Part shown: positions 1 through 64,000 of the stretch, piece by piece
How the letters are laid out: every line of letters begins with the position of its first letter
Numbering within the stretch: the stretch's first letter is position 1
From: Pseudomonas frederiksbergensis
GTDB lineage: Bacteria; Pseudomonadota; Gammaproteobacteria; Pseudomonadales; Pseudomonadaceae
NCBI RefSeq assembly: GCF_900105495.1
Contig: NZ_FNTF01000002.1
Coordinates: forward strand, 3,075,501-3,139,500
DNA length: 64,000 nt
Direction of reading: 5' to 3'
Translations under genes and position numbers: made by a program
The notes under the pieces: generated by a model
The model's database searches: none
Told to the model about the DNA's origin: nothing
What the model saw: only the letters and a program-made list of their open reading frames with translations

Positions 1-163
1 GCAGGCCGGCGGCGGTCAGCGGCGGCACGCTTTCAACGGCAATCTTGATCCCGAGCCACGTGGTGCCCCAGCTCAGGCATACGATCAGGAACAGCACGCT
101 GGTGACCAGGGCGGCCAGCCAGGGTTTGGCAATAGGTGAAGGTGCGTTGATGGCAATGGACAT
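1..163 (-). CDS. EamA/DMT-family transporter, N-terminal part (runs off the window)
   Basis: Only the first 54 codons lie in the window. The reading frame starts with ATG at 163 behind a good AAGGAG ribosome site. It encodes a short polar tail and then a hydrophobic helix followed by LSWGTTWLGIKIAVESVPP, the typical first segment of EamA (drug/metabolite transporter) inner-membrane exporters, in which a WG(T/S) motif precedes the first loop. It is divergent from a MocR-type regulator, a common pairing in Pseudomonas in which the regulator controls the exporter. The substrate cannot be inferred, and an amino-acid or metabolite exporter is only a family-level guess. Confidence 0.85.
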   Translation of the reverse strand, partial: MSIAINAPSPIAKPWLAALVTSVLFLIVCLSWGTTWLGIKIAVESVPPLTAAGL

Positions 164-190
164 GATCGGACTCCTTTTATCGTCGGAATT

Positions 191-235
191 GACCTCCTTC
201 TGCAAAAGGTCTATCCCTGATTGAACCTGTTTCAA
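191..235. promoter_or_regulatory. Candidate operator region between the EamA gene and the MocR-type regulator
   Basis: The 92-bp divergent gap holds two short inverted repeats: GACCT-N11-AGGTC at 191-211 and TTGAA-N5-TTCAA at 221-235. MocR regulators usually bind paired sites in such gaps. The assignment is inferred from position and symmetry only. Confidence 0.35.
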
Positions 236-255
236 GCACGCTATTCGGGGCTGCA

Positions 256-1665
256 ATGACTGTCAAAACAAGTATTGCCACGGTGTCAATCCTGCGCGAC
301 GGCCTGGCGAACGGTCTGGGTGTGAAATACAAACGCCTCGCCGACGCCGTTGAGAAAGGCATTGCTGAAGGGGTTATAGAGTCCGGCTGCAAATTGCCGC
401 CGCATCGCCTGTTGGCGGAGAGCCTTGGTGTGACCATCGGTACCATCAGCCGCGCTTATGGTGAACTCGAACGGGTGGGATTGGTGGTCGCTCGCGTAGG
501 AGACGGCACCTATGTGCGTCAGCGCGGAATGGAGCGACCGCGGGACGGTGGCTTTCGCAATGTCAGCAATGAGCCTCGTGCGTTTTTTGACATGAGCCGC
601 AATCAACCGATTCCGGGGCAGGAAGCGCTTTTTCTGAGTCGGAGCCTGCAAGCGTTGTCCCTTGATGCTGAGGCGTTGCAACACATCAGCGGCTACACCG
701 TCGACGTCGGTTTGCCACGCTATCGTGCGGCGGGCGCGCAATGGCTCAGGCATAAAGAATTTGTCCCGAATGCCGAGCAGATCGTTTGCGTGAACGGCGG
801 CCAGCACGGCCTGTTGTGTGCCTTGATGGGGTTGCTCAAGGCGGGCGATACGTTGGTGACGGAACACCTGACCTATCCGGGGTTGATCAGAGTCGCGCGC
901 CAGCTCGGGATAAAACTCATCGGCGTCGGGATCGATGATGAAGGCCTGGTGCCCGATGCCCTGGATGAGGTTTGCCGCAATCATCGTGTGTCGGCGCTGT
1001 ATTGCACACCGACAATCCAGAATCCTACGGCTGCGGTGATGTCCGTCGCACGGCGGGAGGCGATTGCAGAGGTCTGTCGGCAGCACAATCTGTTGATCTT
1101 TGAAGACGAAGCCCACGCGGTATTGGCTCAACAGCGACCGTTACCCTTGAGCCATTTCGCCCCGGAGCGTTCGGTGCTGATCGGCAGTCTGAGCAAGGCG
1201 GTTTCGGCGGGTTTGCGGGTCGGTTACCTGCATGCGCCGCAACCGTTGATCGGACGCTTGAGCGCAGCCGTACGCGGGACGTGCTGGATGGCCAGCCCGT
1301 TGTCATTGGAGGTGGCGAGTCTGTGGATAGAAAACGGCATGGCCGAGCAGTTGCTGGGCCAGCAGATTGCCGAGATCGGTCGGCGCAAGGCGTTGGTCAG
1401 TGGTTTGCTGGAAGGTTTGCCGTACAAAACCCATCCGCATAGCCCGCACTTCTGGATCGAAGTGCCCAAGCCTTGGCGGGCCTCGCAGATTGCTGAGGAG
1501 CTCAAGGCGAATAATTATCTGGTGGCGACGGCTGAATCGTTTGCGGTCGGGCAGGGGGCGGTGCCGCAGTTTATCAGGGCGAGTGTGTGTAATTCGGCGG
1601 GGGATGATCGGTTGTTGCTTCAAGGGTTTGAAGCGTTGGCGGGAGCTTTGGCTGAGACTGAGTGA
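256..1665 (+). CDS. MocR/PdxR-type transcriptional regulator (GntR winged helix fused to aminotransferase class I fold)
   Basis: The protein has 469 residues, the usual MocR length. Residues about 20-85 form a GntR winged-helix DNA-binding domain (KLPPHRLLAESLGV then TIGTISRAYGELE). Residues about 110-460 are a fold-type I PLP aminotransferase domain. The PLP-binding lysine is Lys314 in the motif IGSLSKAVSAGLRVGY, and the NPTA and FEDEAH motifs of the cofactor pocket are present, so it should bind PLP. Such proteins normally act as ligand-responsive regulators, not as enzymes. It is divergent from the EamA exporter at 1-163, which is its most likely target. The ATG at 256 is preceded by a GGGG that may serve as a weak ribosome site. 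The effector is unknown. Confidence 0.88.
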   Translation: MTVKTSIATVSILRDGLANGLGVKYKRLADAVEKGIAEGVIESGCKLPPHRLLAESLGVTIGTISRAYGELERVGLVVARVGDGTYVRQRGMERPRDGGFRNVSNEPRAFFDMSRNQPIPGQEALFLSRSLQALSLDAEALQHISGYTVDVGLPRYRAAGAQWLRHKEFVPNAEQIVCVNGGQHGLLCALMGLLKAGDTLVTEHLTYPGLIRVARQLGIKLIGVGIDDEGLVPDALDEVCRNHRVSALYCTPTIQNPTAAVMSVARREAIAEVCRQHNLLIFEDEAHAVLAQQRPLPLSHFAPERSVLIGSLSKAVSAGLRVGYLHAPQPLIGRLSAAVRGTCWMASPLSLEVASLWIENGMAEQLLGQQIAEIGRRKALVSGLLEGLPYKTHPHSPHFWIEVPKPWRASQIAEELKANNYLVATAESFAVGQGAVPQFIRASVCNSAGDDRLLLQGFEALAGALAETE

Positions 1666-1689
1666 TCGTTCATCGTCGGAACGCCGCCC

Positions 1690-1790
1690 GGAGCAAGCTC
1701 ACTCCCACAGTTGATCCCCAGTGGACACAAAGTTTATGTACGACAGAGATCAACTGTGGGAGTGAGCCTGCTCGCGATAGCGGTATAACG
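1690..1790. repeat. REP-like palindrome, family B (diverged copy)
   Basis: Two inverted arms of the type GCAAGCTCACTCCCACAG and CTGTGGGAGTGAGCCTGC face each other between the convergent MocR-type gene and ppsR. The core CTGCTCGCGAT is shared with the copies at 53141 and 63065. Confidence 0.7.
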
Positions 1791-1802
1791 GGCGCTACAG
1801 CA

Positions 1803-2621
1803 CTACTTGAACCGCCGCTCCACACCTTTCTCCACCAGAATCTTCGCCGAAATCTCTTCCACCGAAAAATGCGTGGAATTGATGTGCGGAATGTTCTCGC
1901 GACGGAACAGATTCTCCACCTCGCGCACTTCGAATTCGCACTGGGCGTAGCTCGAATAGCGACTGTTGGGCTTGCGCTCGTTACGGATCGCGGTGAGGCG
2001 GTCCGGGTCGATGGTCAGGCCGAACAGTTTGTGCTGGTGGGCACGCAGGGTTGCTGGCAATTGCAGGCGTTCCATGTCGTCTTCGGTCAGCGGATAGTTG
2101 GCCGCGCGAATGCCGAATTGCATGGCCATGTACAGGCACGTCGGCGTCTTACCGCAACGCGACACGCCCACTAGAATCAGGTCCGCCTTGTCGTAATAAT
2201 GCGTGCGCGCACCGTCGTCGTTGTCGAGGGCGAAGTTGACCGCTTCGATCCGCTCCATGTAATTGGAGTTGCTGCCAATCGAATGGGACTTGCCGACGGT
2301 GTAGGAAGAATGCTCGGTCAATTCCTGTTCAAGAGGCGCCAGGAAGGTCGAGAAAATGTCGATCATGAAACCATTGGACGTTGCGAGGATCTCACGGATG
2401 TCCTGGTTGACAATGGTGTCGAAGATGATCGGCCGAAAGCCGTCGGTTTCGGCGGCTTTGTTGATTTGTTGTACCATGGCCCGCGCTTTATCCGCGTTGT
2501 CGATGTATGGCCGCGTGAATTTGCTGAAGGTAATGTTTTCGAACTGCGCCAGGAGGCTTTGGCCGAGGGTTTCGGCTGTGATGCCGGTGCCGTCGGAAAT
2601 AAAGAAAGCAGATCGTTTCAT
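1803..2621 (-). CDS. ppsR: PEP synthetase regulatory protein (bifunctional kinase/pyrophosphorylase, DUF299)
   Basis: The enzyme is an ADP-dependent kinase and Pi-dependent pyrophosphorylase that inactivates and reactivates PEP synthase by phosphorylating a threonine next to its catalytic histidine. Family signatures are the N-terminal [13 protein letters not shown] and the P-loop-like [16 protein letters not shown]. The length of 272 residues fits the family. ATG at 2621 was chosen over an in-frame GTG at 2627 because the ribosome site AAGG lies 5 nt before the ATG and family proteins begin MKR. It is divergent from ppsA, its target, across a 174-bp gap, the standard arrangement in Pseudomonas. 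Confidence 0.95.
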
Positions 2622-2795
2622 TTGCACCTTGGGCCTTAAGCTAGTGACGAATCTTGGATATGATAGGCGCGATTTGCCGGCCGCCAGTGGCCCGCATTCT
2701 CACTTATTTTCCAGGTCCAGGCCATACAGCTGGCAAACGCTCCTTAGAGCAGCCGGCTTCTGAGCTTTTCCAACACAGTTAGTGGAGAGATCACC

Positions 2796-5171
2796 TTGGT
2801 AGAGTACGTAGTTTCCCTCGATAAGCTCGGCGTCCATGATGTAGAGCACGTAGGGGGCAAGAACGCATCCCTGGGCGAGATGATCAGTAACCTTGCAGGT
2901 GCCGGTGTATCGGTGCCCGGTGGCTTCGCCACGACAGCTCAGGCTTATCGTGATTTTCTCGAGCTGAGCGGCCTGAACGATCAGATCCATGCAGCCCTCG
3001 ACGCCCTGGACGTCGACGATGTCAATGCCCTGGCCAAGACCGGCGCCCAGATCCGTCAATGGATCATGGAAGCCGAATTCCCCGAGAAACTCAACGCCGA
3101 GATCCGCACCGCGTTCGCCACGCTGTCGGCCGGCAACCCTGACATGGCCGTAGCCGTGCGCTCTTCCGCTACCGCCGAAGACCTGCCGGACGCTTCCTTC
3201 GCCGGTCAGCAGGAAACCTTCCTGAACATCCGTGGTGTCGAAAACGTCATTCGCGCCGCCAAAGAGGTGTTCGCTTCGCTGTTCAACGACCGCGCGATTT
3301 CCTACCGTGTCCACCAGGGCTTCGACCACAAGCTGGTTGCCCTGTCGGCTGGCGTGCAGCGCATGGTCCGCTCCGAAACCGGCACCGCCGGCGTGATGTT
3401 CACCCTCGATACCGAATCGGGCTTCCGTGACGTGGTGTTCATCACCGGCGCCTACGGCCTGGGTGAAACCGTCGTACAAGGCGCGGTGAACCCGGATGAG
3501 TTCTACGTCCACAAAGGCACGCTGGAAGCCGGTCGTCCGGCCATCCTGCGTCGCAACCTGGGCAGCAAAGCCATCAAGATGATCTACGGCGAAGTCGCCA
3601 CGGCCGGTAAATCGGTCAAGACCATCGACGTCGACAAGGCCGATCGCGCACGCTTCTGCCTGACCGACGCCGAAGTCAGCGAACTGGCCAAGCAAGCGAT
3701 GATCATCGAGAAGCACTACAAGTGCCCGATGGACATCGAATGGGCCAAAGACGGCGACGACGGCAAGCTCTACATCGTTCAGGCCCGTCCTGAAACCGTG
3801 AAGAGCCGCACTTCGGCCAATGTCATGGAACGCTACCTGTTGAAAGAAACCGGCACCGTGCTGGTTGAAGGTCGCGCCATCGGCCAGCGTATCGGCGCCG
3901 GCAAGGTCCGCATCATCAAGGACGTGTCCGAGATGGACAAAGTCCAGCCCGGCGACGTACTGGTCTCCGACATGACCGACCCGGACTGGGAACCGGTCAT
4001 GAAGCGCGCCAGCGCCATCGTCACCAACCGTGGCGGTCGTACCTGCCACGCGGCAATCATCGCCCGCGAGCTGGGCATCCCTGCAGTGGTCGGTTGCGGC
4101 AACGCCACCCAGCTGCTGCAAGACGGCCAGGGCGTGACCGTTTCCTGCGCTGAAGGCGACACCGGCTACATCTTCGAAGGCGAACTGGGCTTCGACATCA
4201 AGAAAAACTCCGTGGACGCCATGCCTGATCTGCCGTTCAAGATCATGATGAACGTCGGCAACCCGGACCGCGCCTTCGATTTCGCTCAGTTGCCGAACGC
4301 CGGTGTGGGCCTGGCCCGTCTGGAATTCATCATCAACCGCATGATCGGTGTTCACCCGAAAGCACTGCTGAACTACGACGGTCTGCCGCAGGACATCAAG
4401 GACAGTGTCGACAAGCGCATTGCCGGCTACGACGATCCGGTTGGCTTCTATGTCGAGAAGCTGGTTGAAGGCATCAGCACCCTGGCCGCTGCGTTCACCC
4501 CGAAAAAGGTCATCGTGCGTCTGTCGGACTTCAAGTCCAACGAATACGCCAACCTGATCGGCGGCAAGCTCTACGAGCCGGAAGAAGAAAACCCGATGTT
4601 GGGCTTCCGCGGTGCTTCGCGTTACATCAGCGAATCGTTCCGTGACTGCTTCGAACTCGAATGCCGTGCCCTCAAGCGCGTGCGCAACGAGATGGGCCTG
4701 ACTAACGTTGAAATCATGGTGCCGTTCGTCCGTACACTGGGCGAAGCCAGCCAGGTCATCGACCTGTTGGCGGAAAACGGTCTGAAGCGCGGCGAAAACG
4801 GCCTGCGCATCATCATGATGTGCGAACTTCCGTCCAACGCGATCCTCGCCGAAGAGTTCCTCGAGTTCTTTGACGGCTTCTCCATCGGTTCCAACGACCT
4901 GACCCAGCTGACCCTGGGCCTGGATCGTGACTCCGGGATCATCGCGCACCTGTTCGACGAGCGTAATCCGGCGGTCAAGAAACTGCTGGCCAACGCGATT
5001 CAGGCCTGCAACAAGGCTGGCAAGTACATCGGCATTTGCGGCCAGGGTCCTTCGGACCACCCTGATCTGGCCAAATGGCTGATGGAACAGGGCATCGAAA
5101 GCGTTTCGTTGAACCCCGATTCCGTACTGGAAACCTGGTTCTTCCTGGCTGAAGGTCAAGCTTCGGCTTGA
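2796..5171 (+). CDS. ppsA: Phosphoenolpyruvate synthase (pyruvate, water dikinase)
   Basis: It converts pyruvate, ATP and water to PEP, AMP and phosphate for gluconeogenesis. The protein has 791 residues and three domains in order: N-terminal ATP-grasp (about 10-345, with [20 protein letters not shown]), the phosphohistidine swivel domain (about 380-460) with [18 protein letters not shown], whose His418 is the phosphorylated residue, and a C-terminal PEP-utilising TIM barrel ending in the active-site region [11 protein letters not shown]. The start codon is TTG (2796), placed 6 nt after TGGAGAGA, and no better in-frame ATG exists nearby. PpsR encoded divergently should phosphorylate the Thr preceding His418. 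A long antisense open frame across the gene is a codon-bias shadow. Confidence 0.96.
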
Positions 5172-5187
5172 TGGTGTGCACGGACCG

Positions 5188-5265
5188 CTCCCTGTAGGAG
5201 CAAGGCTTGCCCGCGATGGTGTCTTCAAAATCGCCATCGCCAGCAAGCTGTGCTCCTACAGGGAG
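5188..5265. repeat. REP-like palindrome, family B (GTAGGAGC variant)
   Basis: Arms CTCCCTGTAGGAGCAAG and its near-complement ending GCTCCTACAGGGAG flank an inner pair GCGATGG/CCATCGC. It lies between ppsA and its terminator. Confidence 0.75.
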
Positions 5266-5287
5266 TAGTCGTTTTCTGAGATTGAAG

Positions 5288-5320
5288 TAGGGCGGGCTCC
5301 TCTGGAAGCCGCCCTTTTTT
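5288..5320 (+). terminator. Rho-independent terminator after ppsA
   Basis: A GGGCGG/CCGCCC stem (AGGGCGGGCT...AGCCGCCCT) is followed by six T residues. It stands just 13 nt before the start codon of the next gene. Confidence 0.85.
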
Positions 5321-5333
5321 GTGCAAGAGCATT

Positions 5334-6323
5334 ATGCAAAGCAGCAGCAACCTATTTCCTGTCGCCCTGATCAGCGCCGAACGGCGCGGCGATCTGAGCG
5401 AAGACGTCTATCGTCTGAAACCCGGCAACAGCCCTGACGGCACCGTCGAACTGGCTGTGACTCGCCTGGGCATGGCGGATGGCTCCGACGTGCGCGGCGT
5501 TCCGGTTATTTTGCTTCATGGCAGCTTTTCCAATCGCCGGTTCTGGTTTTCCCCGAAGGGGCTTGGGCTGGGCGCCTATCTGACGCGTTTGGGATTCGAT
5601 GTATGGATTCCCGAAATGCGTGGACATGGCCTGTCCCAGCGTAACCAGAACTACCGCAAGAACCGTGTTGCCGACTATGCCCGTTACGATTTGCCGGCCA
5701 TTGGCGCGTTCGTGCGCGAGCAGAGCGGCCAGGTCCCGCACTGGATCGGTCACTCGCTGGGCGGGATTACCCTGGCGGCGGCATTGGGTGGTGAGTACAT
5801 CGGCGAGCCGGTGGTGGCTTCCGCCGCGTTTTTCGGTACTCAAATCAGCCGCACCTACTGGCCGTTGAAAATTCCGCCGGTGGAGTGGAGCGGGCGCTTC
5901 ATTCTCAAGCGTTTCGCCCAGTTGTCCGGCTCACGGCTCAAGCGCGGCCCGGAGGACGAGCCCATTGGCCTGGCCCTGGAAAGCATGCGCTGGCATGGCT
6001 TGTTCGGGCGCTTCGGCGATGCCGACAAGGATTGGTGGGCCGGATTGGCCGACGTTCAGTTACCGGTATTGGCCGTGAGCGCCGCCGGTGACCATCAGGA
6101 CCCGACTTGGGCTTGTCGCAAGCTGTTCGATCAGGTGGGTTCCGAGCATAAGCAATTCATCAGCCTGGGTCGCGAGCAGGGCTTTGGCGATAATTTCGGT
6201 CACGTAGAGATGCTTGTCAGCAAAGCCGCGCAGACTGAAGTCTGGCCGCTGGTGGCGCGCTGGTTGGCGGATCAACAGACTCCCTTGCTGGGTGAAAAGC
6301 CGGATCTTGCTACGGCAAGCTGA
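5334..6323 (+). CDS. Alpha/beta-fold hydrolase
   Basis: The product has 329 residues and an alpha/beta-hydrolase fold: the oxyanion motif HGSFSNRRFW (residues about 60-70), the nucleophile elbow GHSLGG with Ser141, an acidic residue in the AAGDHQDPT segment and a late histidine in NFGHVEML, which together would form the triad. No signal peptide is seen, so it is probably a cytoplasmic esterase or lipase-like enzyme of unknown substrate. ATG at 5334 is preferred over an in-frame TTG at 5319, because that TTG lies inside the T-tract of the ppsA terminator. It sits in the conserved Pseudomonas position between ppsA and rraA. Expression must come from read-through of ppsA or from a promoter buried in the repeat/terminator region. 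Confidence 0.85.
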   Translation: MQSSSNLFPVALISAERRGDLSEDVYRLKPGNSPDGTVELAVTRLGMADGSDVRGVPVILLHGSFSNRRFWFSPKGLGLGAYLTRLGFDVWIPEMRGHGLSQRNQNYRKNRVADYARYDLPAIGAFVREQSGQVPHWIGHSLGGITLAAALGGEYIGEPVVASAAFFGTQISRTYWPLKIPPVEWSGRFILKRFAQLSGSRLKRGPEDEPIGLALESMRWHGLFGRFGDADKDWWAGLADVQLPVLAVSAAGDHQDPTWACRKLFDQVGSEHKQFISLGREQGFGDNFGHVEMLVSKAAQTEVWPLVARWLADQQTPLLGEKPDLATAS

Positions 6324-6444
6324 GTCAGATGCTCTAACAAGGGCATTTCGCTCCGTTCGGCTTGCGGCTAAGATATGACGCATTGAGCTTTTCTGGTCAC
6401 TTTGCGACATCCTCGATTGTCTTCCTCTCTACAGGAGTTTCTCG

Positions 6445-6936
6445 ATGAACCATTACATCACGCCTGACCTTTGCGACGCTTATCCAGAACTGGTGCAGGT
6501 GCTGGAACCGATGTTCAGCAATTTCGGCGGCCGTGATTCTTTCGGCGGCGAAATCGTGACCATCAAATGTTTCGAAGACAATTCGCGGGTCAAGGAGCAG
6601 GTCGAGCTCCAGGGGAATGGCAAGGTGCTAGTGGTCGACGGTGGCGGTTCCCTGCGTCATGCGCTGCTGGGTGACATGCTGGCCGAGAAAGCCGCGAAAA
6701 ACGGTTGGGAAGGGCTGGTGATCTACGGTTGCATCCGTGACGTGGATATCATCGCGCAGACCGATCTGGGCGTTCAGGCACTGGCCAGTCACCCGCGCAA
6801 ATCCGACCGGCGCGGGCTCGGCGATCTCAACGTTGCGGTCACTTTTGCCGGTGTGACGTTCCATCCGGGCCACTACATTTATGCGGACAACAACGGCGTG
6901 ATCATTTCGCCAAGCCCGCTGAAAATGCCTGAATAA
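6445..6936 (+). CDS. rraA: Ribonuclease E activity regulator RraA
   Basis: The 163-residue protein matches the RraA family along its whole length. It has the [16 protein letters not shown] segment (about 70-85), the [11 protein letters not shown] motif (about 98-108) and the C-terminal [17 protein letters not shown]. RraA forms trimers that bind RNase E and reduce its cleavage activity. The family shares the fold of HMG/CHA aldolases, so older annotations call it a methyltransferase or aldolase. The ATG at 6445 follows the ribosome site AGGAG at a normal distance. The cmaX start lies 26 nt after its stop, so the two may share a transcript. Confidence 0.93.
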
Positions 6937-6962
6937 GCGTTGAGTCAACCAAAGGGGTGAGG

Positions 6963-7958
6963 ATGTTCGAGGAAGAAAACGCGCAGTGGGGGCTGGTACA
7001 TGCCCTGGTGCTGGACGGTAAAGGCAGTGCGCGTTCGATAGCCCGGACTGAACTCGATGACTTGCGGCTGCAAGCCCATGAAAGCCTGTGGCTGCACTGG
7101 GATCGCAGTCATCCGCAAACCCGGACCTGGTTACGAAAATCCAGCGGTCTGAGCGAGTTCAGCTGTGATCTTTTACTTGAAGAGAACACCCGTCCGCGTC
7201 TTTTACAGCTTCCGGACAGCGAACTGCTGCTATTTTTGCGCGGGGTCAACCTGAATCCGGGCGCCGAGCCGGAAGACATGGTCTCGGTGCGGATTTTTGG
7301 CTCGGCCCAGCGGGTTATTTCCCTGCGTTTGCGTCCGTTGCGTGCCACCGATGAGTTGCTGGTGCAGCTCGCCGAAGGCAAAGGACCGAAAACCGCGTCG
7401 GAACTCATCCTTTATATGGCGCAGTACCTCACCAACAAGGTGCAGGATCTGGTCAGTTGCCTCTCGGAAGTGGTCGATGAGGAAGAAGAAAAGCTGGATA
7501 CCGACGAACGGTATACCCCCGAGCACGGAGCCGTTTTGCAGATCCGACGCAGGGCCGCTGCGCTGAAGCGTTTTCTTGCGCCGCAGCGGGAAATATTCGG
7601 ACAGCTGACACGGATAAAACTGCCTTGGTTCGTCGAAGACGACGGTGATTACTGGAACGAATTGAACAACAGCCTGACCCGCTATCTCGAGGAGCTGGAA
7701 TTGACCCGGGAGCGGGTGGGGTTGGTCCTCGAGGCCGAAGATAGACGTTTGAGCGTGCGAATGAACCGCACGATGTACCGCTTCGGGATCATCACTGGAA
7801 TCTTTTTGCCGATGAGTTTTCTGGCGGGTCTTCTGGGCATCAATGTCGGCGGAATTCCGTTCTCTGCAAGCCCTTATGGCTTCCTGATTGCGTGTCTGAT
7901 GATGGTCTCGGTGGCGCTGGGGCAGTGGTGGTTATTCCGCCGTTTGCGCTGGTTCTGA
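6963..7958 (+). CDS. cmaX: CorA/ZntB-family divalent cation transporter CmaX
   Basis: The product has 331 residues: a cytoplasmic N-terminal domain, a long charged helix region (about 150-260) and two C-terminal membrane helices. The first helix ends in LLGINVGGIPF, where the CorA GMN motif is replaced by GIN followed by VGGIP as in ZntB-like members. The second is FLIACLMMVSVALGQWWLF. It should form a pentameric inner-membrane channel for Mg or Zn ions. ATG at 6963 is chosen over GTG at 6957, which overlaps the ribosome site AAGGGG. Together with crfX, cmpX, sigX and oprF it forms the conserved Pseudomonas cell-envelope block, which the SigX literature links to envelope stress. Confidence 0.88.
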   Translation: MFEEENAQWGLVHALVLDGKGSARSIARTELDDLRLQAHESLWLHWDRSHPQTRTWLRKSSGLSEFSCDLLLEENTRPRLLQLPDSELLLFLRGVNLNPGAEPEDMVSVRIFGSAQRVISLRLRPLRATDELLVQLAEGKGPKTASELILYMAQYLTNKVQDLVSCLSEVVDEEEEKLDTDERYTPEHGAVLQIRRRAAALKRFLAPQREIFGQLTRIKLPWFVEDDGDYWNELNNSLTRYLEELELTRERVGLVLEAEDRRLSVRMNRTMYRFGIITGIFLPMSFLAGLLGINVGGIPFSASPYGFLIACLMMVSVALGQWWLFRRLRWF

Positions 7959-8021
7959 CGGTGAGCCATGTGACCCGGGCAAATTTGATCGCGTCTTTCA
8001 CAGACATCACGAGAGGTGCGT

Positions 8022-8270
8022 ATGCACGATCCGTTTGAACAGTCTTTGCGTGACATGCTCAAGGCATCACCGTCCACCCGGGACGACGATGCGTGCCTGG
8101 GGCGTGTACTGAAAACCGCCAACCGCCAGGTCGGCGCCGGTGATCTGTTCAGCTTGCTGGGCCGCTGGCTGCCCGCGCTGATGATTGCCTTGAATAACGG
8201 ATCGGCCCATGTCGCTCCGGTTTCCCGTCACCGTAAACCTACCGTTCGCACTGCTGATAAGGCTGATTGA
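8022..8270 (+). CDS. crfX: Small conserved protein CrfX
   Basis: This 82-residue soluble protein is rich in charged and polar residues and has no membrane helix or recognisable domain. It is identified by its position between cmaX and cmpX, where Pseudomonas genomes carry crfX. The ATG at 8022 follows the ribosome site GAGAGG. The stop codon at 8268-8270 is two bases before the cmpX ATG, so the two are probably translationally coupled. Its molecular function is not known. Confidence 0.75.
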   Translation: MHDPFEQSLRDMLKASPSTRDDDACLGRVLKTANRQVGAGDLFSLLGRWLPALMIALNNGSAHVAPVSRHRKPTVRTADKAD

Positions 8271-8272
8271 AT

Positions 8273-9097
8273 ATGGAACTTGATCTCTGGACTCAGAGCC
8301 TCGTCACTGCAATGACTGCGTTATGGACCAAGATTGCAAATTTCATCCCGAACCTGTTCGGCGCACTGGTTGTGCTGCTGTTGGGTTTCGTCGTTGCGAA
8401 ACTTTTGGACACTTTGCTGTCGAAGTTGCTCGCCAAACTGGGGCTCGATCGCCTGATGGGCGGCACTGGCCTGACCAAATTACTGTCCCGGGCCGGCCTT
8501 CAAGTACCGATCTCGACCTTGATCGGCAAGATTGTCTATTGGTTCGTTCTGCTGATTTTTCTGGTTTCTGCCGCAGAATCCCTTGGACTTGAGCGAGTTT
8601 CGGCTACGCTTGACATGCTTGCGCTGTATTTGCCGAAAGTATTTGGCGCCGCGCTGGTGTTGCTGGTGGGTGTTTTGCTCGCGCAATTGGCCAATGGGCT
8701 GGTGCGTGGTGCGGCAGAGGGCGTAGGGCTGGACTACGCTGCGGGCTTGGGGAGAATTGCCCAGGGCCTGGTGATTATCATCAGTATTTCGGTCGCAATC
8801 AGCCAGTTGGAGGTCAAGACTGACCTGCTCAACCACGTGATTGTGATTGTATTGATTACCGTTGGTCTGGCGGTTGCGCTGGCCATGGGGTTGGGAAGCC
8901 GGGAAATTGCCGGTCAGATTCTTGCGGGAATCTATGTGCGTGAGTTGTATCAGGTTGGGCAACAAGTGCGTGTTGGCGAGGTCGAAGGTCAGATCGAAGA
9001 GATCGGCACGGTTAAAACCACATTGCTGACCGATGAGGGTGAGCTAGTCTCTCTCTCCAATCGGATCCTCCTGGAACAGCATGTGAGTAGCCGCTAA
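8273..9097 (+). CDS. cmpX: Mechanosensitive-channel-like membrane protein CmpX
   Basis: The protein has 274 residues and four hydrophobic segments: about 24-45 (FGALVVLLLGFVVAKLL), about 80-100, about 120-145 and about 160-210. It then has a short MscS-like beta domain at the C terminus (GLGSREIAGQILAGIYVRELY then GQQVRVGEVEGQIEEIGTVKT). This is the organisation of conserved TM-helix/MscS-related inner-membrane proteins. In Pseudomonas CmpX is linked to SigX activity and envelope tension. ATG at 8273 is taken in preference to TTG at 8267, since ATAAGG is better placed for it. The sigX start follows after 89 bp. Confidence 0.87.
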   Translation: MELDLWTQSLVTAMTALWTKIANFIPNLFGALVVLLLGFVVAKLLDTLLSKLLAKLGLDRLMGGTGLTKLLSRAGLQVPISTLIGKIVYWFVLLIFLVSAAESLGLERVSATLDMLALYLPKVFGAALVLLVGVLLAQLANGLVRGAAEGVGLDYAAGLGRIAQGLVIIISISVAISQLEVKTDLLNHVIVIVLITVGLAVALAMGLGSREIAGQILAGIYVRELYQVGQQVRVGEVEGQIEEIGTVKTTLLTDEGELVSLSNRILLEQHVSSR

Positions 9098-9122
9098 CCC
9101 GGCAAACCCTGCTAATGTATGC

Positions 9123-9155
9123 CGCCGCAAAAATGCCCTGAAAAGGGTTGTGGCG
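9123..9155 (+). other. Long hairpin between cmpX and sigX
   Basis: Arms CGCCGCAA and TTGTGGCG pair (one G-T), and inside them CCCT/AGGG closes on a GAAA tetraloop. No T tract follows, so it is more likely a leader structure or processing site than an intrinsic terminator. Confidence 0.4.
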
Positions 9156-9186
9156 GACATTGACCTGACTGTCGGCCCGACTTGTT

Positions 9187-9777
9187 TTGAATAAAGCTCA
9201 ATCGCTGTCTACGCGCTACGACCCCCGCGAGCTCTCTGATGAGGAGTTGGTCGCGCGCTCGCATACCGAGCTGTTTCACGTAACGCGCGCCTATGAAGAA
9301 CTGATGCGGCGTTACCAGCGAACATTATTTAACGTCTGCGCACGGTATCTTGGGAACGATCGCGACGCAGACGATGTCTGTCAGGAAGTGATGTTGAAGG
9401 TGTTGTATGGCCTGAAGAACTTCGAGGGTAAATCGAAGTTCAAGACGTGGCTGTACAGCATCACGTATAACGAGTGCATCACGCAGTATCGGAAAGAACG
9501 GCGAAAGCGTCGCTTGATGGATGCTTTGAGTCTGGACCCCCTTGAGGAAGCGTCTGAAGAAAAGGCGCCGAAACCCGAGGATAAGGGTGGACTCGATCGC
9601 TGGTTAGTGTATGTGAACCCGATTGACCGTGAAATTCTGGTGCTACGATTTGTCGCAGAGCTGGAATTTCAAGAGATCGCGGATATCATGCACATGGGTT
9701 TGAGTGCAACAAAAATGCGTTACAAACGTGCTCTAGATAAATTGCGTGAGAAATTTGCAGGCATTGCTGAAACTTAG
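9187..9777 (+). CDS. sigX: ECF RNA polymerase sigma factor SigX
   Basis: The 196-residue sigma-70 family protein of the extracytoplasmic-function type carries region 2 at about 40-105 (NVCARYLGNDRDADDVCQEV and KFKTWLYSITYNEC) and region 4 at about 140-190 (DREILVLRFVAELEFQEIADIM then GLSATKMRYKRALDKLR). SigX directs oprF transcription and membrane-lipid and envelope genes. No anti-sigma gene lies next to it, in line with the unusual SigX system, in which the CmpX membrane protein is thought to transmit envelope signals. The start is a TTG at 9187 (MNKAQ). No ATG in frame is compatible with the family N terminus, and the upstream ribosome site is weak. Confidence 0.94.
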   Translation: MNKAQSLSTRYDPRELSDEELVARSHTELFHVTRAYEELMRRYQRTLFNVCARYLGNDRDADDVCQEVMLKVLYGLKNFEGKSKFKTWLYSITYNECITQYRKERRKRRLMDALSLDPLEEASEEKAPKPEDKGGLDRWLVYVNPIDREILVLRFVAELEFQEIADIMHMGLSATKMRYKRALDKLREKFAGIAET

Positions 9778-9884
9778 TTCGGCGCAAATATCTCTTACGT
9801 GTAGGCAAGTTCTGATAGACTTGCCGCCGAGTTGTCCCCCGGTTTGCGGGACTGCTTCACAATCACCAGATGGGGATTTAACGG
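9778..9884 (+). promoter_or_regulatory. oprF promoter/leader region with a 7-bp inverted repeat
   Basis: The 107-bp gap contains GGCAAGT (9804-9810) and ACTTGCC (9819-9825), a perfect inverted repeat with an 8-nt loop. SigX-dependent initiation here is known in related Pseudomonas. The exact -35/-10 boxes cannot be fixed by eye. Confidence 0.45.
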
Positions 9885-10919
9885 ATGAAACTGAAAAACA
9901 CCTTGGGCTTGGCCATTGGTTCTTTGATTGCCGCCACTTCGTTCGGCGCTCTGGCACAAGGCCAAGGCGCAGTTGAAATCGAAGGCTTCGCCAAGAAAGA
10001 ACAATTCGACAGCGCTCGTAACTTCAAGAACAACGGCAACCTCTTCGGTGGTTCGGTTGGTTACTTCCTGACCGACGACGTTGAACTGCGTCTGGCCTAC
10101 GACGAAGTGCACAACGTGCGTTCCGACGACGGTCGTAACATCAAGGGCGCTAACACCGCTCTGGACGCTCTGTACCACTTCAACAACCCGGGCGACATGC
10201 TGCGTCCGTACGTATCGGCTGGCTTCTCCGATCAAAGCATCGGTCAGAATGGCTCCGGCGGTCGTGACCGTTCCACCTTCGCCAACGTTGGCGGCGGTGC
10301 CAAGCTGTACTTCACCGAGAACTTCTACGCTCGTGCTGGCGTTGAAGCTCAATACAACATCGACCAGGGCGACACCGAGTGGGCTCCAAGCGTCGGTATC
10401 GGTGTGAACTTCGGTGGCGGCTCCAAGCCTGCTGCTGCTCCAGTTCCAGCACCAGCTGAAGTCTGCGCCGACAGCGACAACGATGGCGTTTGCGACAACG
10501 TTGACAAGTGCCCGGACACCCCAGCCAACGTAACTGTTGACGCTGATGGTTGCCCAGCAGTTGCTGAAGTTGTTCGTGTTGAGCTGGACGTGAAGTTCGA
10601 CTTCGACAAGTCGGTAGTCAAGCCTAACAGCTACGGCGACATCAAAAACCTCGCTGACTTCATGAAGCAGTACCCATCGACCAGCACTACTGTTGAAGGT
10701 CACACTGACTCCGTCGGTCCTGACGCTTACAACCAGAAACTGTCCGAGCGTCGTGCAAACGCCGTTAAGAACGTTCTGACCAACCAGTACGGTGTTGAAT
10801 CGTCCCGCGTTCAGTCTGTTGGCTACGGCGAATCCCGCCCAGTTGCTGACAACGCTACTAAAGCTGGCCAAGCTGTAAACCGTCGCGTAGAAGCGCAGGT
10901 TGAAGCTCAAGCTAAGTAA
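9885..10919 (+). CDS. oprF: Major outer-membrane porin OprF (OmpA family)
   Basis: It is the general porin and peptidoglycan anchor. Residues 1-24 are a signal peptide ending in GALAQ. Residues 25-170 form the eight-strand beta barrel. An Ala/Pro linker (AAAPVPAPAE) leads into a Cys-containing, calcium-like DSDNDGVCD repeat with four cysteines (about 190-220). The C-terminal OmpA peptidoglycan-binding domain (about 230-344) has VEGHTDSVGPDAYNQKLSERRA and RVQSVGYGESRP. Codon choice is strikingly restricted compared with neighbours (GTT/GCT-rich and few rare codons), as expected for one of the most abundant proteins. It lies directly after sigX, the sigma factor that transcribes it. Confidence 0.97.
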   Translation: MKLKNTLGLAIGSLIAATSFGALAQGQGAVEIEGFAKKEQFDSARNFKNNGNLFGGSVGYFLTDDVELRLAYDEVHNVRSDDGRNIKGANTALDALYHFNNPGDMLRPYVSAGFSDQSIGQNGSGGRDRSTFANVGGGAKLYFTENFYARAGVEAQYNIDQGDTEWAPSVGIGVNFGGGSKPAAAPVPAPAEVCADSDNDGVCDNVDKCPDTPANVTVDADGCPAVAEVVRVELDVKFDFDKSVVKPNSYGDIKNLADFMKQYPSTSTTVEGHTDSVGPDAYNQKLSERRANAVKNVLTNQYGVESSRVQSVGYGESRPVADNATKAGQAVNRRVEAQVEAQAK

Positions 10920-10935
10920 TTAGCTCGCAGCTCTG

Positions 10936-10966
10936 AAAAGCCCGGCTTAGGCCGGGCTTTTCTTTG
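10936..10966 (+). terminator. Rho-independent terminator after oprF
   Basis: AAAAGCCCGGC and GCCGGGCTTTT form an 11-bp stem around TTAG, followed by TCTTTG. Confidence 0.92.
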
Positions 10967-11005
10967 TCTGCGATTTGATGAGGGGAGGGATGAAGCGGGG
11001 GGAAG

Positions 11006-11770
11006 TCAGGTTGACTGATTGACTGCAATCGAAGAGAAATCAGATACCGACAGGGATACTTCTGCACTGGCCGCGACCGCTCCGATCACCAGGATGGCCG
11101 GGCTTTTCAACTCAAAAGCGTAGGCATCTTCTTCCATCGCAGTCAGGTCGCTCCGACATTCCCGTTGGTGTGGCAGGGAAGCGTTTTCAATCATCGCCAC
11201 CGGGGTATCCGCCGCCATTCCTCCGGCGAGCAACTGCTCACGGATCTCGCTCAGTTTTGCGACACCCATATACACCACCAACGTCGTGCCACCTTGGGCC
11301 AGGGCTTGCCAGTTCAGGCTGCTGCCATCCTGAGTGTGGGCGGTGACCAGCGTCACGCCACGCGCAACACCCCGCAGGGTCAACGGAATATCGCATTGCG
11401 TTGCGCCGGCAAGCCCTGCAGTAATGCCGTTGACCAGTTCCACTTCGACTCCACGTTCACGCAGCCACTGCGCCTCTTCGCCGCCCCGGCCGAAAATGCA
11501 CGGATCACCACCCTTGAGGCGCACCACGCATTTTCCGTGGCGGGCATAACGCAGCATCAGGCGATGAATGAATGCCTGAGGTGTGGAGCGACAGCCGCCG
11601 CGCTTGCCCACGGGAATGATCCGCGCCTGCGGGCAATGTTCCAGCACCGCATCGTTGACCAGGTCATCGATCAGCACCACATCCGCTTCGCTCAACGCCC
11701 GCACGGCCTTGAGGGTCAACAATTCCGGATCGCCAGGACCCGCGCCCACCAGCCAGACTTTTGCGCTCAT
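11006..11770 (-). CDS. cobA: Uroporphyrinogen-III C-methyltransferase
   Basis: The enzyme methylates uroporphyrinogen III twice with S-adenosylmethionine to give precorrin-2, the first step toward siroheme, the prosthetic group of the NirB nitrite reductase, and toward B12. The 254-residue protein shows the tetrapyrrole methylase motifs VWLVGAGPGDPELLT (5-19), KRGG, VVRLKGGDPCIFGRGGEE (about 83-100) and VVYMGVAKL. It lacks the CysG dehydrogenase/ferrochelatase domains. Its ATG lies 10 nt after the nasC stop behind a GAGGA ribosome site, so it is the last gene of the nirBD-nasC-cobA operon. Confidence 0.93.
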   Translation of the reverse strand: MSAKVWLVGAGPGDPELLTLKAVRALSEADVVLIDDLVNDAVLEHCPQARIIPVGKRGGCRSTPQAFIHRLMLRYARHGKCVVRLKGGDPCIFGRGGEEAQWLRERGVEVELVNGITAGLAGATQCDIPLTLRGVARGVTLVTAHTQDGSSLNWQALAQGGTTLVVYMGVAKLSEIREQLLAGGMAADTPVAMIENASLPHQRECRSDLTAMEEDAYAFELKSPAILVIGAVAASAEVSLSVSDFSSIAVNQST

Positions 11771-11780
11771 AGTGTTTTCC

Positions 11781-14495
11781 TCACGAGGTGACGGCGACCG
11801 GCTGCGCAGTGGCGGCCAGCAAACGCTTGATTTCCGGGACGCAGGAGCCGCATTGCGTGCCGCAGCCCAATTCTTGTTTCAGGCCTTGCAGGTCCAGGCC
11901 GCGGCTAATGCCGGCGCAGACTGCGCTTTGGCTGACGTTTTTGCAGTTGCACAGGGTTTTGTTCCCCGCGGCCGGTGCATTGGCGTTGCCTGGTGGCGCG
12001 CTCAGCGGTGCCAGCAGCCAGCGCCGCAGCTGTTCGTCAGCGCGACCTTCCAGCCACAGGCTTTGCAGCCAGTGTTGGGCAAGGGTTTCACCCGCCAGGC
12101 GAATCGCGGTGATCCGGCCGTTCTCGATCCGCACGCGTTTTCCGATGGAGCGCCGGGGGTCGTCATAGGCCAGAACCGGGCCATTGTTGAGTCCCAGGCA
12201 TTGATCGATGTCGCGCAGCAGTTGCGGATCGGGCGCGACGGCGCTGGCAGCGCGTATCAGCAGCGCGGGGCGTTCACGGCCAGCGAGGCTGAGGCTGACG
12301 TAGGAAAACGCCTCACAAAGCGGTCGTAGCGTCTCAAAACTCTGTTGAACATCGCCTTCGATGAGGGCGAATAGCTGCCATGGCAGATTTACAGCTTCGA
12401 GACGCACGCCACTGTGTTTGAGTTCGGGCTGTTTCGATAGCGGGTCGAAGGCGGGAAGAGTGAGGGTATTTACGCCGCCCTTGAGGAAGCGATCACCCCA
12501 ATGCATAGGCAGAAAGGCCTGGCCGGGGCGCACGCTGTCGTCGCCTCCAACGGCGACAATCACCGCACCACGGCGACTTTTCAGGCTGACCAGGTCGCCC
12601 GATTGCAACCGATGCCGACGCAGTTCATCCGGGTGCAAACTCAACACGGCTTCGCTGACGTGGCCGAATAGCTGGGCGGCGGTGCCGGTGCGGCTCATGC
12701 CGTGCCATTGATCGCGCAGGCGGCCGGTGATCAGGGTTAGCGGGAAGCGCGCGTCGCGTTGTTCCTTGGCGGCGCGGTACGGGTCGGCCACGAATTGCGC
12801 GCGCCCACTGGCCGTCGGGAAAATCCCGTCCAGATACAACCGGGCCGTGCCTTCGCTGGCACCCATGGGGAAAGGCCATTGCTGCGGGCCTAGGCGGTCG
12901 ATCAACGCATGGCTGATGCCGGACAAGTCCAGATCACGCCCGCGGGTCAATTGCTTGTACTCGTCGAAGATCTGCGCCGGGTTTTCAAAGGCAAACAGAC
13001 TGGTTTGTCCGGGACGCAGATATTTCTCCAGGCGCTGTGCGAAATCCACGGTGATCGCCCAGTCAGAGCGGGCTTCGCCAGGTGCGACGATGGCTCGACG
13101 AACGTGGGAAATGCGCCGTTCGGAGTTGGTTACCGTGCCGTCCTTTTCACCCCAACTGGCAGCAGGCAGCAGCAAGTCAGCGAAGGCTGCGGTTTCGGTG
13201 GTGCGGAAGGCCTCCTGCAACACCACGAACGGACAGGCTTGCAGCGCCTCGCGCACAGCGGTTTGATCCGGCATTGATTGTGCTGGATTGGTGCAAGCGA
13301 TCCACAGAGCCTTGATTTTTCCGCTGCGCACCTGCTCAAACAATTCAATGGCAGTAAGCCCGGTGCTTGCAGGCAATTGATCCACACCCCAATACCCTGC
13401 CACTTCCGCGCGATGTTCAGCATTGGCGGCTTCGCGATGGCCGGGCAGCAGGTTCGACAGGCTACCGGTTTCGCGGCCGCCCATGGCGTTTGGCTGACCG
13501 GTCAGGGAGAAAGGTCCTGCGCCGGGGCGGCCGATTTGCCCGGTGGCCAGGTGCAGGTTTATCAGTGCGCTGTTTTTTGCGCTGCCAGCGGTGGACTGGT
13601 TCAAGCCCATGCACCACAGCGACAGGAAGCTCGGTGAAGTGCCAACCCATTCTGCGCATTGATGCAGTTGATCAATGCTGATTCCACAGAGCTGCGAAAC
13701 CATCTGCGGCGTGTAATCGCGCACCAGGTTCTTCAGTTCGGCCAGGCCTTCGGTGTGGGCCTTGATGAAGTCGCGGTCGACCCAGTCTTCCCACAGCAGC
13801 AGGTGCAAAATCCCATGGAACAAGGCGACATCGGTGCCTGGCAGAATCGCCAGGTGCAGGTCAGCCAGATCGCAGGTGTCGGTACGACGCGGGTCGATAA
13901 CGATGACTTTCATCTGCGGCCGGCGGGATTTCGCTTCTTCCAGTCGACGGAAAAGTACCGGGTGGGCGTAGGCCATGTTGCTGCCGACGATCATCACGCA
14001 GTCGCTCAGTTCCAGGTCTTCGTAGCTGCACGGCGGTGCGTCGGCGCCCAGGCTGCGCTTGTAACCAACTACTGCCGAAGACATGCACAGGCGCGAATTG
14101 CTGTCGATGTTGTTGGTGCCCACCAGCGCGCGCGCCAGTTTGTTGAAGGCGTAGTAATCCTCGGTCAGCAATTGCCCGGAAATGTAGAACGCCACGCTGT
14201 CCGGGCCGTGTTCGGCAATGGTCTCGGCAAAAACGCTGGCGGCGTGATCGAGGGCGGTGTCCCAGTCGGTGCGGCTGCGGGCCAGGCCTTTGCCCAGGCG
14301 CAGCTCGGGGTACAACGCCCGGGCTGCGAGGTCGCCGGTCAGGTGCAAGGTAGAGCCTTTGCTGCACAATTTGCCGAAGTTGGCCGGGTGGGCCGGATCG
14401 CCGCTGACGCCGAGAATGCGCTCGCCGTCATGCTCGATCAGCACGCCGCAGCCGACCCCGCAGTAGCAGCAGGTGGAGGCGGTGATCTGGTTCAT
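11781..14495 (-). CDS. nasC: Assimilatory nitrate reductase, molybdopterin catalytic subunit
   Basis: The 904-residue cytoplasmic enzyme reduces nitrate to nitrite with a Mo-bisMGD centre. The N terminus (TCCYCGVGCGVL, then CSKG) binds a [4Fe-4S] cluster. The molybdopterin oxidoreductase core fills about 60-560, with NSRLCMSSAVVGYK and WCMGLNQS, and the dinucleotide-binding domain spans about 590-720. The C-terminal 60 residues carry a BFD-like [2Fe-2S] domain (LCNCKNVS then GCGTQCGSCVPE), the arrangement found in NasC/NasA enzymes that take electrons from an NADH-linked partner. ATG at 14495 is used; its A/T overlaps the nirD stop (TGATG), and in-frame codons further upstream lie inside nirD. 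The gene symbol varies between species (nasA or nasC). Confidence 0.93.
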   Translation of the reverse strand: MNQITASTCCYCGVGCGVLIEHDGERILGVSGDPAHPANFGKLCSKGSTLHLTGDLAARALYPELRLGKGLARSRTDWDTALDHAASVFAETIAEHGPDSVAFYISGQLLTEDYYAFNKLARALVGTNNIDSNSRLCMSSAVVGYKRSLGADAPPCSYEDLELSDCVMIVGSNMAYAHPVLFRRLEEAKSRRPQMKVIVIDPRRTDTCDLADLHLAILPGTDVALFHGILHLLLWEDWVDRDFIKAHTEGLAELKNLVRDYTPQMVSQLCGISIDQLHQCAEWVGTSPSFLSLWCMGLNQSTAGSAKNSALINLHLATGQIGRPGAGPFSLTGQPNAMGGRETGSLSNLLPGHREAANAEHRAEVAGYWGVDQLPASTGLTAIELFEQVRSGKIKALWIACTNPAQSMPDQTAVREALQACPFVVLQEAFRTTETAAFADLLLPAASWGEKDGTVTNSERRISHVRRAIVAPGEARSDWAITVDFAQRLEKYLRPGQTSLFAFENPAQIFDEYKQLTRGRDLDLSGISHALIDRLGPQQWPFPMGASEGTARLYLDGIFPTASGRAQFVADPYRAAKEQRDARFPLTLITGRLRDQWHGMSRTGTAAQLFGHVSEAVLSLHPDELRRHRLQSGDLVSLKSRRGAVIVAVGGDDSVRPGQAFLPMHWGDRFLKGGVNTLTLPAFDPLSKQPELKHSGVRLEAVNLPWQLFALIEGDVQQSFETLRPLCEAFSYVSLSLAGRERPALLIRAASAVAPDPQLLRDIDQCLGLNNGPVLAYDDPRRSIGKRVRIENGRITAIRLAGETLAQHWLQSLWLEGRADEQLRRWLLAPLSAPPGNANAPAAGNKTLCNCKNVSQSAVCAGISRGLDLQGLKQELGCGTQCGSCVPEIKRLLAATAQPVAVTS

Positions 14496-14812
14496 CAGTT
14501 TGCTTCCCGCAGAGCCAGCAACACCCGGCCGTTCTCGACCCGTGCTGAGTGGTGGTGAGCGCAACCGATGTCCGGGGCCTGGGCTTCCCCAGTCTCAAGG
14601 TCGATCTGCCAGTTGTGCAGCGGGCAGGCGACTCGTTTGCCGTAGATCAGACCTTGGGACAGTGGCCCGCCCTTGTGTGGGCAGCGGTCATCGAGTGCGA
14701 AAACCTCATCGTCGCTGGTACGAAAAATCGCGATGTCGCCTTTCGGGCCAGCGATGATCCGCGAGCCCAGGGCATTGATTTCTTCCAGTGCGCAGATATC
14801 CAGCCAGTTCAT
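14495..14812 (-). CDS. nirD: Nitrite reductase (NADH) small subunit
   Basis: The 105-residue Rieske-like protein has CPHKGGPLSQGL and CPLHNWQIDLETG, giving two Cys-His pairs of a Rieske [2Fe-2S] site. The nirB family partner stabilises the large subunit and is needed for full NADH-nitrite reductase activity. ATG at 14812 overlaps the nirB stop (ATGA). The more upstream in-frame start would lie inside nirB and is not used. Its own stop overlaps the nasC start by one base, so nirB, nirD and nasC are translationally coupled. Confidence 0.93.
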   Translation of the reverse strand: MNWLDICALEEINALGSRIIAGPKGDIAIFRTSDDEVFALDDRCPHKGGPLSQGLIYGKRVACPLHNWQIDLETGEAQAPDIGCAHHHSARVENGRVLLALREAN

Positions 14813-17262
14813 GCCGGCACCTCCAGATTCTTCACTGTGATGACGTCGAATTCTTTCTTCAGCAGCGGTTGTTCCAGGCGTTCCTTCCACGGGTCCTGTT
14901 CGAACGACAAGGAGAATTGCAAGCGCTCGTTGAGCGCCTTGCGCCGCTCCGGGTCTTCCAGCACGGCTTTCTTGATGTGTTCCATGCCGACCCGTTGCAG
15001 GTAGTGCACGGTGCGTTCGAGGTAGAAAGCCTCTTCGCGATAAAGCTGCAGGAACGCGCCGTTGTATTCACGCACTTCTTCGGCGGTTTTCAGTTTGACG
15101 AAGAATTCCGCGACCTCGGTTTTGATCCCACCGTTGCCGCCGATGTACATTTCCCAGCCCGAATCCACGCCGATAATTCCGACGTCCTTGATGCCCGCTT
15201 CCGAACAGTTGCGTGGGCAACCGGAGACGGCGAGTTTCACTTTATGCGGCGACCACATGTTGAACAGGTCGTGCTCAAGCTCGATGCCCAGTTGCGTGGA
15301 GTTCTGCGTACCAAAACGGCAGAACTCGCTGCCGACGCAAGTCTTCACGGTGCGGATGGATTTGCCGTAGGCGTGGCCGGACGGCATGTCGAGATCTTTC
15401 CAGACGCCGGGCAGGTCCTGCTTCTTGATCCCCAGCAAATCGATACGCTGGCCGCCGGTCACCTTGACCATCGGCACGTTGTATTTGTCGGCCACGTCGG
15501 CAATGCGCCGCAGTTCCGAAGGATTGGTCACACCGCCCCACATCCGCGGGACTACAGAGTAAGTGCCGTCTTTCTGAATGTTGGCGTGGGCCCGTTCGTT
15601 GATCAGGCGCGATTGCGGGTCGTCCTTGGCTTCGCCCGGCCAGGTGGAAATCAGGTAGTAGTTGAGCGCCGGGCGGCATGTGGCGCAGCCGTTCGGCGTG
15701 CGCCAGTTCAGGTAGCTCATGGTGCCAGCGATGGTCAGCAGGTGCTGGTCGCGGATGGCCTGGCGGATTTGCCCGTGGTTCAGGTCGCTGCAACCGCAAA
15801 TGGCTTTTTCGCTTTTCGGTTTGACGTCTGCTGCGCCGCCCACGGTGTTGATCAGGATCTGTTCCACCAACCCTGCGCAGGAGCCGCAGGAGCTGGCAGC
15901 CTTGGTGTGTTTCTTGACGTCGTCGACGCTGAACAGCCCGTGTTCCTGAATCGCCTTGACGATGGTGCCTTTGCACACGCCGTTGCAGCCGCAGACTTCG
16001 GCGGTGTCGGCCATGCTCATGGCTTTGTCCTGACCCTGATGTCCTACGTCGCCCAAGGCGTTTTCGCCGAACATGAGGTGATCGCGGATCTCGTCGATGG
16101 CGTGGTTCTCACGGATCTGCCGGAAATACCAGCCACCGTCTGCCGTATCGCCGTACAGACAGGCCCCGACCAGCACGTCATCCTTGATCACCAGTTTTTT
16201 GTAGACCCCGCCGATAGGGTCGGAAAGGGTGATGGTTTCAGTGCCTTCGCCGCCCATGAAGTCGCCAGCGGAGAACAGGTCGATGCCGGTGACTTTCAAT
16301 TTGGTCGACGTCACCGAACCCTTGTAGGTGGCGAAGCCCAGTTGGGCGAGGTGGTTGGCGCAGACCTTGGCCTGTTCGAACAGCGGCGCCACCAGGCCGT
16401 AGGCTATGCCGCGGTGGCTGGCGCATTCGCCGATGGCGTAGACCCGAGGGTCGTAGGTTTGCATCGTGTCATTGACCAGAATCCCGCGGTTGCAAGGGAT
16501 GCCGGATTTTTCCGCGAGTTCGGTGTTGGGGCGAATACCGGCGGCCATCACCACCAGGTCGGCGGGGATGATGTCGCCATTCTTGAACTCGACCGAGCCG
16601 ACCCGGCCATTGCCGGCATCGTGCAGGGCCTGGGTCTGCTCGCACAGGCGAAAGTGCAGGCCACGGGCTTCCAGGGCGGTTTGCAGGAGTTGGCCGCTGG
16701 TTTTGTCCAGTTGCCGTTCCAGCAGCCATTCACCGATGTGCACCACGGTGACGTGCATGCCGCGCAGCATCAGGCCGTTGGCCGCTTCCAGGCCGAGCAG
16801 GCCGCCACCGATTACAACGGCGTGCTTGTGGGTTTTCGCCGTGTCGATCATGGCCTGGGTGTCGGCGATGTCGCGGTAGCCGATTACGCCGTCCAGAGTG
16901 TTGCCGGGAATCGGCAGGATGAACGGGGTCGAACCGGTGGCGATCAGCAGGCGATCGTATTCGGCCTCGCTGCCGTCTTCAGCGATCACGCGGCGTTTGA
17001 CCCGGTCGATCTCCACCACTTTGCGGTTGAGCAGCAGCTTGATGTTGTTGTCCAGGTACCAGTCCAGATCGTTGAGCACGATCTCTTCGAAGGTCTGTTC
17101 GCCGGCCAGCACGGGCGAGAGCAGGATGCGGTTGTAGTTGGTATGAGGTTCGGCGCCGAAGACCGTGATGTCGTACAGCTCATTGCTCAACTTGAGCAGT
17201 TCTTCCAGGGTGCGAACCCCGGCCATGCCGTTGCCGATCATCACCAGTTTTAGTTTTTTCAT
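14809..17262 (-). CDS. nirB: Assimilatory nitrite reductase (NADH) large subunit
   Basis: This 817-residue enzyme reduces nitrite to ammonia with NADH. Domains in order are an FAD/NAD(P) pyridine-nucleotide reductase (about 1-320, IGNGMAGVRTLEELL and VVIGGGLLGLEAANGL), a rubredoxin-reductase-like C-terminal section, one or two BFD-type [2Fe-2S] modules (CGCNGVCKGTI, SCGSCAGLVEQIL, CGCSDLNHGQIR) and the siroheme/[4Fe-4S] module (about 550-810). The module's cluster cysteines are in TCVGSEFCRFG and SGCPRNCSEAGIKD. The ATG at 17262 follows GGAGATCCTG. It is the first gene of nirB-nirD-nasC-cobA, 69 nt after a NasT-type leader terminator. The antisense open frame across it is a shadow. Confidence 0.95.
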   Translation of the reverse strand: MKKLKLVMIGNGMAGVRTLEELLKLSNELYDITVFGAEPHTNYNRILLSPVLAGEQTFEEIVLNDLDWYLDNNIKLLLNRKVVEIDRVKRRVIAEDGSEAEYDRLLIATGSTPFILPIPGNTLDGVIGYRDIADTQAMIDTAKTHKHAVVIGGGLLGLEAANGLMLRGMHVTVVHIGEWLLERQLDKTSGQLLQTALEARGLHFRLCEQTQALHDAGNGRVGSVEFKNGDIIPADLVVMAAGIRPNTELAEKSGIPCNRGILVNDTMQTYDPRVYAIGECASHRGIAYGLVAPLFEQAKVCANHLAQLGFATYKGSVTSTKLKVTGIDLFSAGDFMGGEGTETITLSDPIGGVYKKLVIKDDVLVGACLYGDTADGGWYFRQIRENHAIDEIRDHLMFGENALGDVGHQGQDKAMSMADTAEVCGCNGVCKGTIVKAIQEHGLFSVDDVKKHTKAASSCGSCAGLVEQILINTVGGAADVKPKSEKAICGCSDLNHGQIRQAIRDQHLLTIAGTMSYLNWRTPNGCATCRPALNYYLISTWPGEAKDDPQSRLINERAHANIQKDGTYSVVPRMWGGVTNPSELRRIADVADKYNVPMVKVTGGQRIDLLGIKKQDLPGVWKDLDMPSGHAYGKSIRTVKTCVGSEFCRFGTQNSTQLGIELEHDLFNMWSPHKVKLAVSGCPRNCSEAGIKDVGIIGVDSGWEMYIGGNGGIKTEVAEFFVKLKTAEEVREYNGAFLQLYREEAFYLERTVHYLQRVGMEHIKKAVLEDPERRKALNERLQFSLSFEQDPWKERLEQPLLKKEFDVITVKNLEVPA

Positions 17263-17331
17263 CAGGATCTCCGGGAGCTCAGACTCGCCTCAACAGGGCT
17301 TTCAGGTCTTGCTCGACAAATGTGCGCAAAC

Positions 17332-17369
17332 AAAAAAAGGCGTCCCGCTAGTTGCCTAGCGAGGACGCC
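17332..17369 (-). terminator. Leader terminator (attenuator) upstream of nirB
   Basis: On the minus strand, GGCGTCC-T-CGCTAG pairs with CTAGCG-GGACGCC around a GCAA loop, giving a 13-bp stem, and is followed by seven T residues. It stands 69 nt before nirB, so transcription stops unless an antiterminator acts. Confidence 0.92.
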
Positions 17370-17437
17370 TTTGTCCTGGTCCCGTTCTCTCGGGCAGCGC
17401 ACCCTTCATCGTTGAAGGCTGGGCTTTATGTATGGTG
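17362..17437 (-). ncRNA. NasT/ANTAR-responsive leader RNA of nirBD-nasC-cobA
   Basis: Three successive stem-loops carry hexanucleotide loops with A at position 1 and G at position 4. They are CCTTC[AACGAT]GAAGG at 17403-17418, CCCG[AGAGAA]CGGG at 17381-17394 and AGGAC[AAAGGC]GTCCT at 17362-17377. The last shares its loop GGC and 3' arm with the 5' arm of the terminator, so the two structures exclude each other. This is the published two-hairpin ANTAR target, plus one extra hairpin. The 5' end is estimated from the sigma-54 promoter. Confidence 0.85.
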
Positions 17438-17447
17438 AGAGAGGTAA

Positions 17448-17463
17448 TGCAGTGGTTGTGCCA
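17448..17463 (-). promoter_or_regulatory. Sigma-54 promoter of the nirB operon
   Basis: The minus strand reads TGGCACAACCACTGCA, which fits TGGCAC-N5-TTGCA with the invariant GG-N10-GC spacing. Initiation would fall near 17437, about 19 nt before the first leader hairpin. Confidence 0.85.
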
Positions 17464-17528
17464 AGTTCTTCAGGTGCCCGGATTTACTGGAGGGAATCGC
17501 GCTCTAGGCATTTGGATTGGGATGTTTG

Positions 17529-17545
17529 TGCACCGAAACAATGCA
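17529..17545. promoter_or_regulatory. Candidate NtrC enhancer site upstream of nirB
   Basis: TGCACC-N5-AATGCA closely resembles the NtrC consensus TGCACC-N5-GGTGCA and lies about 100 bp upstream of the predicted sigma-54 start, a usual enhancer distance. Confidence 0.55.
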
Positions 17546-17570
17546 TGTTGCCCGTAATTGGCGCGGTCTC

Positions 17571-17703
17571 TGTAGCAGCTGGCGAAGCCTGCGTTCGGCT
17601 GCGAAGCAGTCGTCAATCCAGCCAGCTCGATTTACCTGAAACAGCGCGGTGCCTGATTTCACGACTGCTTCGCAGCCGAACGCAGGCTTCGCCAGCTGCT
17701 ACA
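17571..17703. repeat. REP-like palindrome, family C
   Basis: Long inverted arms begin TGTAGCAGCTGGCGAAG and end CTTCGCCAGCTGCTACA. Both arms hold the core GCTGCGAAGCAGTCGT or its complement. The element fills the gap between nirB's control region and the kinase/phosphatase stop. Confidence 0.88.
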
Positions 17704-17725
17704 AGGGAATTACAAGGGGGCGGTG

Positions 17726-19396
17726 TCAGTCGTGGAACAGCAGAAACAGCAGCACCAGGTTCACCAGCAACGACACCAGCGCCAAGGTCCGCCAGACCTT
17801 CAATGGTTCGCGCTCCAGCAGCGGCCTGGGGCGCACGCTCAAACTGCGCCGCTCGCCCTGTTCCAGCAGCAGTAACCATTCTTCCGCCGTTTCAAAGCGT
17901 TGATCCGGATCCGCCGCTACTGCGTGCTCCAGACTTTTCGCAATCCATTCCGGCAGGTCGGGTCGATAGCGACTGGCGCTGACAGGAACCCCGAACCGCG
18001 GGCGCTGAAAAGCTTCGATTTCACCGTAGGGATAATGCCCGGTGAGCAGGAAATACAAGGTCACGCCGACGGCATACAGGTCCTGTTGCGGTGTCGGTGC
18101 GTCCCCGCGAAAGGCTTCCGGCGCGATATAGCTGGGGGTCCCGGGCAGGGCAGAAGGCTGGTCTTCGGACAGGCCCGGGCAGTAGGCGAGACCGAAATCC
18201 AGCAGGCGCAATTCGCCGTCGTCCCCCAGCAGCAAGTTCTCCGGTTTGATATCGCGATGAAGAATCTGCCGTCGATGCAGCATGCCTACTGCGCGCAGCA
18301 GGCGTTCGGCCAGATCCTGCCATTGGGGCAGCGGCAGCGGTCCTACATCGGCGTGCAATTGCGCCAAGGTCGATCCGGAATATTCCCGCATCACGTAGTA
18401 CAAATGCTGACGCTGACTGGCGGCATGGACTTCAGGGAAGTGCCGCCCGGCCACGCGCTTGAGAAACCATTCTTCCGACAGCAACGCCTGCCCTGCGAGG
18501 TGATCGTCACGCAGCGCGCCCGGCAAGGTTTTCAGTAGCCAGGGCTGTTGTTGCCCATCGCGCACCCGATAAAGCAGCGACTGCTGGCTCTGGCCGAGTA
18601 TTCCTTCAACCTGCCAGCCTTCGAAAGTCTGGCCTGGTTTCAAGGCCGGTGGCAGCGGCCACTGCTGCAAATGAATCAACGCATCGCCGATGCTGGTTTC
18701 ACCGAGGGCATCGACCCGCACCAACAAGGCGCTGGCGTTGTCCTGGCTGCCGGCCAGATGCGCCGCACTGACCAAGGTCTGCGCCGCGCTGTTCAAATCC
18801 GGTTGATCGCGCAGAATTGCCGCGATCGCAGTGTCGCCCAGCACGGCCCAAATGCCGTCGCTGAGCAGTACGAAACTTTCGTTCAAGCGCAGTTCGCCAT
18901 CGAGAAAATCCAGCACCAAATGCTGATCGAGCCCAAGTGCCCGTTTGAGTACATGCTGCATGCCCGGCTGGTCCCAGACGTGATCCTCGCTGACCCGTTG
19001 CAAGGTGTCGGCGTGCCAGCGATAAACCCGGCAATCGCCGACATGGGCCAAGGTAAATCGCCTGCCGCGCATGACCAAAGCACTGACAGTGGTGAGCAAC
19101 GGTTGCCCACCGCCATTGGCCTGCAACCAGCGATTTTGTGCCAGTAGCAGGCGATCCAAGGCCTGTGCGACGCCCCAGGTTTCCGGCGTGGCGTAGTAAT
19201 CCAGCGCCAGGGCCTGCAACGTCGAGCGGGCGGCGAGGCCACCATCGGCGCACTGGCTGACGCCATCGGCGATGGCGAACAGGTAACCCTTGCTCGCCGC
19301 CAGCGCCGGGGCCGGAGTCACCAGGCGCAGGGCGTCCTGATTCTCCTCGCGAGGGCCGATGGCGCTCGCTTCGGCAAAACTCAGTTGCAGGCTCAT
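17726..19396 (-). CDS. Bifunctional PP2C phosphatase / Ser-Thr protein kinase, membrane-anchored
   Basis: The 556-residue protein fuses two opposing activities. Residues about 1-235 are a PP2C-type phosphatase with all metal-binding motifs visible: REENQDAL, IADGVSQCADGG, HVGDCRVYR, LLSDGIW and SQDNASALLV. Residues about 260-520 are a Hanks-type kinase with WLLKTL (ATP lysine), HRDIKPENLLL (catalytic Asp), DFGLAYCPG and GTPSYIAPE. A single C-terminal helix (TLALVSLLVNLVLLFLLF) anchors it in the inner membrane with both domains in the cytoplasm. It starts 7 nt after the nitrate transporter stop, with a GAGG ribosome site overlapping that stop, so it is in the nasA operon. Its substrates are unknown. 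The location suggests a role in nitrate uptake or assimilation. Confidence 0.92.
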   Translation of the reverse strand: MSLQLSFAEASAIGPREENQDALRLVTPAPALAASKGYLFAIADGVSQCADGGLAARSTLQALALDYYATPETWGVAQALDRLLLAQNRWLQANGGGQPLLTTVSALVMRGRRFTLAHVGDCRVYRWHADTLQRVSEDHVWDQPGMQHVLKRALGLDQHLVLDFLDGELRLNESFVLLSDGIWAVLGDTAIAAILRDQPDLNSAAQTLVSAAHLAGSQDNASALLVRVDALGETSIGDALIHLQQWPLPPALKPGQTFEGWQVEGILGQSQQSLLYRVRDGQQQPWLLKTLPGALRDDHLAGQALLSEEWFLKRVAGRHFPEVHAASQRQHLYYVMREYSGSTLAQLHADVGPLPLPQWQDLAERLLRAVGMLHRRQILHRDIKPENLLLGDDGELRLLDFGLAYCPGLSEDQPSALPGTPSYIAPEAFRGDAPTPQQDLYAVGVTLYFLLTGHYPYGEIEAFQRPRFGVPVSASRYRPDLPEWIAKSLEHAVAADPDQRFETAEEWLLLLEQGERRSLSVRPRPLLEREPLKVWRTLALVSLLVNLVLLFLLFHD

Positions 19397-19403
19397 TGAA
19401 GCC

Positions 19404-20615
19404 TCAGACCCGTGCAGCGGTCACGGCCGCCGAACCCCACGTGGTTCTCCAGCGACGTTTCACACCGTGCAGGCCGAACCAGGCCAGAACGCCAAGGCTG
19501 GCGAACAACCACAAGGCCAGTTGATAACTGCCGGTGCTTTGCTTGATCGCGCCCATGCCCGCTGCCAGCGCAAATCCACCAATACCGCCGGCCATGCCGA
19601 TCAAACCGGTCATTACACCGATCTCGCGACGAAAACGCTGCGGCACCAATTGGAAAACGGCGCCGTTACCGGCACCCAAACCGAGCATGGTGCAGACGAA
19701 AAGTGCCAGCGCTGCGTAGGAACTCGGCAGGTTGAAACCCACCGCGGCGATGCAGAGCGCCGCCACCGTGTACATCCCCAGAAGGGTGCGAATGCCACCG
19801 AAACGATCCGCCAGAGCGCCACCCAACGGACGCATCAAGCTGCCACCGAACACGCATGCGGCAGTGTAGTAGCCGGCGGTCACCGGGCTGAGGCCATATT
19901 GGTCGTTGAAATAGCCGGGCAAGGCGCTGGCCAGGCCGATGAAGCCGCCGAAGGTCACGCTGTAGAAAAACATGAACCACCAGCTGTCGCGGTCGCCCAA
20001 GGCCTTGAAGTAGTCGGACACGGACTTGGCTTTTGGCCGCTCAGGCGCGTTTTTCGCCAGCCAGGCGAAGACGATGATGGTCAGGATCAGCGGGATCAGG
20101 GCGAAGCCGAACACGTTGCTCCAGCCAAATGCTGCGGCCAGCACCGGGGCGATCAGTGCGGCGAGCACAGTGCCCGAGTTACCGGCACCGGCGATGCCCA
20201 TGGCTTTGCCTTGGTGCTGAGGGGGATACCATTGCGAGGCCAGCGGCAAGGCGACGGCAAAGGATGCGCCCGCCATGCCGAGGAACAGGCCCAGCACCAG
20301 CGCTTGTTCGTAGCTGTGGATGCCGTGTTTCCAGGCAACGAACAGGGCGCAGATGACGATCACCTGGCCAATCAGCCCGGCGGTTTTCGGCGACAGGCGA
20401 TCAGCCAGCAAGCCCATTACAAAGCGCAACACGGCCCCGGCCAGAATCGGCGTGGCCACCACCAGCCCGCGCTGTTGGGTGGTCAGGTGCAGGTCAGCAG
20501 CGATTTGCACCGCCAGTGGGCCGAGCAGGTACCAGACCATGAAACTCAGGTCGAAATAGAGGAAGGCCGCGAACAATGTCGGGGTATGGCCAGATTTCCA
20601 GAAGCTTGAATTCAT
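19404..20615 (-). CDS. nasA: Nitrate/nitrite transporter, NarK/NasA-type MFS
   Basis: The 403-residue inner-membrane protein has about twelve hydrophobic segments. It carries the two nitrate-signature glycine motifs of NarK/NRT2 proteins, AGAGNSGTVLAAL (about 140-152) and GLGAGNGAVFQLVPQRF (about 310-326), together with the MFS loop GLLADRLSPK after helix 2. It should import nitrate for the cytoplasmic reductase. The ATG at 20615 follows GAGGTG. It lies 100 nt behind an ANTAR-type attenuator and is co-transcribed with the PP2C/kinase gene. The symbol nasA is used for the transporter in P. aeruginosa, and narK-like names are equally defensible. Confidence 0.92.
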   Translation of the reverse strand: MNSSFWKSGHTPTLFAAFLYFDLSFMVWYLLGPLAVQIAADLHLTTQQRGLVVATPILAGAVLRFVMGLLADRLSPKTAGLIGQVIVICALFVAWKHGIHSYEQALVLGLFLGMAGASFAVALPLASQWYPPQHQGKAMGIAGAGNSGTVLAALIAPVLAAAFGWSNVFGFALIPLILTIIVFAWLAKNAPERPKAKSVSDYFKALGDRDSWWFMFFYSVTFGGFIGLASALPGYFNDQYGLSPVTAGYYTAACVFGGSLMRPLGGALADRFGGIRTLLGMYTVAALCIAAVGFNLPSSYAALALFVCTMLGLGAGNGAVFQLVPQRFRREIGVMTGLIGMAGGIGGFALAAGMGAIKQSTGSYQLALWLFASLGVLAWFGLHGVKRRWRTTWGSAAVTAARV

Positions 20616-20715
20616 CGCGCACCTCAGCTGTTAGGAGTCTCGAGAAGGAGTCATGAGCTTGCAGGTGGGGCGCCGCATCGGCCGCACCACCGGCCCCGGT
20701 CTGTGGGGCCAAAAC

Positions 20716-20766
20716 AAAAAAACGCCGCCACCGGATTCGCCAAAGGGCAAATGAGGTGAGCGACGT
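20716..20766 (-). terminator. Leader terminator (attenuator) upstream of the nitrate transporter
   Basis: On the minus strand ACGTCGCT-(C)-ACC pairs with GGT-GGCGGCGT, with an inner stem TTTGCC/GGCGAA, followed by seven T residues. It ends 100 nt before nasA. Confidence 0.88.
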
Positions 20767-20805
20767 CTTTGTCGTAGGTGGGGCAACCGCCGTTGGTTAC
20801 CTGTA
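20761..20805 (-). ncRNA. NasT/ANTAR-responsive leader RNA of nasA-kinase/phosphatase
   Basis: P1 is GGTAACC[AACGGC]GGTTGCC at 20782-20801, with 7 base pairs. P2 is CGAC[AAAGAC]GTCG at 20761-20774. Both hexaloops have A1 and G4, and P2 overlaps the terminator 5' arm (20759-20766). The predicted start near 20805 puts P1 at the very 5' end. Confidence 0.88.
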
Positions 20806-20815
20806 GTGATTACCT

Positions 20816-20831
20816 AGCGAGATCTGTGCCA
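20816..20831 (-). promoter_or_regulatory. Sigma-54 promoter of the nitrate transporter operon
   Basis: The minus strand reads TGGCACAGATCTCGCT. The -24 element TGGCAC is perfect, the -12 element is TCGCT, and GG-N10-GC spacing is kept. Confidence 0.78.
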
Positions 20832-20841
20832 CATTCACGCT

Positions 20842-20952
20842 GATCGTTCCCACGCTCTGCGTGGGAACGCATCCCGTGACGCTCTGCGTCACAGCTCGAA
20901 GCGGACGCAGAGCGTCCATGGCGGCATTCCCACGCGGAGCGTGGGAACGATC
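20842..20952. repeat. REP-like palindrome, family A, copy 1
   Basis: It begins GATCGTTCCCACGCTCTG and ends CGTGGGAACGATC, with an inner GACGCTCTGCGTC pair. It lies between the nasA promoter and nasT. Confidence 0.92.
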
Positions 20953-20963
20953 GTTTGGGGGAG

Positions 20964-21539
20964 TCAGCCGAGCAACTCACTCATGGCAATGATCTGCTCC
21001 GCCACCTGAATCAGCTTCTGCTGGCGGCTCATGGCCTGGCGGCGCATCAGGGTGTAGGCCTCTTCCTCGTTGCAGTCCTTCATTTTCATCAACAGCCCTT
21101 TGGCCAGCTCGATGCGCTTGCGCTCGGCCAGTTGCTGGTCGCGGGCATTGAGTTGGGCGCGCAGGGCCTGGTCGCTTTCAAAACGCGCCATGGCGACGTC
21201 GAGAATCGGCTGCAAGCGCTGTGCGTGGATGCCTTCGACGATGTAGGCACTGACCCCGGACTTGATCGCCTGACGCATCACATTGGGGTCATGTTCATCG
21301 GTAAACATCACGATCGGCCGCGGTTGGTCGCGGCTCACCAGCACCACTTGTTCCATGACATCGCGGCTCGGTGACTCGGTATCGATCAAAATCACGTCCG
21401 GACGCACCGTTTCGACGCGCGCGGGCAGGTCGATGGTCAGGCCTGACTCGTCGATCACCTCGAACCCGGCTTCGGTCAGGGCCGCCTTCAGGCGTCCGAC
21501 TTTCTTTGCGGTGTCGTTGATCAGCAGGATACGCAACAT
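20964..21539 (-). CDS. nasT: ANTAR-domain transcription antiterminator NasT
   Basis: The 191-residue protein joins a receiver-like domain (about 1-120; VILIDTESPS holds the position of the phospho-Asp, and MFTDEHDP follows) to a C-terminal three-helix ANTAR RNA-binding domain (about 125-188; AERKRIELAKGLLMKMKDCNEEEAYTLM is the region, key residues A, K, G, A and M). NasT binds paired hexaloop hairpins and prevents formation of a leader terminator, and NasS holds it inactive without nitrate. It follows nasS by 15 nt with ribosome site CAGGAG. Three matching leaders lie within 6 kb. Confidence 0.95.
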   Translation of the reverse strand: MLRILLINDTAKKVGRLKAALTEAGFEVIDESGLTIDLPARVETVRPDVILIDTESPSRDVMEQVVLVSRDQPRPIVMFTDEHDPNVMRQAIKSGVSAYIVEGIHAQRLQPILDVAMARFESDQALRAQLNARDQQLAERKRIELAKGLLMKMKDCNEEEAYTLMRRQAMSRQQKLIQVAEQIIAMSELLG

Positions 21540-21554
21540 ATTCGCAGTCTCCTG

Positions 21555-22766
21555 TCAGCGGCTGGCGAGAAGGGGCGAGCTGTCGCTCATGGCGTGCAGC
21601 TTGAAACTGCGGGCATAACCGGCAGGGTCCAGGCCATCCCAGACCTTGCCGTCGATCAACTGGCTGCTGCGCATTGGCTGATCACTCGCGGCCACACCGA
21701 CAGCGGTGGCGGCCTCTCGATACAAGTCTAGTTGCTGGACCTGACGGGCCACGCCCAGGTAGTCCGGGTCGTCGCGCAACAAGCCCCAACGGCGGAACTG
21801 AGTCATGAACCACATGCCATCGGACAAATACGGCAGATTGACCTCGCCATTGTCGTGGAAGCGCAGGGCGTGCGGGTCTTGCCAGCGATTACCCAGGCCA
21901 TCGGCATAGTCACCGAGCAATCGCGGTTCGATGCAATCGAGTGGCGCGTCAAGGTATTGCGGAGCGCTCAACAGCTTTGCGGTGCTGCGGCGATTCTCGG
22001 TGCTTTCTTCGATGAAGCGGCTGGCCTCCAGAATCGCCATCACCAGCGCCCGTGCGGTGTTGGGGTATTGCTCGACAAAGGCGCGGGTGCAGCCGAGGAC
22101 TTTTTCCGGGTGATCGGGCCAGATGGTCTGGGTGGTGGCCATCGTGAACCCCAGGTTTTGCTGCACCGCGCTGGCGGACCATGGTTCGCCGACGCAGAAG
22201 CCGTCGATGCGCCCGGCTTGCAGGTGCGCGACCATCTGCGGCGGCGGTACCACCACGCTGTCGACGTCCTGCAACGGATGGATGCCCTGGCTCGCGAGCC
22301 AGTAATACAGCCACATGGCGTGGCTGCCCGTAGGAAATGTCTGGGCGAAGGTGAGTTTTGGGCGACTTTGGTGCACGTGCCGCTCCAGTGCTTCAGGACT
22401 GGTCACGTCCAGCGCCTGCAAGCCATGGGAGAGGTTGATGCTCTGGCCATTCTGATTCAGGCCCATGAGCACCGCCATGTCGGTCGACGCGACACCGCCG
22501 ATGCCCAAATGCACGGCGTAGATCAGACCGTACAAACTGTGGGCGGCGTCGAGTTCGCCGCTGACCAGTTTGTCCCGCAGGTTGGCCCAGGACGACTGGC
22601 GCTTGAGGTTCAGGGTCAGGCCGTACGGTTGGGCAAAGCCCTGCGTGGCCGCGACCACTACCGAGGCGCAGTCGCTCAGGGCCATGAAGCCGAGGTTGAT
22701 TTCGGTCTTTTCCGGGGCATCGCTGCCGTTGACCCAGGCCAGAGGGTTGGCTGGAACTTCAATCAT
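21555..22766 (-). CDS. nasS: Cytoplasmic nitrate sensor NasS
   Basis: The 403-residue protein resembles the periplasmic nitrate-binding proteins NrtA/CmpA (LGFMALSDCASVVVAA near the N terminus, PTGSHAMWLYYWLASQG and FCVGEPWSASAV in the binding cleft) but has no signal peptide or lipobox. It is therefore the cytoplasmic NasS that binds NasT and releases it when nitrate or nitrite is bound. ATG at 22766 is chosen because AAAGGTG lies 8 nt upstream. A much longer in-frame extension to 23003 would cross the leader terminator and promoter and is rejected. It is the first gene of nasS-nasT. Confidence 0.94.
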   Translation of the reverse strand: MIEVPANPLAWVNGSDAPEKTEINLGFMALSDCASVVVAATQGFAQPYGLTLNLKRQSSWANLRDKLVSGELDAAHSLYGLIYAVHLGIGGVASTDMAVLMGLNQNGQSINLSHGLQALDVTSPEALERHVHQSRPKLTFAQTFPTGSHAMWLYYWLASQGIHPLQDVDSVVVPPPQMVAHLQAGRIDGFCVGEPWSASAVQQNLGFTMATTQTIWPDHPEKVLGCTRAFVEQYPNTARALVMAILEASRFIEESTENRRSTAKLLSAPQYLDAPLDCIEPRLLGDYADGLGNRWQDPHALRFHDNGEVNLPYLSDGMWFMTQFRRWGLLRDDPDYLGVARQVQQLDLYREAATAVGVAASDQPMRSSQLIDGKVWDGLDPAGYARSFKLHAMSDSSPLLASR

Positions 22767-22783
22767 CTGTAAACACCTTTCAT

Positions 22784-22836
22784 AAAAAAGCGCCGGACCG
22801 GGCTGCTTGCCAGGGCAAGGCCAAGTGACGACGCCT
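22784..22836 (-). terminator. Leader terminator (attenuator) upstream of nasS
   Basis: On the minus strand GGCGTCG pairs with CGGCGCT (one G-T), with an inner stem CTTGC/GCAAG, followed by six T residues. It ends only 17 nt before the nasS ATG. Confidence 0.8.
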
Positions 22837-22877
22837 TTGTCTTTCGACTCATCCCGCCGTTGGCATGAGTGCTGATG
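22830..22877 (-). ncRNA. NasT/ANTAR-responsive leader RNA of nasS-nasT
   Basis: P1 is ACTCATGCC[AACGGC]GGGATGAGT at 22847-22870, with one internal G-G mismatch and the same loop as in the nasA leader. P2 is GAC[AAAGGC]GTC at 22830-22841, overlapping the terminator 5' arm. Both loops have A1 and G4. P2 has only three pairs here, so it is the weakest of the set. Confidence 0.8.
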
Positions 22878-22887
22878 TGAGTGGCGG

Positions 22888-22903
22888 TGCAAGGCATATG
22901 CCA
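22888..22903 (-). promoter_or_regulatory. Sigma-54 promoter of nasS-nasT
   Basis: The minus strand reads TGGCATATGCCTTGCA, a near-perfect TGGCAC-N5-TTGCA with GG-N10-GC spacing. The start near 22877 is seven bases before P1. Confidence 0.85.
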
Positions 22904-22952
22904 TCGCCCGCTGATTTTCTCGCGCGCCTCGCCTGCAACCCCGATGCCCGGC

Positions 22953-22958
22953 TATAAT
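22953..22958 (+). promoter_or_regulatory. Probable -10 box of pyrD
   Basis: A perfect TATAAT stands 38 bp before the pyrD ATG. No clear -35 box is seen at the usual distance. Confidence 0.5.
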
Positions 22959-22995
22959 CGCCGCCACTTTTCGTAGCCCAGAGTCAAACCTGCCC

Positions 22996-24015
22996 ATGTA
23001 CACCCTGGCCCGTCAGCTGTTGTTCAAACTTTCCCCGGAAACCTCCCACGATCTGTCCCTGGACCTGATCGGCGCGGGCGGGCGTTTGGGCCTCAACGGC
23101 TTGCTGTGCAAGGCGCCGGCTAAATTGCCGGTGACCGTCATGGGCCTGGACTTCCCGAACCCGGTGGGTCTGGCGGCCGGTCTGGACAAGAACGGCGCGG
23201 CCATCGACGGTTTTGCGCAACTGGGTTTCGGGTTTGTCGAAATCGGCACCATCACTCCGCGTCCGCAGCCGGGCAACCCCAAGCCACGGATTTTCCGTCT
23301 GCCGGATGCCGAGGCGATCATTAACCGCATGGGGTTCAACAACCTCGGCGTCGATCACCTGCTGGCTCGAGTGGCGGCGGCAAAGTTCAAGGGTGTGCTG
23401 GGCATCAATATCGGCAAAAACTTCGATACCCCGGTTGAGCGAGCGGTCGACGACTACCTGATCTGCCTGGACAAGGTCTACGCCCACGCCAGCTACGTGA
23501 CAGTCAACGTCAGCTCGCCGAACACCCCGGGCCTGCGCAGCCTGCAATTCGGCGATTCGCTGAAGCAATTGTTGGCCGACCTGGCGACGCGCCGTGCAGA
23601 ACTGGCGCTGCGCCACGGCAAACATGTACCGCTGGCGATCAAGATTGCGCCGGACATGACCGACGAAGAAACCGCTCAGGTCGCGCAAGCGCTGATCGAA
23701 ACCGGTATGGACGCGGTGATCGCCACCAACACCACCCTGAGCCGCGTTGGCGTAGAAGGCATGGAGCATGGTGACGAGGCGGGCGGTCTGTCCGGCGCAC
23801 CGGTTCGCGACAAGAGCACCCACACCGTGAAGGTGCTGGCGGCCGAGTTGGCTGGTCGCTTGCCGATCATCGCCGTGGGCGGCATCACCGAAGGCAAGCA
23901 CGCGGCTGAGAAAATCGCTGCAGGGGCCAGCCTGGTGCAGCTCTATTCCGGCTTCATCTATAAAGGCCCGGCGCTGATCCGGGAATCCGTCGACGCGATA
24001 GCAGCCCTGCGCTGA
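22996..24015 (+). CDS. pyrD: Dihydroorotate dehydrogenase (quinone), class 2
   Basis: The membrane-associated flavoprotein oxidises dihydroorotate to orotate with ubiquinone in pyrimidine synthesis. The protein has 339 residues. The N-terminal amphipathic helix ([19 protein letters not shown]) marks class 2. FMN-barrel motifs are [39 protein letters not shown], the catalytic serine loop [12 protein letters not shown] and the C-terminal AVGGIT and [11 protein letters not shown]. It is divergent from nasS. Confidence 0.97.
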
Positions 24016-24016
24016 C

Positions 24017-24168
24017 CTGTAGCAGCTGCCGAGCACCGCGAGGCTGCGTTCGGCTGCGAAGCAGTCGTAAAATCTGCATGCGCGGCGTACCTGCAAGACC
24101 ACAGTGTCTGACTTCACGACTGCTTCGCAGCCGAACGCAGCCTCGCGGTGCTCGGCAGCTGCTACAGG
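24017..24168. repeat. REP-like palindrome, family C
   Basis: Arms CCTGTAGCAGCTGCCGAGC and GCTCGGCAGCTGCTACAGG enclose a second pair around GGCTGCGAAGCAGTCGT. It fills the gap between the pyrD stop and the rmf terminator. Confidence 0.88.
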
Positions 24169-24190
24169 GGGATGTGTGGGGAGCAGGCAT

Positions 24191-24215
24191 AAAAAAGGGC
24201 TCCTCGAAGGAGCCC
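24191..24215 (-). terminator. Rho-independent terminator on the rmf side
   Basis: On the minus strand GGGCTCCT-TCG-AGGAGCCC is followed by six T residues, about 85 nt after the rmf stop. Confidence 0.85.
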
Positions 24216-24300
24216 CTGGGCCGAAGCCCGCCGCCCGGATGGGGCGTGCGTGGTAAGTCGTTACGTAATCAGATTGTCGTGTCGGAGTGTGTGCCCTGTA

Positions 24301-24516
24301 TTAGCCGACGGCGTGAAGTTCGTTGAGTCTATGGATTCCCGCAGTGCCGGTCATACCGTCCCAGTTGTCGCCGCGTCCTTCTCGCCAGCCGTTAATCCAG
24401 GCTTGGCGTACCGACGGTAGAGTAAATGGGCAAAGCTCGCGGGATTTGCCACCAACGCCGTATTGATATCCGCGCAAAAATGCTCTTTCCAACGGATCAC
24501 GCTTAAGTCTTCTCAT
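24301..24516 (-). CDS. rmf: Ribosome modulation factor
   Basis: This 71-residue very basic protein has the RMF signature RDPLERAFLRGYQYGVGGKS at the N terminus and QAWINGWREGRGDNWDG in the middle. It binds 70S ribosomes and drives 100S dimer formation (hibernation) in stationary phase. It is convergent with pyrD and divergent from rlmKL, across a 531-bp gap that must hold its stress-responsive promoter. The length is slightly above the E. coli protein, through a C-terminal extension, as in other pseudomonads. Confidence 0.96.
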   Translation of the reverse strand: MRRLKRDPLERAFLRGYQYGVGGKSRELCPFTLPSVRQAWINGWREGRGDNWDGMTGTAGIHRLNELHAVG

Positions 24517-25047
24517 AGGGTGTTGCCCTCACTTGTTGACTGTATTTATCGCGTTGACCTCAATCGAGGTCTGGCAGAAAAACCTCCTGCCGTTGGGGCT
24601 CGCTGCCGGCGTCGCGAGCCAAGGTGTTGACGTCATAGCGGCGTCAACCTGTGGTGAGTTCTAACCAATGCGTCACATCGAGGGAATGATCGTTTTGTCA
24701 TAAGGACGTAACGATAAAGATGGTATGGCGATAAGTAACACCATGTTGTCCCGTGTTTATTGGCAAAACCCCGGTATGATCAGCCCCTCGCTGGATGATG
24801 GGGTTAATCCTTTGCTGAGAATGGCTCGCGTTGAAATGAGGCATTATTCGACGAAGGGTCGACTTATGACATTTTATTGCATCAACTTTTTTATCTGTCT
24901 TTGCATCTAAGCTCTTTTAACCCGAGCTTGCAGGGATGGGACGGCACACCTTCGTGCCACGCGGGCGCTCTTTTAGAAAAGCGCCTGATTGAAAACCGGG
25001 CCGGCAATGCGTTGCCGGTTCACTTAGCGAAAGGCTCTGAAATTCCA
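24517..25047. other. Long intergenic region between rmf and rlmKL with two leader hairpins
   Basis: No convincing gene is seen in these 531 bp; the only open frame (24725-24910) has no good ribosome site and a composition unlike neighbouring genes. The stretch is markedly more AT-rich than its surroundings near 24700-24910. Close to rlmKL it has two hairpins, GGCGC(TC)TTTT-AG-AAAAGCGCC at 24964-24985 and CCGGCAA-TGCG-TTGCCGG at 25001-25018. The last ends about 30 nt before the start codon. Confidence 0.6.
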
Positions 25048-27324
25048 ATGTCCGATCAATTCGAAATCTTCCTCACTTGCCCTAAAGGCCTTGAAGGCCT
25101 GCTCATCGAGGAAGCCGTCGGGCTTGGCCTTGAAGAAGCGCGTGAGCACACCTCTGCCGTGCGCGGCATGGCCACCATGGAAACCGCTTATCGCCTGTGC
25201 CTGTGGTCGCGTCTGGCGAACCGGGTGCTGCTGGTGCTCAAGCGGTTCCCGATGAAGGACGCCGAAGACCTGTACCACGGCGTGCTGGATATCGAGTGGC
25301 AAGACCACATGCTCAATGACGGCACCCTGGCCGTTGAGTTCAGCGGTCACGGCTCGGGCATCGACAACACTCACTTCGGCGCCTTGAAGGTCAAGGACGC
25401 CATCGTCGACAAACTGCGCACGCCACAGGGCGACCGTCCATCCATCGACAAGCTCAACCCGGACCTGCGCATTCACCTGCGCCTGGACCGCGGCGAAGCG
25501 ATCCTGTCCCTCGACCTCTCCGGCCACAGCCTGCACCAGCGTGGCTATCGCTTGCAGCAGGGCGCAGCGCCGCTGAAGGAAAACCTGGCGGCAGCGATCC
25601 TGATCCGTTCCGGCTGGCCACGTATTGCGGCCGAGGGCGGCGCGCTGGCTGACCCGATGTGCGGTGTCGGTACGTTCCTCGTCGAAGCCGCGATGATCGC
25701 CGCCGACATGGCACCGAACCTGCGTCGCGAGCAGTGGGGCTTCACCGCGTGGCTCGGTCACGTCCCGGCCCTGTGGAAAAAGCTTCACGAAGAAGCCACT
25801 GAGCGTTGCGCGGCCGGTCTGGCCAAGCCACCGCTGTGGATTCGCGGTTACGAAGCCGATCCGCGCCTGATTCAACCGGGTCGCAACAACGTTGAACGTG
25901 CCGGCCTGAGCGAGTGGATCAAGATCTACCAGGGCGAAGTCGGGACGTTCGAGCCACGTCCGGACCAGAACCAGAAAGGCCTGGTGATCTGCAATCCACC
26001 GTACGGCGAGCGTCTGGGTGATGAAGCGAGCTTGCTCTATCTCTACCAGAACCTCGGCGAACGTCTGCGACAGGCCTGCTTGAACTGGGAAGCCGCCATA
26101 TTCACCGGCGCCCCGGAGCTGGGCAAGCGCATGGGCATCCGCAGCCACAAACAGTATTCGTTCTGGAACGGCGCCTTGCCGTGCAAATTGCTGCTGATCA
26201 AAGTCACCCCGGACCAGTTCGTCACTGGCGAACGCCGCACTCCGGAGCAGCGTCAGGTCGAGCGCGAACAAGTTCAAGCCGAAGTCGAAGCTGCAGACAA
26301 CGACGTAGCACCGGGCAAGTACGAGAAGTACAACAAGAACGGCAACCCGATCAAACCGGCCCCGGTGGTGATCGAGCAGCCGCGCTTGAGTGAAGGCGGG
26401 CAGATGTTTGCCAACCGCCTGCAAAAGAACCTCAAGGCCCTGGGCAAATGGGTCAAGCGTGAAGGCATCGACTGCTACCGCGTCTACGATGCCGACATGC
26501 CGGAATACTCGATGGCCATCGACCTGTATCAGGATTGGGTCCACGTCCAGGAATACGCCGCGCCGAAATCCATCGATCCGGAAAAAGCCTCGGCGCGCAT
26601 GTTCGATGCCCTGGCCGCCATTCCGCAGGCCCTGAACATCGACAAGAGCCGCGTGGTGGTCAAGCGTCGCGAGCGGCAGAGCGGCACCAAGCAGTACGAA
26701 CGCCAAGCGGCGCAGGGCAAGTTCGTCGAGGTCAATGAAGGCGGCGTGAAGCTGCTGGTCAACCTCACCGATTACCTCGACACCGGGCTGTTCCTCGATC
26801 ACCGGCCAATGCGCATGCGGATTCAGAAAGAGGCGGCCGGCAAGCGCTTCCTCAACCTGTATAGCTACACCGCAACCGCCAGTGTTCACGCAGCCAAGGG
26901 CGGCGCCCGCAGCACCACCAGCGTCGACCTGTCGAAAACCTATTTGGACTGGGCGCGTCGCAACCTGTCGCTGAACGGTTTCTCCGAGAAGAACCGTCTG
27001 GAGCAGGGCGACGTGATGGCCTGGCTCGATGCCTGCCGTGACGAATTCGACCTGATCTTCATCGATCCGCCGACGTTCTCCAACTCCAAGCGCATGGAAG
27101 GGATCTTTGATGTGCAGCGTGACCAGGTGCAATTGATCGACCTGGCCATGGCGCGTCTGGCCCCGGGCGGGGTGTTGTACTTCTCCAACAACTTCCGCAA
27201 GTTCCAGCTCGAGGAAAACCTCACCGAGCGTTATGCGGTCGAGGAAATCACCGCCCAGACCATCGATCCGGATTTCGCCCGTAATGGCAAAATCCACCGT
27301 GCCTGGAAAATCACGGCTCGTTGA
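25048..27324 (+). CDS. rlmL: Bifunctional 23S rRNA methyltransferase RlmKL (m7G2069 / m2G2445)
   Basis: The 758-residue fusion has an N-terminal THUMP domain and an RlmL-type N2-guanine methyltransferase (about 1-400; RNA-binding part about 60-160; DPMCGVGTFLVEAAM as the AdoMet motif; NPPYGERLGDE as the catalytic NPPY). It continues into an RlmK-type methyltransferase (about 450-758; FLNLYSYTATASVHAAKGGA, then DLIFIDPPTFSNSKRM). ATG at 25048 matches the family start MSDQFEIFLTCPKGLE, and an in-frame frame open from 24877 would run through the leader hairpins. The antisense frame across it is a shadow. Confidence 0.95.
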   Translation: MSDQFEIFLTCPKGLEGLLIEEAVGLGLEEAREHTSAVRGMATMETAYRLCLWSRLANRVLLVLKRFPMKDAEDLYHGVLDIEWQDHMLNDGTLAVEFSGHGSGIDNTHFGALKVKDAIVDKLRTPQGDRPSIDKLNPDLRIHLRLDRGEAILSLDLSGHSLHQRGYRLQQGAAPLKENLAAAILIRSGWPRIAAEGGALADPMCGVGTFLVEAAMIAADMAPNLRREQWGFTAWLGHVPALWKKLHEEATERCAAGLAKPPLWIRGYEADPRLIQPGRNNVERAGLSEWIKIYQGEVGTFEPRPDQNQKGLVICNPPYGERLGDEASLLYLYQNLGERLRQACLNWEAAIFTGAPELGKRMGIRSHKQYSFWNGALPCKLLLIKVTPDQFVTGERRTPEQRQVEREQVQAEVEAADNDVAPGKYEKYNKNGNPIKPAPVVIEQPRLSEGGQMFANRLQKNLKALGKWVKREGIDCYRVYDADMPEYSMAIDLYQDWVHVQEYAAPKSIDPEKASARMFDALAAIPQALNIDKSRVVVKRRERQSGTKQYERQAAQGKFVEVNEGGVKLLVNLTDYLDTGLFLDHRPMRMRIQKEAAGKRFLNLYSYTATASVHAAKGGARSTTSVDLSKTYLDWARRNLSLNGFSEKNRLEQGDVMAWLDACRDEFDLIFIDPPTFSNSKRMEGIFDVQRDQVQLIDLAMARLAPGGVLYFSNNFRKFQLEENLTERYAVEEITAQTIDPDFARNGKIHRAWKITAR

Positions 27325-27346
27325 CACTTGAAGGAATTGGATCCAC

Positions 27347-27376
27347 AGAGCCTTGATTTTTAAAGGCTCTTGGCTT
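27347..27376 (+). terminator. Probable terminator after rlmKL
   Basis: AGAGCCTT and AAGGCTCT form an 8-bp stem followed by a T-rich stretch (TGGCTTCTTTC). The T tract is interrupted. Confidence 0.5.
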
Positions 27377-27466
27377 CTTTCTGGGCTGGTCAAATTGATG
27401 GCTAATAGCTATAACTCAATCCATGGCCAATGGGCTTTCCCGCACCTGGCGTTTTGAGTTGCGTCT

Positions 27467-29860
27467 ATGTCGTTACACGCCGTGCGCCCGAAAATCCTGG
27501 GTTTTATCAGTGAAGATGCGTCGGCCTGGCTGGTCGCACTGCTGGTATTGGTTGTCGGCGGGATTCTCACCGGATTGCTGGCGTGGTCGACGCTGAATCT
27601 GTTCCACCATCAATTGCGGCAACGTTTCCAACTGCTGGCCAGTGAACGTTACAGCCGTATCGAAGAACGCTTCGAAGATCAGGAACAGCGCCTCGATGGC
27701 CTGCGCCGGTTCTTTGCCAATTCCGATTCGGTCTCCCGCGCGGAGTTCGACGGCTACACCCAACCGCTGCTGCACCGGACCCAGGCCTATTCCTTCGCCA
27801 AGCGGATAACCGGTGCCGAACGGGCGGAATTTGAACGCCAGGTGCGTGCCGAGGGTTTGCCCGACTTCACCCTGCGCGAACTCAATGCCGACGGCCAACT
27901 GCAACTGGCGGCCGAACGGGATGAGTACGTGGCGGTGCTGTATAGCCAGACCCAAAGTAAACTCGGCTCGCCGCTGGGCTACGACTTGTGGGCTCAACCC
28001 TTGCGCCGTGCCACCCTTGAACGGGCCGATCAGCACGGCGGCATGGCGGTATCGCAACCAATGCATCTGGTCAGTATCGAGCCCGCCTATGCCCGCGGCG
28101 TATTGCTGGTCGCACCGGTGTTGATGCGCAATAGTCCGGCGGGGTCGAAACCTTACGGTTATGTCATGGCCGTGATCAGCATGCATCAGTTGTTGGCGGA
28201 CGGGCTGCCGGAGGCTGGTCGTGACTATCTTTCGGTGCGCATCCTCGACTTATCCACAGACGATCAGCACGAAGTGCTTTATGAGTCCCCCAACACGTCG
28301 CCCCCCAGTGAGTTGGCCGCGACCCGGCTGCTGCGGCTTGCCGACCATGACTATCAAGTCGACATTCAGCCCAGCGATGCCTTCCTGAAAGCCAATCACT
28401 CTTCGGTGTCCTCCCTGGTGGTGCTGGGTGGTTTGCTCAGTCTGTTGCTCAGTGCCTTGCTCTATGTGCTGGTCAGTCAGCGTCAACGGGCCCTGAAAAT
28501 GGTCGAGCAACGGACCCAGGAACTGCACGACCGCGAGCAGGAGCTACGCGGCACCCATGGGCAGTTGCGGGGTGTGCTGAATGCCGCGACCCAAGTGGCG
28601 ATCATCGCCACTGACCTGCGCGGGGTTATCAGTACCTTTAATGCCGGAGCCGAACAAATGCTTGGCTACACCAGCACCGAGGTGGTCGGCCACATGACCC
28701 TGGAAAACCTGCACCTGCCCCGAGAGCTCGTGGCCCGTTCGGCGGAGTTGAGCGCGCGCTATGGCAAACCGATTCCGACCTGCCAGGCGATGTTGGTCGA
28801 GGGCGGCGAGGAGGGCGGACATGAAGCACGAGAATGGACGCTGCTGCGTAGCGATGGCAGCCATTTGACGGTGAACATGCTGGCGACCCCGGTCCTCGAC
28901 GAGCAAGGCTTGTGGGTCGGACACCTGGCGATCTGTATCGACATCACCGAGCGTAAGCGGGTCCACGAGGCCCTGGCGGCACGGGACCTGTTGTTGAAGA
29001 AACTCAGCGCTCATGTGCCTGGCGGGATCTACCAATTCAAGATGGAGTTCGATGGGCGTTTCAGCGTGATCTACGCCAGCGACGGTATTCGCGAGATCTA
29101 CGAACTCGAGCCCGACGTACTGTTGCTCAACGCCGAAGCGATTTTCACGCGGATTCATCCGCAGGACAGCACCCGGGTCCGCGCTTCGATCCGGGCGTCG
29201 GCGGATACCCTCAGCCCCTGGCGCGAGGAATACCGCGTGCAATTACCCCTGCGCGGCCTGCGTTGGGTTCGTGGCGAGGCGACACCGGAGGAATTGCCCG
29301 GTGGCGGCGTGCTCTGGCACGGCTACATCTCGGACATCTCCGACTTGAAACGGGTGGAAGAAGAACTGCGGGCGCTATCGATCACCGACTCTCTGACCGG
29401 CATCCACAACCGTCGCTATTTCCAGGAGCGCCTGACCACGGAAATGGTCCGGGTCGAACGCGGTGGCGGCGAGTTGTCGGTGATCATGCTCGATATCGAC
29501 CACTTCAAACGCATCAATGACCAGCATGGCCACGCGGTCGGCGATCGGGTGTTGCAGATTGTGTGCGAACGCATCAGCCATCGGCTGCGACGCACCGACG
29601 TGTTCTGTCGCCTGGGTGGCGAGGAATTCATGGTGCTCTGCCCGGACATCAGCGGCGAGCATGCCCATGTCCTGGCCTTGCAGCTGTGGCAAGGCTTGCG
29701 CGGTTCGCCGATTGAAGGCGTCGGGACAGTGACCGCCAGTTTCGGGATTGCCAGTTGGCGAGTCGGGGAGGGCGCGGATGCCCTGCTGCTGCGGGCGGAT
29801 TCGGGGGTGTATGCGGCGAAACAGGCCGGACGGGATCGGGTAGAAGAAGAGATGAACTAG
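27467..29860 (+). CDS. Membrane-bound diguanylate cyclase (CHASE-PAS-PAS-GGDEF)
   Basis: The 797-residue sensor makes cyclic di-GMP. Helix 1 (about 20-44, LVALLVLVVGGILTGLLAW) and helix 2 (about 300-325) bracket a periplasmic CHASE domain of about 250 residues (FDGYTQPLLHRTQAYSFAKRI is typical). Two PAS domains follow, the first about 360-485 and the second about 500-630 with a PAS_3-like fold. The C-terminal GGDEF domain (about 640-797) has the active motif RLGGEEF, and five residues before it the RRTD sequence of the allosteric I-site. Both suggest an active, product-inhibited cyclase. No EAL domain is present. The signal it senses is unknown. Confidence 0.92.
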   Translation: MSLHAVRPKILGFISEDASAWLVALLVLVVGGILTGLLAWSTLNLFHHQLRQRFQLLASERYSRIEERFEDQEQRLDGLRRFFANSDSVSRAEFDGYTQPLLHRTQAYSFAKRITGAERAEFERQVRAEGLPDFTLRELNADGQLQLAAERDEYVAVLYSQTQSKLGSPLGYDLWAQPLRRATLERADQHGGMAVSQPMHLVSIEPAYARGVLLVAPVLMRNSPAGSKPYGYVMAVISMHQLLADGLPEAGRDYLSVRILDLSTDDQHEVLYESPNTSPPSELAATRLLRLADHDYQVDIQPSDAFLKANHSSVSSLVVLGGLLSLLLSALLYVLVSQRQRALKMVEQRTQELHDREQELRGTHGQLRGVLNAATQVAIIATDLRGVISTFNAGAEQMLGYTSTEVVGHMTLENLHLPRELVARSAELSARYGKPIPTCQAMLVEGGEEGGHEAREWTLLRSDGSHLTVNMLATPVLDEQGLWVGHLAICIDITERKRVHEALAARDLLLKKLSAHVPGGIYQFKMEFDGRFSVIYASDGIREIYELEPDVLLLNAEAIFTRIHPQDSTRVRASIRASADTLSPWREEYRVQLPLRGLRWVRGEATPEELPGGGVLWHGYISDISDLKRVEEELRALSITDSLTGIHNRRYFQERLTTEMVRVERGGGELSVIMLDIDHFKRINDQHGHAVGDRVLQIVCERISHRLRRTDVFCRLGGEEFMVLCPDISGEHAHVLALQLWQGLRGSPIEGVGTVTASFGIASWRVGEGADALLLRADSGVYAAKQAGRDRVEEEMN

Positions 29861-29872
29861 AGCTGGCAGCAT

Positions 29873-29974
29873 GATCGTTCCCACGCTCTGCGTGGGAATG
29901 CCTCTAGGGACGCTCTGCGTCCAGTGACGCGGAGCGTCACGGGCTGCATTCCCACGCAGAGCGTGGGAACGATC
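29873..29974. repeat. REP-like palindrome, family A, copy 2
   Basis: GATCGTTCCCACGCTCTGCG opens it and CGTGGGAACGATC closes it. It lies between two convergent genes. Confidence 0.92.
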
Positions 29975-29985
29975 AGGTGTGGGGG

Positions 29986-31446
29986 TTAGAGCACCGAAGC
30001 CGTTTGCGGCAGTTTCGGTTGGCGATACAGGTCCAGCAGCACCTGATCCAGTACCGACGACGCGCCAAACGGTGCCTTGTCGTTGAGGATCGCCACGACC
30101 GCCCAGGTATTGCCGTTGATGTCACGGCTGAAACCGGCAATCGCCCGCACGGTATTCAGGGTGCCGGTTTTGATGTGCGCTTCACCGCGCATCGCCGTGG
30201 TCTTCAGGCGTTTGCGCATGGTGCCGTCGGTGCCGGCAATCGGCATTGAGCTGATGAACTCGGCCGAATACGGGCTTTTCCAGGCTGCTTGCAGCATGCC
30301 GGCCAATTCACGCGCACTCACTCGTTCGGCACGGGACAGGCCGGAACCGTTTTCCATCACCAGATGTGGCGCGGTGATGCCTTTCTTCGCCAGCCATTGA
30401 CGTACGACACGTTGTGCAGCCTTGGCATCGTCACCGTCGGCCTCGGTGCGGTACTGCGCACCCAGGCTCAGGAACAGCTGCTGGGCCATGGTGTTGTTAC
30501 TGTATTTGTTGATGTCGCGGATGATTTCCGCCAGGTCCGGCGAGAAAGCCCGAGCCAGGACCTTGGCGCCTTTGGGTGTTGGCGCCATACGGTCCACGCC
30601 CTGAATGCTGCCGCCCAGTTCCTTCCAGATTGCTCGTACGGCCCCTGCGGTGTAAGTCGCGTGGTCGAGCAGCGACAGGTAGGTCTGGGAACTGCAACCC
30701 TCGCCCAACTGGCCGCCAACCGTCACGGTCACGCTGCCATCGGGCTGGGTCACCGGGTTGTAACGCACGCCACCGGTGCATTGCTTGGAATTGACGGCTT
30801 TGACCTGGTTTTCGATGCGAATGCTGGCAATCGGCGGTTCCACCGACACCAGCACCCGGCCGTTGTCGTTGCGCGCCACAAAGCGCAGGGCCTTGAGGTT
30901 GACCATCAGCGCGTCAGGTTTGACCAGGAACGGCTTGTTATCGTCATTGCCGTCGTCGTTGAACTGCGGCAATTGCGGTTGTGCGAAGAAATTGCGGTCC
31001 AGTACCAGATCGCCGGTGATTTGCGTCACACCGTTGGCGCGCAGGTCACGCATCAGCAACCAGAGTTTTTCCATGTTCAGCTTCGGATCGCCGCCACCCT
31101 TGAGGTAGAGGTTGCCGTTGAGGATGCCGCCGCTGAGCGTACCGTCGGTGTAGAACTCGGTTTTCCACTGGTGGTTCGGGCCAAGCATTTCCAGCGCCGC
31201 GTACGTGGTGACCAGTTTCATGGTCGAGGCCGGATTGACGGAGACGTCAGCGTTGAAAATCGTCGGGGTGCCAGGGCCGTTGAGCGGGATCATCACCAGC
31301 GACAGGGCGTTGTCCTGCATTTTGCTGGCCTTGAGGGCTTTTTCAACGTTGGGCGACAGCGCGGTATTGATCTGGGCGGCGGAAACAGAGAAGGCCAGTG
31401 GGAGCAGAAAACCGGCCAGTAACAGTGGACGCAAAGATTTGATCAT
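29986..31446 (-). CDS. dacB: D-alanyl-D-alanine carboxypeptidase/endopeptidase (PBP4, class C)
   Basis: The periplasmic penicillin-binding protein trims peptidoglycan cross-links and stem peptides. The 486-residue precursor starts with a signal peptide (MIKSLRPLLLAGFLLPLAFS, cleaved after VSA). The three active-site motifs are STMK (in NPASTMKLV, nucleophilic Ser about 69), SNN (in YSNNTMAQ) and KTG (in HIKTGTLN). ATG at 31446 is chosen because the signal peptide begins there. A 31-codon upstream extension has no such features. Confidence 0.94.
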   Translation of the reverse strand: MIKSLRPLLLAGFLLPLAFSVSAAQINTALSPNVEKALKASKMQDNALSLVMIPLNGPGTPTIFNADVSVNPASTMKLVTTYAALEMLGPNHQWKTEFYTDGTLSGGILNGNLYLKGGGDPKLNMEKLWLLMRDLRANGVTQITGDLVLDRNFFAQPQLPQFNDDGNDDNKPFLVKPDALMVNLKALRFVARNDNGRVLVSVEPPIASIRIENQVKAVNSKQCTGGVRYNPVTQPDGSVTVTVGGQLGEGCSSQTYLSLLDHATYTAGAVRAIWKELGGSIQGVDRMAPTPKGAKVLARAFSPDLAEIIRDINKYSNNTMAQQLFLSLGAQYRTEADGDDAKAAQRVVRQWLAKKGITAPHLVMENGSGLSRAERVSARELAGMLQAAWKSPYSAEFISSMPIAGTDGTMRKRLKTTAMRGEAHIKTGTLNTVRAIAGFSRDINGNTWAVVAILNDKAPFGASSVLDQVLLDLYRQPKLPQTASVL

Positions 31447-31679
31447 CTGAAATAAAACCCTACAGCCGAGGGGGAAAAAGACGAGGGCATGAAGATAAAT
31501 TCCCTCAGCGGTCATGAAAGTGTCGGCATTATGCCCCAAGGTGTAGCGGCTTGTGCCGTGCGCTGGCCTTCCAATCCGCTATTTTTTACCGACGGTAGGG
31601 CTTGCAGCCCAGAGAAACGGGCAATCGGCGCCTTAAACTGCTAAAGTGCCGCCCGTTATTACTTATGAGGATTGTTCCA

Positions 31680-32024
31680 ATGGCGACTAACCGTTCCCAG
31701 CGTCTGCGCAAAAAACTGTGCGTCGATGAATTTCAAGAGCTGGGTTTCGAACTGAACCTGGATTTCAAAGAAGATTTGGCTGATGAAGCCATTGATGCTT
31801 TCCTCGACGCGTTCCTCAAAGAAGCCATGGAAGCCAACGGTCTGGGCTATGTTGGTGGCGACGACTTCGGTCTGGTTTGCCTGCAGAAGCGTGGCTCGGT
31901 ATCCGAAGAGCAGCGTGCTGCTGTTGAAGCCTGGCTCAAAGGCCGCAGCGAACTGACCGAAGCGACTGTCAGCCCGCTGATCGACGTCTGGTACCCGGAA
32001 AAGCCGATCAATCCGGTAGCTTGA
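31680..32024 (+). CDS. yggL: YggL family 50S ribosome-binding protein (DUF469)
   Basis: The 114-residue acidic protein with a basic N-terminal tip (MATNRSQRLRKKLCVDEF) matches YggL throughout (QELGFELNLDF, VGGDDFGLVCLQKRG, WLKGRSELTEATVSPLIDVWY). YggL binds the 50S ribosomal subunit. Its role is still unclear. ATG at 31680 follows GAGG by about nine bases and fits the family start. A strong terminator comes six bases after the stop. Confidence 0.9.
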   Translation: MATNRSQRLRKKLCVDEFQELGFELNLDFKEDLADEAIDAFLDAFLKEAMEANGLGYVGGDDFGLVCLQKRGSVSEEQRAAVEAWLKGRSELTEATVSPLIDVWYPEKPINPVA

Positions 32025-32030
32025 TGTTGT

Positions 32031-32064
32031 AAAAAAACGGCGACCCAAGGGTCGCCGTTTTTTT
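32031..32064. terminator. Bidirectional terminator after yggL
   Basis: AAAAAAACGGCGACCC and GGGTCGCCGTTTTTTT form a perfect stem with T runs on both strands. It could stop yggL and, from the other side, the benE transcript. Confidence 0.92.
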
Positions 32065-32077
32065 GTGACGATCAACG

Positions 32078-32160
32078 GCACGCAGCCTCGTTTCACTCGA
32101 CAGCTGCTACATGGATTGCACTGTCCTGTAGCAGCTGTCGAGTGAAACGAGGCTGCGTGC
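32078..32160. repeat. REP-like palindrome, family C (short form)
   Basis: Perfectly complementary arms of about 34 bp start GCACGCAGCCTCGTTTCACT and end with AGTGAAACGAGGCTGCGTGC, with TAGCAGCTGTCGA near the loop. It lacks the inner CTGCGAAGCAG core of other family C copies. Confidence 0.85.
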
Positions 32161-32162
32161 TT

Positions 32163-33353
32163 TTAGCTTTTGCGCCAGTTCAGAATCACCATCGTTAGAA
32201 CCCCCGCCACAATCCCCCAGAACGCCGAACCAATGGAAAACAGCGTCAGCCCCGACGCCGTGACCATAAAGGTAATCAGCGCCGCTTCACGTTCCTTCAC
32301 TTCGCTCATGGCGATGCTCAAGCCATTGATGATCGAGCCAAACAACGCAAGTGCCGCTATCGACAGCACCAGTTCTTTCGGTAGCGCGGCAAACAGTGCC
32401 GCCAGTGTCGCGCCGAACACCCCGGCAATCCCGTAGAAAATCCCGCACCACACGGCCGCCGTATAGCGTTTGTTGCGATCCTCATGGGCATGCGGCCCGG
32501 TGCAAATCGCCGCGCTGATGGCTGCCAGGTTGATCCCGTGGGAACCGAACGGCGCCAGCAGCAACGAAGCGATGCCAGTGGTGGTAATCAGCGGCGAGGC
32601 CGGTACGGTATAACCGTCGGCGCGCAGCACGGCGATGCCGGGCATGTTCTGCGAGGTCATGACCACGACAAACAGCGGAATGCCGATGCTGATGGTCGCG
32701 GCGAGGGAAAAATGTGGTGTGGTCCAGACCGGCGTCGCCACTTCCAGATGAAAACCGCTGAAATCCAGCAGGCCCATGAACCCGGAAAGTGCCGTCCCGA
32801 TCAATAGCGCGGCGAGAACGGCATAACGCGGCGACAGGCGTTTGACCACCAGGTAAGTGAAGAACATGCCCAGCACCAGTGCGGTGCGATGCTGCGCGGC
32901 GACGAAGATTTCGCTGCCGATTTTGAACAGAATCCCCGCCAGCAGGGCCGCGGCCAATGCCGCTGGAATCTTTTTCATCAGCCGCTCGAAGCTGCCGGTC
33001 AGGCCGCAGATCATCACCAGCACCGCGCAGGTAATGTAGGCGCCGATGGCTTCGCCGTAGGCCACGCCGCCCAGACTGGTGATCAGCAACGCCGCGCCGG
33101 GTGTCGACCAGGCGATGGTGATCGGTGTGCGATAACGCAGGGACAGGCCGATCGAACACACCGCCATGCCAATCGAGATCGCCCAGATCCACGAGGAAAT
33201 CTGCCCGCTGGTCAGCCCCGCCGCTTGCCCGGCCTGGAACATCAGGACCAGCGAACTGGTGTAACCGGTCATCATCGCAATGAAGCCGGCGACGATCGCA
33301 GAAGGCGACGTATCGGCAAAAGGGCGGATCTGCGTGTGCGTGGCGTCGTTCAT
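32163..33353 (-). CDS. BenE family benzoate/H+ symporter-like transporter
   Basis: The 396-residue inner-membrane protein has eleven or twelve hydrophobic segments. It matches the BenE/YdcO family: IVAGFIAMMTGYTSSLVLMF near the N terminus, AWSTPGAALL in a substrate-site-like re-entrant loop and FGSHGINLAAISAAICTGPHAHED in the second half. BenE proteins import benzoate, but many homologues have unknown substrates. No benzoate catabolic genes lie nearby, so the substrate should be left open. It is divergent from the GntR regulator at 33712, across a gap with a long palindrome. Confidence 0.85.
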   Translation of the reverse strand: MNDATHTQIRPFADTSPSAIVAGFIAMMTGYTSSLVLMFQAGQAAGLTSGQISSWIWAISIGMAVCSIGLSLRYRTPITIAWSTPGAALLITSLGGVAYGEAIGAYITCAVLVMICGLTGSFERLMKKIPAALAAALLAGILFKIGSEIFVAAQHRTALVLGMFFTYLVVKRLSPRYAVLAALLIGTALSGFMGLLDFSGFHLEVATPVWTTPHFSLAATISIGIPLFVVVMTSQNMPGIAVLRADGYTVPASPLITTTGIASLLLAPFGSHGINLAAISAAICTGPHAHEDRNKRYTAAVWCGIFYGIAGVFGATLAALFAALPKELVLSIAALALFGSIINGLSIAMSEVKEREAALITFMVTASGLTLFSIGSAFWGIVAGVLTMVILNWRKS

Positions 33354-33400
33354 GACAGCGGTGTTCCTTGTTCTGATAAAGATGTCGAATCAACGCTGAA

Positions 33401-33498
33401 CCTTGTGGGAGCGTGGCTTGCCCGCGAAGGCGTCGTGTCAGTCGATATCAATGTTGACTGACACGACGCCTTCGCGGGCAAGCCACGCTCCCACAGGG
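33401..33498. repeat. REP-like palindrome, family B, with very long perfect arms
   Basis: Arms of about 40 bp (TGTGGGAGCGTGGCTTGCCC through GTGTCAGTC, and the exact complement) face each other around a 12-nt centre. It lies between benE and the GntR gene. Confidence 0.9.
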
Positions 33499-33607
33499 GA
33501 TTGCATTTAGGCGGCGGATTCTGCGTTCAAGCCTAAACTCAAACGTAAGGAGTCGTTGCAATACAGCGGAAGTGACAAACAGCCGTACAGTCGTGTTGCC
33601 ACCATCC

Positions 33608-33619
33608 ATTGTGTACAAT
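33608..33619. promoter_or_regulatory. GntR-type palindromic operator candidate
   Basis: ATTGT-GT-ACAAT is a perfect palindrome of the TNGTNNNACNA class bound by FadR-subfamily GntR proteins, and it sits 93 bp upstream of such a gene. Autoregulation is inferred. Confidence 0.5.
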
Positions 33620-33711
33620 CGCAGTGTTTTTTACGCGATACTTGCCAGCGACCCACTGTGCCGTATTACAGTCACGGTCAATTCGCCGCAGTTCTTCCGA
33701 CTCGAGTGCCC

Positions 33712-34476
33712 ATGAACGAACAGTTGCAACCCCTCAAGAAACAACCGCGAGCAGGCAAAGCCGGCCGCAGCGGTACCCAGGACGATATCGTCTACGCGCA
33801 TATTTTCGAGGCCATCCTCGAACAGCGTCTGGCGCCCGGTACCAAGTTGAGCGAAGAAGCGCTGGGGGAAATTTTCGGGGTCAGTCGCACCATCATTCGC
33901 CGCGCGCTGTCGCGCCTGGCCCATGAAGGCGTCGTGCTGCTGCGGCCGAACCGTGGCGCTGTCGTGGCCAGCCCGAGTGTCGAAGAAGCTCGCCAGGTGT
34001 TCATGGCCCGGCGTCTGGTGGAGCGTGCGATCACTGAATTGGCGGTGCAGCACGCCACTGCCGAGCAGATTGCCGAGTTGCGCCAGATGGTCAACGACGA
34101 ACGCGACAGCTTCTCCCGTGGCGATCGCGGCGCCGGTATTCGTCTGTCGGGCGAGTTTCACTTGAAGTTGGCCGAAGCGGCGAAAAACGCGCCGTTGATC
34201 AGCTTCCAGCGCAGCCTGGTGTCCCAGACGTCGTTGATCATTGCCCAGTATGAAAGCGGCAATCGCTCCCACTGTTCCTACGACGAGCACACCCAGTTGA
34301 TCGACGCCATCGAAGCGCGCAACGCTGAGCTGGCGGTGGATCTGATGATGCATCACATGGATCACATCGACAGCAAACTCAACCTCGACGAAGAAAGCGC
34401 GTCGGATGATTTGCATGCGGTGTTCTCGCATTTGTTGCAGACCAAAAAGCCAGGGCGGCCTGCTGCGAAACTCTGA
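33712..34476 (+). CDS. GntR/FadR-subfamily transcriptional regulator (FCD domain)
   Basis: The 254-residue protein has an N-terminal basic tail, a GntR winged helix at about 28-95 (LAPGTKLSEEALGEIFGVSR then TIIRRALSRLAHEGVV) and an all-helical FCD ligand domain at about 100-235. The FCD metal/ligand residues are plausibly in FHLKLAEAA and HTQLIDAIEARNAE. ATG at 33712 is preferred; the open frame upstream to 33556 would contain the operator palindrome. It precedes guaD-xdhCBA (opposite strand), so it could regulate purine catabolism, or benE on its other side. The ligand is unknown. Confidence 0.87.
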   Translation: MNEQLQPLKKQPRAGKAGRSGTQDDIVYAHIFEAILEQRLAPGTKLSEEALGEIFGVSRTIIRRALSRLAHEGVVLLRPNRGAVVASPSVEEARQVFMARRLVERAITELAVQHATAEQIAELRQMVNDERDSFSRGDRGAGIRLSGEFHLKLAEAAKNAPLISFQRSLVSQTSLIIAQYESGNRSHCSYDEHTQLIDAIEARNAELAVDLMMHHMDHIDSKLNLDEESASDDLHAVFSHLLQTKKPGRPAAKL

Positions 34477-34488
34477 CTTCCTGACACT

Positions 34489-34600
34489 GATCGTTCCCAC
34501 GCTCTGCGTGGGAATGCCTCAACGGACGCTCTGCGTTCGGTTCTGGATTGGGACGCGGAGCGTCCCGGGCTGCATTCCCACGCGGAGCGTGGGAACGATC
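34489..34600. repeat. REP-like palindrome, family A, copy 3
   Basis: It runs from GATCGTTCCCACGCTCTGCG to CGTGGGAACGATC and lies directly between the GntR stop and its terminator. Confidence 0.92.
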
Positions 34601-34634
34601 AATCCCCCTGACTGAAGAGTACGGGGGATTTTTT
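34601..34634 (+). terminator. Rho-independent terminator after the GntR gene
   Basis: AATCCCCC pairs with GGGGGATT and is followed by TTTT. The partner strand also starts with AA pairs, so it may act on the guaD side as well. Confidence 0.8.
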
Positions 34635-34648
34635 ATGCCCGAAGAAAA

Positions 34649-35953
34649 CTAGCGCTGATGCACCTGATTCCCCGCCGCATAGGTCTGCAACACCGTCCGG
34701 TCATCCCCCAGCGTCATCAACACAAACAACGTCTCGGCAATGTTGTTGGCCTGCTTCAAGCGATAGCTCAGCAGTGGTGTGGCGTTGTAGTCCAACACCA
34801 GGAAGTCCGCATCAGTGCCCGGTTGCAGGGTGCCGATCTTGTCTTCCAGACGCAGCGCACGAGCACCGCCGAGGGTCGCCAGGTACAACGATTTGAACGG
34901 GCTCAGTCGCGCACCTTGCAGCTGCATCACCTTGTACGCTTCGTTCAGCGTTTGCAGCAGCGAGAAACTGGTGCCGCCACCGACGTCCGTACCGATGCCG
35001 ACATTCAACTTGTGCTTCTCGGCCATCGGCAGGTTGAACAGGCCGCTGCCGAGGAAGAAGTTCGACGTCGGGCAGAAAGCGATCGCCGAGCCGGTTTCCG
35101 CCAGTCGCGCGCACTCGTCATCGCACAGATGCACGCCGTGGGCGAATACCGAACGTTCGCCGAGCAGTTTGTAGTGGTCATAGACGTCCAGGTAGCCCTT
35201 GCGCTCCGGGAACAGTTCCTTGACCCACTCGATTTCCTTGAGGTTTTCGCTAATGTGGGTCTGCATGTACAGGTCTGGGAATTCGCTGAGCAACTGGCCG
35301 GCGAGGGTCAGCTGTTCCGGGGTGCTGGTCGGGGCGAAGCGCGGGGTGACTGCGTAGTGCAGGCGACCCTTGCCGTGCCAGCGTTCGATCAGCGCCTTGC
35401 TTTCGACGTAGCTGGATTCGGCGGTGTCGGTCAGGTAGTCCGGCGCGTTGCGGTCCATCATCACCTTGCCGGCAATCATCCGCAGGTCCAGCTGTTCGGC
35501 GGCTTCAAAGAACGAGTTCACCGATTGCGGATGCACGCTGCCGAACACCAGGGCCGTAGTGGTGCCGTTGCGCAGCAGTTCCTTGATGAAAATGTCCGCG
35601 ACTTCGTCAGCGTGATCCTTGTCGGCAAACTGGCTTTCGCACGGGAAGGTGTAGGTGTTGAGCCAGTCCAGCAGCTGTTCGCCGTAGGCGCCGACCATGC
35701 CGGTTTGCGGCAAGTGAATGTGGGTGTCGATGAAGCCCGGGGTGATCAGCGCGTCCTGATAATGCGTGATCTGGATATCGGCTGGCAGGGTCGGCAGCAA
35801 GTCGCTGGCGTGACCAAGGGCGCTGATCTGGCCGTTATCGACCACCAGCAAGCCGTCTTCGAAATACTCATAAGAGGCTTCGATGCCCACTTCGGCGGGG
35901 TCGGCGATGCTGTGCAGAATGGCGGCGCGGTAGGCTTTGCGAGTCAAAGGCAT
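34649..35953 (-). CDS. guaD: Guanine deaminase
   Basis: This amidohydrolase converts guanine to xanthine, the substrate of the XdhAB dehydrogenase encoded upstream in the same direction. The 434-residue protein shows metal-site motifs PGFIDTHIHLPQ (HxH), QTHISENLKEI, FAHGVHL and GTDVGGGTSFSLLQ. ATG at 35953 (MPLTRKAYRAA) is used in place of a TTG four codons upstream. It starts 8 nt after the xdhC stop, so it is probably the last gene of xdhA-xdhB-xdhC-guaD. Confidence 0.94.
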   Translation of the reverse strand: MPLTRKAYRAAILHSIADPAEVGIEASYEYFEDGLLVVDNGQISALGHASDLLPTLPADIQITHYQDALITPGFIDTHIHLPQTGMVGAYGEQLLDWLNTYTFPCESQFADKDHADEVADIFIKELLRNGTTTALVFGSVHPQSVNSFFEAAEQLDLRMIAGKVMMDRNAPDYLTDTAESSYVESKALIERWHGKGRLHYAVTPRFAPTSTPEQLTLAGQLLSEFPDLYMQTHISENLKEIEWVKELFPERKGYLDVYDHYKLLGERSVFAHGVHLCDDECARLAETGSAIAFCPTSNFFLGSGLFNLPMAEKHKLNVGIGTDVGGGTSFSLLQTLNEAYKVMQLQGARLSPFKSLYLATLGGARALRLEDKIGTLQPGTDADFLVLDYNATPLLSYRLKQANNIAETLFVLMTLGDDRTVLQTYAAGNQVHQR

Positions 35954-35961
35954 TGTCGTTC

Positions 35962-36819
35962 TCAATTCGTGGCTTGGTTCGAAGCCTGGTTGCGGCGTGA
36001 GGCAGGCAGCAGTTTGGCGATCGATGATCCGGCGCGGGCAGTGTGCTGGCCGAAATTGGCGTTATAGGTAGCGATGATTTCGCCGGCGATGGAGATGGCG
36101 ATTTCCACAGGCAACTTGCCTTTGACTTCGCCGATGCCCATCGGGCAGCGCATGCGTTGCAGCACGGCGCTGTCGAAACCACGGTCACGCAAGCGATGTT
36201 CGAATTTCACCCGTTTGGTCTTCGAACCGATCAGGCCGAAGTAGGCGAAGTCGTTGCGCTTGAGGATCGCAGCGGTGAGTTCGAGGTCGAGTTGGTGATT
36301 GTGGGTCATGACGATGCAGTAGCTGCCAGCGGGCAGGTCATCGACTTCGTCCACCGGTTCTTCGGTGACGATTTTGCGTACGCCGTGGGGGATCTGTTCC
36401 GGGAATTCGGCTTCCCGCGAATCGATCCAGCGCACTCGGCAGGGCAGGCTGGCGAGCAGCGGCACCAGCGCCCGGCCGACGTGGCCGGCACCGAACACGG
36501 CGACCTGCGCCTGAACCTGGCCCATCGGTTCGAACAGTAATACGGTCACGCCGCCGCAGCATTGTCCCAGGCTGGCGCCGAGGCTGAAGCGTTCAAGGTG
36601 CGTGTCCTGCTTGCCGCTGGCCAGCATCTCGCGGCCGATTTGCATGGCCTTGTATTCCAGATGCCCGCCACCGATGGTGTCGAAGGTCTGGTTGGCGCTG
36701 ATGACCATCTTCGAGCCGGCATTACGCGGCGTCGAGCCGAGCTCTTCGATGATGGTGACCAACACGCAGGGTTCACCCCGGGATTGCAGGTCGGCGAGGG
36801 CGTCGATCCAGTTGTACAT
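35962..36819 (-). CDS. xdhC: Xanthine dehydrogenase accessory protein XdhC
   Basis: XdhC binds the molybdenum cofactor, helps in its sulfuration and inserts it into XdhB. The 285-residue protein has the N-terminal XdhC domain (ELGSTPRNAGSKMVI, then GGGHLEYKA, and SLGQCCGG with the conserved cysteine pair) and a C-terminal Rossmann part (VAVFGAGHVGRALVPLLASL, CPMGIGEVKGKLPVEIAISI). ATG at 36819 follows GAGG by six bases, better than GTG at 36825. A palindrome (36856-36932) separates it from xdhB. Confidence 0.93.
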   Translation of the reverse strand: MYNWIDALADLQSRGEPCVLVTIIEELGSTPRNAGSKMVISANQTFDTIGGGHLEYKAMQIGREMLASGKQDTHLERFSLGASLGQCCGGVTVLLFEPMGQVQAQVAVFGAGHVGRALVPLLASLPCRVRWIDSREAEFPEQIPHGVRKIVTEEPVDEVDDLPAGSYCIVMTHNHQLDLELTAAILKRNDFAYFGLIGSKTKRVKFEHRLRDRGFDSAVLQRMRCPMGIGEVKGKLPVEIAISIAGEIIATYNANFGQHTARAGSSIAKLLPASRRNQASNQATN

Positions 36820-36855
36820 ATTCACCTCAACATTTCTGTTGTCTGTTCGGCCGTC

Positions 36856-36932
36856 ATCGCTAGCAGGCTAGCTCCCACAGGGTTTGTGGTGTCCACATAC
36901 GCAAATCCTGTGGGAGCCAGCCTGCTGGCGAT
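36856..36932. repeat. REP-like palindrome, family B, between xdhB and xdhC
   Basis: ATCGCTAGCAGGCTAGCTCC and TGGGAGCCAGCCTGCTGGCG are imperfect inverted arms. The element splits two genes otherwise expected in one operon. Confidence 0.8.
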
Positions 36933-36947
36933 TGGCCGCGCCGCTGT

Positions 36948-39347
36948 TTAGAGCGAAGCCAACTCAGCCTCGGCTTCAACAGCCTTCGCCACCTTCAACT
37001 GCCGCATCTGCTCACAGCCCCACAACACCCGCTCCGGCGTCGCCGGCGCATCGATTTTCGGTTGATGCTTGTAGTCGCCCAGACTGGCCACGGCGTCCTT
37101 GATCGCACACCACGCCGCGATGCCGAGCATGAACGGCGGCTCGCCCACGGCCTTGGAGTGGAACACCGTGTCTTCCGGGTTTTTACGGTTTTCCACCAGC
37201 TTCACTCGCAGGTCCAGCGGCATGTCCGCCACCGCCGGGATCTTGTAGCTGGCCGGGCCGTTGGTCATCAGTTTGCCCTTGTTGTTCCACACCAGTTCTT
37301 CCATGGTCAGCCACCCCATGCCCTGGATGAAACCACCCTCGACCTGACCGATGTCGATCGCCGGGTTCAGTGAGTCGCCGACGTCGTGGAGGATATCGGT
37401 GCGCAGCATTTTGTACTCGCCGGTGAGGGTGTCGATGATCACCTCGCAGCACGCTGCGCCGAAGGCGTAGTAATAGAACGGCCGGCCCCGCGCCTGGCTA
37501 CGGTCGTAGAAGATTTTCGGAGTTTTGTAGAACCCGGTGCTCGACAGCGAAACCTGGGCGAAATACGCCTGCTGGATCAGCGCTTCAAACGTCAGGATGT
37601 GATCGCGAACGCGAACATGACCGTTGTGGAATTCCACGTCTTCTTCGCTGACTTTGTACTGCCGCGCGGCAAACTCCACCAGGCGCTTCTTGATAATCTC
37701 AGCTGCGTTCTGTGCGGCTTTACCGTTCAGGTCAGCGCCACTGGAAGCGGCGGTCGGCGAGGTGTTCGGCACCTTGTCGGTGTTGGTCGCGGTGATCTGC
37801 ACACGGTCCATTTCCACCTGGAACACTTCAGCCACGACCTGCGCGACTTTGGTGTTCAGGCCCTGGCCCATTTCGGTGCCGCCATGGTTCAGGTGGATGC
37901 TGCCGTCGGTGTAGACGTGGATCAGCGCACCGGCCTGGTTGAGGAAGCTGGCGGTGAAGGAAATACCGAATTTCACCGGGGTCAGCGCCAGGCCTTTTTT
38001 CAGGATCGGGCTGTTGGCGTTGTAGCGACGAATCGCTTCGCGGCGTTCGGCGTACTGGCTGCTTTCTTCAAGTTCGGCGGTCATTTCCTCGAGCATGTTG
38101 TGCTCGACGGTCTGGTAGTAATGGGTGACGTTGCGCTCGGTCTTGCCGTAGTAGTTGGCCTTGCGCACCGCTAGCGGATCAAGGCCCAGATGGCGGGCGA
38201 TGGCGTCCATCACTTCTTCGATGGCGACCATCCCTTGCGGGCCGCCGAAACCACGGTAAGCGGTGTTCGACGCGGTGTTGGTCTTGCAGCGATGACCGTT
38301 GATGGTCGCGTCGCCCAGGTAATAAGAGTTGTCGGCATGGAACATCGCGCGGTCGACAATCGATGCCGAGAGGTCCGGCGAGCAACCGCAGTTGCCAGCC
38401 AGTTCCAGGGCAATGCCATGCAGCCGACCAGTGCTGTCGAAGCCCACGTCGTACTCGATGTAGAACGGGTGACGCTTGCCGGTCATCAGCATGTCTTCGA
38501 CCCGCGGCAGGCGCATCTTGGTCGGCTGGCCGGTGAGGTGCGCGATCACTGCGCACAGGCACGCGGGGCTCGCGGCCTGGGTTTCCTTGCCGCCGAAACC
38601 ACCGCCCATGCGGCGCATGTCGACGACGATTTTGTTCATCGACACATCGAGCACTTCGGCGACGAGCTTCTGCACTTCGGTGGGGTTCTGCGTCGAGCAG
38701 TAGACGATCATGCCGCCGTCTTCGGTCGGCATCACCGAAGAGATCTGGGTTTCCAGATAGAAGTGTTCCTGGCCGCCGATGTGCAATGTGCCCTGGATAC
38801 GATGTTCCGCCGTGGCCAAGGCCGCGGCCGAATCACCGCGCTGATGCGTGTGGCTGTCGAGCACAAAATGGCGTTTGCGCAGGGCTTCAACCACGTCCAG
38901 AACGGGTTCGAGGTCTTCGTATTCGATGATCGCGGCCATCGCGGCTTTGCGTGCGGTTTCCAGGTCTTTCGCCGCAACGGCCAGTACCGGTTGACCGACG
39001 AATTGCACGTCATCGATGGCCAGCAATGGGTCGCCCGGCAGCAAGGGGCCGATGTCTTTCAGGCCTGGCACGTCTTCGTGGGTAATGGCGATGCGCACGC
39101 CTTCGAAGGCGTAGCAGGGCTTGGTGTCGATGCTGATGATTTTCGCGTGGGCACGGTCCGACAGGCGTGCGTAAACGTGCAACTGGTTCGGAAATTCCAG
39201 CCGGTCGTCGATGTACTGCGCTTCACCGGACACGTGCTTGGCGGCGCTGTCGTGCTTGACGCTGCGGCCGACACCGGTGGTCAGGTCCTTGGCGAACAGT
39301 TCAGCCAATTCGGCTTGGGTCTTCTCTACAGCGTGATGATTAGACAT
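36948..39347 (-). CDS. xdhB: Xanthine dehydrogenase, molybdopterin-binding subunit
   Basis: The 799-residue catalytic subunit oxidises hypoxanthine and xanthine to urate. It starts with the alpha/beta hammerhead domain (about 20-130) and continues as a molybdopterin-binding domain with RRMGGGFGGKETQA (Mo-cofactor loop, about 240), YRGFGGPQGM (Arg for substrate orientation) and the late GVGEPP-like AVGEPPFMLGIAAW, which bears the catalytic Glu. Its ATG overlaps the end of xdhA by eight bases, showing translational coupling. Confidence 0.95.
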   Translation of the reverse strand: MSNHHAVEKTQAELAELFAKDLTTGVGRSVKHDSAAKHVSGEAQYIDDRLEFPNQLHVYARLSDRAHAKIISIDTKPCYAFEGVRIAITHEDVPGLKDIGPLLPGDPLLAIDDVQFVGQPVLAVAAKDLETARKAAMAAIIEYEDLEPVLDVVEALRKRHFVLDSHTHQRGDSAAALATAEHRIQGTLHIGGQEHFYLETQISSVMPTEDGGMIVYCSTQNPTEVQKLVAEVLDVSMNKIVVDMRRMGGGFGGKETQAASPACLCAVIAHLTGQPTKMRLPRVEDMLMTGKRHPFYIEYDVGFDSTGRLHGIALELAGNCGCSPDLSASIVDRAMFHADNSYYLGDATINGHRCKTNTASNTAYRGFGGPQGMVAIEEVMDAIARHLGLDPLAVRKANYYGKTERNVTHYYQTVEHNMLEEMTAELEESSQYAERREAIRRYNANSPILKKGLALTPVKFGISFTASFLNQAGALIHVYTDGSIHLNHGGTEMGQGLNTKVAQVVAEVFQVEMDRVQITATNTDKVPNTSPTAASSGADLNGKAAQNAAEIIKKRLVEFAARQYKVSEEDVEFHNGHVRVRDHILTFEALIQQAYFAQVSLSSTGFYKTPKIFYDRSQARGRPFYYYAFGAACCEVIIDTLTGEYKMLRTDILHDVGDSLNPAIDIGQVEGGFIQGMGWLTMEELVWNNKGKLMTNGPASYKIPAVADMPLDLRVKLVENRKNPEDTVFHSKAVGEPPFMLGIAAWCAIKDAVASLGDYKHQPKIDAPATPERVLWGCEQMRQLKVAKAVEAEAELASL

Positions 39348-40794
39348 AAGCGGTCACCCGAGTCTCGATGTGCGGTGTTTGCAGTTCGATGAAGTATTTA
39401 CGCAACAGGTTCTGCGCGCTGAGCAGGCGGTATTCCTTGCTGGCGCGGAAGTCCGAGAGCGGTGTGAAATCTTCGGCGAGTGCAGCGCAGGCGCGTTCAA
39501 CGGTGTCGTGATTGAATGGCGCGCCGAGCAACACCGTTTCGCAGTTATTCGCACGTTTCGGAATCGCGGCCATGCCGCCGAACGCTACGCGAGCGTCGGC
39601 GATCACGCCGTTGTCGATGCGCAGGTTGAACGCGGCGCAAACGGCGGAAATGTCATCGTCCAGACGCTTGGAGACTTTGTAGGCGCGGAACAGTTGTTCG
39701 GCGCTGGCACGCGGCACGATGATCTTTTCGATGAACTCGCTTTCCTGGCGCGCGGTGACCCGGTAATCGATGAAGTAATCTTCCAGCGCCATCGTGCGGC
39801 GGACTTCGCCTTTGCACAAAACGATCTGCGCACCGAGGGCAATCAGCAGGGGCGGGGAGTCACCGATCGGCGAGGCATTGCCGATGTTGCCGCCGAGGGT
39901 GCCTTGGTTGCGGATCTGCAGGGAAGCAAAGCGTTGCAGTAATTCGCCGAAGTCCGGGTACTCGGCTTTCAGCGCCTCGTAGCAATCGGAGAGGGCAGTG
40001 GCGGCGCCGATTTCCAGGCGATCGTCAAAGCGATCGATGCGCTTCATCTCGGCGACATTGCCGACGTAGATCATCACCGGCAGGGTGCGGTGGAACTGTG
40101 TGACTTCCAGCGCCAGGTCCGTACCGCCGGCCAGCAGGCGGGCTTGTGGATAGGCGTCATAGAGGTCAGCCAGATCGGCCACGGTCAGCGGCACCAGGCA
40201 GCGTTTGTCGCCACTGTTGAGTTCGCCGATATCGGTGGGGGCGATGGCCTTCAGGCGAGCGATGGTGTCGGCTTCACGGGCGTCGAACTGGTCCGTTTGC
40301 TTGCCGCAGCAGGATTGTTCGGCGGCCGCCAGAATCGGCCGGTAGCCTGTGCAGCGACAGAGGTTGCCGGCCAGTGCTTCGTGAGCTTTATGAGCATCCG
40401 GTTGATCGCTGTTCTTTTGCAGCGCGAACAGCGACATGACGAAACCGGGTGTGCAAAAACCGCATTGCGAACCGTGGCACTCGACCATGGCTTTCTGCAC
40501 GCTGTGCAGCTCGCCTTGGTGCTTGAGGTCTTCGACGCTGATCAATTGTTTGCCGTGCAGTGACGAAACGAACGTCAGGCACGAGTTGAGGCTGCGATAG
40601 CGAATGTGTTCGCGGCCATCGTCGTCCGTCTGCAACTCGCCAACCACCACGGTGCAGGCGCCGCAGTCACCGCTGGCGCAGCCTTCTTTGGTGCCGGGTT
40701 TGCCCACATGGTCGCGCAGGTAATTGAGCACGGTCAGGTTTGGGTCCAGGGCGTGCTCGCTACGGAGTTCCTGGTTAAGTAAAAACTGGATCAC
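39340..40794 (-). CDS. xdhA: Xanthine dehydrogenase, FeS/FAD subunit
   Basis: The 484-residue electron-transfer subunit begins with two [2Fe-2S] domains. The plant-ferredoxin-type cysteines are in EGCASGDCGACTVV (about 40-50), and the helical domain has CGFCTPGFVM and CRCTGYRPI. An FAD domain follows (about 200-370, LLAGGTDLALEV and GNIGNASPIGDSPP), then a CO-dehydrogenase flavoprotein C-terminal domain. The start is a GTG at 40794 after a GAGG. It is the first gene of the xdh operon and is divergent from a GntR regulator, with paired operators in the gap. Confidence 0.95.
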   Translation of the reverse strand: MIQFLLNQELRSEHALDPNLTVLNYLRDHVGKPGTKEGCASGDCGACTVVVGELQTDDDGREHIRYRSLNSCLTFVSSLHGKQLISVEDLKHQGELHSVQKAMVECHGSQCGFCTPGFVMSLFALQKNSDQPDAHKAHEALAGNLCRCTGYRPILAAAEQSCCGKQTDQFDAREADTIARLKAIAPTDIGELNSGDKRCLVPLTVADLADLYDAYPQARLLAGGTDLALEVTQFHRTLPVMIYVGNVAEMKRIDRFDDRLEIGAATALSDCYEALKAEYPDFGELLQRFASLQIRNQGTLGGNIGNASPIGDSPPLLIALGAQIVLCKGEVRRTMALEDYFIDYRVTARQESEFIEKIIVPRASAEQLFRAYKVSKRLDDDISAVCAAFNLRIDNGVIADARVAFGGMAAIPKRANNCETVLLGAPFNHDTVERACAALAEDFTPLSDFRASKEYRLLSAQNLLRKYFIELQTPHIETRVTAYV

Positions 40795-40852
40795 GGAAGG
40801 CCTCGCAGACTCATTATTGTTGTTAACCGACTTGAACCGAATTTATCAGGTC

Positions 40853-40889
40853 TGACTTTTCGGTCAATGATTTTCTGACTTAAAGGTCA
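40853..40889. promoter_or_regulatory. Paired TGAC-N6-GTCA operators upstream of xdhA
   Basis: TGAC-N6-GTCA occurs at 40853-40866 and again at 40876-40889, centre to centre 23 bp. The second is extended to TTTTCTGAC-N6-GTCAGGAAA. The GntR protein encoded 170 bp away is the likely ligand-responsive binder. Confidence 0.6.
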
Positions 40890-41060
40890 GGAAATAGCAT
40901 TTTGTCGATCAACGACTCGTTCCTTCATTATTGACCCTCTCGGGATAGCCTGCTTTTTGCTGGATTCGTGCCAAAAACCGCTGAGTGGGCACTCCGCCAT
41001 GTCGTATCAATTGCGCTACACTGCGCCGCTTGTGCAAATCGAAGAGTTTGAAGGACAACC

Positions 41061-41720
41061 ATGACGTTCAAGGCGCCGGACAGCCTCGCCGAGCAAATTG
41101 CTCACCACCTCGCCGAACGTATCATTCGCGGCGAAATGAAGCCCGGGGAGCGCATCCAGGAACAGAAGGTCACGCTGGCCCTCAATGTCAGCCGCGGTTC
41201 GGTCCGTGAAGCCTTGCTGATCCTCGAGCGCCGCCACTTGATCGCGATCCTGCCGCGACGTGGCGCCCATGTGACCGAGCTGACGGCCCACAAGGTCCAG
41301 AGCCTGTGCACGCTGATGAGCGAGCTTTACATCCTGCTGGGCAATGCAGTGGCCAGCGGCTGGCAAGTCCAGGCCGACATGGCGCCGTTCGTGCAAATCC
41401 AGCAGCGTCTGACGGCCAGCTATGAGCGCCAGGACATTCGCACCTTTGTCGATGACAGCTTCAGTGTGATGCGCGCCGCGTACCCGTTCGCCAACAACCC
41501 GTACTTGCAGGAAACCGTCGAGAATCTGCAGCCGGCGATGAGCCGCGCGTATTTCCTCGCCCTGGATCAGCGCAAAGCCTCGATGAGCGAGTTCCTCGAA
41601 CTGTTCGAACGCTTGCTCGCCGCCGTGCTGGCCCGTGATTTTCCGCAGATCCGCATTGTGCTGACGGCGTATGCCCAGCGCAGCAGTGATCTGGTGGTTT
41701 CTGCCCTGACGGACGCCTGA
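41061..41720 (+). CDS. GntR-family transcriptional regulator
   Basis: The 219-residue protein has a GntR winged helix at about 8-75 (AEQIAHHLAERIIRGEMKPG, then SRGSVREALLILERR) and an FCD-like helical domain at about 85-210. It is divergent from xdhA and two bases upstream of smc. The most likely job is control of xdhA-xdhB-xdhC-guaD through the TGAC-N6-GTCA sites; this is inferred from position. The ribosome site AAGGACAACC is good. Because smc begins two bases after its stop, changes in its expression would also affect smc. Confidence 0.86.
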   Translation: MTFKAPDSLAEQIAHHLAERIIRGEMKPGERIQEQKVTLALNVSRGSVREALLILERRHLIAILPRRGAHVTELTAHKVQSLCTLMSELYILLGNAVASGWQVQADMAPFVQIQQRLTASYERQDIRTFVDDSFSVMRAAYPFANNPYLQETVENLQPAMSRAYFLALDQRKASMSEFLELFERLLAAVLARDFPQIRIVLTAYAQRSSDLVVSALTDA

Positions 41721-41722
41721 GC

Positions 41723-44700
41723 GTGCGGCTAAAGTGCATCAAGCTGGCGGGGTTCAAGTCCTTCGTCGACCCGACCACGGTGAACTTCCCCAGTAACATG
41801 GCGGCGGTGGTCGGGCCCAATGGTTGCGGCAAGTCGAACATCATCGACGCCGTGCGCTGGGTGATGGGCGAGAGTTCGGCCAAGAACCTGCGCGGCGAGT
41901 CGATGACCGACGTCATCTTCAACGGCTCGACCAGCCGTAAACCGGTGAGCCAGGCGAGCATCGAGCTGGTGTTCGATAACTCCGACGGCACCCTGCTCGG
42001 CGAATACGCGGCCTACGCGGAAATTTCCATTCGCCGCAAAGTGACCCGCGATAGCCAGACCACTTACTACCTCAACGGCACCAAATGCCGCCGTCGCGAT
42101 ATCACTGACATCTTTCTCGGTACCGGCCTGGGCCCGCGCAGCTACTCGATTATCGAGCAGGGGATGATCTCCAAGCTGATCGAGTCAAAACCCGAAGACC
42201 TGCGCAACTTCATTGAAGAAGCGGCGGGCATCTCCAAGTACAAGGAGCGCCGGCGCGAGACCGAAAACCGCATCCGCCGCACCCACGAAAACCTGGCCCG
42301 CCTGACCGACCTGCGCGAAGAGCTCGAGCGCCAGCTTGAACGCTTGTACCGCCAGGCCGAGGCCGCCAAGAAGTATCAGGAATACAAAGGCGAGGAGCGT
42401 CAGCTCAAGGCCCAACTGTCGGCCCTGCGCTGGCAGGCGTTGAATGAACAGGTCGGTCAGCGCGAAGCGATCATCGGCAATCAGGAAGTCACCTTCGAAG
42501 CGCTGGTGGCCGAGCAGCGTAACGCCGATGCGGCTATCGAACGCTTGCGGGACGGGCACCACGACCTGTCCGAACGCTTCAATCTGGTGCAGGGGCGCTT
42601 CTATTCGGTCGGTGGCGACATTGCCCGGGTCGAACAGAGCATCCAGCACGGTCAACAACGCCTGCGCCAACTGCAGGACGATCTGAAAGAAGCCGAGCGG
42701 GCGCGTCTGGAAACCGAGTCTCACTTGGGCCACGACCGCACCTTGCTGCTGACCCTGGGCGAAGAGCTGGACATGCTCACCCCCGAACAGGAAGTCACCA
42801 GCGCCGCCGCCGAAGAGGCTGCCGCCGCGCTGGAAGAATCCGAAACCACCATGCACGCCTGGCAAGAGCAATGGGACACCTTCAACCTGACGGCCGCCGA
42901 ACCGCGTCGCCAATCCGAAGTTCAGCAGTCGCGCATCCAGCAGCTGGAAACCAGCATGGAGCGTTTGGCCGATCGTCAGAAGCGTCTGGGCGAGGAGCGC
43001 GCGTTGCTCTCGGCAGACCCGGAAGACGCGGCGATCATGGAACTCAGCGAGCAGCTCGCTGAATCCGAAGCGACGCTTGAGGATTTGCAGACCAGTGAAC
43101 AAGCTCAGGTCGAAAAGCTTGAACAACTGCGTCAGGAATTGCAGCACGCGCTGACGGCGCAGCAACAGGCCCAAGGCGATTTACAGCGTCTGAACGGTCG
43201 TCTCGCCTCCCTTGAAGCCTTGCAACAAGCCGCACTCGATCCGGGCACCGGCACCGCCGAATGGTTGCGTGAACAGAATCTGGCCGACCGACCGCGTCTG
43301 GCCGAAGGCCTGAAAGTCGACGCCGGTTGGGAGTTGGCGGTAGAAACCGTGCTCGGCGCCGACCTGCAAGCGGTGCTGGTGGATGACTTCGGCGATTTCG
43401 ATCTGGCCGGTTTTGCCCAGGGCGATTTACGCTTGCTCAGTCCCGGCAGCGATGGCGTGCGAGTGGCGGGCAGCTTGCTCGATAAGGTCGAGGCGCAGAT
43501 TGATTTGTCGCCATGGCTGGGGCAGGTCAAACCGGTCGACAGTCTTGAACAGGCTTTGGCCTTGCGTGGTCAATTGGCACCTGGCGAAAGCCTGATCAGT
43601 CGCGATGGTTACTGGGTCGGTCGGCACTTTTTACGTGTCCGCCGTGCCAGCGAAGCGGAAAGCGGCGTGCTGGCTCGTGGTCAGGAAATCCAGCGTTTGG
43701 ACCTTGAGCGCGAAGAGCGCGAAGCTACGGTCGAAACCCTGGAAACCCAACTTCAGAATCTCAGGGCGCAACAGCGTCAGCAGGAAAACGGTCGCGAGCA
43801 TCTGCGCCGACTGCTGCAAGACGAAGCCCGTCAGCAAGGTGAGTTGAAAGCCCAGTTGTCCGCCGGCAAAGCCAAGGCCGAACAACTGACCTTGCGCCGT
43901 ACACGCCTGGACGAAGAGCTCACGGAGTTGGCTGAGCAACGCGCTCTGGAGCACGAAAATATCGGCGAGGCGCGTCTGCAATTGCAGGAGGCCCTCGACA
44001 GCATGGCGCTGGACACCGAGCAGCGCGAGTTACTGCTGGCCCAGCGTGACAGCTTGCGCGAGCGACTTGATCGGGTGCGGCAGGAAGCCCGGCAGCACAA
44101 GGATCACGCCCATCAACTGGCGGTGCGTCTGGGGTCGCTCAAGGCGCAGCACGACTCGACGCGTCAGGCGCTGGAGCGTCTGGAAATGCAATCCGAGCGC
44201 CTGACCGAGAAGCGCGAACAGCTCAGTCTCAACCTGGAAGAGGGCGAGGCGCCGCTGGAAGAACTGCGGTTGAAACTTGAAGAACTGCTCGACAAGCGCA
44301 TGACCGTCGACGAAGAACTCAAGACGGCGCAGATCGCTCTGGAAGACGCTGACCGCGAATTGCGCGATGCGGAAAAACGTCGCAACCAGGCCGAGCAGCA
44401 ATCGCAGTTGATTCGAGGGCAGATGGAAACCCAGCGCATGGAATGGCAGGCCCTGACCGTGCGCCGCAAGACCTTGGAAGATCAGTTGCTGGAAGACGGT
44501 TACGACCTCCACGGCGTGCTCGCCACCCTGGTGGCCGACGCCAACGAGAAGGACGCTGAAGAAGAACTCGAACGCATCGCCGCGCGAATTCAGCGTCTCG
44601 GTGCGATCAACCTGGCGGCCATCGACGAATACCAGCAACAATCCGAGCGTAAACGTTATCTGGATGCGCAGAACGACGATTTGGTGGAAGCGCTGGACAC

Positions 44701-45211
44701 GCTCGAGAACGTGATTCGCAAGATCGACAAGGAAACCCGAAACCGCTTCAAAGATACCTTTGATCAGATCAATGGCGGTTTACAGGCCCTTTTCCCAAAA
44801 GTTTTCGGTGGAGGACGCGCGTATTTGGAACTGACGGGCGAAGATCTACTCGATACAGGGGTAACGATCATGGCGCAGCCGCCAGGAAAGAAGAACAGCA
44901 CCATCCATTTGCTCTCCGGTGGCGAAAAAGCCCTGACAGCCCTGGCTCTGGTTTTTGCCATCTTCAAGTTGAATCCGGCGCCGTTTTGCATGCTCGATGA
45001 GGTTGACGCGCCATTGGATGACGCTAACGTTGGACGCTACGCACGGCTGGTCAAGGAGATGTCGCAGACGGTGCAGTTCATCTATATCACCCACAACAAG
45101 ATCGCCATGGAAATGGCCGAGCAACTGATGGGGGTGACGATGCACGAGCCGGGTTGCTCGCGTCTGGTGGCAGTGGATGTCGAGGAGGCGATGGCGATGG
45201 TGGATGCCTGA
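41723..45211 (+). CDS. smc: Chromosome segregation protein Smc
   Basis: The 1162-residue SMC ATPase compacts and segregates the chromosome. The N-terminal head has the Walker A GPNGCGKSN (31-39). Two long coiled-coil arms (about 170-500 and 665-980, rich in E, Q, L and R heptads) flank a hinge at about 515-640. The C-terminal head has the signature LSGGEKALTALALVFAI and the Walker B PFCMLDEVDAPLDDAN. The start is a GTG (MRLKCIKLAGFKSF). It forms a tight unit with the preceding GntR gene, then zipA and ligA, as in other Pseudomonas. Confidence 0.96.
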   Translation: MRLKCIKLAGFKSFVDPTTVNFPSNMAAVVGPNGCGKSNIIDAVRWVMGESSAKNLRGESMTDVIFNGSTSRKPVSQASIELVFDNSDGTLLGEYAAYAEISIRRKVTRDSQTTYYLNGTKCRRRDITDIFLGTGLGPRSYSIIEQGMISKLIESKPEDLRNFIEEAAGISKYKERRRETENRIRRTHENLARLTDLREELERQLERLYRQAEAAKKYQEYKGEERQLKAQLSALRWQALNEQVGQREAIIGNQEVTFEALVAEQRNADAAIERLRDGHHDLSERFNLVQGRFYSVGGDIARVEQSIQHGQQRLRQLQDDLKEAERARLETESHLGHDRTLLLTLGEELDMLTPEQEVTSAAAEEAAAALEESETTMHAWQEQWDTFNLTAAEPRRQSEVQQSRIQQLETSMERLADRQKRLGEERALLSADPEDAAIMELSEQLAESEATLEDLQTSEQAQVEKLEQLRQELQHALTAQQQAQGDLQRLNGRLASLEALQQAALDPGTGTAEWLREQNLADRPRLAEGLKVDAGWELAVETVLGADLQAVLVDDFGDFDLAGFAQGDLRLLSPGSDGVRVAGSLLDKVEAQIDLSPWLGQVKPVDSLEQALALRGQLAPGESLISRDGYWVGRHFLRVRRASEAESGVLARGQEIQRLDLEREEREATVETLETQLQNLRAQQRQQENGREHLRRLLQDEARQQGELKAQLSAGKAKAEQLTLRRTRLDEELTELAEQRALEHENIGEARLQLQEALDSMALDTEQRELLLAQRDSLRERLDRVRQEARQHKDHAHQLAVRLGSLKAQHDSTRQALERLEMQSERLTEKREQLSLNLEEGEAPLEELRLKLEELLDKRMTVDEELKTAQIALEDADRELRDAEKRRNQAEQQSQLIRGQMETQRMEWQALTVRRKTLEDQLLEDGYDLHGVLATLVADANEKDAEEELERIAARIQRLGAINLAAIDEYQQQSERKRYLDAQNDDLVEALDTLENVIRKIDKETRNRFKDTFDQINGGLQALFPKVFGGGRAYLELTGEDLLDTGVTIMAQPPGKKNSTIHLLSGGEKALTALALVFAIFKLNPAPFCMLDEVDAPLDDANVGRYARLVKEMSQTVQFIYITHNKIAMEMAEQLMGVTMHEPGCSRLVAVDVEEAMAMVDA

Positions 45212-45469
45212 GTCGGCGTTTGTAGGAGAGGTATTTGTGAGTTGTAGGACTTATTTACCTGTCCTGACTTGCTGGCCAATCGACATATTCGCGCAAGCCA
45301 TTGTGACAGACGGTGTAAAGTTGCCTTTGGTCGTGCTAGTTTAATGTCAATTTTTCGTATACGTGGGCAAAACGCCTGTCAGAACATAGAGTTGGCGCCA
45401 CGTTTTAAAGCGGTTTACACAATGTAAACCCCTTATTTTTCAGCATTTTTTATAGAGGCACGGGATTAC

Positions 45470-46324
45470 ATGGAAATCGGTCTGCGCGAGTGGCTGATCG
45501 TCATCGGCATTATTGTCATTGCCGGTATTCTTTTCGATGGCTGGCGTCGCATGCGCGGCGGCAAGGGGAAACTGAAATTCCGTCTCGACCGAAGTTTGTC
45601 CAACTTGCCGGACGAGGACACCAGCGCCGAGCTGTTGGGCCCGCCCCGTGTGCTGGATACGCATAAAGAGCCGCAACTGGACGAGCACGATCTGCCGTCG
45701 GTGAGCATGCCTGCCCGTGAGCCGCGTGAGTCGGGTTCCAAGCGCGGCAAGCGTGGCCATGGCGAGCCTTCGCAAGGCGACATGAACCTCAGTCTGGATC
45801 TGGACGGCGGCCCGAGCTTCAGCAGTCGGGACGACGATTTCCCGGATGACACCAAGGCTTCGAGTTCGACCAGCGAGAAGGAACAACCGCAAGCCGAAGA
45901 AGTGCTGGTGATCAGCGTGATATGCCGCGACGCCGCCGGCTTCAAAGGTCCGGCGCTGTTGCAGAACATTCTGGAAAGCGGTCTGCGTTTCGGCGAGATG
46001 GACATCTTCCACCGCCATGAAAGCATGGCTGGCAATGGCGAAGTCCTGTTCTCGATGGCCAATGCGGTCAAGCCGGGCGTTTTCGATCTGGACGACATCG
46101 ACCACTTCAGCACACCGGCAGTGAGCTTCTTCCTCGGTCTGCCAGGCCCGCGTCATCCCAAGCAAGCCTTCGACGTGATGGTGGCCGCGGCGCGCAAACT
46201 GTCCCAGGAGCTGAACGGCGAACTGAAAGACGACCAGCGCAGCGTGCTCACCGCTCAGACGATTGAGCATTACCGTCAGCGCATCGTTGAATTCGAACGC
46301 CGCGCCCTGACCCAGAAACGTTGA
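45470..46324 (+). CDS. zipA: Cell division protein ZipA
   Basis: The 284-residue protein anchors FtsZ to the inner membrane. An N-terminal helix (about 5-21, [17 protein letters not shown]) is followed by a short basic patch, a charged and Ser/Pro-rich linker (about 40-145) and the FtsZ-binding ZipA_C domain (about 145-275, [34 protein letters not shown] in variant form). A 258-bp gap with AT-rich sequence precedes it, so it has its own promoter. The terminator GAGCAGCC-TC-GGCTGCTC stands between it and ligA. Confidence 0.95.
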
Positions 46325-46346
46325 TTCAAAAGGTTGGAGCGGGCTC

Positions 46347-46483
46347 TTGTGGCGAGGGGGCTTGCCCCCGTTGGGCTGCGAAGCAGCCCCCTTCATTTAG
46401 GTAGCTCCGTTATTCAAATACATCGCACTCTCTGGTTTTACGACTGCTTCGCAGCCGAGCGGGGGCAAGCCCCCTCGCCACAA
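46347..46483. repeat. Composite REP-like palindrome between zipA and ligA
   Basis: Outer arms TTGTGGCGAGGGGGCTTGCC and GGGGCAAGCCCCCTCGCCAC enclose a GGCTGCGAAGCAGCC stem and a CGACTGCTTCGCAGCC core, which is the same core as in family C. It is a mosaic of two families. Confidence 0.85.
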
Positions 46484-46518
46484 AGTGCAAGCCATCAGGC
46501 TATCGTGATTAGAAAATT

Positions 46519-48917
<2,399 letters not shown>

Positions 48918-48919
48918 TC

Positions 48920-49024
48920 GATCGTTCCCACGCTCCGCGTGGTAACGCATCCCGTGACGCTCTGCGTCACAGCGGACGCGGAGCGTCCGGGGGCGGCATT
49001 CCCACGCAGAGCGTGGGAACGATC
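48920..49024. repeat. REP-like palindrome, family A, copy 4
   Basis: It opens GATCGTTCCCACGCTCCGCG two bases after the ligA stop and closes CGTGGGAACGATC. Confidence 0.92.
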
Positions 49025-49072
49025 ATCCGCGAGTAATGATCTAGTCTTGGCAAGCCTCAGGGAGAGATCGTC

Positions 49073-50239
49073 ATGTACCGCTTCTTCGAACAGCTCAGTT
49101 CACGCATCGCCGCGCCTTTCATCGGCGAAAGCTCGCGCAACAGCAAGGTCTGGCAGTGCCGTTGCGGGCAGTCGCTGTTTTTTCGCAACAGCCAGTGTCT
49201 GGCGTGTTCCGCGGCCTTGGGTTATCAACCGGAGCAAAGCCGCCTGTCGTCGCTGCAGCCCGGCTTGCAGGCTGATACCTGGTTGCTCGACGCCGATCCC
49301 GACGCCGGGGGCTTTCGCCGCTGCGCCAACCTCGATTCCCCGGCCGCGTGCAATTGGCTATTGCCCGCCAATGACCACGATGCGCTATGCATCGCCTGTA
49401 GCCTGAACCACACCATTCCCGACCTGTCGATTGCCGAAAACCACGAACGCTGGCGCAAGGTTGAAACGGCCAAGCGGCGACTGGTCGCACAGTTGGTCAG
49501 CCTGGGTTTACAGGTGATTCCCAAAACCGTGGACGAAGAGACGGGGCTGGCTTTCGATTTCATTGGTGTCGACCTCGAAGGCAAGCCGCCAACCACCGGT
49601 CACGCCAACGGTCTGATCACCCTCGATATCAAGGAAGCCGACGACGCTCATCGCGAGCAGGTTCGGGTGCAGATGCACGAACCTTATCGCACGCTGCTCG
49701 GGCATTTTCGGCATGAAGTCGGGCATTACTACTGGGATCGGTTGATCGCCAACAGCCAATGGCTGGAACCATTTCGCAGCCTGTTCGGCGACGAGCGCGC
49801 CAGCTACACCGACGCTCTCGAACGGCATTATCAGCAAGGCGCACCGCTCGATTGGCAGCAACATTACGTCAGCGCCTACGCGACCATGCATCCATGGGAG
49901 GATTGGGCCGAAACCTGGGCTCACTACCTGCACATGATGGATGCAGTGGATACGGCGTTGGGGTTCGGAATGAGTGCCCGGGAGATGGATTTCGACTATC
50001 AGCCGTTTCCTCCAAGCACCCTCTACGACCCACAGCATCCCGGCGGCGCGGCGTTCCTGTCGTTCGTCAATGCGTGGATCGAACTGGCGGGCATGCTCAA
50101 TGAGTTGTCGCGCAGCATGGGGCAGCCGGATTTCTATCCGTTTGTCCTGCCGCCGGCAGTGATCGCCAAGCTGCACTTCATCCATCTGGTGATCCAGCAG
50201 GAGGGCGGCCGGGCGGATGAGGTGTTGCAGGACTTGTAA
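49073..50239 (+). CDS. Putative zinc-binding metallopeptidase with N-terminal zinc ribbon
   Basis: The 388-residue soluble protein begins with a zinc ribbon (CRCGQSLFFRNSQCLACSAA, residues about 29-48). A second Cys cluster appears at RRCANLDSP and CIACSLNH (about 85-120). A minigluzincin-like HEVGH motif (HFRHEVGHYYWDRLI, about 210-224) is followed by DWAETWAHYLHMMD with a candidate third ligand. The family is a widely conserved set of uncharacterised proteins whose motifs predict a metallopeptidase, but no substrate is known. It has a ribosome site CAGGGAGAG and its own gap on both sides, flanked by palindromes. Confidence 0.8.
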   Translation: MYRFFEQLSSRIAAPFIGESSRNSKVWQCRCGQSLFFRNSQCLACSAALGYQPEQSRLSSLQPGLQADTWLLDADPDAGGFRRCANLDSPAACNWLLPANDHDALCIACSLNHTIPDLSIAENHERWRKVETAKRRLVAQLVSLGLQVIPKTVDEETGLAFDFIGVDLEGKPPTTGHANGLITLDIKEADDAHREQVRVQMHEPYRTLLGHFRHEVGHYYWDRLIANSQWLEPFRSLFGDERASYTDALERHYQQGAPLDWQQHYVSAYATMHPWEDWAETWAHYLHMMDAVDTALGFGMSAREMDFDYQPFPPSTLYDPQHPGGAAFLSFVNAWIELAGMLNELSRSMGQPDFYPFVLPPAVIAKLHFIHLVIQQEGGRADEVLQDL

Positions 50240-50263
50240 CCCCCCGCCACGGCGCTCACTTAA

Positions 50264-50403
50264 TGTAGCAGCGGTCGAGCCTGCGAGGCCGCGTCCGGCT
50301 GCGCAGCAGCCGTAAAAACAGACCGTGCGGTTTTTCAGGCAAACCACGATCACCGTACTGACGACTGCTGCGCAGCCGAACGCAGGCTACGCCAGTTACT
50401 ACA
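50264..50403. repeat. REP-like palindrome, family C
   Basis: TGTAGCAGCGGTCGAGCCTG and the complementary end CAGGCTACGCCAGTTACTAC flank a core ACGACTGCTGCGCAGCC. The arms are less perfect than in other copies. Confidence 0.75.
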
Positions 50404-50470
50404 GGTCGCGATCTTTTCAAGAGATATGCATGTCCTTGAAGCGGCACATATTTTTAATCCGCCCGAACGG

Positions 50471-50498
50471 TTGTAACTTCGTCTCAGATAGGTACAAT
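50471..50498 (+). promoter_or_regulatory. Sigma-70 promoter of the SRP RNA gene
   Basis: TTGTAA and TACAAT are separated by 16 bp. The start would fall near 50505, upstream of the mature 4.5S RNA. Confidence 0.65.
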
Positions 50499-50530
50499 GG
50501 CGCGGCTCGCCGTCAGGTGAGCGTCGTTAT

Positions 50531-50642
50531 GGTGACCCCATCGGTCCCCCCGCAACGATTACCCGTGAACCTGGTCAGATCCGGAAGGAAGCAGCCACAG
50601 CGGGAACATTGTGTGCCGGGGTGTGGCTGGTGGGGTTGCCTC
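50531..50642 (+). ncRNA. ffs: Signal recognition particle 4.5S RNA
   Basis: It carries the invariant SRP apical loop and helix 8 sequence TCAGATCCGGAAGGAAGCAG with GGAA tetraloop-type elements, CCCGCAACG on the 5' side and GTGTGCCGGGGTGTGGCTGG on the 3' side. Flanking GTTATGG (50526) and CCATAAC (ending 50649) extend the terminal stem and may belong to the precursor. It binds Ffh for co-translational targeting of membrane proteins. Confidence 0.95.
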
Positions 50643-50761
50643 CATAACGCACCGCGAATCCTCTTTCGCGTTACCTGTCTCAAAAACACATACCTGTTGC
50701 CCTGCCATGGATCTCGTCCAGGGCGGTGTTTTCTCGTTTCCGCTTTTCAGTGCGAACATAT

Positions 50762-50807
50762 AAAAGGAGGCCGAGCTGTCGAGTGCGACAGCTCGGCCTC
50801 CTTTTTT
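50762..50807. terminator. Strong bidirectional terminator
   Basis: AAAAGGAGGCCGAGCTGTCG and its complement form a stem of about 19 bp around a short loop, with A run before and T run after. It lies between the SRP RNA side and the convergent XRE gene, so it may end both. Confidence 0.9.
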
Positions 50808-50817
50808 ATTTTTGGTG

Positions 50818-51132
50818 CTAAGGCTTGGACAAGGCCTGGTCAACCGCTGCAATCAGCTTTCCCAGATCCTTCGGGGTGGCTTTATGTATGACACCGAACA
50901 GATACGCCCGCTGTTCATCTTCATCGCCTAAATCTGCGAAAAAGACTTTCAGCTTCACACCCAACACATCGGCAAACAGGAACAAGGTTTCTACGCTGGG
51001 GGTGTAGGTGCCGGTTTCGAAGCGGCTGATGGTTTTGGGGTCAAAACCGGTTTTTTCACCGAGTTCAGCCTGAGTAAGCCCAGCGACCTTGCGGTAGCGC
51101 CGAATGGCCGCACCCAAACTTGAAATTTGCAT
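50818..51132 (-). CDS. XRE-family helix-turn-helix regulator
   Basis: The 104-residue protein has a Cro/CI-type HTH at residues about 5-60 (LGAAIRRYRKVAGLTQAELG, then FDPKTISRFETGTYTPSVET). A short helical C-terminal part (KLKVFFADLGDEDEQRAYLF) resembles no known ligand domain. It has no partner toxin or antitoxin gene adjacent, as the 283-bp gap on one side holds no gene and the SRP RNA is on the other. Its targets are unknown. Confidence 0.85.
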   Translation of the reverse strand: MQISSLGAAIRRYRKVAGLTQAELGEKTGFDPKTISRFETGTYTPSVETLFLFADVLGVKLKVFFADLGDEDEQRAYLFGVIHKATPKDLGKLIAAVDQALSKP

Positions 51133-51325
51133 CGCTTAATTCCCATTTAGAATCAAGAACTTAACGATAGATTTTTGCATTAGACAACTGCATGATCCAT
51201 CACCTTGCTTTGCAAAATGTGATGCGTTTCGTAGAATCGCCGCGCGAAATGGAGATTTGGGGCCTTTAAGGTTAGTTGATCTCTGCTGTCAGGAGGCCAT
51301 CAAACGCTGTTCATGGAGTGATATC

Positions 51326-51397
51326 GTGTTGCTGCGCATTATCTATTCAAACATCTCTTCCGGGCATCCTGCACTGGTCGAGCGGTATCACCGCTAG
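51326..51397 (+). CDS. Possible 23-residue peptide or fossil frame before the GGDEF/EAL gene
   Basis: A GTG at 51326 opens 23 codons that end at TAG 51395. The upstream TGGAG is about 7 nt before the GTG. The translation begins MLLRIIYSNISSG, which loosely recalls the first strand of light-sensing BLUF domains, but it is far too short to be one. It may be an upstream regulatory frame, a decayed domain or chance. Confidence 0.25.
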   Translation: MLLRIIYSNISSGHPALVERYHR

Positions 51398-51415
51398 CCA
51401 CAGCGAGCCTGACTC

Positions 51416-53116
51416 ATGGATGAGAAATACCGCAGGGCCGTGGATGCCGCCGCGATTTTTTCCGAGACCGATCTGAGCGGCCGGATCACCCACGTCAATG
51501 ATCAGTTCTGTGCCATATCCGGCTACAGCCGCGAAGAACTGCTCGGGCAGAACCATCGTCTCCTCAACTCGGGCCTGCACTCCGCCGATTTCTTCGCGGC
51601 GATGTGGCGCACCATCGCCTTGGGCAAGGTCTGGAAAGGCGAGATTTGTAATCGCGCCAAAGACGGCAGCCTGTATTGGGTCGACAGCACCATGGTGCCG
51701 GTGCTCGATGATGCTACCGGGCGGGTTGACCGTTATCTTTCGATTCGTTTCGACATCAGCGAAAAACGCCAATTGCTGCATTCACTGCAATGGCGGGTGG
51801 GGCATGACGTGCTGACCGGGCTGCCGAATCGCGCGTTTCTCTCGGATTTGCTGGATCAGGCGTTGGAGTTTTCCCGTCACGAAAACATCCCGCTGGCAGT
51901 TTGCATGCTCGATCTCGACGGTTTCAAAGCGGTCAACGATGGCTACGGGCATGCCAGCGGCGATCTGCTGTTGGTCGAAGTGGCCAAGCGTTTGCGAACC
52001 ATCGTTCGCGGCGAGGATGTGGTGGCACGGTTGGCCGGTGACGAGTTTGTGCTGGTGCTGCGCTACGTGCGAGACCTGCCGGAACTGCGTGCGGCGTTGA
52101 ACCGGGTACTCGGCGCCATTTCGGCGCCGTACTCGCTGCATGGTAAAGACGTCAATGTGTTTGCCAGTATCGGCGTCACCTTGTTCCCCGACGACAATGA
52201 AGATGCCGAAACCCTTTTACGTCATGCCGATCAGGCCATGTACGTGGCGAAACAACGCGGTCGAAATCGCTTTCATTTGTTCGATGTGTCGCGGGATCAG
52301 GAGGTCAAGGCCACTCATCAAACGGTCGGGCGAGTGCGCCAGGCGCTGGCTGGCGGTGAGTTGCGTGTGCATTTCCAGCCCAAGGTGAACATGCGTCTTG
52401 GCGAGGTTGTCGGCTTCGAGGCGTTGTTGCGATGGGAGCATCCGCAACGCGGCATGGTGCCGGTGCGTGAGTTTTTGCCGCTGGTGGCAGAAACGGACCT
52501 GATCATCGATATTGGTGAGTGGATGATGGATCAGGTCTTGTCGCAGTTACACCATTGGCAGCAAGCGGGGCAGGGTTGGCCAGTCAGCATTAATATTGCT
52601 GCACGACATTTCCAGCGCGCGGATTTTGTCGACCGGCTCAAGCACATGCTCGCCCGGCATGCCCAGGTGGCTCCGCAGATGCTCGATCTGGAAATCGTCG
52701 AGTCGGTGGCGATTGAGAATATTCAGCATGTCAGCGCTTGTTTACAGGCCTGTCAGGCGCTGGGGGTGCAGTTTTCACTGGGGGACTTCGGCACCGGTTA
52801 TTCGTCCCTGAGCTACCTCAAGCGTTTGCGAACCCAAACCATCAAGATCGACAAGTCGTTTGTGCGCGACATCGTTAACGATCGTGATGATCTGGCCCTG
52901 ACCATGGCGGTCATTGGCCTGGCTCGGGCCTTTGGCCGCCAGGTGATCGCCGAAGGGCTGGAAAGTATCGAACAAGGTGAATTGCTGCTGCGCCTGGGGT
53001 GTGAAGTGGCTCAAGGCTGTTTCATTGCCCGGCCCATGCCGCCCGCCGAAGTAGCGGGCTGGGTTGCGGGGTTTGTCGCGCCATTGCAATGGCAGGTGCT
53101 GGATCAGGTCAGCTGA
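51416..53116 (+). CDS. PAS-GGDEF-EAL cyclic-di-GMP signalling protein with altered active sites
   Basis: The 566-residue soluble protein has a PAS domain (about 1-120, IFSETDLSGRITHVNDQFCA), a GGDEF domain (about 125-285) and an EAL domain (about 300-555). The GGDEF motif is RLAGDEF, with Ala replacing the first Gly, and RGED stands five residues before it as an I-site. The EAL side has GFEALLRW, INIAARHF, DLEIVES and KIDKSFV. The metal-binding loop reads LGDFGTGYSSL where active enzymes have DDFGTGYSSL, so one of the paired Asp residues is missing. It could act as a c-di-GMP binding effector or a weakened phosphodiesterase. No membrane helix is present. Confidence 0.88.
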   Translation: MDEKYRRAVDAAAIFSETDLSGRITHVNDQFCAISGYSREELLGQNHRLLNSGLHSADFFAAMWRTIALGKVWKGEICNRAKDGSLYWVDSTMVPVLDDATGRVDRYLSIRFDISEKRQLLHSLQWRVGHDVLTGLPNRAFLSDLLDQALEFSRHENIPLAVCMLDLDGFKAVNDGYGHASGDLLLVEVAKRLRTIVRGEDVVARLAGDEFVLVLRYVRDLPELRAALNRVLGAISAPYSLHGKDVNVFASIGVTLFPDDNEDAETLLRHADQAMYVAKQRGRNRFHLFDVSRDQEVKATHQTVGRVRQALAGGELRVHFQPKVNMRLGEVVGFEALLRWEHPQRGMVPVREFLPLVAETDLIIDIGEWMMDQVLSQLHHWQQAGQGWPVSINIAARHFQRADFVDRLKHMLARHAQVAPQMLDLEIVESVAIENIQHVSACLQACQALGVQFSLGDFGTGYSSLSYLKRLRTQTIKIDKSFVRDIVNDRDDLALTMAVIGLARAFGRQVIAEGLESIEQGELLLRLGCEVAQGCFIARPMPPAEVAGWVAGFVAPLQWQVLDQVS

Positions 53117-53140
53117 ATTTTTGTGGCCAACACCGGCCTC

Positions 53141-53231
53141 ATGTGGGAGCGAGCCTGCTCGCGATAGCGGTCTTACATTCAACATTGATGGGGCTGACAT
53201 ACCGCTATCGCGAGCAGGCTCGCTCCCACAT
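53141..53231. repeat. REP-like palindrome, family B
   Basis: ATGTGGGAGCGAGCCTGCTC and GAGCAGGCTCGCTCCCACAT are exact inverted arms, with CGCGATAGCGG extending the stem. It lies between convergent genes. Confidence 0.92.
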
Positions 53232-53258
53232 GGGTCTCGTGTCGATCAGAGGGATCGC

Positions 53259-54008
53259 TTAGGGTGTGCTCGGCTCGGAACCTATATAGAGCCGAATGAT
53301 GTCGTCGATTTCCCCGGACATTTTCATTCGCACCAAGGTGCGCAAAATTCGCTGCACCGGCACTTTTGGATCGTTGCGCACATAACAACCGACACTCTGT
53401 TCCTGCAAGACCGCCACGCCTTGCAGTTGCCGGCCAGGCAGCAGGCGCTGGTTGAACCAGTCCAGCGTCCATTGATTGCTCACGGCGTAGCGATAGCGTC
53501 CGGCCAGGAGTTTTTCCAGCACCTGCTCCTGGTTGCGCGCGTCTTCGCGATGCAGTCGGCTGGCGTCAAACAGCGGTTGCAGGGTCGGATAGCTGTAGCC
53601 GAGTACCGTGCCGATGGGTTGTTGCGACAAGTCCGCAGGTGTCAATGAGGTCAGCGGATCGGACCGGCTGATCAGCATGTCGCGCTGGAACCACAGTGGG
53701 ATGCTCCAGATGTAGTCCCCGGACTGATTCGGCAGCCAGGACTGCGCCGCATAGCAGCGGATATCGACCTCGCCGTGTTCCATGGCGTGTTGCACCCGCG
53801 CCCGCGGCAGCACGTGAAATTCGGCCGGCATGCCGACCTGGGTCGCGAGGCTGACCATCACGTCGTGCAGGATGCCTTGGGTTGGATGCCCGCGTTCCAG
53901 TTGCGTCATCGGCATTGCCCAACTGTCGGGCACCACGAAGCGCAGTGGCGGTTCGGCGCCAGCGATATTCAGGCTGATCAATAGCAGTGCCCCAAAGGCC
54001 AGCCGCAT
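53259..54008 (-). CDS. Periplasmic substrate-binding protein (SBP_bac_3-like)
   Basis: The 249-residue protein starts with a signal peptide (MRLAFGALLLISLNIAGAEP, cleaved near AGA). The rest is a two-lobed bacterial solute-binding fold of the amino-acid type (PLRFVVPDSWAMPM, PADLSQQPIGTVLGYSYP, KLLAGRYRYAVSNQWTLDWF). No ABC permease or ATPase is adjacent, so it is an orphan binding protein that could feed a distant transporter or act as a sensor. ATG at 54008 is chosen because the signal peptide begins there. The substrate is unknown. Confidence 0.82.
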   Translation of the reverse strand: MRLAFGALLLISLNIAGAEPPLRFVVPDSWAMPMTQLERGHPTQGILHDVMVSLATQVGMPAEFHVLPRARVQHAMEHGEVDIRCYAAQSWLPNQSGDYIWSIPLWFQRDMLISRSDPLTSLTPADLSQQPIGTVLGYSYPTLQPLFDASRLHREDARNQEQVLEKLLAGRYRYAVSNQWTLDWFNQRLLPGRQLQGVAVLQEQSVGCYVRNDPKVPVQRILRTLVRMKMSGEIDDIIRLYIGSEPSTP

Positions 54009-54152
54009 AAACGCTCCGGTACTGATAAAACCCGAGCCGATAAAAGCCCCCAAAAGACCATCTTAGCCAGATTAGACGAGCGCACCGGATGCAATTTTGG
54101 CCTTGCTCCGCTAGCATTAGCCGCTTGTGTTCCTTCGTTGCGACGGTTTTCG

Positions 54153-56243
54153 ATGAGTTATCAGGTTCTTGCACGTAAATGGCGTCCGCGCTCGTTCCGC
54201 GAAATGGTCGGCCAGACCCATGTGCTCAAGGCTCTGATCAATGCCTTGGACAGCCAGCGGCTGCACCACGCCTATCTGTTTACCGGCACCCGCGGGGTCG
54301 GCAAGACCACTATCGCGCGGATCATCGCCAAATGCCTGAACTGTGAAACAGGTATCACTTCAACGCCTTGCGGCGAGTGTTCGGTGTGCCGCGAGATCGA
54401 TGAGGGTCGCTTCGTCGACCTGATCGAGATCGACGCCGCGAGCCGGACCAAGGTCGAGGATACCCGCGAACTGCTCGACAACGTTCAATACGCGCCGAGC
54501 CGCGGGCGCTTCAAGGTCTACCTGATCGACGAAGTGCACATGCTCTCCAGCCATTCCTTCAATGCGCTGTTGAAAACCCTTGAAGAGCCGCCGCCCTACG
54601 TCAAGTTCATCCTGGCGACCACCGATCCGCAGAAACTTCCGGCAACGATTCTTTCGCGGTGCCTGCAGTTCTCTCTGAAGAACATGACGCCGGAGCGCGT
54701 GGTCGAGCATTTGACCCACGTGCTGAGTGTCGAGAACGTGCCGTTCGACGAGGATGCACTGTGGCTGCTGGGCCGTGCTGCCGACGGTTCGATGCGCGAC
54801 GCCATGAGCCTGACCGACCAGGCCATTGCCTTCGGTGAAGGCAAAGTCATGGCTGCCGACGTACGGGCGATGCTTGGCACGCTCGATCACGGTCAGGTCT
54901 ACGATGTCCTGCATGCGCTGATCGAAGGCGACGCCAAGGCCTTGCTCGAAGCCGTCCGTCACCTTGCCGAACAAGGCCCGGACTGGAACGGCGTGCTCTC
55001 GGAAATTCTCAACGTGCTGCACCGTGTCGCCATCGCCCAGGCCCTGCCTGAAGGCGTCGACAACGGTCATGGCGACCGTGACCGGGTGCTGGCACTGGCC
55101 CAGGCATTGCCGGCCGAAGACGTGCAGTTCTATTACCAGATGGGCCTGATCGGTCGGCGCGACTTGCCGCTGGCGCCGGACCCGCGTGGTGGCTTCGAAA
55201 TGGTTCTGTTGCGGATGCTCGCGTTCCGCCCGGCAGACACCGCGGACGCCCCGAGGCAACCGCTAAAGACAGTGGGGATCAGCCAGGCCACAGTTGATTC
55301 CGCAAATTCAGTGGCTGCCGCGCAGGTTGTTGCGCCGGTAGTCGCTGCGGCAGTTGCACCCGTCGCGCCTGTGCCGGTTGCGGCAGTGGTTGCTCCAGTA
55401 CCAGCGCCCGAGCCTGAGCCTGAGCCGGTTGCGCCCGTCGTTGCGCCTGAGCCTGTCATTGAAGCAGCACCGGTCGAAGCCGTTGTCGATTTGCCCTGGA
55501 ATGACCCGATAGAACCTGAAGCCGTTCAGCAGCCTGCCGTCGAGCCGGTGCTGGAAACCGCCAGCGAACAGCCCGAATTGCAGCCGATGCCTTTGCCGAC
55601 GCCGGACAGCGCGGTGCCTGACGCGCCGGAGTGGGCCGCTGCGCCGATTCCAGAGCCGTCGGTGGCCGACGTCGATGCCGCGACGCCGGGCATGGACCTG
55701 GACGACGAGCCGCCGCTGGACGAGGACTATATCGAGCCGGACATGGAGTCGGCTTACAGCTACCTCGATGAACTGGCCAGCGAACACACTGCCGAGCCAG
55801 CGCCGGAAGCCGAACCTGAACCGGCCGCCATGCCGGCCACCGGTCTGGCGGCGCAATGGTTGGAGCTGTTCCCGAAACTGCCGATCTCCGGCATGACCGG
55901 CAGCATCGCCGCCAACTGCACGCTGATCGCCGTCGAAGGTGACAATTGGCTGATGCACCTCGACCCGGCTCACAGCGCGCTGTTCAACGCGACTCAACAG
56001 CGCCGCTTGAACGATGCGTTGAACCAGTTTCACGGACGTACGCTGACCTTGCGCATGGAACTGATCAAGCCCGAGCAGGAAACCCCGGCCCAGGCCGCGT
56101 CCCGTCGCCGTGCGAACCGTCAGCGCGAGGCCGAGGAGTCGATTCATGGTGATCCGTTCATCCAGCAAATGATGCAGCAGTTCGGTGCGGTGGTCCGTAA
56201 CGATACTATTGAACCTGTCGAGACCCTGGTCACTCAGGGCTAA
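54153..56243 (+). CDS. dnaX: DNA polymerase III subunit tau/gamma
   Basis: The 696-residue clamp-loader ATPase carries Walker A GTRGVGKTTIAR (about 43-54), a four-Cys zinc module (CLNCETG then CGECSVCRE, about 64-82), Walker B VYLIDEVHMLS and the sensor-1 segment FILATTDPQKL. Residues about 390-560 are low-complexity and rich in A, V, P and E, as usual in tau. The C-terminal domain (about 560-690) should bind the polymerase alpha subunit. No A-AAA-AAG slippery heptamer was seen by eye, so a gamma form by E. coli-type frameshifting is not evident. ATG at 54153 fits the family start MSYQVLARKWRP. It is followed by ybaB. Confidence 0.95.
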   Translation: MSYQVLARKWRPRSFREMVGQTHVLKALINALDSQRLHHAYLFTGTRGVGKTTIARIIAKCLNCETGITSTPCGECSVCREIDEGRFVDLIEIDAASRTKVEDTRELLDNVQYAPSRGRFKVYLIDEVHMLSSHSFNALLKTLEEPPPYVKFILATTDPQKLPATILSRCLQFSLKNMTPERVVEHLTHVLSVENVPFDEDALWLLGRAADGSMRDAMSLTDQAIAFGEGKVMAADVRAMLGTLDHGQVYDVLHALIEGDAKALLEAVRHLAEQGPDWNGVLSEILNVLHRVAIAQALPEGVDNGHGDRDRVLALAQALPAEDVQFYYQMGLIGRRDLPLAPDPRGGFEMVLLRMLAFRPADTADAPRQPLKTVGISQATVDSANSVAAAQVVAPVVAAAVAPVAPVPVAAVVAPVPAPEPEPEPVAPVVAPEPVIEAAPVEAVVDLPWNDPIEPEAVQQPAVEPVLETASEQPELQPMPLPTPDSAVPDAPEWAAAPIPEPSVADVDAATPGMDLDDEPPLDEDYIEPDMESAYSYLDELASEHTAEPAPEAEPEPAAMPATGLAAQWLELFPKLPISGMTGSIAANCTLIAVEGDNWLMHLDPAHSALFNATQQRRLNDALNQFHGRTLTLRMELIKPEQETPAQAASRRRANRQREAEESIHGDPFIQQMMQQFGAVVRNDTIEPVETLVTQG

Positions 56244-56310
56244 TAACTGAAGGTGTTCGGGCGAAAGGGCCGGGCGCTGTATTTATCCAAGTACTTTTGA
56301 GGTGATTCCC

Positions 56311-56649
56311 ATGATGAAAGGTGGCATGGCCGGCCTGATGAAGCAGGCACAGCAGATGCAGGAAAAAATGGCCAAGATGCAGGAAGAACTGGCCAACGCC
56401 GAAGTCACCGGTAAAGCCGGTGGCGATATGGTCACCGTGGTGATGACCGGTCGTCACGACGTCAAGCGCGTGACCATCGATCCAAGCCTGGTCGAAGGCT
56501 TGAGCGAAGACGACAAAGAGATGCTGGAGGCTGTGTTCGCCGCCGCCGTCAACGATGCCGTGCGCAAGATCGAAGCCAACAGCCAGGACAAAATGTCCGG
56601 CATGACCGCTGGCATGCAACTGCCACCGGGTATGAAACTGCCATTCTGA
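56311..56649 (+). CDS. ybaB: YbaB/EbfC nucleoid-associated protein
   Basis: The 112-residue protein is a small dimeric DNA-binding factor. The N-terminal methionine/glutamine-rich helix ([20 protein letters not shown]) is followed by [20 protein letters not shown], a beta sheet typical of the family, and a C-terminal helix. ATG at 56311 is taken over an in-frame GTG at 56302, as TGAGGTG serves as ribosome site. In most Pseudomonas it lies between dnaX and recR; here a separate gene has been added between it and recR. Confidence 0.92.
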
Positions 56650-56676
56650 TGCGCTGAAGCGTTTCGGATGGGCTAC

Positions 56677-56710
56677 AAAAAAATGCCAGGCATCGCGCCT
56701 GGCATTTTTG
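56677..56710 (+). terminator. Rho-independent terminator after ybaB
   Basis: AAAAAAATGCCAGGC and GCCTGGCATTTTT form a perfect stem around ATCGC with T run. Confidence 0.92.
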
Positions 56711-56723
56711 TTTCTGCCGCACC

Positions 56724-56833
56724 GATCGTTCCCACGCTCTGCGTGGGAATGCCTCAATGGACGCTCTGCGTCCGCTTCGCAAGGGACGCCGAGCGTCCCG
56801 GGCCGCATTCCCACGCAGAGCGTGGGAACGATC
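56724..56833. repeat. REP-like palindrome, family A, copy 5
   Basis: It opens GATCGTTCCCACGCTCTGCG and closes CGTGGGAACGATC, between the ybaB terminator and the oxidoreductase gene. Confidence 0.92.
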
Positions 56834-56926
56834 AGTGCTGATGAGTCAGAAACATCGAACGCACCATCGTCAAAAAGGTCTGCTCTCCTATACCGCCGAA
56901 TTCATCGATCAAAAGGAGAAGCTCAC

Positions 56927-57961
56927 ATGCCACAAGCATTGACCCTCAACCAACGTATCGTCCTGGCATCCCGCCCGGCAGGCGCGCCGACGCCGGAGAA
57001 TTTCCGTCTGGAGCGCGTTGCGCTGCCGGAACTGGCTGACGGTCAGGTGCTGCTCAAGACCCTCTACCTGTCACTTGATCCCTACATGCGCGGACGCATG
57101 AGCGACGCGCCGTCCTACGCCGCACCGGTTGAAATCGGCGAGGTGATGACCGGTGGCGCTGTCAGCCGGGTCGAGCGCTCGCTGAATCCGAAATTCCACG
57201 AAGGTGACCTGGTGGTCGGCTCCACCGGTTGGCAAAGCCACAGCATCAGTGACGGTCGCGACATCATTCCGCTGCCGTCCGGGCTGCCGAGCCCGTCGAT
57301 GGCGCTGGGTGTGTTGGGCATGCCCGGAATGACCGCGTATATGGGGCTGATGGACATCGGCCAGCCAAAGGAAGGTGAAACCCTGGTGGTGGCGGCTGCA
57401 TCCGGCGCCGTCGGTTCGGTGGTCGGTCAAGTGGCGAAGATCAAGGGCTTGCGCGTGGTCGGCGTGGCCGGTGGCGCGGAAAAGTGCCGTTATGTGGTCG
57501 AGGAGTTGGGTTTTGATGCTTGCATCGATCACAAGAGCCCGAACTTCGCCGATGAATTGGCCAAGGCGTGCTCCGAAGGCATCGACATCTATTACGAAAA
57601 CGTCGGCGGCAAGGTGTTCGATGCCGTGCTGCCGTTACTCAATCCCAAGGCGCGAATTCCACTCTGCGGTCTGATCGCGTCCTACAACGCTCAAGAAGCA
57701 CCGACCGGCCCCGATCGGCTGCCGCAATTGCAGCGCACGCTGCTGACCAAGCGCGTGCGAATCCAGGGCTTCATCGTGTTCGACGACTACGGTGATCGTC
57801 AGCCGGAATTCGTCAGCGCCATGGCGCCGTGGGTGCGCGACGGCAAGGTGAAGTTCCGCGAAGACGTGGTCGATGGCCTGGAGCAGGCACCCGAAGCGTT
57901 CATCGGTCTGCTGGAAGGACGCAACTTCGGCAAACTGGTTGTGCGGGTCACCCAGGACTGA
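56927..57961 (+). CDS. NADP-dependent oxidoreductase (MDR family, CurA/YncB-like)
   Basis: The 344-residue zinc-independent medium-chain dehydrogenase/reductase has SLDPYMRGRMSD near residue 45, which is typical of prostaglandin-reductase-like enzymes and lacks the zinc cysteines. The NADPH-binding Rossmann motif is AASGAVGSVVGQVAKIKG (about 155-172), and YYENVGGKVFDAVL follows. The likely reaction is reduction of an activated double bond (enone) with NADPH. The ribosome site AAAGGAG is excellent. It sits between ybaB and recR, flanked on the left by a terminator and a palindrome, so it has been inserted into the conserved replication block in this lineage. Confidence 0.9.
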   Translation: MPQALTLNQRIVLASRPAGAPTPENFRLERVALPELADGQVLLKTLYLSLDPYMRGRMSDAPSYAAPVEIGEVMTGGAVSRVERSLNPKFHEGDLVVGSTGWQSHSISDGRDIIPLPSGLPSPSMALGVLGMPGMTAYMGLMDIGQPKEGETLVVAAASGAVGSVVGQVAKIKGLRVVGVAGGAEKCRYVVEELGFDACIDHKSPNFADELAKACSEGIDIYYENVGGKVFDAVLPLLNPKARIPLCGLIASYNAQEAPTGPDRLPQLQRTLLTKRVRIQGFIVFDDYGDRQPEFVSAMAPWVRDGKVKFREDVVDGLEQAPEAFIGLLEGRNFGKLVVRVTQD

Positions 57962-58026
57962 ATAATTGACGCTAAACAGAGGCGCGGGTATAAACCGCGT
58001 CTCGTTGTTTTGTCGGACTTTTCCCC

Positions 58027-58629
58027 ATGAGCTTCAGCCCTTTGATTCGCCAACTGATCGATGCCCTGCGAATTTTGCCAGGTGTGGGTCAGAAAACTGC
58101 CCAACGCATGGCGTTGCAGCTGCTCGAGCGTGATCGCAGCGGCGGCTCGCGATTGGCCTCGGCACTGAGCCAGGCCATGGAAGGGGTGGGCCATTGCCGG
58201 TTGTGCCGCACACTCACCGAAGACGATCTCTGCCCGCAATGCGCCGATACCCGTCGCGACGACACCTTGCTCTGCGTGGTGGAAGGGCCGATGGACGTCT
58301 ACGCGGTGGAGCAGACCGGCTTCCGGGGTCGCTATTTCGTGCTCAAGGGGCATCTGTCGCCACTCGACGGACTCGGGCCTGAGGCCATCGGTATTCCGCA
58401 ACTGCTGGCGCGGATCGAAGAGGCGGGCACGTTCACTGAAGTGATTCTGGCGACCAACCCGACCGTGGAAGGTGAGGCGACAGCGCATTACATTGCCCAA
58501 TTGCTCAACAACAAAGGCCTGATCGCCTCGCGCATCGCCCACGGCGTGCCATTGGGTGGCGAGCTGGAGTTGGTGGATGGCGGGACGTTGGCGCATTCGT
58601 TTGCCGGGCGTAAACCCATTACCTTGTAG
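58027..58629 (+). CDS. recR: Recombination mediator protein RecR
   Basis: The 200-residue protein works with RecO and RecF in loading RecA at gaps. It has an N-terminal HhH ([20 protein letters not shown]), a zinc-finger C4 motif ([16 protein letters not shown], about 57-72), a Toprim domain ([15 protein letters not shown], then [20 protein letters not shown]) and a C-terminal helical region. Length matches the family. Its own promoter is likely since a terminator and the oxidoreductase gene separate it from ybaB. Confidence 0.95.
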
Positions 58630-58645
58630 CGTCTGAACTGACGCT

Positions 58646-58716
58646 TTCGCGGGCAAGCCCGCTCCCACAGGTATTGTGGCGACCGCAGATTCTGTGGGAG
58701 CGGGCTTGCCCGCGAT
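58646..58716. repeat. REP-like palindrome, family B
   Basis: TCGCGGGCAAGCCCGCTCCC and TGGGAGCGGGCTTGCCCGCG are inverted around TATTGTGGCGACC. It lies between recR and the acyl-CoA dehydrogenase gene. Confidence 0.9.
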
Positions 58717-58808
58717 GCAGGCGCCTTGATCTATCTGATTCAGACAATCTTCTTGAAAACCAAGCAAGCGCTCGGTTAACTTCGCTGAACCTTCAGTGGA
58801 GCTCGCCG

Positions 58809-59960
58809 ATGCCTGCCTTTCAGGAATACTTCGACCCCAGCCATCAATTGGTCCGCGACAGCGTCAGACGCTTCGTCGAGCGCGAGATCTTGCCGGGCAT
58901 CGACCAGTGGGAAGAAGCCGAAAGCTTTCCCCGCGAGCTCTACCTCAAGGCCGGCGCGGCGGGGATTCTGGGGATCGGTTACCCCGAAGCCCTGGGTGGC
59001 AGCCATGAAGGTGATCTGTTCGCCAAGGTCGCCGCCAGCGAAGAGCTGATGCGTTGTGGCTCCGGCGGCTTGGTGGCGGGGCTCGGCTCGCTGGACATCG
59101 GCCTCCCGCCGATCCTCAAGTGGGCCAGGCCCGAAGTCCGCGATCGCGTTGTGCCTCAGGTGCTCGCCGGCGAGAAGATCAGCGCCCTGGCCGTGACCGA
59201 GCCCAGTGGTGGCTCCGACGTCGCCAACCTGCAAACCCGCGCCATGCGTGACGGCGACTTTTACCGGGTCAGCGGCAGCAAAACCTTTATCACCAGCGGC
59301 GTCCGCGCGGATTTCTACACCGTCGCGGTGCGCACCGGTGCGCCGGGTTTCGCTGGCATCAGCCTGCTGTTGATCGAGAAGGGCACCCCCGGTTTTACCG
59401 TCGGCCGTCAGTTGAAGAAAATGGGTTGGTGGGCGTCGGACACTGCCGAACTGTTCTTCGACGATTGCCGGGTGCCGGCAGGAAATCTGATCGGCGCTGA
59501 GAACATGGGCTTCGCCTGCATCATGGGCAACTTCCAGAGTGAACGCCTGGCGCTGGCGCTAATGGCCAACATGACTGCGCAACTGGCTCTGGAAGAAAGC
59601 CTGAAATGGGCTCGCCAGCGTGAAGCCTTCGGCAAACCCATCGGCAAGTTTCAGGTGCTCAAGCATCGTCTCGCCGAAATGGCCACGGCGCTGGAGGTGT
59701 CACGGGAATTCACCTACCGCCAGGCAGCGAAAATGGCGGCGGGGCAGAGTGTGATCAAGGAGATTTCCATGGCCAAGAATTTTGCCACCGACACGGCTGA
59801 TCGGATTACCACGGATGCTGTGCAGATTTTGGGTGGCCTCGGGTACATGCGCGAGAGCCTGGTGGAGCGGCTGTACCGCGATAACCGGATTTTGTCGATC
59901 GGCGGCGGGACGCGGGAAGTGATGAACGAGATCATCAGCAAGCAGATGGGGCCGAGCTGA
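58809..59960 (+). CDS. Acyl-CoA dehydrogenase
   Basis: The 383-residue FAD enzyme introduces a trans-2 double bond into acyl-CoA. It has the N-terminal helical domain, the signature ALAVTEPSGGSDVANLQTRA (about 125-145), the middle beta domain with SGSKTFITSG, and the C-terminal ACADs signature (QREAFGKPIGKFQVLKHRLA, GGLGYMRESLVERLYRDNR). The Glu in YMRES is the likely catalytic base. Chain-length preference cannot be told from sequence alone. It is found next to recR in other Pseudomonas. The stop codon TGA (59958-59960) overlaps the first bases of a family A palindrome. Confidence 0.93.
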   Translation: MPAFQEYFDPSHQLVRDSVRRFVEREILPGIDQWEEAESFPRELYLKAGAAGILGIGYPEALGGSHEGDLFAKVAASEELMRCGSGGLVAGLGSLDIGLPPILKWARPEVRDRVVPQVLAGEKISALAVTEPSGGSDVANLQTRAMRDGDFYRVSGSKTFITSGVRADFYTVAVRTGAPGFAGISLLLIEKGTPGFTVGRQLKKMGWWASDTAELFFDDCRVPAGNLIGAENMGFACIMGNFQSERLALALMANMTAQLALEESLKWARQREAFGKPIGKFQVLKHRLAEMATALEVSREFTYRQAAKMAAGQSVIKEISMAKNFATDTADRITTDAVQILGGLGYMRESLVERLYRDNRILSIGGGTREVMNEIISKQMGPS

Positions 59961-60064
59961 TCGTTCCCACGCTCTGCGTGGGAATGCCTCAATGGACGCT
60001 CTGCGTCCGCTGTGGGACGCGGAGCGTCCCGGGCTGCATTCCCACGCGGAGCGTGGGAACGATC
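59959..60064. repeat. REP-like palindrome, family A, copy 6
   Basis: It opens with the GA of the preceding stop codon (GATCGTTCCCACGCTCTG) and ends CGTGGGAACGATC, between convergent genes. Confidence 0.92.
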
Positions 60065-60074
60065 TATCAGGGGG

Positions 60075-60623
60075 TTACTTATCGCTCAACGCAAACTGCG
60101 TCAGGCAAAACGTCGGAATCCCCATGTCTTCCAGGCGCTGCGACCCGCCCAGCTCCGGCAAATCAATGATCGCCGCCGCTTCATGAACCCGCGCTCCCAT
60201 GCGTCGAATCAGGTTCGCCGCTGCAATCAGTGTCCCGCCCGTGGCGATCAGGTCATCGAACATCACCACCGAATCGCCCTCGCACAGGCTGTCGGCGTGG
60301 ACTTCGAGGAAGGCTTCGCCGTATTCGGTCGCATAACCCTCGGCCAGTACGTCGGCCGGCAACTTGCCTTGCTTGCGGAACAGGACCAGCGGCTTGTTCA
60401 GCTGATAGGCCAGGATCGAACCGATCAGAAAACCACGGGCGTCCATCGCGCCGATGTGGGTGAAGTCGGCCTCGACATAACGATGGGCGAAACTGTCCAT
60501 CACCAGGCGCAGGGCCGTGGGCGACTGGAACAGCGGGGTAATGTCGCGAAAGATCACGCCCGGCTTGGGAAAGTCGATCACAGGGCGGATGAGGGATTTG
60601 ATGTCGAAGGAGTCGAAGACCAT
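60075..60623 (-). CDS. apt: Adenine phosphoribosyltransferase
   Basis: The enzyme salvages adenine to AMP with PRPP. The 182-residue protein has the PRPP-binding motif [14 protein letters not shown] (about 119-132) and the N-terminal [16 protein letters not shown]. The ATG at 60623 lies 79 bp downstream of the anr stop. The TATACT on the minus strand just before it may be its own -10 box. Between anr and apt lies a hairpin with 11-bp arms (60662-60693). Confidence 0.95.
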
Positions 60624-60661
60624 CGTCGAGGTGTCCTGGCAGGCTGCAAACGACGCAGTAT

Positions 60662-60693
60662 AACGGCGGCTGAACCGTTTCGCTCAGCCGCCG
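60662..60693 (-). terminator. Hairpin between anr and apt, weak terminator
   Basis: ACGGCGGCTGA and TCAGCCGCCGT form a perfect 11-bp stem. The following bases are TATACT, not a T tract, so it may be a weak terminator or it may overlap the apt promoter. Confidence 0.45.
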
Positions 60694-60702
60694 TCGCCGA
60701 GA

Positions 60703-61437
60703 TCAGCCGTCCAGCGAGCCGCCGGCCAGGGCGCAGAGCTGGATCGGGTCGAGGATGTGGATTTCCTTGCCTTCAGCCGCAATCAGTTCGTTTTGCTGGA
60801 AGCGCGTGAACACCCGGGACACGGTTTCCACCGCCAGGCCCAGGTAATTGCCGATTTCGTTGCGCGACATGCTCAGGCGGAACTGGTTGGCCGAGAAACC
60901 CCGGGCGCGGAAACGGGCCGACAGGTTGACCAGGAATGTGGCGATACGCTCGTCGGCAGTTTTTTTCGACAGCAGCAACATCATTTGCTGATCGTCGCGA
61001 ATCTCGCGACTCATCACACGCATCAACTGACGGCGCAGTTGCGGCAGTTGCAGCGCCAGTTCGTCGAGGCGTTCGAAAGGGATTTCACACACCGAAGTGG
61101 TTTCCATGGCTTGCGCCGAGACTGGGTGTTTTTCGGTGTCCATGCCCGACAGGCCGACCAGTTCGCTGGGCAGGTGGAAACCGGTGAGTTGTTCTTCACC
61201 ACCATCGCTCAGGCTGAAGGTCTTCAAGGCGCCAGAACGTACTGCATAAACAGAATCGAAGGTGTCGCCCTGGCGGAACAGGAATTCGCCCTTTTTCAGC
61301 GGGCGGCCACGTTTAACGATTTCGTCCAGCGCTTCCATGTCTTCCAGATTCAAGGAAAGTGGCAAACAGAGAGGGGCCAGGCTGCAATCCTTGCAATGGG
61401 CCTGACTATGAGCGCGCAGCTTTACTGGCTCGGACAT
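60703..61437 (-). CDS. anr: Anaerobic transcriptional regulator Anr (FNR-type)
   Basis: The 244-residue oxygen sensor of the Crp/Fnr family binds a [4Fe-4S] cluster through Cys15, Cys18 and Cys24 ([11 protein letters not shown]) and a fourth cysteine in TTSVCEIPF. The effector-binding beta roll is at about 30-150 and the C-terminal HTH at about 170-225 ([20 protein letters not shown]), whose recognition helix carries the FNR E--SR pattern. ATG at 61437 is chosen; the in-frame extension to 61506 has no signature. It controls hemN, the next gene upstream, through the Anr box at 63019. Confidence 0.95.
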
Positions 61438-61568
61438 TTCTTCAATCCTTGTGGGAAAAAACACACATAAGCCGTAAGGGTAACTCACGGGAGGACATTC
61501 AGGCACGCGGCGATTTTGTCGCAGGGTCGTAAAGTCAGCGTTTTATGGACCGGCCAGTGAGGTGACGG

Positions 61569-62954
61569 CTAGATCACCCGCGAAAACCGCTGGCGATTGT
61601 GCTGTTCCAGGTACGCGTCGAACACCATGCATACCGAGCGCACCAGCAATCGTCCGGCGGGCAATACGTTGATCCGTTCGTTATCCAGTTCGATCAGGCC
61701 GTCTGCAGCCATTGCCTGCAACTGGGGCCAGAGTTCGCCGAAGTAACCCTGAAAGTCGATGTTGAAGGCGTGTTCGATCTCGGCGAACTCCAGGCTGAAA
61801 CTGCAGATCAGTTGCTGGATGACAGCACGTCGCAGGCGGTCATCGGCGTTGCACAGCAAGCCACGGTTGGTGGCCAGTTGCGCGCTGGCCAGCGTGTTCT
61901 GGTACTGATTCAGGTCGCTGCTGTTCTGGCAATACAGGTCGCCGATCTGGCTGATGGCCGATACGCCCAGGCCAATCAGGTCGCAATGACCGTGGGTGGT
62001 GTAGCCCTGGAAGTTGCGTTGCAGGGTCGACTCTTCCTGAGCAATCGCCAGTTCATCGTCAGGCAGCGCGAAGTGGTCCATGCCGATGTAGCGATAACCG
62101 GCCTTGGTCAGCTGCTCGATGGTGCCCTGGAGCATTTCCAGTTTTTGCGCGGGTGTCGGCAGTTCGTCGCTGTTGATTCGCCGTTGCGGCATGAAGCGCT
62201 CCGGCAGGTGCGCGTAGTTGAATACCGAGAGACGGTCCGGTTGCAGGTTGATCACCTCATCAACCGTGCGGGCAAAATTCTCGGGTGTCTGCCTTGGCAA
62301 GCCGTAGATCAGGTCAATGTTGATCGAGCGAAACTGCAGCGTGCGGGCAGCGTCGATCACCGCCCGGGTTTCCTCCAGGCTTTGCAGGCGATTGACGGCT
62401 CGTTGCACTGCCGGGTCGAGGTCTTGCACGCCGATACTGACCCGGTTGAAACCCAGTTCACGAAGCAGGCCCATGGTCGACCAGTCGGCTTCGCGGGGGT
62501 CGATTTCGATGCCGTAGTCGCCGGAATCGTCGTCCAGCAAGTTGAAGTTCTTGCGTAACTGGGCCATCAACTGGCGCAGTTCATCGTGACTGAGAAAAGT
62601 CGGAGTGCCGCCGCCAAAGTGCAGTTGCTCGACTTTCTGTGCAGGATCGAGGTGGCAGGCGATCAGCTGGATTTCCTGCTCAAGGCGCTGCAAATAGGGC
62701 TGGGCCCGGCCGCGGTCCTTGGTGATGACTTTATTGCAGGCGCAGTAGTAGCAAATGTTCGCGCAGAACGGCACGTGCACATACAGCGATAACGGGCGCA
62801 GGGCTTTACGGCTGTCGCGCAGGGCGTGGAACAGGTCGAACGTGCCGACCTGGCCGTCGAATTGCACCGCGGTCGGGTAGGAGGTGTAGCGCGGTCCCGC
62901 CAGGTCGTAACGGCGGATCAAATCGGTATCCCAACGAATGGCGTCGAGCATCAT
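61569..62954 (-). CDS. hemN: Oxygen-independent coproporphyrinogen III oxidase
   Basis: This radical SAM enzyme carries out the anaerobic step to protoporphyrinogen IX in haem synthesis. The 461-residue protein has the CX3CX2C cluster motif PFCANICYYCACNKV (about 61-75), with the adjacent second-cysteine pattern of HemN, LHFGGGTPTFLS, IEIDPREADWSTM, YGLPRQTPENF and the C-terminal HemN domain. The start is one of two adjacent ATGs (62954 or 62951). An Anr box is centred 71 bp upstream of the coding start. Confidence 0.94.
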   Translation of the reverse strand: MMLDAIRWDTDLIRRYDLAGPRYTSYPTAVQFDGQVGTFDLFHALRDSRKALRPLSLYVHVPFCANICYYCACNKVITKDRGRAQPYLQRLEQEIQLIACHLDPAQKVEQLHFGGGTPTFLSHDELRQLMAQLRKNFNLLDDDSGDYGIEIDPREADWSTMGLLRELGFNRVSIGVQDLDPAVQRAVNRLQSLEETRAVIDAARTLQFRSINIDLIYGLPRQTPENFARTVDEVINLQPDRLSVFNYAHLPERFMPQRRINSDELPTPAQKLEMLQGTIEQLTKAGYRYIGMDHFALPDDELAIAQEESTLQRNFQGYTTHGHCDLIGLGVSAISQIGDLYCQNSSDLNQYQNTLASAQLATNRGLLCNADDRLRRAVIQQLICSFSLEFAEIEHAFNIDFQGYFGELWPQLQAMAADGLIELDNERINVLPAGRLLVRSVCMVFDAYLEQHNRQRFSRVI

Positions 62955-63018
62955 GCGGGCATTCCCCCGGATAGGCTGGCAATGTCGGCGAGTCTAGGGG
63001 GCGCGGCGGTGGGGCATC

Positions 63019-63032
63019 TTGATTTGCATCAA
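63019..63032. promoter_or_regulatory. Anr/FNR box upstream of hemN
   Basis: TTGAT-TTGC-ATCAA is a perfect match to TTGAT-N4-ATCAA and lies 65 bp before the hemN ATG. It fits activation by Anr, encoded 1.5 kb away. Confidence 0.92.
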
Positions 63033-63064
63033 CGGTCAGGATTTGTGTTGTTGGTGCCGGCCTC

Positions 63065-63128
63065 ATCGCGAGCAGGCTCGCTCCCACAGGGGAATGCATT
63101 TCAATGTGGGAGCGAGCCTGCTCGCGAT
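63065..63128. repeat. REP-like palindrome, family B
   Basis: ATCGCGAGCAGGCTCGCTCC and the mirrored GGGAGCGAGCCTGCTCGCGA surround CAGGGGAATGCATTTC. It lies between the hemN box and the sulfite-exporter-like gene. Confidence 0.9.
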
Positions 63129-63143
63129 GGGGGCGCCGCCGAC

Positions 63144-63827
63144 CTAGTGGCCCATGAGCCAATGCTGATGCGGCCCCGGCAACGTCCAGATGCCGAACAG
63201 GATCACCAGTAATCCGCCCGTCATCCGCACGCTACGTTTGCGCAACAGCGCCGTGACCCGCTCAGCCGCCAGCCCCGTGGCGAGCAGCACCGGCCAGGTG
63301 CCGAGCCCGAACGCGAGCATCAACAGCGCACTGTCCAGTGCATTGCCCTGACTCGCCGACCACAGGAGGGTGCTGTAAACCAACCCGCACGGCAGCCAGC
63401 CCCAGAGCGCGCCCAGCAGCAACGCGCGGGGGACGTTCGACACCGGCAGCAGTTTGTTGGCAACGGGCTGGATGTGCCGCCACAAGCCGCGACCGAGGCT
63501 TTCGATGCGAGTCAGGCCGCTCCACCAACCGGCGAGGTACAGGCCCATGGCGACCAACAGCAATCCGGCGATGACGCGCATGAACATCGCCGCCGGGCTG
63601 TTGGCCACCGCCCAGCCGGCCAGACCGATCAGCAGGCCGGCCGTCGCGTAGCTCAGAATTCGCCCCAGGTTGTAGGCCAGCAGCAGTCGAAAACGCCGGC
63701 TGCGTTGCTCCTTGGGAATCGCCAGGGTCAACGCGCCCATCAAGCCGCCGCACATGCCCAGGCAATGCCCGCCGCCGAGCAGGCCGAGGATCACCGCAGA
63801 CACCAGCAGCGGCGCCAATTCAAGCAT
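63144..63827 (-). CDS. Sulfite exporter TauE/SafE family protein (UreH-like domain)
   Basis: The 227-residue protein has six hydrophobic segments. It carries GGGHCLGMCGGLMGAL near residue 15, with a His and two Cys in the first helix pair typical of the DUF2/UreH-type proteins found next to cbb3 oxidase assembly genes, and PCGLVYSTLLWSAS later. In such loci it is thought to help copper delivery to the oxidase. The ATG at 63827 overlaps the end of ccoS by eight bases. Metal-related function is an inference from these Cys/His motifs and the ccoS neighbour. Confidence 0.85.
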   Translation of the reverse strand: MLELAPLLVSAVILGLLGGGHCLGMCGGLMGALTLAIPKEQRSRRFRLLLAYNLGRILSYATAGLLIGLAGWAVANSPAAMFMRVIAGLLLVAMGLYLAGWWSGLTRIESLGRGLWRHIQPVANKLLPVSNVPRALLLGALWGWLPCGLVYSTLLWSASQGNALDSALLMLAFGLGTWPVLLATGLAAERVTALLRKRSVRMTGGLLVILFGIWTLPGPHQHWLMGH

Positions 63828-64000
63828 GAGGCGGCGCCTTGTCTTCCGGTTTGGCTGGCTGACCGCTGGCTTCGTCCACCGCGGCTTTGTGGTTCGGGTC
63901 CTGGTCGTCGAACAGAATGCTGTGGGCCGGGCCATCGAGGTCGTCGTACTGACCGCTGTCGACTGCCCAGAAGAAGATGTAAATGGCGATGGCCACGATC
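63820..64000 (-). CDS. ccoS: Cytochrome cbb3 oxidase assembly protein CcoS, C-terminal part
   Basis: The last 59 codons lie in the window; the start is beyond position 64000. The translation has the end of the membrane helix (IVAIAIYIFFWAV) and DSGQYDDLDGPAHSILFDD, the CcoS family signature, and an Ala/Pro-rich tail ending PPHA. CcoS is required for insertion of haem b and copper into the cbb3 oxidase. Its stop at 63820-63822 overlaps the start of the TauE/SafE-like gene. Confidence 0.92.
   Translation of the reverse strand, partial: IVAIAIYIFFWAVDSGQYDDLDGPAHSILFDDQDPNHKAAVDEASGQPAKPEDKAPPHA

Follow-up and report, generated by a model that had tools for sequence, protein, structure and literature searches.

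The window, meaning the whole stretch of 64,000 nucleotides that was analyzed, carries a nas gene cluster on its minus strand, in which the sensor gene nasS and the regulator gene nasT are followed by a transporter gene, a fusion gene and nirB (Table 1). The leader considered here sits upstream of nasS, in the 229-base gap that separates this gene from pyrD. A sequence-only reading of the region had described a sigma-54 site, two hairpins (P1 and P2) and a terminator 17 nt before nasS, and each of these elements was found where it had been placed.

Table 1. Genes and leader elements of the nas cluster, with positions in the window.
Feature	Position	Strand	Remarks
nasS	21555-22766	-	403 aa, nitrate/nitrite-binding sensor (NMT1_2); name and role by homology and gene order
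nasT	20964-21539	-	191 aa, receiver-like domain and ANTAR
nasA-type MFS transporter (nitrate-transporter-like)	19404-20615	-	
kinase/phosphatase fusion gene	17726-19396	-	
nirB	14809-17262	-	assimilatory nitrite reductase
pyrD	22996-24015		divergent from nasS
nasS leader, sigma-54-type promoter (-24/-12)	22888-22903	-	TGGCATATGCCTTGCA; GG-N10-GC, 10/12 consensus bases
nasS leader, P1 hairpin	22847-22870	-	loop AACGGC 22856-22861; 6 bp, one mismatch, 2 bp; C:G closing pair
nasS leader, P2 hairpin (antiterminator)	22830-22841	-	hexaloop AAAGGC 22833-22838; 3-bp stem, C:G closing pair
nasS leader, intrinsic terminator	22784-22838	-	5' arm AAAGGCGUCG 22829-22838, 3' arm 22786-22795, T-run 22784-22789
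nasA leader	20716-20831	-	sigma-54-type site 20816-20831, P1 20785-20798, P2 20761-20774, terminator end 20716
nirB leader	17332-17463	-	sigma-54-type site 17448-17463, P2 17363-17376, terminator end 17332
nirB leader, P1	17381-17394 or 17403-17418	-	

In the promoter, 10 bases separate the GG from the GC and the flanks agree with the consensus, and transcription of nasST would start at about position 22877. In the best fold, the leader forms P1 and a long terminator, with P1 outside the terminator. Because the 5' arm of the terminator consists of the P2 loop and the P2 3' strand, which pair with the 3' arm in this fold, P2 and the terminator are mutually exclusive, as ANTAR antitermination demands; this exclusivity is read from the predicted fold and its conservation. 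A description of P2 and the terminator as distinct elements was rejected, since the two overlap. The T-run is separated from the nasS ATG (22764-22766) by 17 nt, and the P1 and P2 loops lie 23 nt apart. The sequence features expected of an ANTAR-responsive leader are found: a tandem pair of hairpins, neither shorter than 3 bp, A1 and G4 in both hexaloops, C:G closing pairs, exclusivity of P2 and terminator, a constrained loop distance and an ANTAR protein encoded in the genome. The loop letters and closing pairs also fit the NasR SELEX results and the Ramesh 2012 motif as reported (PMC7496416; PMC3369931). The minimum free energy of -35.5 kcal/mol corresponds to a z-score of -1.77, with 8 of 200 shuffles equally good; folding energy alone is unremarkable, this z-score was rejected as proof because it is too weak, and the case is carried by comparative evidence. 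A short reading frame, ATGAAAGGTGTTTACAGATGA (22764-22783, minus strand), begins directly after the T-run and runs into the start of nasS. Locus L014 contains a comparable stretch, and the frame may be a chance occurrence.

The same order of elements, a sigma-54-type site followed by P1, P2 and a terminator, is common to the nasS, nasA and nirB leaders. The nasA leader was identified as Rfam narK (RF03032; 80.6 bits, 20760-20830, minus strand) and the nirB leader as Rfam P11 (RF00625; 127.9 bits, 17339-17475, minus strand). Both families show the NasT two-hairpin layout here and both are probably NasT targets, P11 being probably the RNA named NalA. The narK model spans the sigma-54-type site, P1 and P2, as found in the nasS leader, which matches it at 22828-22902 with 35.6 bits (E 2e-5). 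This score lies below the narK gathering score of 43.2 bits, so that the nasS leader of the window does not belong to the family by this measure; the nasS leader of one relative (L093) passes it with 45.3 bits.

NasT is the sole ANTAR match (PF03861) in the genome. A covariance model built on a hand-thinned set of 54 nasS leaders, from which near-copies and most leaders with a poor P1 or a long linker were left out, was run against the whole genome. It returned the nasS leader itself (88.7 bits, a training sequence), the nasA leader (46.1 bits, E 4e-10) and the nirB leader (25.7 bits, E 7e-4), and besides nasS only these two rose above noise in this genome. The next match, at 19.9 bits, falls within an opposite-strand open reading frame and was rejected as a fourth target, and the exact P2 words (17 in the genome, versus 27 for a backward control pattern) give no support for one.

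Conservation of the leader was assessed in 117 Pseudomonas loci, 30 returned automatically and 87 picked by hand. Under a strict rule, which required P1 and P2 with A1/G4 loops, a T-run and a pairing of 7 bp or more joining the P2 region to the flank of the T-run, a leader was found upstream of nasS in 71 of the 117 loci. Of 7020 dinucleotide shuffles of these regions, 3 satisfied the same rule. So did 2 of 2835 control windows taken from 87 of the loci, and both of these matches coincide with leaders of other nitrate-binding-protein genes. A looser rule identified a nasS leader in 80 loci, 72 of them with P1, and the covariance model applied to the remaining 37 added L131, in which the P2 stem is broken, and L110, in which the match is stretched; script and model together place a nasS leader in 81 of the 117 loci. 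The match in L110 (6239-6362, minus strand) extends over 124 nt, lies about 230 nt further before nasS and looks like an insertion. In 35 of the 117 loci, script and covariance model returned nothing convincing at the nasS position, the only matches there being those of L134 (18.2 bits) and L143 (12.4 bits). The nasS leader is therefore dispensable.

The spacing of the elements is narrow. The distance from the GC of the -12 element to the closing C of P1 is 25-28 nt in 70 of the 72 leaders with P1, and the gap from the T-run to nasS measures 12-166 nt in every one of the 80 leaders found by the script. Among 80 named relatives, defined as loci titled Pseudomonas and including no P. aeruginosa, the promoter and P2 words are 50-120 nt apart in 78. 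The two exceptions are L202, which has a leader with one altered P2 stem base, and L225, which is without P2 and terminator. In L225, as in L028, a P1-like hairpin stretch is kept before nasS with P2 and the terminator gone, which amounts to a natural deletion allele.

Alignment of the 80 leaders showed changes on both sides in 8 of the 10 P1 pairs, outer pairs included. The covariation score of P1 and P2 together was 0.270, compared with 0.107 in shuffles (none of 500 as high), at most 0.118 for slid versions of the two hairpins and 0.284 in the hand-thinned set. The closing pairs are kept in 79/80 (P1) and 80/80 (P2) leaders. The three inner P2 pairs are formed in all 80 by selection of the set, and since they scarcely vary, the support for P2 is one of conservation; because the search rule itself called for the P2 loop letters and stem, these are not independent evidence. 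Terminator pairs are formed in 93.1% of alignment cells, whereas slid versions reach 71.3% at best; 2 of the 10 pairs change on both sides, and the covariation score is 0.159 versus 0.128 in shuffles.

Departures from the pattern were also recorded. A1 and G4 of the P1 loop are both kept in 76 of the 80 leaders, the exceptions being L104, L124, L142 and L146. The distance between P1 and P2 is 20-24 nt in 66 of 72 nasS leaders and 34-38 nt in the other six (L023, L025, L027, L030, L031 and L064), which carry about 11-15 extra bases between the hairpins and form a natural test case for the spacing rule; in nasA leaders it is 23-31 nt (n = 94). The departing P1 loops and long linkers count against NasT control in those loci, and the six long linkers count against the explanation that we favor below, given the strong constraint on P1-P2 spacing described for EutV (PMC8934654). 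Counting against it as well are the 35 loci without a nasS leader, the narK score below the gathering score and a P2 weaker than in the other two leaders.

The short P2 stem noted in the sequence-only reading is real and conserved: P2 has 3 bp in 70 of 80 nasS leaders, in which the fourth position is unpaired, compared with 4 bp in 94/95 nasA leaders and 4-5 bp in 31/31 nirB leaders. Mean P2 energies are -3.06 kcal/mol for nasS (n = 80), -4.20 for nasA (n = 94) and -5.95 for nirB (n = 31). The suggestion that this stem sets a basal leak is not supported in general, as the mean cost of forming P2 relative to the best fold is equal for nasS (9.55 kcal/mol) and nasA (9.65 kcal/mol), with 11.64 kcal/mol for nirB. 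The cost is lower for nasS only in this strain (6.5 versus 11.1 kcal/mol for nasA), and a weak antiterminator would be expected to reduce read-through in the absence of NasT rather than to increase it.

In a NasS tree built with a quick method, the 81 leader-bearing loci include deep branches of the genus. The leader label changes 8 times, at least 6 of these changes being forced by well-supported (starred) branches. The count itself cannot separate gain from loss; we read the changes as losses because the leader is present in deep branches, and it seems to date back to the ancestor of the genus and to have been lost several times. A single clade of 24 loci (between L095 and L141) is wholly without a nasS leader; in its largest part (19 loci) the distance from the beginning of the promoter-like site to the NasS start used is 50-63 nt. 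Among the 37 loci in which the script found no nasS leader, L110 included, 35 have nasA in range, and every one of these keeps a leader before nasA; the script identified 25 of them and the model 10, with 20.8 bits as the lowest score. The loss is therefore specific to nasS. Because relatives differ in the presence of this one element and keep the nasA leader, an autoregulatory loop could be tested with natural parts. The gene order in four loci of the leaderless clade (L097, L105, L119, L121), with nasA, the kinase gene and then a cobA-like gene, matches that of P. putida as given in PMC7801951, a species with which the clade may be identified. Under a simple ribosome-site rule, the start codon of leader-bearing nasS genes is ATG in 76/76, compared with GTG in 19, TTG in 3 and ATG in 10 of 32 leaderless genes; L115, L123, L130, L131, L132, L140, L145 and L147 were dropped for lack of an anchor, and L110 was counted apart. 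All 22 non-ATG starts fall within the 24-locus clade. The shift thus represents one evolutionary event, and an account of it as compensation is only a suggestion.

Taken together, the anatomy, the conservation, the covariation, the sole ANTAR match and the architecture shared with the nasA and nirB leaders are best explained by antitermination of the nasST mRNA by NasT, as the sequence-only reading had proposed. We consider it probable that the nasST operon carries a NasT-responsive two-hairpin attenuator and that NasT antiterminates its own operon. Under nitrogen limitation, RNA polymerase containing sigma-54, presumably activated by NtrC, would start just upstream of P1. In the absence of nitrate, NasS would hold NasT and the terminator would fold using the P2 sequence, so that most transcripts would end before nasS with a basal level remaining. 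With nitrate or nitrite present, NasS would release NasT, which would bind the P1 and P2 loops and block the terminator, and nasS and nasT would be made in quantity alongside nasA and nirBD. NasT binding, antitermination and the release by nitrate are inferred from published work on other leaders. In Paracoccus, NasT is reported to bind the nasA leader and the NasS-NasT complex to dissociate with nitrate (PMC3795266), and recognition of two hairpins is described for ANTAR proteins (PMC3369931; PMC7496416; PMC8934654).

Published expression data bear on the promoter. An ntrC mutant of P. aeruginosa is reported to show nasS down 91-fold and nasT down 83-fold (PMC7214821), and NtrC dependence of both genes is given in PMC7214821 and PMC8443478. 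The Paracoccus nasTS genes are described as NtrC-controlled and expressed on all nitrogen sources tested, at very low levels with ammonium, with the hairpins located before nasA (PMC5424462). In P. putida, nasT is reported to rise 7.25-fold on nitrogen limitation (PMC7801951); this rise is no test of self-antitermination because the gene order matches that of the leaderless clade. nasST would accordingly be gated at its promoter by nitrogen limitation and also, provided that the leader functions, by nitrate via NasT. The term feed-forward loop, used in the sequence-only reading, does not suit the action of NasT on its own mRNA, which is feedback, and fits the sigma-54-type promoters driving nasST, nasA and nirB together; if the leader works, the wiring is positive feedback nested in a feed-forward arrangement. 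A dedicated leader on the regulator's own operon would redraw the circuit of nitrate control in Pseudomonadaceae, with induction predicted to be stronger, delayed or dependent on history.

Among known systems, the nasS leader is closest to NasT-regulated nas leaders such as Paracoccus nasA and Pseudomonas NalA/nirBD. With the nasA and nirB leaders in the window it has in common the sigma-54-type site, P1, P2, a terminator overlapping P2, similar loops and the gene cluster. The Azotobacter nasAB leader is cited as another NasT-regulated leader. These known leaders precede transporter or enzyme genes, whereas the nasS leader precedes the sensor-regulator pair and has a 3-bp P2. NasT dependence of nirBD through NalA in Pseudomonas is given in a review (PMC12830290), and the NasT targets named in the published accounts consulted are assimilation and denitrification genes. 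That a sensor operon targeting itself would lack a classical precedent is contradicted by AmiC-AmiR, in which a binding-protein sensor and an ANTAR protein are encoded within the operon that AmiR antiterminates, amiEBCR(S), as described in PMC5259723; there, amiC and amiR lie behind an enzyme gene under the amiE leader, whereas nasST has a leader of its own. EutV-EutW of Enterococcus shares the two A1/G4 hexaloops and a P2 overlapping the terminator, but signals through a histidine kinase and has its leaders before eutP, eutG, eutS and eutA (PMC3369931). The Klebsiella NasR/nasF leader likewise mediates nitrate-responsive ANTAR antitermination through two hairpins, but NasR itself senses nitrate, and the accessible text of PMC7496416 does not mention a self-target. 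The RNA type is thus already known. A dedicated self-targeting leader, expression or binding data on the nasS leader, or any mention of it were not found in the literature searched, a search that was incomplete and did not reach key NasT papers.

The conserved weaker P2 invites a more elaborate proposal, which as a whole we regard as rather unlikely: the nasS leader would be a tuned self-amplifying node, in which nasST is antiterminated last, so that enzymes and transporter are induced first and the regulator is then latched high; loss of the leader would exchange this latch for plain control by nitrogen limitation, accompanied in one large clade by a weak GTG or TTG start of nasS. A P2 that is weaker than those in nasA and nirB leaders, together with the 8 label changes (at least 6 forced), the P1 loop departures (4/80) and the long linkers (6/72), would also be expected of a vestige, a leader inherited or copied from another NasT target that still terminates but on which NasT no longer acts usefully, and which is drifting, hence the losses. 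We judge this improbable, as drift does not sit well with P1 covariation far above shuffles, the retention of closing pairs in 79/80 and 80/80 leaders, the near-fixed distance from the sigma-54 site to P1 in 70/72, or the fact that deep branches of the genus have kept the leader, as have seven other genus codes within the family.

An attenuator free of NasT control, for example a fixed terminator that merely lowers nasST expression, would accommodate the 8 of 80 leaders that fail a simple P1 rule. P1 would be superfluous to a fixed terminator, but it covaries and has both A1 and G4 in 76/80 leaders, and the architecture matches that of the nasA and nirB leaders, making this account very improbable. 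Also very improbable is a role of the short terminated RNA mainly in titrating NasT, with read-through mattering less: EutX/Rli55 is reported to titrate the ANTAR protein EutV in this way (PMC5821096), and nitrogen limitation would lead to the synthesis of three leaders of this type, but the predicted fold of the terminated RNA hides the P2 loop inside the terminator, so that only P1 is presented, and the T-run precedes nasS by 12-166 nt in 80/80 leaders, as expected for control in cis. Antitermination of nasST by NasT remains our preferred explanation.

Of 34 additional NasS loci in the wider family, 21 gave a match to the model at the nasS position (27 to 75 bits). These cover seven genus codes besides that of the window, and none of the 10 loci of genus code g2 gave a match. 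Outside the family, the strict script identified no leader before the sensor pair in the DNA examined of 14 NasS-like loci, chosen by eye for a protein without an obvious signal sequence and with nasT located in 11; in five of the 14, a leader lies downstream. As far as this sample goes, self-targeting looks like a family trait.

Seven NasS-like loci outside the family, L149-L155, were rejected as leader-bearing nasS genes because their products have a twin-arginine-like N-terminus by eye. The Pfam TAT_signal match in L151 reaches 20.5 bits, under the cut-off of 22.7, and permease and ATPase genes follow in L151 and L152, the two that were checked. Seven nrtA leaders score 23-35 bits with the nasS-leader model, compared with 46 bits for the nasA leader of the window; as the nasA leader outscores them, a derivation of the nasS leader from an nrtA leader is not claimed. 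In the protein tree, Pseudomonadaceae NasS stands beside TAT-type NrtA (support 90/92, not starred), and the AU test rejects a single clade of all proteins labeled cytosolic, the labels having been assigned by eye and long branches being present. Judging from these sequences (L295, L296, L302-L306 and L149-L155), Pseudomonadaceae NasS may represent a binding protein whose export signal has been lost. It keeps an SDAPEK stretch that is found in NrtA just behind the TAT-like N-terminus.
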